DNA of 39,689 nt from an uncultured bacterium (GCA_938040315.1 CALHQW010000037.1:1-39689); one strand, 5' to 3'; positions 1-39,689 are shown, counted from the first letter of the stretch. The notes: generated from the sequence alone by a model not told the origin. Numbers and translations are program-made.

Positions 1-15
1 TATTAAAATTAAAAC

Positions 16-44
16 TTGCTTTTTTAAATTTATTTTCCTATAAT
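16..44 (+). promoter_or_regulatory. sigma-70-like promoter, leaderless
   Basis: A TTGCTT -35 box (16-21), 17-nt spacer and perfect TATAAT -10 box (39-44) lie directly before the ATG at 51. Only 6 nt separate the -10 box from the start codon, so the predicted first transcribed base is at or next to the A of ATG. No Shine-Dalgarno is present. This implies that the first gene begins an operon. Confidence 0.7.
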
Positions 45-50
45 TTATTT

Positions 51-881
51 ATGGTGGAAAAATTGAATCTAATCTCTAAATATACCAAGTTTTTTGGAAG
101 ATTAATTGGTAATTACGAAAAAATTAAATTAAAAAAAGAAGACCTCTCTTTATTAGAAAAAAACCTTAAAAAGATTAAAGAACTTTGTGAGAAAATTGAA
201 TTTAATGATTTAAAAAATCTTGTTTTTGAATGGATAAAAAAAGAGGAAGAATGGTTAAAAAATACTATTTTAGAAAAGCAGGAAATATTTGGTAGAGAAT
301 TAAAAGAAGAGTTAGAGAAAAATAATTTATCTTTTAGCGGAATTTTTCCCACACTTAAAATCGGAATCTTTACTTTGGAGATAAATTTTGATTTAAATAA
401 TTGCCAACTTTTTTACGGACCAAAGATTGAGAAGTTAAAAACAAAAATTCCTTTACATCCCCAAACAATTGTAAAAACTTTAAAAGAGTATTTAAGTTAT
501 CTGGATTATCCTTTTAATCCTAATGAATATTTCAAAAAACTTCTTTTAAGTTATGAGCGTTCCTTATTCTTTCAAAAACTAAATTTTGGTGAAAAGATAT
601 TTTTAATTGATTTACTTTCTGAACTCATTTTTCTATTACAAAAGAAAGATTTTTATTTAGACCCAAAAAAAGATAATTTTAAAGAATATTCCAGAATAAA
701 TTTCAGTTATGATTTATACCGATTAAAAACCTCTTTAGGCAACCAATTAGAAAATTATTCTTTTAAACTCTGGATTGCTCCTTTTGATGCCACCTTGGAT
801 AAAAGGAAATCAATTTGGATACCAAATAATGAAATGGGTGAAGGAACCTATTTTTCCTATATTTCTTTTGAGAAAATATGA
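51..881 (+). CDS. Unknown protein, partner of paired BREX-type ATPases
   Basis: I do not recognise this 276-residue protein. It looks soluble, with no signal peptide or membrane segment. The first 100 residues are Lys/Glu/Leu-rich and probably helical, including a short Trp-containing stretch (WIKKEEEWLKN). A beta-rich stretch follows at about 100-145, then a helical second half and a C-terminal beta segment. It is the first gene of its operon, under a leaderless promoter, and its TGA overlaps the next ATG (ATGA at 878-881), so it is translationally coupled to the first ATPase. By context it is probably a subunit or substrate adaptor of the ATPase pair. A link to the TerB-associated proteins that occur beside DUF2791 ATPases in other bacteria is possible but not shown. 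Confidence 0.75.
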   Translation: MVEKLNLISKYTKFFGRLIGNYEKIKLKKEDLSLLEKNLKKIKELCEKIEFNDLKNLVFEWIKKEEEWLKNTILEKQEIFGRELKEELEKNNLSFSGIFPTLKIGIFTLEINFDLNNCQLFYGPKIEKLKTKIPLHPQTIVKTLKEYLSYLDYPFNPNEYFKKLLLSYERSLFFQKLNFGEKIFLIDLLSELIFLLQKKDFYLDPKKDNFKEYSRINFSYDLYRLKTSLGNQLENYSFKLWIAPFDATLDKRKSIWIPNNEMGEGTYFSYISFEKI

Positions 882-2164
882 TAAAAAAGGAATTGGCAAA
901 AGCAATCGTCCATAAACTTGGTTCTTATGGCACACCACCAGAATTTGGCTTAGAATATTACACTGTTGGATTGGAAAAATATCTATCAGTTATTGAAGAG
1001 GAATATTTTAAAGATTATTTAAAATTAAAACTATCTTCTTTTAAATTGATTGTTGGCAATTATGGTGGTGGCAAGACCCATTTTTTATATTGTCTTAGAA
1101 AAAAGGCAATGGAGAATAATTATCTTACAAGTTATGTCTCCCTCTCGCCGGTTGAATGTCCCTTTGATAAGTTGGAACTTGTCTATAAAGTAATTGCCTT
1201 AAATTTAATGGCACCAAAAATTTCTGAAGATGTTAGTTTTGACACTTTTTATTATGAAAGGGGAATTGATAATATTATCAAACTTTGGTATCAAAAAATA
1301 AAAGAGCAGGTTTCTAAGAAAGAAGATTTTTATAGTTATTTGGAAGGATTGAGTGGTATTGAATCAATCTCTTATTTAAATGCTTTAAGGGGAAGTTTTG
1401 AAGCCTTAATAAGAGAGGATTATGAAAGTTTTGAAAATTTAATCCAATATCTTAAAGGTGAAGAGATTACGAAGGATATTCGGGGAAGATATCGGATTTC
1501 CGAAAGATTGGATAAAAGCACTGCTTTTCGTTTTATCCGTTCTTTAGCCCAATGGGGACATTTAATTGGTTATAATGGACTTATTCTATTTTTTGATGAA
1601 GCCGAAAGGGGATTGAGTATTTCCAGTTCCCGAGATAAAAGAAGGGCATTAGACAATTTAAGGCAGATTATTGATGAGTGTGGCAATGCCCGACTACCTG
1701 GTGTGATGTTTTTCTATGCGGTTACTGATGAAAATCTAATCTTAGAAGGAAGTGGCGGTGTTTACGAGGCATTAAAACAGCGATTGAGAAGCACCTTCAC
1801 CGCTACAAATCCAACCGGTGTGAAAATCAATTTAGAAGCGATTGAGAAAAAGCCCGAAGAGTTTTTATACGAACTTGGTTTAAAACTTGCCCGTTTATTT
1901 GAGATTGCTTACGATGCCTCTTTCAATGAAAAGATATTAAAAGCAACCATTGATGTCTTATCCGAAGCCTGCTTAACAACTTTTGCTTTAGATATCAGTT
2001 TCCGGAGACTCTTTGTTTTAGGAATTATTGAAGCCTTTTTTAGATTAAAAGCGAAAGATTTTAAAGCCGGTCTTAGTAAAAAAGAGGCCGAAGAGATTTT
2101 GAAAACCTCTTTAAAGAAGATTGAAGAAGAAAAGGAAAAAGAGATTGAGAGTGAGGAGTTTTGA
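878..2164 (+). CDS. BrxC/BrxD-type P-loop ATPase (DUF2791 family), first of pair
   Basis: A 428-residue AAA-like ATPase of the family shared with BREX BrxC/BrxD (formerly DUF2791). The N-terminus carries the family block LGSYGTPPEFG (14-24). Walker A is GNYGGGKT (about 60-67), and Walker B is LILFFDEAE (about 235-243) with the catalytic glutamate present. The C-terminus is a charged Lys/Glu helix. These proteins act on DNA-linked defence or processing in BREX and in other neighbourhoods; their substrate is unsettled. The start overlaps the upstream stop and the stop overlaps the downstream start, so it is the middle gene of a coupled triplet. No BREX methylase (PglX) or phosphatase (PglZ) is present in the window, so calling this BREX would be wrong. 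Confidence 0.85.
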   Translation: MIKKELAKAIVHKLGSYGTPPEFGLEYYTVGLEKYLSVIEEEYFKDYLKLKLSSFKLIVGNYGGGKTHFLYCLRKKAMENNYLTSYVSLSPVECPFDKLELVYKVIALNLMAPKISEDVSFDTFYYERGIDNIIKLWYQKIKEQVSKKEDFYSYLEGLSGIESISYLNALRGSFEALIREDYESFENLIQYLKGEEITKDIRGRYRISERLDKSTAFRFIRSLAQWGHLIGYNGLILFFDEAERGLSISSSRDKRRALDNLRQIIDECGNARLPGVMFFYAVTDENLILEGSGGVYEALKQRLRSTFTATNPTGVKINLEAIEKKPEEFLYELGLKLARLFEIAYDASFNEKILKATIDVLSEACLTTFALDISFRRLFVLGIIEAFFRLKAKDFKAGLSKKEAEEILKTSLKKIEEEKEKEIESEEF

Positions 2165-3474
2165 TGGAAATAACTAAAAGGGTAATTGTTTCCCATCCAG
2201 TTTTTGGTGAAGGTGAGGTTATCTCCTCTCGTTTAAATGGTCAAGAACTTTTTGTCCATTTTAATTCTGGCCTAAGACTTTGGGTCTTAAAGAAAAGACT
2301 TCTTTTTATTTCGGAAATTGATCTCTTAGAAAAGAAATTTGATAAGATAAAAGCGAAAAGAATCTGCGAGGCCTTAAGGATGGGAATTGTTCCCCGACAG
2401 GATTGCGAAGATTTTACCTTTGGTCGAGAAGAAGAGATAGATACTCTTAAAAAGATTATAAAAAAATTAAAAGAGGGAAAAGGTGATACCTGCTTAATTG
2501 AAGGTGAATACGGAACTGGCAAGACCCATCTTTTAGAATATTTATATCATTATGCCTTAAAAGAAGGTGTCTGTGTCTCAAAGATTACTTTAACGCCGGA
2601 TGAGGTCTCACCCCACAGACCAAAAAGATTCTGGAAAGAGTTTGTTTTTAATTTGAGATTTTTAAAAAATAATCAGGAATATGGCTTTCGCGATTTATTA
2701 AGGGAAGCCACTAATTTAAATCTTTATGATAATATCTTTTTCTCAAAACTTTTGCCCAAATTAAAAAGTATTGATGAGGGAAGTGCCAAAAGCGAAGTTT
2801 TGTGGCAATGGTTGGAAGGCGAAAGCACGAAAGAATATGCTGTCTATCTTACTAACAAATTTCGGATAAAGGGTGGAATAAGAATTCCGGCTTTATACGA
2901 TTTTTCTACTGCCAGTGATTTCTATTGTTATCTTATCTCTTCCCTTTCCTATATTGCTCGCCAATTAAATCTTTATGGAATTTTATTAATAATTGATGAA
3001 GCAGAAACGGTTGCCCATCTATGGCATTTCCAAGATTTTCTAAAAGGATTAAATTTTTTAAATGGGCTTGTTAGGGTATGTTATAATGACTCAGAATTGA
3101 AAAAGATTGATAACCAAATGATTCACAACAAAATGAAACCAACCCCTTATATTTATAAAGATGCCTATCTAAGTATGGTAATGGCAACAACTCCTTTAAC
3201 TTATAACTATGAATATTTAAGATTAACCACTTTATTTAAAAACAGAATAACTTTAAAGAATTTAAAAGTAAAAGATCTTTATGAGTGTTTTTATACCCTT
3301 TATAATATTTACCAAACTTGCTATCCCAATTTCTCTCTACAAGAAAAAGAAACGAAAAGAATTTTACAAGAAGGGATTGAAAGAAGTTTAGGAATTAGAG
3401 ATTTTTTAAAATTTATTATTGAAGTTTTTGATATTTATCGGCACACCAATTCCTTAGTATTTATTAATAAATAA
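2164..3474 (+). CDS. BrxD-like P-loop ATPase (DUF2791 family), second of pair
   Basis: A 436-residue ATPase, paralogous in design to its upstream neighbour. The N-terminal 50 residues form a small beta domain with the HPVFGEGEV pattern, like the SH3-like modules found on some nucleic-acid motors. Then come the family helix ICEALRMGIVPR (about 67-78), Walker A GEYGTGKT (about 114-121) and Walker B LLIIDEAE (about 274-281). The start is taken at the ATG at 2164, which shares its A with the TGA of the previous gene. GAGGAG at 2153-2158 is a well-placed ribosome site, and the TTG one codon earlier is less likely. Pairs of such ATPases are known beside helicases; none is visible here. It abuts the PurC-like gene directly (TAAATG). 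Confidence 0.85.
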   Translation: MEITKRVIVSHPVFGEGEVISSRLNGQELFVHFNSGLRLWVLKKRLLFISEIDLLEKKFDKIKAKRICEALRMGIVPRQDCEDFTFGREEEIDTLKKIIKKLKEGKGDTCLIEGEYGTGKTHLLEYLYHYALKEGVCVSKITLTPDEVSPHRPKRFWKEFVFNLRFLKNNQEYGFRDLLREATNLNLYDNIFFSKLLPKLKSIDEGSAKSEVLWQWLEGESTKEYAVYLTNKFRIKGGIRIPALYDFSTASDFYCYLISSLSYIARQLNLYGILLIIDEAETVAHLWHFQDFLKGLNFLNGLVRVCYNDSELKKIDNQMIHNKMKPTPYIYKDAYLSMVMATTPLTYNYEYLRLTTLFKNRITLKNLKVKDLYECFYTLYNIYQTCYPNFSLQEKETKRILQEGIERSLGIRDFLKFIIEVFDIYRHTNSLVFINK

Positions 3475-4491
3475 ATGGGAAGTGTCAAAGATTTATTAAT
3501 TATAAAAGAACCAAAAGAAAAAGAAGCAGGAATTGGTCGTTTTATTTTTTCTGATAGATATTCAGTTTTTGACTGGGGAGAGATGCCTGATAAGATTGAA
3601 AAGAAGGGAGCAGCAATCTGTCTTGTGGCGGCCTATTTTTTTGAAAAATTAGAAGAATTGGGAATTAAAACCCATTATTTAGGAGTTTTAGAAGATAATA
3701 AGATTAAAAGATTAGAAGAACTCAAAAAGCCAACTAATATAATGGAGATAAAACTTTTAAGGGTATTAAAACCAGAAATCAAAAATGGTAATTATGATTA
3801 TTCAATCTATAAAAAAGAAAAGGCAAATTTCTTAATACCCTTAGAAATTATTTACCGTAATTCTTTACCTGAAGGTTCATCAGTTTTTAAAAGATTAAAA
3901 GAGGGTAGTTTGAAATTAAATGAATTAGGATTAAAAGAGATACCAAAACCCGGACAAATTTTAGAGAATCCAATAATTGATTTTTCAACAAAATTAGAAG
4001 AGATTGATAGATATTTAAATTTAAAAGAGGCAAAGGAATTAGTAAATTTAAGAGAAGAAGAATTAGCAGAGATAAAAGAAAAGACCTTACTTTTAAATAG
4101 ATTGATAAGTGAAAAAGTAGCAAAGATTGGTCTTTTTAATGAGGATGGCAAATTTGAATTTGGTTTTGATGAAGAGAGGAAAATAATTGTTGTTGATGTG
4201 ATTGGCACTTTGGATGAATGTCGTTTCAGTTATAAAAATATTCCGGTAAGTAAAGAGATTGCTCGGATTTATTACCGAAAAACTGAATGGTTTAAGGAGA
4301 TAGAAAAGGCAAAGAAAAAAGACCAAATAAAATGGAAAGAGTTAGTAAAAATAAATCCACCAAGCCTTCCTTTTGATTTGAAAAGATTAATAGAAGATAT
4401 TTACCAAGCCTACGCGAATGAAATTACTGGAAAAAAATGGTTTGATACGCCACCTTTAGAAAAAATTTTGGAAGATATTAGGAATTTTTAA
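3475..4491 (+). CDS. purC: PurC-like phosphoribosylaminoimidazole-succinocarboxamide synthase
   Basis: A 338-residue protein of the SAICAR synthetase fold, which joins aspartate to CAIR with ATP in purine synthesis. Recognisable blocks are the N-terminal FSDRYSVFDWGEMPD, the substrate-loop block PLEIIYRNSLPEGSSVFKRL and a C-terminal VVDVIGTLDECRF, which takes the place of the usual DEISPD-R metal/substrate segment. It is about 100 residues longer than E. coli PurC and resembles the longer archaeal-type enzymes. It starts immediately after the ATPase stop codon and has no visible ribosome site, so expression probably depends on re-initiation. No other pur genes are in the window. A purine role is most likely; a specialised role with the ATPases cannot be excluded. 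Confidence 0.75.
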   Translation: MGSVKDLLIIKEPKEKEAGIGRFIFSDRYSVFDWGEMPDKIEKKGAAICLVAAYFFEKLEELGIKTHYLGVLEDNKIKRLEELKKPTNIMEIKLLRVLKPEIKNGNYDYSIYKKEKANFLIPLEIIYRNSLPEGSSVFKRLKEGSLKLNELGLKEIPKPGQILENPIIDFSTKLEEIDRYLNLKEAKELVNLREEELAEIKEKTLLLNRLISEKVAKIGLFNEDGKFEFGFDEERKIIVVDVIGTLDECRFSYKNIPVSKEIARIYYRKTEWFKEIEKAKKKDQIKWKELVKINPPSLPFDLKRLIEDIYQAYANEITGKKWFDTPPLEKILEDIRNF

Positions 4492-4506
4492 AGAAAAGGA
4501 GGAATC

Positions 4507-6042
4507 ATGAAGAAATACTTTATAATTTATTTTCTTTTAGCAATAATTTTTATTTTTTTAGGATGTCAAAGAGAAAAACCGCCTAATGTTCCTACACTTA
4601 GTGGGCCAGACACAGGCAAAACTAATATACCGGTAAATATCACAGTCCAAACAACCGACCCCAATAAAGACGATATCGCCTATTTGTTTAATTGGGGTGA
4701 TGGAACAAGAGATAGTTGGACAACTTATTATGCCTCGGGACAAAGTATTTCCCAAAGTCATATCTATTTAAAACCCGGCAATTATGATATTGTAGCAAAA
4801 GCAAAGGATATAAAAGGCAAAGAATCACATTGGTCAAATCCTCACAAAATTTCAATTTCATCCCAAGTACCTTATCCACCCTCTACTCCAACAGGTCCAA
4901 CAAATGGAATTATAAATACTTCCTATAACTTTTCCACTTCCGCTATTGATCCCGATGGAGACAGCATTGCTTACCAATTTGATTGGGGTGATGGTAGTGC
5001 TCTTATATGGACTCAATATTATCCAAGTGGTCAAGTAGTTTCACAATCACACATTTATACTTCACCAGGCACTTTTAATATAAAAGTAAAAGCAAAGGAT
5101 AAATTTGGTACTGAATCTGAATGGTCTCCACCCCTTGTAATAATAATTAGAGTTAACCAAAATCCTAACACACCTTCAACTCCCAGTGGACCCACTTCTG
5201 GTTATATAAATATTCCTTACATCTTTTCTTCATCCGCCAGTGATCCAGATGGAGATAGTATTGCTATCCGCTTTGATTGGGGCGACGGAGTAACTTCTGA
5301 TTGGAGTAGGTATCTACCCTCTGGCTCATCTATCTCGATGAGTCACTCTTATTCTCGTCCCGGAACTTTCTATATTAAAGCACAAGCAAAAGATATCCAC
5401 AACGATACAAGCGCTTGGTCTTCGTCAGTCACTATTGATATTGAAGAAGAAGTAATAATAATGTCTGAAAACTTTGAAGGCGCTTTCCCAGGTTCAACTT
5501 GGACTCTTTATGGAACTCCAACTTGGGGCAAAACATCTTACCGCAGTTATCAAGGTTATTATAGTGGTTGGTGCGCTGGCTCATCAAGAAATCCATCACA
5601 AGGTTATGCTTCCAATATGAATGCCTGGATGGTTTATGGTCCCTTTTCCTTGGCGGATGCATATGATGCCTATGTATCATTTTATCGGTGGGCTAACACT
5701 GAAGCAGGTTACGATTCTTTATGGGCAGGAGCTTCTGTTGACGGAATTTGGTTTTATCGGAGTTATTGGTGTACAGGTAATTTTTCCCAATGGGAAGAAA
5801 GAATATTGGACTTAACCGATGTTCCAGGATTAGGAAATCTCTGCGGACGTTCTCAAGTATGGATTGCTTTTCGCTTTGTAAGCGATGGAAGTATTCAATA
5901 TGAAGGCGCTTATTTAGATAGTATTGTCCTTATAAAGTATATTGGTCCAAAGACTTCTGTTAAACCTCGTATTGTATTGCAGGATAGCCGAGAAACTTCT
6001 GGACAAATTATGCCGCAAAAATTAAAAATACCAAAAGATTAA
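4507..6042 (+). CDS. Surface lipoprotein with three PKD-like repeats and a jelly-roll C-terminus
   Basis: A 511-residue lipoprotein. A lysine-led hydrophobic signal ends in the lipobox FLGC (Cys20). Three PKD-like immunoglobulin-fold repeats of about 95 residues follow, each with a (D)PDGDSIAY/F-type strand and an xWGDG core (around 62, 160 and 258 residues). The last third (about 318-480) is Trp/Tyr/Gly-rich, with FEGAFPGSTW, typical of MAM-like or choice-of-anchor jelly-roll domains on extracellular proteins. It is probably an adhesin or polymer-binding surface protein. It has a good ribosome site (AAAGGAGG before ATG), lies 15 nt after the PurC-like gene, and ends at a clear hairpin terminator. 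No catalytic motif is seen. Confidence 0.8.
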   Translation: MKKYFIIYFLLAIIFIFLGCQREKPPNVPTLSGPDTGKTNIPVNITVQTTDPNKDDIAYLFNWGDGTRDSWTTYYASGQSISQSHIYLKPGNYDIVAKAKDIKGKESHWSNPHKISISSQVPYPPSTPTGPTNGIINTSYNFSTSAIDPDGDSIAYQFDWGDGSALIWTQYYPSGQVVSQSHIYTSPGTFNIKVKAKDKFGTESEWSPPLVIIIRVNQNPNTPSTPSGPTSGYINIPYIFSSSASDPDGDSIAIRFDWGDGVTSDWSRYLPSGSSISMSHSYSRPGTFYIKAQAKDIHNDTSAWSSSVTIDIEEEVIIMSENFEGAFPGSTWTLYGTPTWGKTSYRSYQGYYSGWCAGSSRNPSQGYASNMNAWMVYGPFSLADAYDAYVSFYRWANTEAGYDSLWAGASVDGIWFYRSYWCTGNFSQWEERILDLTDVPGLGNLCGRSQVWIAFRFVSDGSIQYEGAYLDSIVLIKYIGPKTSVKPRIVLQDSRETSGQIMPQKLKIPKD

Positions 6043-6048
6043 ATTAAA

Positions 6049-6085
6049 AGGTCTAAAAAATATCTTTAACTTTTAGCCTGTTTTT
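6049..6085. terminator. Bidirectional hairpin terminator between convergent genes
   Basis: The arms AGGTCTAAAA (6049-6058) and TTTTAGCCT (6071-6079) pair with one bulged T, then GTTTTT follows on the plus strand. On the minus strand the same stem is followed by TTTAATTT. It sits between the stops of the convergent lipoprotein gene (plus) and zinc-domain gene (minus), so it could terminate both. Confidence 0.6.
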
Positions 6086-6102
6086 AAAATAGAAGCATTT
6101 TA

Positions 6103-6468
6103 TCAGGGATTACATATCTTACAAGGTTTGTAGCCCCTTTTCAATGCCTCTTCTCTTGATTTAAAATAAACTTTATTGGCAGGATTTATTCTTCTTGCCC
6201 ATTGACAATAGGGTAAATGGAATTTTAAGGTCTTAGAATTACCAATAAAAATTACTTCCTCTTTTAATTTTTCTTCTTTTAACTCTTCCTCTAACATTTT
6301 TTCACTTAATTTTTTCCCTAAGGAAGAAGTAGGCATTTCTGATTTCTGAATTCCATCAATTTTATTTTTCAAACTTTCAATCTCTCTTTTTAAAGATACA
6401 TTTTGAAGATAGATGATAATTAAGAGAATTGTTAATACCGACAACAATAACTTAGAAAAATTATTCAT
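6103..6468 (-). CDS. Membrane-anchored protein with Ada-type zinc-binding tail
   Basis: A 121-residue protein. One N-terminal transmembrane helix (about 6-20) is followed by a charged coiled coil (about 22-75) and a C-terminal Ada-like metal-binding module. Its signature is FHLPYCQWARRI, then Val-Tyr-Phe, EEALKRGY and a final PCKICNP. Cys residues of YC and CKIC plus nearby His are likely zinc ligands. The same module occurs at the ends of secreted nucleases and in Ada. The start used shares its A with the stop of the upstream gene (TGATG at 6470-6466); an ATG eight codons earlier would lie inside that gene. By topology the zinc module could face the periplasm or the cytoplasm. It is the third gene of the sigma-factor operon. 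Confidence 0.7.
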   Translation of the reverse strand: MNNFSKLLLSVLTILLIIIYLQNVSLKREIESLKNKIDGIQKSEMPTSSLGKKLSEKMLEEELKEEKLKEEVIFIGNSKTLKFHLPYCQWARRINPANKVYFKSREEALKRGYKPCKICNP

Positions 6469-7472
6469 CAATAATCCTTTATCTTCTCCCAAATCTTTGA
6501 TTTCCTTTGGTATTCAGGGTATTTAGAATAGATCTCTTTTAGCAATTTCAGTAAATTATATTTCTGATATTTGGTTTTTAGTTTAGTTATTTCTTTTAAT
6601 AAATTCTTATCAATCTTGTTAACAATATTGATTATTCTTTGGGCTTCTTTTAAACCCCTTTCACTTAATCGGTATTCACAAATTATTTCTTCATCAAAAT
6701 ATCTAATTATCTCCTTCTCAATTTCCGAAATCTTTACTTTTGGGTGGAAAATCTTTTCTACCAATCCCTTTTTTATCAAATCTTCCAAATCTTTATAAAC
6801 CCTTTTGTCAAAAGGACCTAAAGAATAGGGAAGAAAGCGGTAATAATTTTTAAAATATTTATCAATATTCAACTCCTTCTTTAATAAAAAGAGATATTTC
6901 ATCAATCGGGTAATACCAAAAATCTTGTTAAAAACTGCCAAAAGTAAGATAATAAAATCTGCTGAACCTCTTATCTCCTCCTTCTCTTTTATTTTCGCTT
7001 TTATCTTCTCTAATATCTCTCTCTTCTCCTTCTCGCTTAAAATTTTCATCTCGCCCACTTCTTTTAAAAGTCTCTCAGTCTTTTTTTGAATAATAACATC
7101 TTCCTTTATTATCTCTGGTAGATAATTAATCTTCTCTTCTTCCATATCCATAATAGTAAGGAGATAATCAATCTTACAATCATCTAATTTATTAAAAATC
7201 TTCCTTATTTTTCTTTTCTCTTTCTTTAAAAAGAAGATAAGAAGATATTCCCTTGGTTTTAGATATTCTTTTAAATTATCTAAATCTGCCATTAAAGTAA
7301 AATTTTGTCCATCAAAAAGATAGGTAGCAAATTTTAATCTCTTAAAAATCTGAAGGAGATAAAGATTTTCATAAGAAGAAGCAAGATAAAAGAGGTTTTT
7401 TTTCTTATCCAAGAAGTTTTTTGCCTTCTTTAGAAAATCAAAATCACCTTTTATTAAATAAACTTCTGGCAC
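6468..7472 (-). CDS. Two-domain protein with YwgA/Panacea-like C-terminal domain
   Basis: A 334-residue protein. The N-terminal 110 residues alternate strands and helices (VYLIKGD, FYLASSYENL, YLLIFFL) like a small Rossmann-type or toprim-like fold, but I cannot name it. A Lys/Glu helical linker (about 135-165) leads to a domain at about 165-285 that resembles YwgA and the SocA/DUF4065 (Panacea) antitoxin-type fold. Its cues are ITRLMKYLFLLKKE, then PYSLGPFDKRVYKDLEDL, then YRLSERGLKEA. It starts with GTG; the ribosome site AGGAGG is made of the last two arginine codons of the upstream sigma-factor gene, and the two genes are 2 nt apart. Tight coupling suggests that it regulates or responds to the sigma factor, for example as an unconventional anti-sigma factor. 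This is inference. Confidence 0.65.
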   Translation of the reverse strand: MPEVYLIKGDFDFLKKAKNFLDKKKNLFYLASSYENLYLLQIFKRLKFATYLFDGQNFTLMADLDNLKEYLKPREYLLIFFLKKEKRKIRKIFNKLDDCKIDYLLTIMDMEEEKINYLPEIIKEDVIIQKKTERLLKEVGEMKILSEKEKREILEKIKAKIKEKEEIRGSADFIILLLAVFNKIFGITRLMKYLFLLKKELNIDKYFKNYYRFLPYSLGPFDKRVYKDLEDLIKKGLVEKIFHPKVKISEIEKEIIRYFDEEIICEYRLSERGLKEAQRIINIVNKIDKNLLKEITKLKTKYQKYNLLKLLKEIYSKYPEYQRKSKIWEKIKDY

Positions 7473-7474
7473 CT

Positions 7475-8002
7475 TTACCTCCTTTTTAAATATCTCTCTT
7501 TTATTGATTTGGGAATTCTTTCATAAATAATCTTTCTGATTTTAAAAATACTTTTCTTTATTGCTCCTTCGGAAGTATTTTTTATTTGAGAAATCTCTTT
7601 TAAAGAATAACCTTTAATAAAATATAACTCAAAAATTTCATAAAGGTTTTCATTTAAAAATTTCTTGCTAATTTCCATTATCTTTTCATAATCACTTTTC
7701 TTAATAAGAAGTTCTTGGGGATTTAATGAAGAAACTGAAAGATCTTTTGGCAGGGGAGAAAATTTTTCTTCTTTTCGGAAGTAGTTAATCATAATATTGT
7801 GAGCGGTTGTGAGGAGCCAACCTTCAATTTTACTATCCTTAATCACATTCTGCCATTCTTTAAACTTCTCAAGAGTTTCGGCAACGATATCCTCTGCCAA
7901 ATTTATATCTTTCACCTTCTTTAATATCTTACTAAAAAGGGCATCATAATATTCTTTAAAAATCTCCTCAAAACTCTCCTTTTTATTAATATCTTCCTTC
8001 AT
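7475..8002 (-). CDS. ECF-type RNA polymerase sigma factor
   Basis: A 175-residue sigma-70 family protein with only regions 2 and 4, as in extracytoplasmic-function sigma factors. Region 2 spans about 10-85 (EDIVAETLEKF, then GWLLTTAHNIMINYFRK). Region 4 spans about 115-165 (FELYFIKGYSLKEISQ, then SEGAIKKSIFKIRK). The protein ends in a basic Arg/Lys tail whose final codons double as the ribosome site of the next gene. The gene heads a three-gene operon and is divergent from the nuclease gene at 8341. Its promoter has housekeeping-type boxes rather than an obvious ECF-type element, so autoregulation is not evident. No classical zinc anti-sigma factor follows it. Confidence 0.85.
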   Translation of the reverse strand: MKEDINKKESFEEIFKEYYDALFSKILKKVKDINLAEDIVAETLEKFKEWQNVIKDSKIEGWLLTTAHNIMINYFRKEEKFSPLPKDLSVSSLNPQELLIKKSDYEKIMEISKKFLNENLYEIFELYFIKGYSLKEISQIKNTSEGAIKKSIFKIRKIIYERIPKSIKERYLKRR

Positions 8003-8011
8003 CCACCTTAA

Positions 8012-8039
8012 ATAATAAGATTAAAAAATCAATTGTCAA
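8012..8039 (-). promoter_or_regulatory. sigma-70-like promoter of ECF sigma operon, near-leaderless
   Basis: On the minus strand a perfect TTGACA (8039-8034), 16-nt spacer and TATTAT (8017-8012) end 9 nt before the ATG at 8002. The leader would be about 2-3 nt, so the AAGGTGG adjoining the ATG would lie mostly outside the mRNA. Confidence 0.6.
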
Positions 8040-8107
8040 AGATTATTATCTTTCACTTTAACTTTTGGGTCCGTTTAGCAAAATTCCCTTTAAAAGGATA
8101 TTAAATT

Positions 8108-8209
8108 ATGAAAGACTGGTAAAAAACAGATGATACTATTGGTTAGAGAATTAAAAAAGTAAATCCACAAATTCTACAAGAAAAATCACGAGGAGATATC
8201 AAAACATAA
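8108..8209 (+). other. Non-coding interval 8003-8340, with a stop-interrupted reading-frame remnant
   Basis: The 338-nt gap between the divergent sigma and nuclease genes holds two promoters and a short inverted repeat. It also holds one frame (8108-8209) that reads MKDW-stop-KTDDTIG-stop-RIKKVNPQ and then 12 more residues before a third stop. That could be the decayed end of a small gene, but it is short and may be chance. I see no RNA gene. Confidence 0.25.
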
Positions 8210-8235
8210 AAATTTAATCTTAAGAGTTATATTGG

Positions 8236-8255
8236 AATTGTCAATAATTACAATT
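8236..8255. repeat. Short inverted repeat, possible operator
   Basis: AATTGT (8236-8241) and ACAATT (8250-8255) form a 6-bp dyad with an 8-nt AT-rich centre, about 17 nt upstream of the nuclease -35 box. This is a plausible binding site for a dimeric regulator, but such dyads are common in AT-rich DNA. Confidence 0.3.
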
Positions 8256-8271
8256 TCTAAATTTGCATCTC

Positions 8272-8299
8272 TTGATATTAACTCGACAATTAATATAAT
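8272..8299 (+). promoter_or_regulatory. sigma-70-like promoter of nuclease gene
   Basis: TTGATA (8272-8277), a 16-nt spacer and TATAAT (8294-8299) predict a start near 8306 and a leader of about 35 nt. A strong ribosome site AAAGGAGGTGA (8327-8337) precedes the ATG at 8341. It is therefore built differently from the leaderless promoters around it. Confidence 0.65.
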
Positions 8300-8340
8300 A
8301 TATAAACAATAGATTTAGAAAATAGAAAAGGAGGTGAAAG

Positions 8341-9099
8341 ATGAAATATAATTGTTGTGACTATAAATTGAGTCCCTCGGATTTTACATTTTTATATGAA
8401 GAATGTAAAAGATGTTACTACTTAAAGGTAAAACTAAATATCTCCCAACCATCCATCCCTTTACCTTCTATTTTTAGTAAAATGACGGGTCTTTTGAAAG
8501 ATTATTATAATAGAAAGCGAACAGAAGAGATATTTTCAGAATTAGGGTTTAAAGAGGGGGTTGTGGAATATGCTGAAAGATATGTTGAATCAAAACCTAT
8601 ACCTCTACAAATATCTGGTCGTGATGTTACCTGTTGTATCTATGGAAAATTTGATATTCTTATTAAATTTGACAATGGAGAGTATGGTCTTATAGATTTC
8701 AAAATTGGTAATCCTAATGAGGAACATCGTAAACTTTATAGCCGTCAATTACATGCCTATCTCTATGCTTTAGAGCACCCTACTTTAGAAACTATAGAAC
8801 GTTTGAAACTATCGCCTCCTATCTCCGTTACAAAGTTGGGGTTATTATATTTCTATCCCTCAGAAGTTAGCCAATTAAAAAATAAGGGATACTTCTCTTT
8901 TAATGCAAAAATTGAGTGGGTCGAAATCCCAAAGGATGAAGAAAGGTTTTTAAATTTTATTAAAGAAGTGGTAGAACTGCTTGAATCTTCAGAACCTCCG
9001 AACCTTTCTTTAACCTGTAAGTGGTGTGAATACCTTCGGAAATTAAACGATGAGGAATATATCGATATAAAAAAAAGAGATGACTACTACTCTATATAA
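8341..9099 (+). CDS. PD-(D/E)XK nuclease with four-cysteine metal site
   Basis: A 252-residue nuclease-fold protein related to the Cas4/RecB-like PD-(D/E)XK group. The catalytic core is GKFDILI (Asp105), LIDFKIG (Asp119, Lys121) and the following RQLHAYLYALE helix (Gln136, Tyr140). Cysteine pairs bracket it: CKRC at 22-25 and CKWC at 226-229, a likely Fe-S or zinc site. The first is preceded by LSPSDFTFLYEE, typical of this family. No cas1/cas2 genes or CRISPR repeats lie nearby, so a Cas4 role in adaptation is not supported; DNA repair or end-processing is the cautious guess. It is a single-gene unit with its own promoter and strong ribosome site. It uses more CGT arginine codons than its neighbours, and its flanks look degraded. 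Confidence 0.8.
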   Translation: MKYNCCDYKLSPSDFTFLYEECKRCYYLKVKLNISQPSIPLPSIFSKMTGLLKDYYNRKRTEEIFSELGFKEGVVEYAERYVESKPIPLQISGRDVTCCIYGKFDILIKFDNGEYGLIDFKIGNPNEEHRKLYSRQLHAYLYALEHPTLETIERLKLSPPISVTKLGLLYFYPSEVSQLKNKGYFSFNAKIEWVEIPKDEERFLNFIKEVVELLESSEPPNLSLTCKWCEYLRKLNDEEYIDIKKRDDYYSI

Positions 9100-9199
9100 A
9101 ATTCCTAAGAAATTTCTAAAATCTTGAATGAAAAAGTAAAAGTGGAGGTTATTTTGTTGATGATATTCTAATTTGTTTATTTACTGCCCTATTACTGCT

Positions 9200-9417
9200 A
9201 TGAAGGATGTGGATTATAAAGAAGATAATAAAACTTTCCAAAAACATCTACTAAAAGAGATATTAGGATTGGAATTGGAAAAATTGGAATGGCAGTGGTA
9301 TGGTTCGTGATAATTAGCAAGAAATTTGAAAAACTATCTGAAAAGATAAGAGAAAAATTGCTTTTAATACTCCTTAAAAAAGAAATCGCAAAAAATATCG
9401 CTGCTTCTATAGTGTAA
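9200..9417 (+). pseudogene. Possible frameshifted small gene in the 9100-9601 gap
   Basis: Two overlapping frames could be one broken gene. One runs from the ATG at 9200 to the TGA at 9308-9310 (36 residues, including EDNKTFQKHLLKEI). The other, two frames over, runs from the ATG at 9289 to the TAA at 9415-9417 (42 residues, including SKKFEKLSEKIREKLLL). Both are Lys/Glu/Leu-rich and helix-forming, and they overlap by 22 nt. Neither has a ribosome site or promoter. A chance open frame in AT-rich DNA is an alternative. Apart from this and the hairpin at 9481, I see nothing in the 502-nt gap. Confidence 0.25.
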
Positions 9418-9480
9418 ATAAAAAAGGATCGCCACTTCAAAAAATCTTAAAAAATAAATAAGAAAAAAGGATAAATAAAA

Positions 9481-9519
9481 ATAACCGATGATATAAAGAA
9501 TGGTAAGGATATCGGTTAT
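9481..9519. repeat. 9-bp inverted repeat (hairpin) in convergent gap
   Basis: ATAACCGAT (9481-9489) pairs perfectly with ATCGGTTAT (9511-9519) around a 21-nt loop, and a smaller AGGG-TTAT-CCCT element follows at once. No long T run follows, so it is not a classic terminator. It lies between the convergent nuclease gene and the 3' end of the long minus-strand operon, where it might protect or end either transcript. Confidence 0.4.
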
Positions 9520-9601
9520 AGGGTTATCCCTTTACTCTTAAAAACCTTTGATAGATAATAACTTTTTGATATATACTCCCTCTCCCTATACCTCAAAATA
9601 A

Positions 9602-10408
9602 TTATAACCTAACTTTTAATCTATACCTCTTTATAATTAAATACCCCCAATGAATATAATCGCCAAAATCCTTTAAATAATGAGTATCAGAACCTATCAA
9701 AAATCTCTTTATCCCAACTTTCTTACAAAGTCTTATTATCTCTTCCGATGGATAACTCTCTTTAAAAAACTGACGAAAACCAGAAGTGTTTATCTCTAAG
9801 GAAATATTATTCTCTTTCATCAGTTTTAAGATATCTTTTAAATATCTTAAACCCAAAACCTTTATCTCCATCCCAAATATTTTATAACCAAATTTTTTAT
9901 AAATATCTATATGAGCAATATGAGTAAATATCCTACTCTCAATCGCCTTCTTTAATAAATAAAAATACCTCTCTAAATATTCGCCTGCATTACTAAACGC
10001 CTTTATTAACCTCTCATTCTCTTTTGCCTCAGTAATGGAAATTGAATCTAACGAATGAATCGCTCCTAAAATATAATCAAAAGGATATCTCTTTACTATC
10101 TCCCTTATCTCTTCCTCCTCTTCTTCATAATAACCAACCTCAATACCTGCCTTTATTTTTATCTCTTTATATTTCTTTTTCATCTTCTCAACCTCAGAAA
10201 AATAATGAGAAAGCCAATCAGAACGCATATCAACAATCCGATTACCTAACTTAATAAAATCATCACTCTCTTTTCTCTTCTTTGATATCTCTAAATGGGG
10301 AGTAAAACCAATCTCTTGGTAATTTAATTTTATCGCCATCTTTATATAATCCTCTAAACTTCCCTCGGCATCCAAGGAATAACCGGGATGAAGATGATAA
10401 TCTCTCAT
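9602..10408 (-). CDS. PHP-domain histidinol-phosphatase family protein
   Basis: A 268-residue single-domain PHP phosphoesterase. All metal-binding motifs are present in order: YHLHPG (His5, His7), TPHLE (His38), GIEVGY (Glu89), GAIHSLD (His117), THIAHIDI (His162, His165) and GSDTH (Asp240, His242). The layout and length match HisK/HisJ-type histidinol-phosphate phosphatases, which remove phosphate from histidinol phosphate. No other his genes are nearby, so a different small phosphate ester is possible. It is the last gene of the long minus-strand series and overlaps the barrel gene upstream by 4 nt. Confidence 0.8.
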   Translation of the reverse strand: MRDYHLHPGYSLDAEGSLEDYIKMAIKLNYQEIGFTPHLEISKKRKESDDFIKLGNRIVDMRSDWLSHYFSEVEKMKKKYKEIKIKAGIEVGYYEEEEEEIREIVKRYPFDYILGAIHSLDSISITEAKENERLIKAFSNAGEYLERYFYLLKKAIESRIFTHIAHIDIYKKFGYKIFGMEIKVLGLRYLKDILKLMKENNISLEINTSGFRQFFKESYPSEEIIRLCKKVGIKRFLIGSDTHYLKDFGDYIHWGYLIIKRYRLKVRL

Positions 10409-11766
10409 ATCTTTATTGATAAATAAGTTATATAACCTATCTTCTTATCCAAAGAAAACTTTAATTTTAATAAAAAGTTTAAAAAATTGCAATTTATCTG
10501 GAAGACCAATCTTTGTTTTATATTTTCTTTTAAACTATGCTCTTCTAATATCTCTTCCTCAAAGTTATATACTTTGAAATCTCTGTTAAAATAATTAAAA
10601 TAATAGGCAAGGATAATTTCCCAGTTTCTTATCTTTCCCTTTATTTTTGGTGAAATCAAATATTTTCTTTTTATCTCTTTCCCTTCATAGTAATTATCAG
10701 AAAGAATTAAACAAAAAGAGAGATTTTTAAAATCTTTACTTATTAAAAAGGAATTTGACCACCTTCTTATTCTCGTTAATTTTAAATAACGCGTTAGTTT
10801 AAACTGCCAATCAAAGTTTTTCTCTTCTCTCTTTAAAATAAAAGAAAGATTATGAGGAAAGGAATCATATTGATAATTAAAGAAACTTAAATATTTAACT
10901 TGGAAAATAAAATAATCTAAATTAATTTTTATATTGGTATCAAAATAAGGAAAATCCCTTTTTTGATAATAGGTATAATTAGAGAGTTCTTTATTTAGAT
11001 AGGTAAAATGAAAGTGGTAAGTAAAAAATTTCCAAAGATAAAATATTGAAAAGGCAATGCCGTATTCCTTTCTATTACTAAAAGCAATCTCGGAGGAGAA
11101 ACAACTATTTATAAAATATTTTTTAATAAAATAACTTATCCCAAATTTCTCTTTTAAAAAATAGAAGATATTTATCCTATTCTTTAAAAGAATGGCAAAT
11201 ACCTTATTAGTTGTCAATAAAGAGAAATTTTGGTAATTTAAAAATAAACCAGTAAAACTTTTATTTTTATTATAAATTGTTGCCGGCTTAACCTCTTTTC
11301 TGTAAAGGTTTTTATATTCCTCAATTGGCAAATAATTCGGATGGGAAAAGATTAAAGAGAGAAAAGAAGAAAAGGTAAAATTACCTAAATAAAAATTGAA
11401 ATCTTTAAAATTAAATTTTAAATAACGAAGGAAAATACTATCCCTTCCTTCCCAATGATATTCAAAAAAGGAGAAGTATTTAAATTTCTGCCTTAAATTA
11501 TTATCTTTGAAATATAACAAATAATATCCTCTCGGTCTTTTTTCTTCCCCAATTTTTATAAAGGGGCTTATCTTTTTATCAATTTCTGCAATACTATCCT
11601 TTTCTATAATATTTTTAATTGTTGTCTCATCTAAATAAGGAACTATTTCCATATCCTTTATTTTACTTATTGGATTTTCCTTTAAAAATAATATCTCTTC
11701 TTGAAGATAATTATAACTCTCTTCTATTTGATTTGATAATAATAATAAAAAAAAGAGAATTACCAC
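10405..11766 (-). CDS. Putative outer-membrane beta-barrel with N-terminal helix-hairpin-helix-like segment
   Basis: A 453-residue protein with a short hydrophobic signal-like start. A helical segment at about 35-70 (IKDMEIVPYLDETTIKNII) resembles the degenerate helix-hairpin-helix found at the front of some Bacteroidetes-type barrel proteins. The remaining about 380 residues are Tyr/Phe/Asn/Lys-rich with alternating strands, as in an outer-membrane barrel. No enzyme motif is seen. It overlaps its upstream neighbour, another barrel-like protein, by 7 nt and the PHP gene by 4 nt. The odd point is its position at the end of a translation-gene cluster. Function unknown; the barrel call rests on composition and strand pattern only. 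Confidence 0.6.
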   Translation of the reverse strand: MVILFFLLLLSNQIEESYNYLQEEILFLKENPISKIKDMEIVPYLDETTIKNIIEKDSIAEIDKKISPFIKIGEEKRPRGYYLLYFKDNNLRQKFKYFSFFEYHWEGRDSIFLRYLKFNFKDFNFYLGNFTFSSFLSLIFSHPNYLPIEEYKNLYRKEVKPATIYNKNKSFTGLFLNYQNFSLLTTNKVFAILLKNRINIFYFLKEKFGISYFIKKYFINSCFSSEIAFSNRKEYGIAFSIFYLWKFFTYHFHFTYLNKELSNYTYYQKRDFPYFDTNIKINLDYFIFQVKYLSFFNYQYDSFPHNLSFILKREEKNFDWQFKLTRYLKLTRIRRWSNSFLISKDFKNLSFCLILSDNYYEGKEIKRKYLISPKIKGKIRNWEIILAYYFNYFNRDFKVYNFEEEILEEHSLKENIKQRLVFQINCNFLNFLLKLKFSLDKKIGYITYLSIKI

Positions 11767-12497
11767 TGAAAATAAAGACCAAAAAGATGAGTATCCTTTA
11801 GGCGATAATGAAATTTGAGAAAATAAAAGATACCAAAATTTTCTTTTAATAATAAATCAAATTTTAAATTAGTAGTGAAGGGAAGGAAATTAAATTCTTC
11901 GCCAAAAGATAGATTTTTGCTAAATTTAAAATCAAAGCCAATATTAACTTTATTATTTTCTTTTTCCTTAAAATAATAAAGAGGAATAAGTAAATTTTTG
12001 ATAAATTTTAAATCTATGCCCAAGATTATTTTTTCGCTTATCTCTTCATTCCAAATTTTTGGTTTATTGATATTGAAAATAGCAAAAGCGAAAGATAATT
12101 TCTGCCAATCATAATAAAGACCTAAATGATATGTAAAAAAGAAATCTCCCTTATTACCAATTTTAAAATAACAGAAATTTGGCAGGAAACCATAAGAAAA
12201 ATCTTTGATTTTATTGGTATAAAGAAGAGCGAAGCGATTTTCATTATAATTAGAATAATAAAGATTTTGAATTAAAAATCCGAAATTCCTAAATTTTGCT
12301 TGAAAGTTAAAATAGTTTAAAGTAGTTAATTTATAAGGGTTGGTATAAGAGAAAAAGAAGATATTTTTCTTTTCTTCATTAAGATAACTAGGATTAAGAT
12401 AAAAAGATTTATTTAGGGATTTATTAATAAGCGAGGTGTTTAGTTCTTCAATTTCAAATAAGAGAGTATTAAATAAGGTGATAAAGAAAACGACCAC
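11760..12497 (-). CDS. Putative PorV-like outer-membrane barrel protein
   Basis: A 245-residue protein with a hydrophobic N-terminus (VFFITLFNTLLF) followed by aromatic, strand-rich sequence. Features such as FYLNPSYLNEEKKNIFFFSY near the start, and FAIFNINKPKIW followed by the I/LGIDLKF type of strand, resemble the small barrels related to PorV and PorP of type IX secretion. The GTG at 12497 is used because no ATG is available, but it overlaps the zinc-ribbon gene by 29 nt and has no clear ribosome site, so the true start is uncertain. Given the type IX-like tails on the proteases at 20973 and 24194, a secretion role is a reasonable inference, not a demonstration. Confidence 0.5.
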   Translation of the reverse strand: MVVFFITLFNTLLFEIEELNTSLINKSLNKSFYLNPSYLNEEKKNIFFFSYTNPYKLTTLNYFNFQAKFRNFGFLIQNLYYSNYNENRFALLYTNKIKDFSYGFLPNFCYFKIGNKGDFFFTYHLGLYYDWQKLSFAFAIFNINKPKIWNEEISEKIILGIDLKFIKNLLIPLYYFKEKENNKVNIGFDFKFSKNLSFGEEFNFLPFTTNLKFDLLLKENFGIFYFLKFHYRLKDTHLFGLYFQW

Positions 12498-12819
12498 AAT
12501 TGGGACAAGTCTTTATCTCATTCTTACAGCGGGCAATTATTTCGGAAGGCAGTTTAATATAACAACCACTACAAAAACCTTTGATTACCTGAACAACCAC
12601 TTTGTTTCCGTAATGTTTTTTTATTCGGTCATATTCTTTTAAAAGATTTTCATCGATTTTTTTACGTAGTTTTTCCCGCTCCTTTTCAATCATCTTCACA
12701 AACTCAATACTTACTGGTTCGGTAAGGAAACCAAGTTTTTGATATTCCTTTTTTTCAAAATCTTTTAAAATAGAATCAAACTCTTCTAATTCCCTTAAAA
12801 GTTCAATCTGTTTTTTCAT
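12469..12819 (-). CDS. Short C4-type zinc-ribbon protein (DUF164/zf-RING_7 family)
   Basis: A 116-residue protein. An N-terminal helical/coiled-coil part (1-75) is followed by the family zinc ribbon with CSGC (about 83-86) and CPNC (about 105-108), and the conserved KLPSEI between them. Usual members are about 240 residues with a long coiled coil, so this copy carries only the last coil and the ribbon. Family members bind nucleic acid or ribosomes in some bacteria. It overlaps ptsN by 4 nt (ATGA) and sits in a translation-rich gene run, which fits a ribosome-linked role. Confidence 0.75.
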   Translation of the reverse strand: MKKQIELLRELEEFDSILKDFEKKEYQKLGFLTEPVSIEFVKMIEKEREKLRKKIDENLLKEYDRIKKHYGNKVVVQVIKGFCSGCYIKLPSEIIARCKNEIKTCPNCGRFLYHLI

Positions 12820-13271
12820 TTTATCTTCTCTTCAATCTCTTTAATCATTTTAATAAACTCTTCGGGCGTGTTGGGGACATTCAATTTTCGCTTTTTGGTT
12901 AGTTGTTGACAGATAGCTGCAACCCTGCCCAAAGTTAAAAGATATTGATTGCCCACATCATGGGGTGGCGCAACAATTAAAAATAAAAGATGGACTGGTT
13001 TTTTATCAATCGCATCAAAATCCACTCCCTCTTTTGAATAACCAACCGCAATCTCTAATTTATCAACCAATAAGGAACGGCAATGGGGAATGGCAATCCC
13101 TTTGCCAATTCCCGTCGAACCAAGTTCCTCCCTTTTTAAAAGAGTCTCTACTAATTTTTCATCATCTTCACCTTTAATCATTCTTACCAATTCCTTTAAA
13201 ACACCCGTTTTCTTTTTATTTTTGATTTGTAAGTTTATGCGGTCAGGCCTTAATAAAGGATAAAATAACAT
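12816..13271 (-). CDS. ptsN: PTS EIIA-Ntr-type phosphocarrier (PtsN family)
   Basis: A 151-residue single PTS EIIA type 2 domain. The phosphorylated histidine lies in GIAIPHCR (His63), preceded by REELGSTGIGKG, the family signature. No EIIB, EIIC, HPr or EI genes occur in the window, so a regulatory EIIA-Ntr role is likelier than sugar uptake. A strong ribosome site (GGAGG, 5 nt before the ATG) fixes the start. It is 10 nt downstream of argS and coupled by overlap to the zinc-ribbon gene. Confidence 0.85.
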   Translation of the reverse strand: MLFYPLLRPDRINLQIKNKKKTGVLKELVRMIKGEDDEKLVETLLKREELGSTGIGKGIAIPHCRSLLVDKLEIAVGYSKEGVDFDAIDKKPVHLLFLIVAPPHDVGNQYLLTLGRVAAICQQLTKKRKLNVPNTPEEFIKMIKEIEEKIK

Positions 13272-13281
13272 TTTACCTCCT

Positions 13282-14895
13282 TCACATTTTTTCTAATGGG
13301 GTAATACCCAAAATTTCTAAAATTTTTTTTATTATCTTTCGACAACAAAAGACTAAAAAAACTCTTGCCTTCATCAATTCTAAATCTTCTAAAATTACCC
13401 TTTCTTTTTCATAAAAATAATGAAATTTTTCTGCCAGTTCTAAAAGATAGTAAACCAAAATATGGGGAGCAAACTCTTTCACGGCTTGAATAATAATATC
13501 CTTAAATTTAAGTATTGTCAACATTAAAGAGCGTTCTTCTTTTGTTTTCAAATATTCTAAATTGACATCCTCTAAAAGTTTATCTAAATCATATCCCTTT
13601 TCTTTACCATATCTTTCAATACTGCAAATTCGGGCATAAGAATACTGAACATAAAAATAGGGATTCTCCTTGGTTGCCTTTTTAATTAATTCAATATCAA
13701 AAGTTAAATGTTGAGAAGGTTTTCTTAAAAGCAAGAAAAATTTCAAAGGATCAGAGCCAACCTCTTCTAATACCTCCTCTAAGGTAATGAACTCACCACC
13801 CCTTTTTGACATCTTTACTTTTTCTCCTTCCCTTTCTAAGGATACCTGTTGGGCAAGGATTACTAAAAAATTATTGGTATCAAAACCTAAACTTTTCATT
13901 CCGGCAACCATCCGCGGAATATAACCGTGATGGTCTGGTCCCCAAATATTAATAATTATTTCAAAACCCCTTTTTATTTTATCATAATGATAGGCTAAAT
14001 CGTTTAAAAAATAAGTAGGTCTTTTATCTTTGGTAATCAATACTCTATCCTCCCTATCACCAAAGAGAGAACTTTTAAAAAATAAGGCACCCTCTTTCTC
14101 ATAAACCAAATTTCCCTTTTCGAGAATTTCTAAAATCTTTTTTTGATATTGGATTATTGAAGACTCATAAATAAAGTTATCAAAATTTATTCCAAATTTA
14201 TTTAAAACCTCTTTTTGCCAAGATATTATCCTTTCCAAAAGAAAGGACCGCCATTTATCTTCTGGTAGATTTTTTTCTAAAATTTCTTGGGCAATCCCTA
14301 TTAAATATTCACCAGGATAACCCCCTTTGGGAAATTCACTTTTTATTCCTTTCAATTCCTTTATCCGATAAATAAGACTTTTTTCTAATAAATCAACCTG
14401 GGTGCCACAATCATTGATATAATATTCAGTAAAGACATCGTAATTCACAAATCTCAAAAGGTTGGCTAAGGCATTACCATAGGCACCGGCTCTTGCCTGA
14501 ACAACCGAAAGGGGACCTGTTGGATTAGCCGAGATATATTCCAAATTCACTTTTCTTTTTTTGCCAATATCAAAAAAGAAATAATCTTTTTCTAATACTT
14601 TTTTTAATTCCTTTCTTAAAAAATCAAAAGAAAAGGTGAAGTTTAAAAAGCCATTGCCACCAATTTCGATCTTTTCATAATCAGAATCATCTTTTATCTT
14701 CTCTAAGACCTCTTTACCAATCTCTTGCGGATTTTTCTTCAATTTTCTACTTAATAGAAAAAGCACATTAGAAGCATAATCACCAAATTTCTCTTCCTTA
14801 ATAAATTCAATTTCATGACTTTCGGGAATTTCAATTTGAGCATTTCTTAAAGTTTCAACAATCTTTTCACTCAGCATATCTCTTTTGGGGCGCAT
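13282..14895 (-). CDS. argS: Arginyl-tRNA synthetase with altered HIGH motif
   Basis: A 537-residue class I synthetase that charges tRNA-Arg. The Arg-N domain (about 1-100), the catalytic core with SANPTGPL (122-129) and YYINDCGTQ, the KMSKR loop (VKMSKRGGEF) and a C-terminal DALR anticodon-binding domain are all recognisable. The HIGH signature, normally His-x-Gly-His right after PTGPL, reads SVVQ (130-133), so both histidines are gone. The rest of the active site looks intact. An inner ATG at 14877 fits the family N-terminus better and reduces the overlap with rsfS from 29 to 11 nt; both starts have weak ribosome sites. No second argS is visible in the window. Confidence 0.9.
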   Translation of the reverse strand: MRPKRDMLSEKIVETLRNAQIEIPESHEIEFIKEEKFGDYASNVLFLLSRKLKKNPQEIGKEVLEKIKDDSDYEKIEIGGNGFLNFTFSFDFLRKELKKVLEKDYFFFDIGKKRKVNLEYISANPTGPLSVVQARAGAYGNALANLLRFVNYDVFTEYYINDCGTQVDLLEKSLIYRIKELKGIKSEFPKGGYPGEYLIGIAQEILEKNLPEDKWRSFLLERIISWQKEVLNKFGINFDNFIYESSIIQYQKKILEILEKGNLVYEKEGALFFKSSLFGDREDRVLITKDKRPTYFLNDLAYHYDKIKRGFEIIINIWGPDHHGYIPRMVAGMKSLGFDTNNFLVILAQQVSLEREGEKVKMSKRGGEFITLEEVLEEVGSDPLKFFLLLRKPSQHLTFDIELIKKATKENPYFYVQYSYARICSIERYGKEKGYDLDKLLEDVNLEYLKTKEERSLMLTILKFKDIIIQAVKEFAPHILVYYLLELAEKFHYFYEKERVILEDLELMKARVFLVFCCRKIIKKILEILGITPLEKM

Positions 14896-15205
14896 CTCCC
14901 CATAATCTCTCTAATCCATAAAATTCCCTTATTTCTTTCAAAAATATATGGACAACCACATCAATATAATCTATCAAAATCCATTGGGCTGGATTATAAC
15001 CTTCAATATGATGGGGTAAAATTCCCAAATCTTGTTTTATTCTTAATTCAATATCATCACATAGCGCCTGGGCATGAGGAATAGAATTAGCAGTCGCAAT
15101 TAAAAAATAGTCAGCAATTGGTGAAAGTTTTCTTAAATCTAAAAGTAGGATATTACTGGCTTTTTTATCAATCAAAATCTTAATAATATGCTCAATTATC
15201 TCCAT
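14867..15205 (-). CDS. rsfS: Ribosomal silencing factor RsfS
   Basis: A 112-residue Iojap/RsfS protein. It binds L14 (uL14) on the large subunit and blocks subunit joining when nutrients are scarce. Diagnostic features are VVHIFLKEIREFYGLERLWGD at the end, split here as HIFLKEIREFY and LERLWGDAP, with PIADYFLIATANS and HHIEGYNPAQWILIDY in the middle. Length is normal for the family. It overlaps the LytR_C-type gene upstream (14 nt) and argS downstream. Confidence 0.93.
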   Translation of the reverse strand: MEIIEHIIKILIDKKASNILLLDLRKLSPIADYFLIATANSIPHAQALCDDIELRIKQDLGILPHHIEGYNPAQWILIDYIDVVVHIFLKEIREFYGLERLWGDAPQKRYAE

Positions 15206-15653
15206 TTTTTATTATCTCAAAATAATCTTTGCCTAAAATTATTGACACTGATAAATTTAAAGTGGAATCTCCAAAGAAATATATCTGCGGATAGTCTTTA
15301 TTAAAAAAAGGTAATCCCTTTACTTGCCAAAAAAGAAATCTTTTTGGTTTTTTATTATATCTTAAATATTTTTGGATTATTTTCCCGTTTTTTAAATTTT
15401 TATCAATATGTTCAACCACAATTGTCTTTTCAAAAGTATCCTTTATCTCAATTACATATGATACCAAAAAATTATATTTTTGTAAATATTTATTAAAAAG
15501 AACTGATGCCAATTTGTCACCACTACCATTAATAATTGCAATTGATAACTTAGAGGAATCTTCTATTGGTAAATCCCTTTTAAAGTTTCTTTTAAACAAA
15601 AAGAAGAGAAGAATAGTTAAACCGATAATAACTAAAAAGATAAATTTTTTCAT
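15192..15653 (-). CDS. LytR C-terminal-domain membrane protein
   Basis: A 153-residue protein. One N-terminal membrane helix (about 3-20) is followed by an external domain whose start, LSIAIINGSGDKLAS, matches the LytR_C module (PF13399-like) often found next to rsfS. It has no LytR-CpsA-Psr catalytic domain. It is probably a periplasmic, cell-envelope-associated protein; activity unknown. It overlaps the nucleotidyltransferase gene by 4 nt and rsfS by 14 nt, so it is firmly within the operon. Confidence 0.65.
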   Translation of the reverse strand: MKKFIFLVIIGLTILLFFLFKRNFKRDLPIEDSSKLSIAIINGSGDKLASVLFNKYLQKYNFLVSYVIEIKDTFEKTIVVEHIDKNLKNGKIIQKYLRYNKKPKRFLFWQVKGLPFFNKDYPQIYFFGDSTLNLSVSIILGKDYFEIIKNGDN

Positions 15654-16387
15654 CTGGAAAGAGAAAGGTATTCCTGATAGGTATTAATTCCTTTTATTTC
15701 TTTATAAGAAGTTCTTATTCCAATTACTTTTATCTTTCTTTTAATTGCTAATTCTATTAAATCGGTTAAATAATATTCCTTTGCTAAACTATTCTCTTTG
15801 ATTTCTGAAAACAAATTTTTAATTACTGCTAAATCAAAAAGATAACAACCACTATTAACTTCCTTTATTTTTTTAATTTCGGGTGAGGCATTCTTTTCCT
15901 CAACAATTGCTAAAATTTCTTTCTTTTTATTTCGTAAAATTCTTCCGTAACCAGTTGGGTTTTTTAAAAGAGCGGTTAAAAGAATAATCCCCGGCTTTTC
16001 TTCTTCATATAACTTAATCATTTTTTCTACGCTTGTTTTTTTAATTAAAGGAGTATCACCACAAAGGACAATTACTTTATCTTCTTCCTTTAAATAGGGC
16101 AAGGCTTTTAAAAAAGCATCGGCGGTTCCCTTTGGTTCTTCCTGACAGGTGATAATAATCTTCTTGTTAGAAAAGAAATCTTGGTACCGTTCTTTTACCT
16201 CCCTTATTCCTTCATCATTTAAAACCACAATAATTTTTTCTATTTTTTTTATTTTTAATAATTTTTTTAAGAGATAGATAATTATCGGTGTGTTTTTATA
16301 AGGCAAAAAAACCTTAGAATAGGGTATACCAATTCTTCTACTTCGACCAGCAGCAAGAAGAACGATTTGATAATTGTTTATTGACAA
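15650..16387 (-). CDS. GlmU-like nucleotidyltransferase, uridylyltransferase domain only
   Basis: A 245-residue sugar-phosphate nucleotidyltransferase. The nucleotide loop is LLAAGRSRRIG with the downstream lysine in YSKVFLPY, the metal site is CGDTPLI, and GYGRILRN, AIVEEKNAS and VNSGCYLFD then match the GlmU N-terminal half, with EYYLTDLIELA near the end. The left-handed beta-helix acetyltransferase half of GlmU is absent. It probably makes a UDP-sugar such as UDP-GlcNAc from GlcNAc-1-phosphate and UTP; a related substrate is possible. It overlaps panD by 10 nt. Confidence 0.8.
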   Translation of the reverse strand: MSINNYQIVLLAAGRSRRIGIPYSKVFLPYKNTPIIIYLLKKLLKIKKIEKIIVVLNDEGIREVKERYQDFFSNKKIIITCQEEPKGTADAFLKALPYLKEEDKVIVLCGDTPLIKKTSVEKMIKLYEEEKPGIILLTALLKNPTGYGRILRNKKKEILAIVEEKNASPEIKKIKEVNSGCYLFDLAVIKNLFSEIKENSLAKEYYLTDLIELAIKRKIKVIGIRTSYKEIKGINTYQEYLSLSR

Positions 16388-16737
16388 TTATTTACTATCT
16401 GATTTTTATCATCTAAGAAAATTTTTTTGGGAGTATAAGTAATTGCCTGAGAAGATTCCATCAAGCAAGTAGAGATAATAATCAGTTTATCACCAATCTC
16501 TCCCCAACGGGCAGCTCCACCATTCAATTCACACACTCCGCTTTTCTTTTTTCCTTTCATTACATAAGTCTCAAAACGAGCACCGTTATTTATATTAATC
16601 ACCATTACCATTTCTCCTTCAATAATATCAGCTTTTTTTAATATTTCCTCATCAATGGTAATACTTCCTTCGTATTCCAGATTTTTGTTAGTTACCCTAA
16701 TTCCGTGAATTTTACTTTTAACAATCTTTCTTAACAT
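16378..16737 (-). CDS. panD: Aspartate 1-decarboxylase precursor
   Basis: A 119-residue PanD that makes beta-alanine for pantothenate and coenzyme A. The self-cleavage site is Gly24-Ser25 in EYEGSITID, which yields the pyruvoyl group. KIHGIRVT near the start and NGARFETYV and LNGGAARW follow the family pattern. No other pantothenate genes are present. It sits 2 nt after rplQ, an unusual neighbour, and overlaps the nucleotidyltransferase downstream. Confidence 0.92.
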   Translation of the reverse strand: MLRKIVKSKIHGIRVTNKNLEYEGSITIDEEILKKADIIEGEMVMVININNGARFETYVMKGKKKSGVCELNGGAARWGEIGDKLIIISTCLMESSQAITYTPKKIFLDDKNQIVNNCQ

Positions 16738-16739
16738 TT

Positions 16740-17102
16740 TTATTTGGCCGCACTCTTAGTAAACTGAATAATCGCCATCTGAGCATTATCACCAACTCTT
16801 CTATTGGTTCTTATAATTTGGGTATAACCACCGTTAGTATCACCAAATTCTTTGGCAACTTCAAAAAGTTTTTTTACCAATTTTCGGTCAGTAAGAAAAG
16901 CAAAAGCCCGTCGCCGATTAGCCACCGTATCCTTTTTGGCAAGATCAATCAAATGTTCTATAAAAGGGCGCATTGCCTTTGCTTTTACTAAGGTGGTCTC
17001 AATTTTTCCGTATTTCAATAAAGAACGACAGAGATTTTTAATTAATGCCCTTCGGTGGTCAACATCCCTTTGCAGTTTTTTAACTTTCCGTTTGTGTCTC
17101 AT
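16740..17102 (-). CDS. rplQ: Ribosomal protein L17 (bL17)
   Basis: A 120-residue bL17. It begins MRHKRKVKKLQRDVDHRRAL and ends with the conserved GGYTQIIRTNRRVGDNA region. It closes the classical alpha operon order rpsM-rpsK-rpsD-rpoA-rplQ. Its ATG lies inside the end of rpoA (23-nt overlap), implying translational coupling. Confidence 0.97.
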   Translation of the reverse strand: MRHKRKVKKLQRDVDHRRALIKNLCRSLLKYGKIETTLVKAKAMRPFIEHLIDLAKKDTVANRRRAFAFLTDRKLVKKLFEVAKEFGDTNGGYTQIIRTNRRVGDNAQMAIIQFTKSAAK

Positions 17103-18132
17103 CTTCTCTTTTTATATCTTTCAAAAGCTCCTCTACCGCCATTCCTAAACTTAATCCCCATTTCTCTAAAGCATTCTTTACTTCCTCTAAGGATTTTTTG
17201 CCAAAATTTTCGATGTTTAACAAATCCTTTTCCGTCAATCGCACCAAATCACCAATCGTTTTTACATTCACTTTACCACCCTCTTTATATCGACCATTCT
17301 TCAGACAGTTAATTGCTCGGTTCGAAAGTTCCAAATCTTCCACATCCCGCAACAAAATTTCTCTTAATCTTTCTTTCTCCTGATCGGGTCGTTCTTCAGG
17401 CAAAAATTCCAAAGTTGTTCCTTTGGGAATTAACCGCTCAAAACTATTTTTTAAAATATTTGCCGCTTGAATTAATGCCTCATGAGGTGTCACCGTGCCA
17501 TCGGTCCAAATTTCTAAAATTATTCGCTCCAAATCAGTTCTTTCTAAATACTGCATTGTCTCAACTTGATAATTTACCTTTTTTACTGGCGAGAAAAAGG
17601 CGTCAATAAAAATAGTACCAATTGGCACTTCTTCACTTAATTTTCGCAATTTTTCCGCCGGCATATACCCGCGACCATTTTCCACTTTCATTTCCATTTT
17701 TAACTTCTTATCCGCCGTTAAGGTAAGAATTAATTGTTCGGGATTAGCAATAACCACTTCTGGTGGAATCTGTAAATCCTTGGCCTTGTATTCTCCTTCT
17801 TTCTCGGTATAAAGATAACAAGTTTTCGGAACTTCGGAATTTAAACGAAGTCTTATTTTTTTTAAATTTAAAATAATCTGGGGAACATCCTCTAAAACAT
17901 CGGGAATGGTAGAAAACTCATGCAGCACCCCTTCAATTTTGACTTGCGTAATCGCTGCTCCCTGTACCGAAGATAAAAGACTTCTCCTTAAAGCAGTACC
18001 AATTGTGTGTCCCCAACCTCTTTCCAAAGGTTCAATAAAAAATTTGGTATAAAAATCGGTCTGAGTTTCTTTTTCAATTTCAACTTTTTCTAAAATAACA
18101 AAATGTTTTAAATGATAGGTTTTTTCAATCAT
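17080..18132 (-). CDS. rpoA: RNA polymerase alpha subunit
   Basis: A 350-residue alpha subunit. The N-terminal assembly domain carries LERGWGHTIGTALRRSLLSS (about 35-54). The C-terminal domain (about 255-330) carries LELSNRAINCLK and LLNIENFGKKSLEEVK, the helices that contact UP elements and regulators. Length is slightly above the usual about 330 because of an acidic tail. It overlaps rplQ. Confidence 0.98.
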   Translation of the reverse strand: MIEKTYHLKHFVILEKVEIEKETQTDFYTKFFIEPLERGWGHTIGTALRRSLLSSVQGAAITQVKIEGVLHEFSTIPDVLEDVPQIILNLKKIRLRLNSEVPKTCYLYTEKEGEYKAKDLQIPPEVVIANPEQLILTLTADKKLKMEMKVENGRGYMPAEKLRKLSEEVPIGTIFIDAFFSPVKKVNYQVETMQYLERTDLERIILEIWTDGTVTPHEALIQAANILKNSFERLIPKGTTLEFLPEERPDQEKERLREILLRDVEDLELSNRAINCLKNGRYKEGGKVNVKTIGDLVRLTEKDLLNIENFGKKSLEEVKNALEKWGLSLGMAVEELLKDIKREDETQTES

Positions 18133-18154
18133 TTTTTTACCTCATAAAAATTAA

Positions 18155-18766
18155 TTATCTTGAATAAAATTCAATAATATCTTTTACCGAAACAGGTATG
18201 GCATTTAAATCTTCTTCACTCGGCATACTTATCACTTTACCTTTCAAATTCTCTTTTTCCAAAACAAGCCAACTAACTCCGGTACTTTCTTTTTCTAAAA
18301 TTTCTTCTTTAATTTTAGGAATCAATTTTTCCGTACCAATCGTAATTTCATCACCCACTTTTACTTGATAAGAAGGGATATTAATTTTTTTATTATTTAC
18401 TCTGATATGTCCGTGAGAAATTAATTGTCTTGCTTGGGAACGGGAAGAAGCAAAACCTAAACGATAAACCACATTGTCTAAACGCATCTCTAAAAGGGTA
18501 AGGAGAGCATCTCCCGGATTGGGCTTCTTCTGGGCTTTTTCATAATATCTTTCAAATTGGTTTTCTAAAATACCATACATAAATTTTGCCTTCTGTTTTT
18601 CTTTTAATTGAAGAGCATAAACTGACATTCTTGATTGTTGCACCTGAGGCTTTTCTCCTCTTTTTTGTAAAATGCATTTATCGCTATAACATTTTTCACC
18701 CTTTAAAAAAAGTTTCTCGCCAATACGACGACAAATTTTACACCTCGGTCCTCTAAATCTCGCCAT
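18155..18766 (-). CDS. rpsD: Ribosomal protein S4 (uS4), zinc-binding form
   Basis: A 203-residue uS4. The start is set at the ATG giving MARFRGPRCKICRR, the family N-terminus; an ATG 11 codons upstream would run into rpsK. Four N-terminal cysteines (CKIC, then CYSDKC) make this the zinc-bearing C+ form. The S4 RNA-binding domain (SRSQARQLISHGHIRVN) lies in the middle. S4 usually represses the alpha operon in bacteria, but no leader RNA for that is possible here if the rpsM mRNA is leaderless. Confidence 0.96.
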   Translation of the reverse strand: MARFRGPRCKICRRIGEKLFLKGEKCYSDKCILQKRGEKPQVQQSRMSVYALQLKEKQKAKFMYGILENQFERYYEKAQKKPNPGDALLTLLEMRLDNVVYRLGFASSRSQARQLISHGHIRVNNKKINIPSYQVKVGDEITIGTEKLIPKIKEEILEKESTGVSWLVLEKENLKGKVISMPSEEDLNAIPVSVKDIIEFYSR

Positions 18767-18768
18767 AA

Positions 18769-19143
18769 TTATACCCTTCTTTTCTTTGGTGGTCGACACC
18801 CATTATGAGGAATAGGTGTAACATCTTGGATACTCAAGATTGTTAATCCGGCATTTTGTAATGCCCTAATGGCGGCTTCCCTTCCGGGACCAGGTCCTTT
18901 TATTTTAATCTCTACTTTTCTTACACCCATTGCGTAAGCCTCTTTTCCTGCCATTTCTGCTGCCTGTTGAGCAGCATAGGGAGTTCCTTTTTTTGTTCCT
19001 TTAAATCCTGCTCTTCCCGCAGATGACCAACATACCACATTCCCCTGTTTATCAGTAATTGTAACAATTGTGTTATTAAAAGTACATTGAATATGGGCAA
19101 TCATAATTGGATCAACTTTTCTTTTTGATTTTGCCTTTGCCAT
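18769..19143 (-). CDS. rpsK: Ribosomal protein S11 (uS11)
   Basis: A 124-residue uS11 with [16 protein letters not shown] near the start and [16 protein letters not shown] at the end, both diagnostic. It is the second gene of the alpha operon, 4 nt after rpsM and 2 nt before rpsD. Confidence 0.97.
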
Positions 19144-19147
19144 AATT

Positions 19148-19522
19148 TTAACCTTTCTTCTTTAAAACTCCTGATGTTTTCCTTGGTCCCTTTCTTGTTC
19201 GCGCATTTGTTCTTGTTCTTTGACCCCTAACCGGTAATCCTTTCTGATGTCTTATTCCTCGATAACAACCAATTTCAATTAATCTCTTAATATTGGCTCC
19301 TACTTCCGCTCTTAAGGCACCTTCCACTTTATAATTTCCCTCAATCTCTTTTCTTAAAGCGGTAAATTCTTCATCCGTTAACTCTTTTACCCTTTTATCA
19401 CCAGAAATACCCAACTTTTCTAAAATCTTTTTAGCAGTAGATAACCCAATCCCATAAATCAAAGGCAGAGCATAAAGTATCTTCTTATTATCTGGTAAAT
19501 CGACACCTACTAATCTTGCCAT
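19148..19522 (-). CDS. rpsM: Ribosomal protein S13 (uS13)
   Basis: A 124-residue uS13. It begins [15 protein letters not shown] and ends with the basic [17 protein letters not shown] tail. It is the first gene of the alpha operon here; infA and rpmJ, which often precede it, are absent. The promoter is only 8 nt from the ATG, so the message should be leaderless or carry 1-2 nt. Confidence 0.97.
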
Positions 19523-19530
19523 AATTTATC

Positions 19531-19558
19531 ATTATAACAAAAAAATAGTAAAAATCAA
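19531..19558 (-). promoter_or_regulatory. sigma-70-like promoter of alpha operon, leaderless
   Basis: On the minus strand TTGATT (19558-19553), a 16-nt spacer and TATAAT (19536-19531) end 8 nt before the rpsM ATG. The promoter lies entirely in the 46-nt gap between rpsM and the polynucleotide kinase gene. Transcription from farther upstream is also possible. Confidence 0.65.
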
Positions 19559-19568
19559 GAGAAATAAT

Positions 19569-20477
19569 TTAAAATAAAACTGGTAATTTCTCCTCTTTAA
19601 TATTTACCATTTTACAGAATTCAATAACTTCTTTTTCTATTTCCTTTTTACCAAGAACAATTTTTTTTACTTCTTTTTCTAAATTAGGAGCAAAGAGATA
19701 GTAATAATCTTTGTTGCTACCATAAAGCACACCGCAAGCAAAATAATCACCCTCTTTATCAACCAAACCACAAGAAACATTTAATTGCGTCATCTCGCCT
19801 TCCCAAATATCCCATCTTTTATCAATCAAATATCGCTTACCATTTTTAAAATATCGTAACCAAGATTCAACACGAAATTTTTTTCTTTTATTAGGTGATT
19901 TACTTTTTATCCCTTTTGGTGCGGAAATTGTGAAAATTTTTCCACCGCCTTCCATTTCCTTTTCCGAGAGATATTCTTCATTATTTTGATTAGTGGGAAT
20001 ATCGGTGGGTTTGAGAAGAATTACGACATATTTAGGTGAAATCACTTCCATTTCTAAAGAAAGAAGTAAACTCATAAAATTTTTGTCGCGGAGATAAGAG
20101 ATAGATTCAATAATAAATAGGTCTAAATCCAATTTTTTACTCATCAATTTTTTAAAACCGAATAAAATATTTTTTTGGGCAAAGGGATGGGAAGGTGAAA
20201 TTGCTCCTACAAAATAGACTTCTTTGGGTGCTATCTCATAAAGTCCTTCGACTTCTTTTTCTAATATTCCAATTCCCATTGTGGTTGGTGGCCCAATATT
20301 TGACTGACCAATATCCATATCCAAGACACCGGTCTTTAACTTTGCCTTATAACCTTGATTGGCTAAATAGGTAGTAAAAAAAGTTTTGCCTACATTACCC
20401 CGACCCAATATCAACACTTTTCCGGGAGAAGTTATAATCTCTTCACACACCTTCTGCCAACTTTTTGGGATTTCCAT
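19569..20477 (-). CDS. Clp1/Grc3/NOL9-like polynucleotide 5'-hydroxyl kinase
   Basis: A 302-residue P-loop protein of the Clp1_P type, known mainly from eukaryotic and archaeal RNA 5'-OH kinases. Walker A is GRGNVGKT (25-32). The diagnostic lid/Walker B region follows as LDMDIGQSNIGPPTTMGIG (about 52-70). The C-terminal quarter (WEGEMTQLNVSCGLVD, then GDYFACGVLYG) matches the small beta domain of archaeal family members. The expected reaction is transfer of phosphate from ATP to a 5'-hydroxyl RNA end, suggesting RNA repair or rRNA maturation. It has its own promoter and precedes the ribosomal operon in the same direction, which suits a role in rRNA or tRNA processing (inference). Confidence 0.75.
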   Translation of the reverse strand: MEIPKSWQKVCEEIITSPGKVLILGRGNVGKTFFTTYLANQGYKAKLKTGVLDMDIGQSNIGPPTTMGIGILEKEVEGLYEIAPKEVYFVGAISPSHPFAQKNILFGFKKLMSKKLDLDLFIIESISYLRDKNFMSLLLSLEMEVISPKYVVILLKPTDIPTNQNNEEYLSEKEMEGGGKIFTISAPKGIKSKSPNKRKKFRVESWLRYFKNGKRYLIDKRWDIWEGEMTQLNVSCGLVDKEGDYFACGVLYGSNKDYYYLFAPNLEKEVKKIVLGKKEIEKEVIEFCKMVNIKEEKLPVLF

Positions 20478-20491
20478 AGAGTAGTTTTTAA

Positions 20492-20519
20492 ATTATAATT
20501 AAAAAGTATTAAAAATCAA
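20492..20519 (-). promoter_or_regulatory. sigma-70-like promoter, very short leader
   Basis: On the minus strand TTGATT (20519-20514), a 16-nt spacer and TATAAT (20497-20492) lie 14 nt before the ATG at 20477. The leader would be about 7 nt and holds no Shine-Dalgarno. Confidence 0.6.
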
Positions 20520-20528
20520 GAAAGCAAA

Positions 20529-20592
20529 ACCCCTTCGCTCTTTCTAAAAATTTTGAAATGTCAATATTAAAATTTTGGGTAACCAAAGGGGT
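20529..20592 (+). repeat. Long-span inverted repeat, possible structured RNA or terminator
   Basis: ACCCCTT (20529-20535) pairs with AAGGGGT (20586-20592). Between them two AAAATTTT blocks (around 20548-20555 and 20570-20577) can pair with each other, giving a two-stem fold followed by AATTTTTCC. It precedes a small open frame and lies in the divergent gap after the kinase promoter. It could be an attenuator or a transcript end. The AT composition makes chance pairing easy. Confidence 0.3.
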
Positions 20593-20618
20593 AATTTTTC
20601 CGTCTATATATATAGAAG

Positions 20619-20819
20619 ATGATAAAAGAGATATTTCAAAAAATTGCCTTTTTAAATAATTTATCTATTAAAAGGGACCAAAGGAATCTTAACAATGATT
20701 CTTTAAAATCAATATTAAAAGATTATCAACTGATAAAAACTTTTGAGGCGCAAGGAAGAAAGACTTCTTTAGGTATTGGGATAGAGAACTCCAAAGAGGA
20801 GGTAAGAAAGAATAAATAA
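20619..20819 (+). CDS. Small hypothetical protein
   Basis: A 66-residue open frame with a mostly helical, Lys/Asn/Leu-rich sequence (NDSLKSILKDYQLIKTFEAQ). I do not recognise it. TATATA sits 6 nt before the ATG, as in the leaderless promoters elsewhere in the window, but no good -35 box is found and there is no ribosome site. A hairpin follows at 20847. The rest of the 20478-20972 gap holds promoters and repeats only. It could be spurious. Confidence 0.35.
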   Translation: MIKEIFQKIAFLNNLSIKRDQRNLNNDSLKSILKDYQLIKTFEAQGRKTSLGIGIENSKEEVRKNK

Positions 20820-20846
20820 ATAACCTATTTAAATATCTTCTTAAAA

Positions 20847-20864
20847 CCTTTTTAAATAAAAAGG
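20847..20864 (+). terminator. Weak hairpin after small open frame
   Basis: CCTTTTT (20847-20853) and AAAAAGG (20858-20864) form a 7-bp stem with a 4-nt AAAT loop. A T run comes 6 nt later (20871-20876). It is a plausible but imperfect terminator. Confidence 0.35.
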
Positions 20865-20937
20865 AGGAATATTTTTTCAATTAAAAAGGGGACTGTATAG
20901 GAGATAGTATAATGGTTTAATAAGAACTTTATTTAAA

Positions 20938-20966
20938 TTGATAAAAAGAGATTTATAAGATATAAT
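20938..20966 (+). promoter_or_regulatory. sigma-70-like promoter of protease cluster, leaderless
   Basis: TTGATA (20938-20943), a 17-nt spacer and TATAAT (20961-20966) are followed by 6 nt and the ATG at 20973. Spacing is identical to the promoter before the gene at 51. No Shine-Dalgarno is present, so the mRNA is expected to start at the ATG. Confidence 0.75.
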
Positions 20967-20972
20967 ATATTT

Positions 20973-23900
20973 ATGGTTATATTACTTTTTATTAGTTTTT
21001 TTATTAATTTTAATGGTGCTCGGTATTTAATTATTGCTCCTGATGAATATAAACCAATATTAGAAGAGTTATGTAATTGGAAAAATGAAAAGGGAATAAA
21101 ATCTTATATTGCCACTCTTTCCCAAACCGGTCGGACTATTGATAGTATTAAAAATTATATTGTTAATGCTTATAATAATTGGCCTATAAAACCAGAATTT
21201 ATCTTACTTGCTGGTGCTCCCAATTTTATTCCCAGTTATAATTCAAGAATTGATGATTATTACGGAGACCTTACTGGTAATTATTTAATTGAAATTCCAG
21301 TAGGACGCTTACCTTTTAGAAATTTTACTCAGTGTTCAACAATGATAAGAAAAATTTTGGCTTATGAGAAAGGCGAACTCTTTACCCAAGATACGAGTTT
21401 TGTTTTAAAACTAACAACAATTGTAAGAGAAGATAATCCTCCTGATCCTTATTACCAGGCGGACGCTCGATATATAAGAAATCTTGCCTTAGAAAATGGT
21501 TTTATTCTTACGGAAAGCCTTTTAAATCTCTCAGGACATAATGCTAATAATGTTATCAATAGTATGAATAATGGGCGAGCCTTTTTAGTCTATCGGGGAC
21601 AAGGTGTAGGCAATTGGTGGTCACCTTTTAATATTAATGTTTCCTTAGCAAATAATTTAAATAAATTACCAATTGTTATTTCGGCCACTTGTCAAACGAT
21701 GGCTTTAGGAGTTAATGAAAGCATGTTAGGTGAGGCTTTTATGAGATTTGGAAAGCCTTGCTCTTTAAAAGGAGCGATTGCCTTTTTCGGTACCACTACT
21801 TCCGGCAGCGGTATTTCTCAGCAACGGGGGGTTTATTCCCGAGCATTTTTTGATGCAATTTTTAATAATAAAATTTATAAATTGGGTTTAATTCATAAAA
21901 GGGCAAAATATGTGTTAGATTCAATTTTTCATAATCAAACCCGTTATCAAGAATGGAATTTTTATGGCTGTCCCGAAATGCCTATTTGGACACAAAAACC
22001 AAAAAAGTTAATAATTGAGTGCGATACCATTGTCAATTTAGAACCCCAAGAATATTTAATAAGAATTAAAGATTCAATAACCCAAATACCAATTCCTAAT
22101 GTCTTTGTCTGTTTAACAATGGATTCGACTATTTATCTTTTTGATTCTACGGACAATGCTGGCTATGTGTATTTTAATTTCTCTCCTTCTCATATCGGTA
22201 ATTTTAAAATTGTTGCCCATTATTATAACTATTTACCAAAAATTAAAATGGGCAGAGTAATTCCGGGAAATATCCCTTATTTACAATATCAAAATATTAC
22301 AATTAATGATTATCCCCATGGTAATGGCGATAATCAAATAAATCCGGGTGAAGAAATCTGGGGCTATCTTAAAATCAAAAATATTGGTCAATCTCCTGCT
22401 TATAATGTAAAAGGTATTTTAAGGAGTAATGTTGTTAATATTTTAGATTCATTATTAAATTTTCATAATATCCTGCCGAATGATAGTTCTTCTTCTTATT
22501 ATCGGTTTTATACTCCTCAAACCTGTACTGCCTATCAACAAATTCCCTTTAATTTAATTTTGAAAGATACCTTTAATAATGAATGGCATCTTAATTTTTC
22601 CCTAACAATATTTGCGGGCAAAATTAAAATAATCTCTTTCTTTATCAATGATTCACCACCTTTCGGCAATAACAATCACCAATTAGGAAGAAATGAGGGA
22701 ATAAAATTAATTCCCAAAATTACAAATGTGGGCAATAGTTTTTTAAAAAATATTGGACTGAAAATTTTAACCATTGGTATTACCCAAAATTATATTAACC
22801 TTATTGATTCTTTAACCCATCTATCTTTTATAAATTCTAATGAGACAATCTTTAATTCCGAAAGATACTTTACTTTAACCAGTTCTTCTAATTTATTAGC
22901 AAATTATCCCTTTCCTTTTAAAATTTATATTCGTGGTTTTGGCGAAACCTATCAGATTTTTGATAGTTTTAGTTTCCATTTAGTATCAGAAAATTTAGGT
23001 AATATTGAACCGGTTGGTCCGGATAATTATGGTTATTATGCCTACGATGAAATTGATACTTTAACTGGTCAAGCGCCTATTTATGAGTGGCGTGAAATTT
23101 CCCAAATTGGTCGGTTAATACCAGAAATATCTAATCATGATGCGAGTGTTATAACTCTACCTTTACCTTTTCGTTTTAAATATTATGGAGTTTTTTATGA
23201 TTCTATCTCAATCTCTTCTAATGGTTTTTTGGCAATGGGAAGAACTGATTATCGTTTTGGCAATAATGGACCAATTCCTGATACGAGTGGACCACCGGCA
23301 ATGCTTGCTCCTTTCTGGGATGATTTAAATACTGATGAAAGCCAAAATAATGGTTACGGAGATATTTATGAATATTATGACGAAGAAAACCATCTTTATA
23401 TTGTTGAATTTTACCAAGTTGCTCACCACCGCAGACCCAATGTAAGAGAAACCTTCCAAGTTATTTTATATGACCCAAACTATTATCCAACACCAACGGG
23501 TGATGGTGAAATCCTTTTCCAATACTATCTTGTTGCCGATCCCACAAGTTTCACCTTAGGAATTGAAAATCCCTTAGAAAATGATGGTCTTCAATGTCTT
23601 TATAATAGTAATTATCATCCTCACACCGCTTTGCTTACTTCTCGCCGGGCAATTAAATTCACTACCAAAAGACCAATAACTCAAAAACCTTATCTAACAA
23701 TTATCAATATTTTTGCTTCTGATTCTTTAGGAAATAATAATGGAATTTTAGAACCTAACGAAAGGATTTTATTAACCTTTCAAATCAAAAATTTGGGCGA
23801 AACAACCGCCTTTAATACTTTGGGAATTCTTAGAAGTGTAGATAACAATGTTAATCTCATTGATTCTTTTAAAAATTTTGGTAACGTACCGGTCAACAAT

Positions 23901-24227
23901 GTGGTTGCCAATTCTTTGCCTTTTATCTTTGATATCGTTTCCGAACCAAATGATTCCATTTTAGACTTTTCTCTTTCTTTAAATTGTGATAATTATTCAA
24001 TTAATATTCCCTTTTATCTGCCAATTGGTTATCAGAGTAAAATAAAAGAAAAATTTTCAATAATAATTAGAAAAGCCTTCCCATTAAAACTTAATGAGAA
24101 GAATTCTTTAATTTTAAATCCTTTGGGTCAAAAAGTAAAAAAAGAGAAATTAAAAAAAGGGATATATTATCTTTTAATTAAAGAAGATAAAAGATGGTTA
24201 AAAAGAAAATTTATCTACTTACCTTAA
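20973..24227 (+). CDS. Secreted gingipain-family (peptidase C25) protein with altered catalytic His
   Basis: A 1084-residue exported protein. A short signal (1-15) is followed directly by the C25 caspase-like domain (about 16-340). The catalytic Cys is visible in IVISATCQTM (Cys240). The paired His, normally in a GHG motif, is Gln210 in YRGQGVGNWW (codon CAA, 21600-21602). Next come beta-sandwich and CARDB/NEW3-like repeats (about 345-660 and 900-1010), with a nidogen-like sheet domain at about 680-895 (FRFKYYGVFYDSISISSNGF). The tail (NPLGQKVKKEKLKKGIYYLL) resembles a shortened type IX secretion sorting domain. It heads a secreted-hydrolase operon. It may be an inactive or altered-specificity protease. 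Confidence 0.8.
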   Translation: MVILLFISFFINFNGARYLIIAPDEYKPILEELCNWKNEKGIKSYIATLSQTGRTIDSIKNYIVNAYNNWPIKPEFILLAGAPNFIPSYNSRIDDYYGDLTGNYLIEIPVGRLPFRNFTQCSTMIRKILAYEKGELFTQDTSFVLKLTTIVREDNPPDPYYQADARYIRNLALENGFILTESLLNLSGHNANNVINSMNNGRAFLVYRGQGVGNWWSPFNINVSLANNLNKLPIVISATCQTMALGVNESMLGEAFMRFGKPCSLKGAIAFFGTTTSGSGISQQRGVYSRAFFDAIFNNKIYKLGLIHKRAKYVLDSIFHNQTRYQEWNFYGCPEMPIWTQKPKKLIIECDTIVNLEPQEYLIRIKDSITQIPIPNVFVCLTMDSTIYLFDSTDNAGYVYFNFSPSHIGNFKIVAHYYNYLPKIKMGRVIPGNIPYLQYQNITINDYPHGNGDNQINPGEEIWGYLKIKNIGQSPAYNVKGILRSNVVNILDSLLNFHNILPNDSSSSYYRFYTPQTCTAYQQIPFNLILKDTFNNEWHLNFSLTIFAGKIKIISFFINDSPPFGNNNHQLGRNEGIKLIPKITNVGNSFLKNIGLKILTIGITQNYINLIDSLTHLSFINSNETIFNSERYFTLTSSSNLLANYPFPFKIYIRGFGETYQIFDSFSFHLVSENLGNIEPVGPDNYGYYAYDEIDTLTGQAPIYEWREISQIGRLIPEISNHDASVITLPLPFRFKYYGVFYDSISISSNGFLAMGRTDYRFGNNGPIPDTSGPPAMLAPFWDDLNTDESQNNGYGDIYEYYDEENHLYIVEFYQVAHHRRPNVRETFQVILYDPNYYPTPTGDGEILFQYYLVADPTSFTLGIENPLENDGLQCLYNSNYHPHTALLTSRRAIKFTTKRPITQKPYLTIINIFASDSLGNNNGILEPNERILLTFQIKNLGETTAFNTLGILRSVDNNVNLIDSFKNFGNVPVNNVVANSLPFIFDIVSEPNDSILDFSLSLNCDNYSINIPFYLPIGYQSKIKEKFSIIIRKAFPLKLNEKNSLILNPLGQKVKKEKLKKGIYYLLIKEDKRWLKRKFIYLP

Positions 24228-26608
24228 TTTTTTTATTATTCTTTCCAAATTTTAATGCTCAATCTTCTTTCTTTCCTTATAACTATGCGGAGATAGTTAA
24301 CAAGTTATATTATCTTCAATCCCAATATGAAGAAACTGCCAAAACTTTATCTAAATTTAAATTTCCCGACCGCTACCATACCTATGGCGAAATGGTAAAT
24401 GAATTACATTATCTTCATGTTCAATATCCAGAAATTACTAAAATCTATACTATTGGTTATACTCAAAGATTCAATTTACCTATTTTGGCAATAAGAATAA
24501 CTTCTAATCCTGATATTGAAGAACAGGATAAACCAGCCCTTCTTTTTGATGGCATACATCATGCCTCGGAAATTCTTGGCTGCGAAATGTGCCTTTATCT
24601 TGCTAATAAACTTTGCCAAAATTATTTCACTGATTCATTAATAAAAGTTTTTGTTGATAATTTAGATATCTGGATTGTGCCGATGGTTAATCCTGATGGC
24701 CATTACATTATTGAATTGGGCTTAGATTCTATTTGGCGAAAAAATTTACGGGATAATAATAATAACGGTAGGATCGATTTAGATTATGATGGTGTTGATT
24801 TGAATAGAAATTATGATTTTCTATTTGAACAAGGTGGTTCCGGCGAACCAAGGAATCGTTATTACCGTGGACCTTATCCTTTTTCGGAACCAGAAGTTCG
24901 GGCAATAAGAGATTTAGCACTAAAAAAGAAATTTATTTTAAATGTTTCTTTCCATTCGGATAAAAATCCCCATATGGGTGAAAGGGTTTATTATCCTTGG
25001 CGCTGGGGAAATAGTTTTTCTCCTGACCATCAACATATTAAAGCAATTTGTGATTCCTTTGCTTTAAATATTATAAATGATGAAAATAATGGAACTTATT
25101 TAAGTATTTACGGAAACGCCCAGGAAGGTGGTTTAGAAAGAAACTATTTATATTATGCCTTAGGAACCTTTGCTTTTACCTGTGAAATGTGGCGAGGCTA
25201 TTATCCACCGGAAGAAAGGGTTGATACCATCTGCGAAAAAGCATTTAATGGTGTCAAGTATTTACTAAAAAGGATTTTACAATCCCATTTAGCAATAAGG
25301 GTATTAGACTTAAATACCAGTAAGCCTTTAAAAGCGGAAGTAAGGGTTTTAGAAGCCTATGCACCACCGGAAACAATTTTACCAAGATATACCGACCCAA
25401 TCTTTGGCAGAGCAAGAAGGATATTAAAACCAGGAGTTTATACTATTGAAATTCTTAAAGAAGGTTATTATCCAAAAAGATTCAGTATTGAAGTTCCAGC
25501 CTTTAGCATTAAAGATACTACGATTTATTTAGAAAGGATGCCTGGCTGGATTAAAAAAAGGGATATCCCTTCTTTTAGAAAAGTAAGGAGTGGTGGTTCT
25601 TTATGTGCCTTAGAAGAAAAAATTTATGCATTGGTTGGCAATAACACAAATGATTTGTTCTGTTATGATATAAATTCTGATAGTTGGCAGAAGATTGGTG
25701 AGGTGCCAGAAGGGTTTATGAAAAAGAGAATTAAAAAAGGAGCATCAATTGGCACTGATGGCAGATATCTTTATATTGTGAAAGGAAATAATACCAAAGA
25801 ATTTTTCCGCTACGATTTAGTAAATAACTGTTGGAAGGAATACGAGATTAATTTTTCTAAAGGAATAAAAGGAAGTTCAATTACTTTTGATGGCGATTCT
25901 TTTATTTACATTATTTCTGGTTCTAATAATAATGAATGGAGAAAATTTAATATTTATACTGAAAAATTTGAGATTCCTAATCCACCAACCCTTCCTGGTG
26001 AAAAATGGCGGACAGGTTCCTGGATTGTGTATGCTGATAAGGCAATTTATGCTTTAAGAGTAGGCGGTAAAACTAATGAATTTTACAAAATAGTAAATGG
26101 TGAAGTAATAAGAAAAGAAGATATGCCATTAATTGGTTCAACTGGAAAACCAAAAAAGGCAAAAGAAGGAAGTGCTGGTGCTTATGATTATAATAATAAA
26201 TTAATTTATGCCTTAAAAGGTAATAATACCTTAGAATTCTTTTCTTATAACCCTGCTAATGAGCAATGGAAAATATTAGAAGATGTGGGTTTTCCTTTTG
26301 GAATACCAAAAAAGAAAATAAGTAGTGGCGGCGCTTTAACTTACTCAAATTTTGCCCAAGGTCTTTTTGCCTTTATCGGCAATAATACTAATGAGTTTTG
26401 GTTTTATCTTCCTCATCTAACATACCCTTTTGAAAGTCAAAATTTAATAATAAAGAAAGAAGATAAAAAAATTCTCTCTTTAAAAGAAAAGGAAATAAAA
26501 AGAATTGATTTAATTGGTAGAAAAATTAACTATAAAAATTTAAAACCAGGAATTTATTTCTTTTTAGGTAAGAAAAAAGTAATAATAAAAAATTCTAAAG
26601 AAAAATAA
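24194..26608 (+). CDS. Secreted M14 zinc carboxypeptidase with kelch-like repeats
   Basis: An 804-residue exported protein. A signal peptide (about 1-22) is followed by an M14 carboxypeptidase-T-like domain (about 55-385). Zinc ligands are His and Glu of HHASE and the His of SFHS; the substrate/transition-state arginines are in WRKN and LNRNYD, and the catalytic Glu is in FTCEMW. A small carboxypeptidase-regulatory-like domain (about 390-450) leads to kelch-type propeller repeats (about 460-710) with the recurrent GNNTxEFFxY pattern. The tail RIDLIGRKINYKNLKPGIYFF is a type IX-like sorting domain, written here as IDLIGRKI and LKPGIYFF. The start overlaps the C25 gene by 34 nt. It probably trims peptides released outside the cell. 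Confidence 0.85.
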   Translation: MVKKKIYLLTLIFLLFFPNFNAQSSFFPYNYAEIVNKLYYLQSQYEETAKTLSKFKFPDRYHTYGEMVNELHYLHVQYPEITKIYTIGYTQRFNLPILAIRITSNPDIEEQDKPALLFDGIHHASEILGCEMCLYLANKLCQNYFTDSLIKVFVDNLDIWIVPMVNPDGHYIIELGLDSIWRKNLRDNNNNGRIDLDYDGVDLNRNYDFLFEQGGSGEPRNRYYRGPYPFSEPEVRAIRDLALKKKFILNVSFHSDKNPHMGERVYYPWRWGNSFSPDHQHIKAICDSFALNIINDENNGTYLSIYGNAQEGGLERNYLYYALGTFAFTCEMWRGYYPPEERVDTICEKAFNGVKYLLKRILQSHLAIRVLDLNTSKPLKAEVRVLEAYAPPETILPRYTDPIFGRARRILKPGVYTIEILKEGYYPKRFSIEVPAFSIKDTTIYLERMPGWIKKRDIPSFRKVRSGGSLCALEEKIYALVGNNTNDLFCYDINSDSWQKIGEVPEGFMKKRIKKGASIGTDGRYLYIVKGNNTKEFFRYDLVNNCWKEYEINFSKGIKGSSITFDGDSFIYIISGSNNNEWRKFNIYTEKFEIPNPPTLPGEKWRTGSWIVYADKAIYALRVGGKTNEFYKIVNGEVIRKEDMPLIGSTGKPKKAKEGSAGAYDYNNKLIYALKGNNTLEFFSYNPANEQWKILEDVGFPFGIPKKKISSGGALTYSNFAQGLFAFIGNNTNEFWFYLPHLTYPFESQNLIIKKEDKKILSLKEKEIKRIDLIGRKINYKNLKPGIYFFLGKKKVIIKNSKEK

Positions 26609-26614
26609 TTTCTT

Positions 26615-27235
26615 ATGACTTTTCTTATTCTTTTTTTATCTATTTCACAAATTTTTTATTGTGATAGTGATACCGATTGCTTTTATATACCAAAAAATAA
26701 ACCTAAAAAGAAACTACCTGCTTTGCTTATTTTAAGTTGCACTGGAGCAAAAAAGGAAGATGTCGATTCCTTAATATTTATTGCTGAGAGCCTTGGCTTT
26801 ATTTTATTTTCCTGCCATAAGAGTAGAAATCACCGAGATTTCTTATTGAATGACAAAGATATTTTAAAAACTTATCAAAAATTAGTAAAAAAATATTCCG
26901 TTGATACTTCCAAGATTTTTATTTACGGCTTTTCGGGAATGGGTGCCCAGGCATTAATTTCTACTTTCCTCCATCCCGAAATTTTTAAAGGTGCTATTTC
27001 AGTTTGTGCACCTTCCATGCCGCTCTTTTTTATTAAACCTGATAAACTCAAAAAGCATATTTTCTATCTCATAACTCGAAAAAGGGATTGGAATTTATAC
27101 CATAACATAAATCTTCACCAATATTTTAAAAATAATAAAATAAAAGATACCTTGGTTATCACCGAAGGAGAACATCAGATCGGCGATAAATTTGAATTAT
27201 ATAAAGCAATATCTTGGCTAAAAAATAATTTTTAA
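26615..27235 (+). CDS. Secreted alpha/beta hydrolase
   Basis: A 206-residue alpha/beta-hydrolase-fold protein with a signal peptide (about 1-15). The nucleophile elbow is GFSGMG (Ser107). A C-terminal His in EGEHQIG and an acidic residue before it probably complete the triad. It resembles the dienelactone-hydrolase/esterase group of short family members. Lying 6 nt after the carboxypeptidase gene, it is the last gene of the secreted-hydrolase operon, so an esterase or peptidase role outside the cytoplasm is likely; substrate unknown. Confidence 0.7.
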   Translation: MTFLILFLSISQIFYCDSDTDCFYIPKNKPKKKLPALLILSCTGAKKEDVDSLIFIAESLGFILFSCHKSRNHRDFLLNDKDILKTYQKLVKKYSVDTSKIFIYGFSGMGAQALISTFLHPEIFKGAISVCAPSMPLFFIKPDKLKKHIFYLITRKRDWNLYHNINLHQYFKNNKIKDTLVITEGEHQIGDKFELYKAISWLKNNF

Positions 27236-27272
27236 TACCAAAAGAAAATAAGCCATTTCTTGTTGTAAGTCA

Positions 27273-27300
27273 TTGATTTTTAAAAATTTTTTATTATAAA
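27273..27300 (+). promoter_or_regulatory. sigma-70-like promoter of cstA operon, leaderless
   Basis: TTGATT (27273-27278), a 16-nt spacer and TATAAA (27295-27300) lie 7 nt before the ATG at 27308. No ribosome site is present. Confidence 0.6.
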
Positions 27301-27307
27301 TTAAAAT

Positions 27308-29005
27308 ATGGGATTTATGATCTTTTTAATAAGTATTGTCTGGTTTCTTTTAATGTATCGCTTTTATGGTGGATTTTTGGCAAAAAAGGTTTTCAAACTT
27401 GACGATAATAATCCGACACCTGCTCATACTTTACAGGATAATACTGATTATGTACCGAGTCATCGGTGGGTTGTTTGGGGACATAATTTCACTTCCATTG
27501 CTGGTTTAGGACCGATTGTTGGACCAGCGATTGGAATAATTTGGGGTTGGGTTCCCGCACTTCTTTGGATAGTTTTGGGTGCAGCTTTTTTAGGCGGTCT
27601 CCATGATTTTGCTTCTCTTGTTCTTTCTTTAAGAAATAAAGGACTTTCTATTGGCGAAATAACTACCAAAATTATTGGCAAAAGAGCAAAATATCTTTTT
27701 ATGTTGATAATCTTCTTTGAATTATGGGTGGTTATCGCAATATTCGCGATGATAATGGGAATTCTATTTGAAATGTATCCCAGTTCAGTTTTTCCCATTT
27801 GGATGGAAATTCCAATCGCTCTTGCTCTTTCTTATATGGTCTTCAAAAAAGGAAAAAGTTTAGAACTTTGGTCATGGATAGCCCTTCTTTTAATGTATGT
27901 CACCGTAGCAATTGGAGTTTTGATTCCTTTAAAAATTCCAAGTAATCAAGCGATTGTTATTTGGATTATAATTTTAATGATTTATTGTTATATTGCTTCT
28001 ACTTTACCAGTAGAAACTTTACTTCAACCCAGGGATTATATAAATTCTCACGAATTAATAGTGGCTGGCTTATTAATTTTTGCTGGTGCGGTTGCTGCTT
28101 TTTTTGCTGATCCCGGACATCTTGATTTTGTTGCACCGGCTTTTAATATTTCAATAAAAGATGCGCCACCAATCTGGCCTTTTCTATTTGTTACTATTGC
28201 TTGTGGTGCTATTTCTGGTTTCCATTCCCTTGTCGTTTCTGGAACCGCATCTAAACAGATAGATAAAGAAAGCGATGCAAGATTGGTTGGGTATGGTGGA
28301 ATGATTGCCGAAGGAATTCTTGCTTCCTTAGTCATTTTAGCAGTAGCAGCTGGTTTTGGAGCAATGGGAAAGGGTTTAAATATCGGAATAAGTGAATGGG
28401 CTAACCATTATAAAGATTGGTCATCGGCTAGTGGTTTAGCAGCAAACATTAAAGCCTTTGTTGTTGGTGCTGCCAATATGATGAGTTACATCTTTGGAAA
28501 AAGTAAGTATATGATGGAATTGATGATGACAATAATGGGAGTCTTTATTGTCTCTTTTGCGGGCACAACAATTGACACTGCAACAAGAATCCAAAGATAT
28601 ATTATTCAAGAATTTGGACATAGTACTGGTTTAAATTTTCTAATCAATAAAAATATTGCCACATTGATTGCGGTTGGCTCTGCCTTTGGTTTGGCAATGA
28701 TGAAACCGGGTGGAAAAGGTGCTTTAATCCTTTGGCCCCTCTTTGGTACTATCAATCAATTGCTTGCTGGATTAGCACTGGTTGTGGCAACTTTATATTT
28801 AGTATATAGAAAAACAAAACCCATGGTAGCAGCAATTCCAACAATTTTCTTAATCCTAATGACTGGTTGGGCAATGATAAAAAATATCCAAAATTATTTT
28901 CGAACAAATAATTGGCTACTTTTCATTATTGGTTTAATTGTTTTTGGCTTAATGGTCTGGTTAGTTATTGAAGGAATAACCTGTTTATTAAAAAGAAAAA
29001 TATGA
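27308..29005 (+). CDS. cstA: CstA-family carbon starvation/pyruvate transporter
   Basis: A 565-residue membrane protein with about 15-16 hydrophobic helices. The family N-terminal blocks are present: TPAHTLQDNTDYVPSHRWVV, written as TPAHTLQDNTDY and HRWVVWGHNFTSIAG, then GPIVGPAIGIIWGW and GGLHDFASLVLS. GFHSLVVSGTASKQ and FAGTTIDTATRIQRY follow in the second half. CstA proteins take up pyruvate or peptides when carbon is limited. It is shorter than the about 700-residue E. coli form, lacking the C-terminal extension. First gene of a leaderless operon with asd and a glycosyltransferase. Confidence 0.92.
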   Translation: MGFMIFLISIVWFLLMYRFYGGFLAKKVFKLDDNNPTPAHTLQDNTDYVPSHRWVVWGHNFTSIAGLGPIVGPAIGIIWGWVPALLWIVLGAAFLGGLHDFASLVLSLRNKGLSIGEITTKIIGKRAKYLFMLIIFFELWVVIAIFAMIMGILFEMYPSSVFPIWMEIPIALALSYMVFKKGKSLELWSWIALLLMYVTVAIGVLIPLKIPSNQAIVIWIIILMIYCYIASTLPVETLLQPRDYINSHELIVAGLLIFAGAVAAFFADPGHLDFVAPAFNISIKDAPPIWPFLFVTIACGAISGFHSLVVSGTASKQIDKESDARLVGYGGMIAEGILASLVILAVAAGFGAMGKGLNIGISEWANHYKDWSSASGLAANIKAFVVGAANMMSYIFGKSKYMMELMMTIMGVFIVSFAGTTIDTATRIQRYIIQEFGHSTGLNFLINKNIATLIAVGSAFGLAMMKPGGKGALILWPLFGTINQLLAGLALVVATLYLVYRKTKPMVAAIPTIFLILMTGWAMIKNIQNYFRTNNWLLFIIGLIVFGLMVWLVIEGITCLLKRKI

Positions 29006-29991
29006 GGTTAATTATTTTAGGAATTACCGGTTTAGTTGGTAGAAAGATCTGTCAGATTATTGAAGAAAGAAAATTAGAATTTCCGGAAATACTGGGCTTT
29101 GCCTCTCAAGAAAGTGCTGGTGAAAAATTGTTGGTGAATAATAAAGAGATTGAAGTTAAAGAATTGAAAGAAGTTTTTAATTATCTTGATGAAAATACTT
29201 ATATTCTCTCTTCTTTAGAAGAGCGAATTACCCAAGAGATTATTCCTCAATTAAGAGAAAAAGCGATTGTAATTGATAATTCTAGTGTTTTTAGGTTATA
29301 CGAAGATGTGCCGTTGTGCGTTCCGGAAATTAATAAAGATATTTTAAAAGACCATAAAAATTTAATTGCTAATCCTAACTGCACAACAATCCAATTAGTA
29401 TTAGTTTTACATCCTTTAAGAAGATTAAGTGAATTTAAAAAAATAGTTCTCACCAGTTTACAATCAGTTTCTGGTGCTGGTGAAAATGCTTTAGAAGAAT
29501 ATTATTATGAAACAGAATTTTTGGCGATTGGCGACGAAATTCAACGAGCAAGTGATTCACCTTTCCCTTTTATCATTGTTGATAATATAATACCTTTTAT
29601 TGGCGAAATAAATGAAGAGGGGTATTGTAAAGAGGAGTTAAAAATTATTAATGAATCAAGGAAGATTCTTTCTTATCCTAATTTAGATATAACTGCTACC
29701 ACAATTAGAGTCCCGATTAGTAACTGCCATTCAATTTCGTTATATATTGAATTTGAAAAAGAGCTAGAAAGAGAGCAAATAATTGAAGAACTGAAAAAAG
29801 AGAATTATTTAAAAGTATTGGAGGAAGGTATTCCAATGCCAATAATTGCGAAAGAGAGCGATTTGGTTTATGTTGGCAGAATAAGAAAGGTTAGTAATAA
29901 CCAATATTGGTTTTTCATCGTTGCTGATAATCTAAGAAGGGGCGCCGCAACTAATGCGGTTTTGATTTTAGAAGAACTTTTAAAGATATGA
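29002..29991 (+). CDS. asd: Aspartate-semialdehyde dehydrogenase
   Basis: A 329-residue Asd that reduces aspartyl phosphate to aspartate semialdehyde with NADPH on the way to lysine/diaminopimelate, threonine and methionine. The Rossmann start is LGITGLVGRK. The active-site Cys127 is in NPNCTTIQ. The substrate-binding segment SGAGENALEE, a later His (SNCHSIS) and the terminal DNLRRGAATNAV are all in place. It overlaps cstA and the glycosyltransferase gene by 4 nt each (ATGA). Confidence 0.93.
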   Translation: MRLIILGITGLVGRKICQIIEERKLEFPEILGFASQESAGEKLLVNNKEIEVKELKEVFNYLDENTYILSSLEERITQEIIPQLREKAIVIDNSSVFRLYEDVPLCVPEINKDILKDHKNLIANPNCTTIQLVLVLHPLRRLSEFKKIVLTSLQSVSGAGENALEEYYYETEFLAIGDEIQRASDSPFPFIIVDNIIPFIGEINEEGYCKEELKIINESRKILSYPNLDITATTIRVPISNCHSISLYIEFEKELEREQIIEELKKENYLKVLEEGIPMPIIAKESDLVYVGRIRKVSNNQYWFFIVADNLRRGAATNAVLILEELLKI

Positions 29992-31040
29992 GAATTTTAC
30001 TAATGTCCCGTTGGAATGCTACCTGTGGTATCAGTATGCATGCCGAACTTATCGGCAGAGAATGGGCAAAGAAATATGAATTAAAAGTATTGGCACCCTA
30101 TTTAGAAACTGCTATTGATTGGTATCATGTAGTTATTGAAAATCCTGATGAAAATTATGTTATTCGTGGTTATGAACAACCAAAAGAAAAATGGGGTGAA
30201 GGAAAGATTGACGATATAATTTTTGAAGATTTTGATATAATTGTCTTTGAAGGAGGCTCCCATTTATTACCAATAAAAACTTTATTAAAAATATTTCCCC
30301 AATTAAAAGGGAAAAAAATATATGTTTGCCACGATGCTCATTTAAGATGGTTTTCTGAGGTTTTTTTTAAACTGAATTTTGATGCAATTGTCGTTTTTGA
30401 TTATCGTTATAAAGAGATGCTTCTATCAAAATATCCTGAAGAAAAGATTTTTATCATTCCTTATCCTTGTTACCCAATTGTTAAAGGAGATAAATATAAA
30501 TTACGAGAAGAACTAAATATTGAAAAAAATAAAATAATTTTCTTCACCTTTGGAAGACAACCATTGAATGAGTATGAAGATTATTTTTGGTTAGTTGAAA
30601 GAGTAAAAGAAAAATATAATATTAAATATTTAATTTTGAGATCTTCTAAAGATAGGAATGAAGAATTTCCTAAAATGGATGTATTAGAAATAAGAAGAGG
30701 AGTACCTCCTAATGAAGTAATCTTTAAATATTTAATTGCTGCTGATATTCATCTTATTCCCAAAAGAAAAGACCAAAAAGATATTGTTGTTTCCAGTACT
30801 GTGCTACAAACTTTAGGTACTCTAACACCGATTGTCTTTCCTGATACTCGTTATGTAGAACTTATGAATAAAGAAATAGTAAAGTATAAAGATAAAGCAG
30901 ATTTGGAAGAAAAGGTTATTAAACTAATTGAAGACGAAAATTTTCGGAAAGAAATAATTTTTGCTCAAGAAAAATATGTAAAAGAAAATTCTGCAGAAAT
31001 TATTGCTGATAAGTTTATTGAATTGTTTAAAAAATTGTAA
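29988..31040 (+). CDS. GT-B glycosyltransferase, GT4-like
   Basis: A 350-residue glycosyltransferase. The N-terminal Rossmann half starts RILLMSRWNATCGISMHA, a pattern close to GT4 enzymes (the glycine-rich acceptor loop). After a hinge near 165-180 (IIPYPCYPI) the C-terminal half has ITFTFGRQP-type strand FFTFGRQPLNE, then the nucleotide-sugar region with SSTVLQTLGTLTPIVFPD. The donor and acceptor cannot be read. Coupled to asd by a 4-nt overlap, though no pathway link between the two is evident. Confidence 0.75.
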   Translation: MRILLMSRWNATCGISMHAELIGREWAKKYELKVLAPYLETAIDWYHVVIENPDENYVIRGYEQPKEKWGEGKIDDIIFEDFDIIVFEGGSHLLPIKTLLKIFPQLKGKKIYVCHDAHLRWFSEVFFKLNFDAIVVFDYRYKEMLLSKYPEEKIFIIPYPCYPIVKGDKYKLREELNIEKNKIIFFTFGRQPLNEYEDYFWLVERVKEKYNIKYLILRSSKDRNEEFPKMDVLEIRRGVPPNEVIFKYLIAADIHLIPKRKDQKDIVVSSTVLQTLGTLTPIVFPDTRYVELMNKEIVKYKDKADLEEKVIKLIEDENFRKEIIFAQEKYVKENSAEIIADKFIELFKKL

Positions 31041-31046
31041 GTTTTA

Positions 31047-31700
31047 TTATTCCACTTTTTCCAAAATTAAAAGACTTCTTACTAACCGAAGATGTTCATA
31101 GCGAAATTTTACCACTTCCTTTGGTTGATAACCGGCTTTTTTAATAAGTCTTTCACTCTCTTTTAATTCTCGCTCAATCACTCGTGTTTTTTTATAGAGA
31201 ATAAGCATTTCTGGCTTTAAAGTATCTAAACTAATAAGCCATTTTAAAGTTTTTTTTAAAGAAGCAACTAAACGGGAAATAATAATATCAAACTTTATAT
31301 TCTTTATCTCTTCAAATCTTTTATTAAGAACAATACAATCTTTTAAATCTAAATCTAAAATTACTTTTTCTAAAAATACCGCTTTTTTATGCTTAGATTC
31401 AATTAGATAGACCTTTAAATCTGGCCGAAAAATTTTGATGATAACACCCGGAAAACCTGCTCCGCTTCCTAAATCAGCAACAACCCTATTTTCTGGCAAA
31501 AGTTTAACAACAACTGCTGAATCTACGAAATGGTATTTAATCAATTTTTCATTATCTTTTAAAGAATATAAATTTAGTCTCTGTCTTTCGGTTATAAGTA
31601 ATTTGTGGTATTTTACTAATTTATCAAGTTTCTCGTCATCTAAAGAGATATCAAAAGAATTGAGAATTTTATCAAAGGCACTCCAGGTTATATCTGCCAT
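31047..31700 (-). CDS. rsmG: 16S rRNA (guanine-N7) methyltransferase RsmG
   Basis: A 217-residue class I SAM-dependent methyltransferase of the GidB/RsmG family, which methylates G527 of 16S rRNA. The SAM loop is VADLGSGAGFPGVIIKI. The preceding HFVDSAVVVKLL and the later IISRLVASLKKTLKW are family markers. It lies 2 nt after the binding-protein gene and is probably cotranscribed with it. No mnmG (gidA) or parAB genes are nearby. Confidence 0.93.
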   Translation of the reverse strand: MADITWSAFDKILNSFDISLDDEKLDKLVKYHKLLITERQRLNLYSLKDNEKLIKYHFVDSAVVVKLLPENRVVADLGSGAGFPGVIIKIFRPDLKVYLIESKHKKAVFLEKVILDLDLKDCIVLNKRFEEIKNIKFDIIISRLVASLKKTLKWLISLDTLKPEMLILYKKTRVIERELKESERLIKKAGYQPKEVVKFRYEHLRLVRSLLILEKVE

Positions 31701-31702
31701 TC

Positions 31703-32842
31703 TTAAGGACGGACAGTTGTTACATAGCGGGCCTTACCATTTCTATATTGCATAACCACCGCATCTTTTATTGGGTTACCATTTTCATCAAAAATGATTT
31801 TACCAGAAACAGTATTAAATTCTTTTATCTCATTTAAGGCTTCTCTTATCTTTTCTGATTCAAAAGAATTGGCTTTTTGAATTGCTGTTAAAAGAAGAAT
31901 TGTTGCATCATAAGAAAGGGTTGCTAAGGCATCGGGGATTTTCCCAAATTTTTCTTGATATTTTTTAACCCACTCTTGAACTTCTTTTCGGGGGTCTTCA
32001 GGTGAATAGTGATTAGTAAAATAACCTCCTTCGATTGCCTCGCCAGCAATTTTTGGAAGTTCGGGCGAGTCCCACCCATCACCACCCATTAGAGTAGAAG
32101 TTATCCCCAATTGCCTTGCCTGTTTAGCAATTAAACCAACTTTTGTATAATAATCAGGTAAAAAAAGAATATCTGGATTTAACTTTTTTAATTTTGTTAA
32201 TAAGGCGGAAAAATCAACATCATCTTTTTGATAAGATTCAAAGAGGACTACTTTTCCACCACCTTCTTCAAAGGATTTCTTAAAAAATTCAGCAAGTCCT
32301 TTTACATAGTCATTACCCACATCATAAAGAACTGCTGCGGTTTTTGCTTTGAGATGATTTAAAGCAAAGTTTGCTGCTACTTTTCCTTGGAAAGGATCAA
32401 TAAAACAGGCACGGAAGACATACCTTTTTCTTGTTCCATCTTCTCTTACTGTAACCTTAGGATTGGTAGAAGTGGGCGTAATCATTACTATTTTGCTTTG
32501 CTCACAAATTTCGGAAACTGGGATTGATGCTTTAGAAGCCACCGAACCAATTATTGCATTTATTTTATCTTGATTAATCAACTTATATGCCGCGTTAGCA
32601 GCCTCAGTTGGATCGTTTTTATCGTCACATATTACATATTCAATTTTCTTTCCTAAAACACCGCCTCTTTGATTAGCCTCTTCAATTGCTAACAAAAAAG
32701 CATTCTTTACCGATTCACCAAAAGTCTTCACATCACCTGTCAAAGGAGCAATTAATCCGATTTTCAATTTCTTTTCACTAGTTTGACAAAAGAGAAAGAA
32801 AATTATTATAAAGATTAAAAAGTATTTTAAAATACTTCTCAT
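31703..32842 (-). CDS. LivK-type periplasmic amino-acid-binding lipoprotein
   Basis: A 379-residue type I periplasmic binding protein. A lipoprotein signal ends in FLFC, followed by KIGLIAPLTGDVKTFGES, the classic start of branched-chain amino-acid binding proteins. VISPTSTNP-like ligand residues (MITPTSTNP) and GGDGWDSPELP follow. It should be lipid-anchored in the periplasm and feed an ABC importer, but no livHMGF genes are in the window, so it is an orphan component. It has a strong promoter and the ribosome site AAGGAGG (32853-32847). Confidence 0.85.
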   Translation of the reverse strand: MRSILKYFLIFIIIFFLFCQTSEKKLKIGLIAPLTGDVKTFGESVKNAFLLAIEEANQRGGVLGKKIEYVICDDKNDPTEAANAAYKLINQDKINAIIGSVASKASIPVSEICEQSKIVMITPTSTNPKVTVREDGTRKRYVFRACFIDPFQGKVAANFALNHLKAKTAAVLYDVGNDYVKGLAEFFKKSFEEGGGKVVLFESYQKDDVDFSALLTKLKKLNPDILFLPDYYTKVGLIAKQARQLGITSTLMGGDGWDSPELPKIAGEAIEGGYFTNHYSPEDPRKEVQEWVKKYQEKFGKIPDALATLSYDATILLLTAIQKANSFESEKIREALNEIKEFNTVSGKIIFDENGNPIKDAVVMQYRNGKARYVTTVRP

Positions 32843-32865
32843 TTTTCCTCCTTATTTAGATAGAA

Positions 32866-32893
32866 ATTATAAAAGGAATTTCTAAAAAGTCAA
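32866..32893 (-). promoter_or_regulatory. sigma-70-like promoter of binding-protein gene
   Basis: On the minus strand TTGACT (32893-32888), a 16-nt spacer and TATAAT (32871-32866) predict a leader of about 18 nt that includes AAGGAGG. This is one of the two conventional, leadered starts in the window. Confidence 0.7.
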
Positions 32894-33071
32894 CCTTTTA
32901 TTTTTTTCTTTATTATGTTTAAAATGTAAATATTTATACAAAATGCAAAATTTTTCTCATTCTTTTTAAAAATTAATAATGGTTTAACAAGAATATATTT
33001 CTTTACCTTGGGTATCAATATTTCTTTTCCTGTAATTGACCATTAATATGACAAAAAGAAAATAATTTAGT

Positions 33072-33099
33072 TTGAAAATGGTATATTTTTTGATATAAT
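33072..33099 (+). promoter_or_regulatory. sigma-70-like promoter of poly-gamma-glutamate locus
   Basis: TTGAAA (33072-33077), a 16-nt spacer and TATAAT (33094-33099) end 10 nt before the ATG at 33110. The leader would be about 3-4 nt with no ribosome site. Confidence 0.65.
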
Positions 33100-33109
33100 A
33101 CAATATTAA

Positions 33110-34288
33110 ATGATTTTTGTTATTTCTTTTTTGCTTATCTTTCTTTTTTATCTTGTTTGGGAATATAAATTTCATAGAAGGAATCTTAAAAAAGTAAAAA
33201 TTAGAATTTTAGTTAACGGCACAAGAGGAAAATCTTCTACTTGCCGACTAATTGCCGGTGGTCTTTTAGGAAATAATAAAAAAGTTGCCTGTAAAACAAC
33301 GGGCACAAAACCAAGATTAATAATTAATAATAAAGAATTTCCAATTATCCGGTTAGGTCGAGCAAACATAATTGAGGAGAAGAAAATTTTTAAAAAGTTG
33401 AGTAAAGAAGAACTAGAATTTAGTATTACTGAATGTATGGCATTGGTTCCAGAGTATCAAACAATTTATAATGAAAAACTTACCCAACCTCATATTACTG
33501 TGATTACTAATGTGAGAAATGACCATTTAGATGTTATGGGACCAACCTTAAAGGATGTAGCGATAAATTTAGCAAGGACAATACCCAAAAAAGGTGTATT
33601 ATTTATCTTCGAAGATGAAAACTATTTAGATATATTTGAAAAGAAAGCGAAAGAAAGAAATTGCCAAATAGTATATGTGAAAAAAGAGAGCGTAAATGAT
33701 GAGATGATGAAAGGTTTTTCTTATATAGAACATAAAGAAAATGTTGCCTTAGCATTAGCGGTCTGTGAATATCTTGGTTGTAATAAAGAAAAAGCCCTTT
33801 TGGGTATGAAAAAAATTAATCCTGACCCAGGAGTTTTAAGAATCTTTGAAATAAAAATTAATGATAATCAAGCATATTTTATTAATACGATGGCAGCAAA
33901 TGATCCGGATTCAATTCTTTATCTTTGGGAAAAATTTAATATTTTAAATTATGACTACAAAATTGTTTTGATGAATTGTCGTGCTGACCGAGTAGAAAGG
34001 TCTGAACAATTAGGAGATTTAATAAATGAAAAATTTCTCGCTGATTATTATATAGCAACTGGTTTCTTAACTAAACCCTTTATTAATAAATTGAAAAGAA
34101 AGAACATCTTTGATTTAGAAAAGAAAGAACCAAAAGAAGTTTTTTCCAGAGTCTCGGAGATTATAAAAAGTAAAGAAAAAAATAAAAAATGGCTGATTTT
34201 TGCTACCGGAAATATTGTTGGCTACGGAGAAGACTTGGTTAAGGAATTCCAAAAACATGGTAAAGAGGTAGATTACAATTTATGGTAA
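33110..34288 (+). CDS. pgsB: Poly-gamma-glutamate synthase PgsB/CapB
   Basis: A 392-residue Mur-ligase-like amide ligase that polymerises glutamate through its gamma-carboxyl with ATP. An N-terminal membrane helix (about 2-18) is followed by the P-loop NGTRGKSSTC (about 36-45), TTGTKPRLI and VITNVRNDHLDVMG, all PgsB/CapB signatures. It heads the locus and overlaps pgsC by 7 nt. No PgsA/CapA protein is encoded in the window. Confidence 0.92.
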   Translation: MIFVISFLLIFLFYLVWEYKFHRRNLKKVKIRILVNGTRGKSSTCRLIAGGLLGNNKKVACKTTGTKPRLIINNKEFPIIRLGRANIIEEKKIFKKLSKEELEFSITECMALVPEYQTIYNEKLTQPHITVITNVRNDHLDVMGPTLKDVAINLARTIPKKGVLFIFEDENYLDIFEKKAKERNCQIVYVKKESVNDEMMKGFSYIEHKENVALALAVCEYLGCNKEKALLGMKKINPDPGVLRIFEIKINDNQAYFINTMAANDPDSILYLWEKFNILNYDYKIVLMNCRADRVERSEQLGDLINEKFLADYYIATGFLTKPFINKLKRKNIFDLEKKEPKEVFSRVSEIIKSKEKNKKWLIFATGNIVGYGEDLVKEFQKHGKEVDYNLW

Positions 34289-34740
34289 TAATTGAAGGAA
34301 TTGGTTTAGGAATGTTTTTAAGTTTTTTTATGACCGAAACAATTGGTCTTGCTGCCGGCGGAATTGTTGTTCCCGGTTATTTAGCTTTGAATCTCCATCA
34401 TCCCTTTAAAATTATTTTAACATTCTTTATTGCCTTAGCAGTGTATTTAATTAATCTTATTCTTTCTAAATATGTCATCCTTTACGGAAGAAGATTACTT
34501 TTAATCTCAGTAATCTTAGGTTATCTTTTTGGTTATTTTTTTAAACTATTTCCACCAATAACTTATCATCAACAGATATTAAATTGGGAAGTTATTGGCT
34601 ACGTTATTCCCGGTCTTTTAGCCTATTGGTCACAAAGGCAAGGAATTATTGAAACTTTTTCTACGGCAATTATTGGTAGTGTGATCACCCGCTTAATTTT
34701 AATATTAATTAATAATGGGAAATTTTTTATTTTCAAATGA
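34282..34740 (+). CDS. pgsC: Poly-gamma-glutamate biosynthesis membrane protein PgsC/CapC
   Basis: A 152-residue integral membrane protein with about four to five helices. The family start is visible as MTETIGLAAGGIVVPGYLAL. It forms the synthase with PgsB. Overlaps pgsB by 7 nt and the next gene by 4 nt, so stoichiometry is probably set by coupling. Confidence 0.9.
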   Translation: MVIIEGIGLGMFLSFFMTETIGLAAGGIVVPGYLALNLHHPFKIILTFFIALAVYLINLILSKYVILYGRRLLLISVILGYLFGYFFKLFPPITYHQQILNWEVIGYVIPGLLAYWSQRQGIIETFSTAIIGSVITRLILILINNGKFFIFK

Positions 34741-35738
34741 GAAAAAGAATTGGTAAAGTAGGAAGAGAAGTCCTTATTCTTTATGCTCTTTTATCAATCA
34801 TTTTTTTTCTTGTTCTTACCTTTACTGTTAAAGAAGAAAAAAGTAAATATTATACCGAAAAAATAGAAGCAGTAAAGAAAGCAAAGGAAGCTATGGAAAT
34901 AATAAAAAATTCACGACTAAATTACGGAATTCCCATTGATATAATTAATGACCCAAAAGAAACCGGTTTAATTTTTCATCCCTATTCAGTTTTAACTTAT
35001 GAAAGAACAAATTTATCTTTATCCCAGGCATCCCTCTCGCCCAATTTTGCTGCTTTTTTTATTGAGATTTTAAAAGATAAAAGATTAAAAGAAAATGATA
35101 CAATTATCCTTTTATTAGATGGCAGTTTTCCCGCTTTAAACCTTTCTCTTCTTTCCGCTTTAGAAATTCTCAAAATTAAACCAATTATCTTATTACAAGT
35201 TGCCTCTATCTCTTACGGTGCTAACGACCCAAATTTTACTTTTTTGGAAATTCTTAAAATTTTAAAAGATAATAAAATATTTGATTTCAATTGTGAATAT
35301 GCCTCTTTAGGTGGAAAGAATGATTTAGGTGAAGGATTGTCGCAAGAAGCAAGGGAATTTATTAAAGAAAAAATTAATTATTATAATATAAAATTAATCA
35401 TTGCGGAAAATGAATCTCTGCAAATTTTATTAAAAAAAGATTTATTAAAAAACTATAATTATAAGGGAATTATTGCTATCTCTTATGATTTATCTTTTAA
35501 AGAAACAGATAAAAGAATATTTTTTTATCACTTTAATAATCCCATTAATTTAAAAGAAGAATACGAAATCAAAGATGAATTATTTAAAGGCAGATTATTT
35601 CTAGAAAAAAGATATTCCCTTTTTTATACGGCCCTTTTTTTAATTATCTTACTTGTTTTATTATATCTCATAATCAAATATGATTTAGAATATTATTTAA
35701 TTAAAAGAAAAGAAAAAATTTATGAGGAGGGAGTATGA
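34737..35738 (+). CDS. Poly-gamma-glutamate system protein (PgsW-like)
   Basis: A 333-residue protein of the family annotated as poly-gamma-glutamate system protein. N-terminal membrane helix (about 12-32), a large external domain with GIPIDIINDPKETGLIFHP-type start (NDPKETGLIFHPYS) and SLSQASLSPNFAA, and a C-terminal membrane helix (about 298-318). It takes the place that pgsA/capA occupies in Bacillus loci and may assist polymer synthesis or export. Coupled to pgsC and to the next gene by ATGA overlaps. Confidence 0.8.
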   Translation: MRKRIGKVGREVLILYALLSIIFFLVLTFTVKEEKSKYYTEKIEAVKKAKEAMEIIKNSRLNYGIPIDIINDPKETGLIFHPYSVLTYERTNLSLSQASLSPNFAAFFIEILKDKRLKENDTIILLLDGSFPALNLSLLSALEILKIKPIILLQVASISYGANDPNFTFLEILKILKDNKIFDFNCEYASLGGKNDLGEGLSQEAREFIKEKINYYNIKLIIAENESLQILLKKDLLKNYNYKGIIAISYDLSFKETDKRIFFYHFNNPINLKEEYEIKDELFKGRLFLEKRYSLFYTALFLIILLVLLYLIIKYDLEYYLIKRKEKIYEEGV

Positions 35739-36451
35739 AAAAATTTCTAATAATTTTTCTTTTCTTTTTTATCTTTGCTGAAACTTTAGAAATTAAAAAA
35801 ACACCAACAATTAAAATCCGGGTTCTAAAACCGATTGAAGAAGAATATTATCTTTTAACGAAAGATACCCCAATCAAAATCAAAGTAAAAGGACCAAGAA
35901 TTTTAAAAATTTATACCCGACTTTTATTTTTACCATTAAACCATCCCCAATTCCAAACTACCGGAAGTTATAAAATTCTTTTAAAAACTGATGATAAAGA
36001 ATATATTTATCATTTTACAACAGAAATTTCTAAACATGCGTATGATAAAAGAAAAAGGTATTACGGAAAATGGCGTTCGATCAATTTTGAAGTTCCTTCT
36101 GGAATCCACGAATATCAATTATTTCTTTTTGATGCTAAAAAGGAAACAGTAGCAGTAATGTTGGAAGTAAAAAAACCGAGCGAATTTAAAGAAATAAAAG
36201 TTATCTCCCAAATTGATACTACACCCATAAAAATAAAACTTACCGGTCCTAATCAATTTCAAATCCGATTTTTAACAAAAGAGAAAATCGGAATAAACTA
36301 TCAAATAATAAAAAATGGCGAAATTATTTTAAAGGATACTTTAAAAAAGGTTCTTTTAAATATTAATGAAAAAGAAGCAGAAATCTTAATTGATGTGAAA
36401 CCTTCCGAAAAAATAAGTAAAATTAGAATTTATGAAAAAAGAAAGTTTTAA
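35735..36451 (+). CDS. Periplasmic protein with an internal repeat, in the poly-gamma-glutamate locus
   Basis: A 238-residue exported protein of unknown function. It has a signal peptide (about 1-16) and then a beta-rich body containing two similar segments, TPIKIKVKGP (45-54) and TPIKIKLTGP (163-172), each introducing a strand-rich stretch. That suggests two related beta-sandwich domains. It is preceded by the ribosome site GAGGAGGGAG and overlaps its neighbours (4 and 20 nt), so it belongs to the same operon. It may bridge the inner-membrane synthase and the outer membrane; this is inference. Confidence 0.65.
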   Translation: MKKFLIIFLFFFIFAETLEIKKTPTIKIRVLKPIEEEYYLLTKDTPIKIKVKGPRILKIYTRLLFLPLNHPQFQTTGSYKILLKTDDKEYIYHFTTEISKHAYDKRKRYYGKWRSINFEVPSGIHEYQLFLFDAKKETVAVMLEVKKPSEFKEIKVISQIDTTPIKIKLTGPNQFQIRFLTKEKIGINYQIIKNGEIILKDTLKKVLLNINEKEAEILIDVKPSEKISKIRIYEKRKF

Positions 36452-37355
36452 ATTTTTGATTATTTTTCTATTAATTAATTCACTTTTTGCTAATACTTTT
36501 GAATTTCAACAAGCCTTTATTTATGATGATAATATCTTCAAATTTTCTAAAAAGGATTTAGATTTATTTAGCAAAGGTAAAAAAGATAAAGATTATAAGA
36601 CCACCGATGATTTAATCACTTCTTTAGTTTTAAAATTAAATTTTTATCTTCAAAATTTTTTACTATCTCTCCAGACCGAAAATAACAGTTTCCTACAAAA
36701 TCCCAAGAAAAGTTATTTAAAATATCAAATATCAACAAAATTTTCTAAATTAAATTTTGGCTATATCTTTTTACCCAATTATTATCTCCGTAACTTTTAT
36801 CAAAAATCTTGTTTCTATACTCAACATTCTATCTTTTTAAAAATTAATTCCTCAAACTTTGGTGTCAAAATAAAAGACGAAATTAAATTATATAATGAAG
36901 ATTTTAAATATTATAACTCTAACTCCTTTTCAACAACCTTAGAATATCAAAAAGATATTAAAATCAGATATCAAATAATTGACAATTTAACTTTAACCAA
37001 AAATTGGGCAATTAACAAATTAAAAGAGCAAGAGCCCGATATCTCTTATTTTCAAATGGGCAACGAACTAAAACTAAAAAGACGAGGAGAACTTATTGAT
37101 CTAATATTAACTTTAGAAATTGAAAGAAGAAACTATTTAACTGAAATTGATTTAACTCACAAAGATCGGATTGATCACCTTTATTGTATCTCTTTTCAAA
37201 TACCGATAAAATTTAAAAGAACTTTATCAATTATTTTAGGTTATCGCTTTGAAAAAAGAGTCTGTCAAATCCCTTATCAAGAAGAATTTGAAGATATAAA
37301 AAGTTATCAAAAAAATGTCTTCTCTTTAAAATTAGTGAAAGGAGGTATTTTATGA
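36432..37355 (+). CDS. Putative outer-membrane beta-barrel of the poly-gamma-glutamate locus
   Basis: A 307-residue exported protein with a signal peptide ending near LFANTFEF (about 1-21). The rest alternates short aromatic and polar strands (LNFGYIFLPNYYLRNFY, ISFQIPIKFKRTLSIILGYRF, given here in part) as in an outer-membrane barrel. It has no enzymatic motif. Overlapping the previous gene by 20 nt and the next by 4 nt, it is fixed within the operon. The barrel assignment is by pattern only. A role as exit channel for the polymer is a hypothesis. Confidence 0.55.
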   Translation: MKKESFKFLIIFLLINSLFANTFEFQQAFIYDDNIFKFSKKDLDLFSKGKKDKDYKTTDDLITSLVLKLNFYLQNFLLSLQTENNSFLQNPKKSYLKYQISTKFSKLNFGYIFLPNYYLRNFYQKSCFYTQHSIFLKINSSNFGVKIKDEIKLYNEDFKYYNSNSFSTTLEYQKDIKIRYQIIDNLTLTKNWAINKLKEQEPDISYFQMGNELKLKRRGELIDLILTLEIERRNYLTEIDLTHKDRIDHLYCISFQIPIKFKRTLSIILGYRFEKRVCQIPYQEEFEDIKSYQKNVFSLKLVKGGIL

Positions 37356-38563
37356 AGAGAATTTATTTTCTTTTTCTTATTTTTCTTTTTTGTCATTATC
37401 CTTTAAAAGAAAAGGCGCCACCAAAAATTTTTAAACCTTCTTTTGACGAGATTTTTTCACCCTTTTCCCAAATTATTTTTGAATGGGAAAAAATTGATAA
37501 TATAATCTATTATCATTTTATTTTAGATGATACAAATACCTTCAAAACACCAATAATTGATACAATAATTTCTGAAAATTTTTTAATTTTAAAAGAATTA
37601 AAAGAAGGAAATTACTATTTTAAAATTAGATACTTAGATAAGGATTCAATTTATTCTACCTGGAGTGAAAGTAGGAGATTTAAAATTAGATTTTTGAATT
37701 TCCTCAAATCTTTTAAAACTGAAGGATATCCAAACGATGTCCTTTTTTATAATAATTATCTTTTCGTTGCTAGTGGCCAAGTAGGTTTGGAAATTTTTGA
37801 TGAAAAGGGAAAGAGAAAATCTTTTTCTGATAGAAGAAATATTCTTTATGGTCTTGCTTGTGATACTTTCAAAAATCTTCTTTATTTAGCCTATGGTGAA
37901 AAAGAATTAAGTATTTTAAATTTAAATCTATTACCCGACACAATTTATGAAATAAATTCTTTATCTTGGCCCATTGCCAATGCTTATGATTTAAGTATTT
38001 TAAACGAAAGTCTTGTTGTAATTGCTGCTGATAAACAATTTTTAGTAGTAAATGTGAAAGATACCTCTTTTTTATATTTAACAAACCAAATCTATTTTCC
38101 TTCTTCTTTAAGGGGTTCTTATACTTTTAACAATTTTGTTTTTCTTGCTTGCGAACAAGAAGGAGTGTTTATTTATCACCTGAGGGATACTCTTATTTTC
38201 TTATCAAATATTGATACACCAAACAATGCTCGTGATTTGGTTAGTAATGATACACTACTATTTGTTGCCGATGGTAGAGGGATTAGTATTATTAATATAA
38301 AAAATCCTTATAAACCAGTTTTTAAAAAAGAGATAGAAATAGCGGGTTATTGTAAAAAATTGTTTCTAAGGGATTCTTTATTGTTTGCTGCTTGTGGTTC
38401 CGGTGGTTTAAAGGTTTATAAAATTGTTAATGAACCAGATTATTTAAAAATATTATCGGAAATAAAATTTAGTGATTGTCGAACAGTATTTATAGATAAG
38501 AATTATCAAATTTATGTGGGTACACGAGACGAAGGTATCTTAATCTATCAAATAAATTTTTAA
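37352..38563 (+). CDS. Lipoprotein with fibronectin-like and LVIVD-type propeller domains
   Basis: A 403-residue lipoprotein. The lipobox is FLFC (about Cys14). A fibronectin/immunoglobulin-like domain (about 25-110; IIFEWEKIDNIIYYHF) leads to LVIVD-type beta-propeller repeats (about 115-400). These recur as a strand like NYLFVASGQVGLEIFD, LLFVADGRGISIINI and LLFAACGSGGLKVYKI. Such propellers are usually surface-exposed binding modules. Its ribosome site is GGAGGT and its start overlaps the barrel gene (ATGA). It is the last gene of the poly-gamma-glutamate locus. Confidence 0.75.
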   Translation: MKRIYFLFLIFLFCHYPLKEKAPPKIFKPSFDEIFSPFSQIIFEWEKIDNIIYYHFILDDTNTFKTPIIDTIISENFLILKELKEGNYYFKIRYLDKDSIYSTWSESRRFKIRFLNFLKSFKTEGYPNDVLFYNNYLFVASGQVGLEIFDEKGKRKSFSDRRNILYGLACDTFKNLLYLAYGEKELSILNLNLLPDTIYEINSLSWPIANAYDLSILNESLVVIAADKQFLVVNVKDTSFLYLTNQIYFPSSLRGSYTFNNFVFLACEQEGVFIYHLRDTLIFLSNIDTPNNARDLVSNDTLLFVADGRGISIINIKNPYKPVFKKEIEIAGYCKKLFLRDSLLFAACGSGGLKVYKIVNEPDYLKILSEIKFSDCRTVFIDKNYQIYVGTRDEGILIYQINF

Positions 38564-38564
38564 C

Positions 38565-39689
38565 TTAGGGTTCAAAAAGGGCACCAGCAAAAAGGATTAG
38601 ATTACTTCCTTTCTCAGTAATTAAAAAGAAGAAGGGTCTATTACATATCATTTTAAATTTTTCTCTTACTGCTGTTAAGGCAACTTCTACCGAAGTTACC
38701 GCGGCTGCTTCAGTTCCCTCTTCTGATACTTCCAGATAACTTTTATGTTTCACTTCGGAAATAAATAGATTATCAGGCTTTACCTCAACCATCTTAGAAA
38801 GATCGGCTTCATTAGGATTAAAGGCAATACTTAAATTAAGTTCCTTCAAAAGTTCCTTTAAATTTTTTTCATATTCAATTTTAAATTTTGGTAAGATTAT
38901 CTCACCTTCTTTTTTAGAAAGAGAATTTAAATAATTTTTTAACTCTTGGTAATCTAAATCATTGATAAATTGAATAAGAGAATAATCCTCTTTCGGTAAA
39001 AAGACATAAAAACCAAATTTTTCAGAAATATAGGGAAGATAAATTACTTGTAACTTTTCATTTTCATAATATAAAAAATCACCGTCCTTTTTCATATATA
39101 AAGTTTTCTTTTTCTTTCCATCAATTAAATAAAAATCGCCTTCAAAATTATTTTTTCTATCAAATTTCTCTTTCCACAACCCTTTAAAATAAATCGCATT
39201 TATTAAATAAAGAACCACCATCGGATTTATGGAATCAATTATTTTCTCTATCTTCCCTTCTGTTTTTTCTTTAACCCAATTATTAATTATTTTTATCGTT
39301 TTTGGATTATTAAAATCTAAATCTTTTATTTCGGCATTATAATAATTTTTATTTATCTCTAAAAATCGCTTTTTAAATTTAATTCTTTTTTTACCAAATA
39401 AACCATTAGCAATTTTTAATTGAATACCCTTTTCTTTTTTTAAGTTTTTTAAAACTTCTTTATTAATTTTATTAATACTCTCTAATTTTAAATTTTCCAA
39501 GAATAGAGATCTCTTAAAGGCTTCGGCTGTTTTTCCATCAGCACCATTATAAGTCATTAATAAGGCTTCAAAAATACTAAAGGGAGAGATAAAAGTATTA
39601 ATTTGTTTTTCTTTTATTAAAGATTGAAAGATTTTAAAACCAAATTGATTATTAGCGTCAAAAAATATAAATAAAATATTAAAAATTAT
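38565..39689 (-). CDS. Serpin, inhibitory type (5' end beyond window)
   Basis: At least 374 residues of a serine-protease inhibitor. The frame stays open past the ATG at 39557 to the window edge and reads ANNQFGFKIF, FISPFSIFEALL and TYNGADGKTAEA, the normal serpin N-terminus. An apparent signal-like hydrophobic stretch lies at the very edge, so the true start is just outside. INAIYFKGLWKEKFD and the C-terminal NRPFFFLI are present. The reactive-centre hinge EEGTEAAAVTS has the small residues needed for loop insertion, so it should inhibit rather than be inert. Counting from the hinge puts P1 at Thr (LT-AV), give or take one. Convergent with the propeller lipoprotein gene, 1 nt between stops. 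Confidence 0.92.
   Translation of the reverse strand: MIFNILFIFFDANNQFGFKIFQSLIKEKQINTFISPFSIFEALLMTYNGADGKTAEAFKRSLFLENLKLESINKINKEVLKNLKKEKGIQLKIANGLFGKKRIKFKKRFLEINKNYYNAEIKDLDFNNPKTIKIINNWVKEKTEGKIEKIIDSINPMVVLYLINAIYFKGLWKEKFDRKNNFEGDFYLIDGKKKKTLYMKKDGDFLYYENEKLQVIYLPYISEKFGFYVFLPKEDYSLIQFINDLDYQELKNYLNSLSKKEGEIILPKFKIEYEKNLKELLKELNLSIAFNPNEADLSKMVEVKPDNLFISEVKHKSYLEVSEEGTEAAAVTSVEVALTAVREKFKMICNRPFFFLITEKGSNLILFAGALFEP

Follow-up and report, generated by a model that had tools for sequence, protein, structure and literature searches.

A poly-gamma-glutamate operon in a WOR-3 bacterium that probably encodes its own outer-membrane export and surface-display module

How does poly-gamma-glutamate leave a cell that is enclosed by two membranes? 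The question is raised by a locus in the 39,689-nt stretch of DNA analyzed here (the window), which is the whole of contig C37 in a 1.49-Mb genome that is 98.1% complete. This genome belongs to the candidate phylum WOR-3, and its relatives in our genome set carry the names candidate division WOR-3, Stahlbacteria and Hydrothermota. Thin-section electron microscopy of sy37, the sole described WOR-3 isolate, shows an inner and an outer membrane (PMC12285271), and the window genome encodes Omp85/BamA-type proteins; a diderm envelope thus has good support. A preliminary description of the window had held that no dedicated route for the polymer across an outer membrane is well described. Our search of the open literature, with subscription papers mostly outside its scope, agrees: it returned neither an outer-membrane route for poly-gamma-glutamate nor a description of the module considered below, and the literature covered held no report of the polymer from WOR-3.

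The locus is confirmed as a six-gene operon, pgsB, pgsC, pgsW, orf4, orf5 and orf6, which occupies positions 33110-38563 on the plus strand. Neighboring genes overlap by 7, 4, 4, 20 and 4 nt, and the open reading frames bear out the unbroken run, with overlaps of 4-20 nt from pgsB onward, that had been described for this region. On the 5' side lies a 267-nt gap that contains a near-consensus promoter-like site (TTGAAA-16-TATAAT with a TG before the -10; 33072..33099, plus strand; 11/12 matches) 10 nt from pgsB; promoter and terminator scans of the region were overall no richer than shuffled sequence. The 3' boundary is set by a convergent serpin gene (38565-39557, minus strand; PF00079, E 3e-96), whose stop is 1 nt away from orf6 and which sits where relatives in other genera have a C25 protease. 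Elsewhere in the window, a protein with a CLP1-type P-loop polynucleotide kinase domain is encoded near the RpoA gene (19572-20477, minus strand).

The first three genes are those of polymer synthesis, as had been proposed, and all three products score above curated NCBIfam cut-offs. The ligase subunit of poly-gamma-glutamate synthase is encoded by pgsB (33110..34288, plus strand, 392 aa; TIGR04012, 397.8 bits versus a cut-off of 222.7); its product had no match in a PDB sequence search. Adjoining it across the 7-nt overlap, pgsC (34282..34740, plus strand, 152 aa) encodes the integral membrane subunit (TIGR04011, 121.8 bits versus 96.45; PF14102, 111 bits). The product of pgsW (34737..35738, plus strand, 333 aa), a 'poly-gamma-glutamate system protein' (TIGR04332, 190.5 bits versus 100), has a soluble domain between hydrophobic segments at both ends and, by alignment, is about 35 residues shorter than its relatives. 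Glutamate polymerization and passage of the chain across the inner membrane are known functions of the family of PgsB and PgsC. The reported lack of PgsA/CapA holds for the locus, where none of the six operon genes matches PF09587, but not for the genome, which has one such protein on contig C15. We considered this family as a missing partner and rejected it, because PF09587 is common in the phylum and not linked to pgsB (p 0.17).

What sets the operon apart is the three envelope genes that follow. None of their window copies has a Pfam or NCBIfam match above cut-off. The first, orf4 (35735..36451, plus strand, 238 aa), encodes a secreted or periplasmic protein with two homologous beta-sandwich domains (AlphaFold2 pLDDT 86.3). 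Its halves align to each other with an hhalign probability of 99.8% (E 8e-29), which upholds the earlier view of a duplicated-domain protein after pgsW. A fold search found it jelly-roll-like, with only weak matches at low TM scores and no close solved relative. Several WOR-3 families, Gemmatimonadota and Eisenbacteria have orf4-like domains joined to the N-terminus of the orf5 barrel in one protein, and these natural fusions argue for physical contact between orf4 and orf5.

The second of the three, orf5 (36432..37355, plus strand, 307 aa, with an N-terminal signal), is predicted to form a 14-strand outer-membrane beta-barrel. Modeling of what had been a putative barrel gave, from a 50-row alignment, 14 strands with a mean pLDDT of 93.6 and a pTM of 0.86, and by AlphaFold2 and Foldseek the predicted structure has the monomeric 14-strand fold of the OmpG family. 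OmpG was the first Foldseek match (E 3e-9); CymA was also matched, as was the polysaccharide outer-membrane secretin 4y25 (E 5.7e-8), which we take to be PgaA. Family-averaged hydrophobicity alternates between inward and outward positions in 14/14 strands, a pattern that is partly by construction because strand sides were assigned by hydrophobicity, although the in/out gap is nonetheless large in most strands. The window copy itself matches nothing in Pfam, including the OmpG porin family PF09381; weak matches to that family occur in 3 of 50 relatives (best E 2.9e-4), and these porin hits add to the support for a barrel. Averaged across the family, the net charge of the residues that face the lumen is +3.2 (+5 in the window copy), a mildly positive value that would suit a polyanion. 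As proof of a polyanion channel this charge was rejected: it is positive in 37 of 50 members and not positive in the other 13, but weak.

The last gene, orf6 (37352..38563, plus strand, 403 aa), encodes a probable lipoprotein in which an N-terminal part resembling fibronectin III precedes a beta-propeller of the LVIVD type. The assignment comes from the PF08309 match of an ortholog and from the Cys motif and, as it rests on a repeat family, is the least specific of our calls. The earlier label of LVIVD-propeller lipoprotein is firm for the ortholog (L137, 96.3 bits) and, as regards the lipobox or N-terminal Cys motif, clear in most orthologs, but it is weak for the window copy, which scores E 0.01 and 15.6 bits against a cut-off of 20.2 and whose lipobox reads LFC, with a non-canonical Phe at -1. 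We read the fibronectin-like N-terminal part as a probable addition in the window's group. In four other loci (L153, L161, L163 and L179), orf6-like propellers are enlarged to approximately 800 aa. Of orf4, orf5 and orf6, the last is the least constant: the Cloacimonadota loci examined lack it, as do some families of WOR-3.

Whether the three genes are conserved together with pgsBC had been set as a test beforehand, and within WOR-3 the answer was strongly positive. Among 147 genomes, PgsB (counted if full, near-full or present as clear fragments) was found in 72, the orf4 profile in 70 and the orf5 profile in 72. Cross-tabulation (both, pgsB alone, the other gene alone, neither) gave 66/6/4/71 for pgsB and orf4 and 67/5/5/70 for pgsB and orf5, each with a Fisher p of ~2e-29 that ignores ancestry, whereas the control pairing of pgsB with CapA (PF09587) in the same genomes gave 50/22/43/32 (p 0.17). 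Within eight genera (g8, g13, g14, g21, g31, g51, g60 and g79), pgsB, orf4 and orf5 are jointly present in some species and jointly absent from others, a pattern that is independent of deep ancestry. The association does not depend on adjacency: orf4 and orf5 lie on a separate contig from pgsB in four genomes (G131, G017, G018 and G019) and ~50 kb away in a fifth (G086). Many genomes are drafts in which absences are uncertain, and genes in relatives are longest-ORF calls with approximate starts; several exceptions to the pattern are contig edges or incomplete genomes, and one real exception in WOR-3 (G072) has pgsBCW alone. Conserved operons can include unrelated genes, but joint presence or absence within eight genera and co-occurrence even where the genes are unlinked largely refute the idea that orf4-6 are inherited neighbors with no functional tie to the polymer, which we consider very improbable.

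Related phyla tell a similar story. A genome-wide scan with a PgsW profile (10-row alignment) gave 80 named loci, and HMMs trained only on WOR-3 proteins recovered pgsW-orf4-orf5-orf6, with order kept, at 23 loci outside WOR-3, in Bacteroidales and other Bacteroidota, Ignavibacteria, Chlorobiota, Marinimicrobia, Gemmatimonadota and Eisenbacteria. Cloacimonadota loci have pgsB-C-W-orf4-orf5 without orf6; among 118 genomes of this phylum, pgsB was found in 102, orf5 in 103 and both in 95, with the two genes no more than 8 kb apart in 86 of those 95. Two Flavobacteriia loci (L165 and L170) have an unrelated protein of 376-378 aa in the place of orf5 that, from its sequence, looks like another beta-barrel. 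Diderms that have pgsBC and lack the three genes, which the preliminary description had regarded as speaking against its reading, do occur outside this group. Cetobacterium (Fusobacteriota, L182) has pgsBCW with no orf4-6 at the locus, Chroococcidiopsis has pgsBC next to an HlyD-type gene without the module, and one Nitrospirae genome has pgsBCW alone, with orf5 found nowhere in it; PgsW was present in 1 of 148 Nitrospirota genomes. The module is therefore lineage specific rather than a general diderm requirement, so that it belongs to one broad diderm group and other diderms must use another way. The reading of orf4-6 as a trans-envelope apparatus thus keeps its support in WOR-3 and related phyla but does not extend to all diderms with pgsBC.

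Because the pgs genes share an operon with three envelope genes and the set recurs across diderm phyla, we consider that in this group of diderms orf4-6 and PgsBCW probably form a module dedicated to poly-gamma-glutamate, which exports the polymer across the envelope and displays it on the cell surface. From gene identities, predicted folds, synteny, co-occurrence and the orf4-orf5 fusion we infer the direction of transport, passage through the barrel, the chemical identity of the polymer and the individual roles of orf4-6. PgsB and PgsC would polymerize glutamate and pass the chain across the inner membrane, with PgsW as an inner-membrane accessory in place of the Firmicutes PgsA/CapA. The orf4 protein would act as a periplasmic bridge that hands the chain to orf5, whose 14-strand barrel would be the exit pore in the outer membrane, and orf6, as a propeller lipoprotein of the outer membrane, would cap, gate or anchor the chain as it emerges. 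Many relatives have one more member, a peptidase of the C25 (gingipain) family, which may process the polymer or the surface proteins or attach them.

Of 70 WOR-3 loci, 30 have this peptidase directly 3' of the cassette. In a second set, which overlaps the first in organisms, 45 of 79 loci have it directly 5' of pgsB or 3' of the cassette, and many of the others are cut by contig ends. Examples from different phyla encode proteins of 1143-1521 aa (L137:4368-8147, L099:10622-14050 and L142:14196-18758), the last with a dockerin-type C-terminal domain. The gene after C25 in most WOR-3 pgs loci encodes a YCF48-like BNR propeller of ~430 aa (L099:14072-15358 and equivalents). The window genome encodes 11 C25 proteins, one of them inside the window, where at 20973-26605 (plus strand) the reading frame for this 1084-aa peptidase overlaps that for an 804-aa zinc carboxypeptidase carrying Kelch repeats. 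Such neighbors invite another reading, in which the product of pgsBCW would be a gamma-glutamyl modification or tether on some other envelope component rather than a free capsule, orf4-6 would assemble the layer and C25 would serve as a PorU-like or CapD-like transpeptidase. The C-terminal domains of the C25 neighbors, FlgD-like or T9SS-type in L137 and L099, fit this reading, as do the frequency of C25 beside the cassette and a weak structural match of orf4 to PorU. Yet their scores mark PgsB and PgsC as curated equivalogs of poly-gamma-glutamate synthase, no acceptor was identified, and C25 is absent from beside the cassette in the window's own genus; we regard the tether as unlikely.

The barrel also bears on direction, since OmpG-like barrels are usually uptake porins. 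Under this alternative, orf5 would import oligoglutamate released from the polymer for salvage, and orf4 and orf6 would be the binding proteins; the nearest solved folds of orf5 (OmpG and CymA) are indeed uptake porins, orf4 resembles ligand-binding jelly-roll domains, and the genome encodes many secreted C25 peptidases. However, the operon has neither an inner-membrane oligopeptide transporter nor a recognizable poly-gamma-glutamate hydrolase, orf4 and orf5 are conserved together with the synthesis genes, and a polymer made inside a diderm must exit in any case. We judge uptake rather improbable.

The export and display reading would give poly-gamma-glutamate a conserved, specific gene set for its exit, in diderm phyla that include groups of Bacteroidota and Ignavibacteria with cultured members. 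As the proposed exit pore carries a firm structural prediction, the question becomes one of gene deletions in a tractable host. The same reading predicts a polyglutamate layer on many uncultured phyla, such as WOR-3, Cloacimonadota and Gemmatimonadota. More tentatively, the set may represent a new class of outer-membrane exporter for a polyamide rather than a polysaccharide, in which a beta-sandwich protein with a duplicated domain works together with a 14-strand barrel. A gingipain-family peptidase would then act at the surface to attach or trim the polymer, as CapD does for the Bacillus capsule.

Among known systems, Bacillus PgsBCA(E)/CapBCA(E) is similar in PgsB and PgsC, which are curated equivalogs; the WOR-3 operon differs in lacking PgsA/CapA, in having PgsW and in its three added envelope genes. 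Cetobacterium somerae (L182) keeps the order pgsB-pgsC-pgsW but is without orf4-6 and has other partner genes: at L182:3020-7909, these are a gamma-glutamyltransferase, DUF6305, a TRAP permease and a succinylglutamate-desuccinylase-like gene. In presumed function the module resembles the surface-polysaccharide exporters PgaA, AlgE, BcsC and PelB, where the polymer would likewise leave through a monomeric barrel, and the PgaA structure 4y25 is among the Foldseek matches of orf5. The barrels of these four have 16-18 strands, whereas orf5 has 14 predicted strands and no TPR scaffold, its periplasmic partner is a beta-sandwich protein and its cargo would be a polyamide. In CapsuleFinder, CapB and CapC are what defines a poly-gamma-glutamate capsule, CapA and CapE count as accessory, and most phyla are reported to have such capsules (PMC5542703). 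In the Francisella capBCA system, CapA is termed a 'poly-gamma-glutamate system protein' (PMC5362203). A recent study of Cloacimonadota (ISME J 2026) describes a three-gene operon, CapB, CapC and CapA/PgsF, with polymer clumps seen by DAPI staining (PMC13082233); its main text mentions neither 'outer membrane' nor 'export' and leaves orf4 and orf5 unremarked, and its operon is the same phylum-wide pgs system as that of the Cloacimonadota loci described here.
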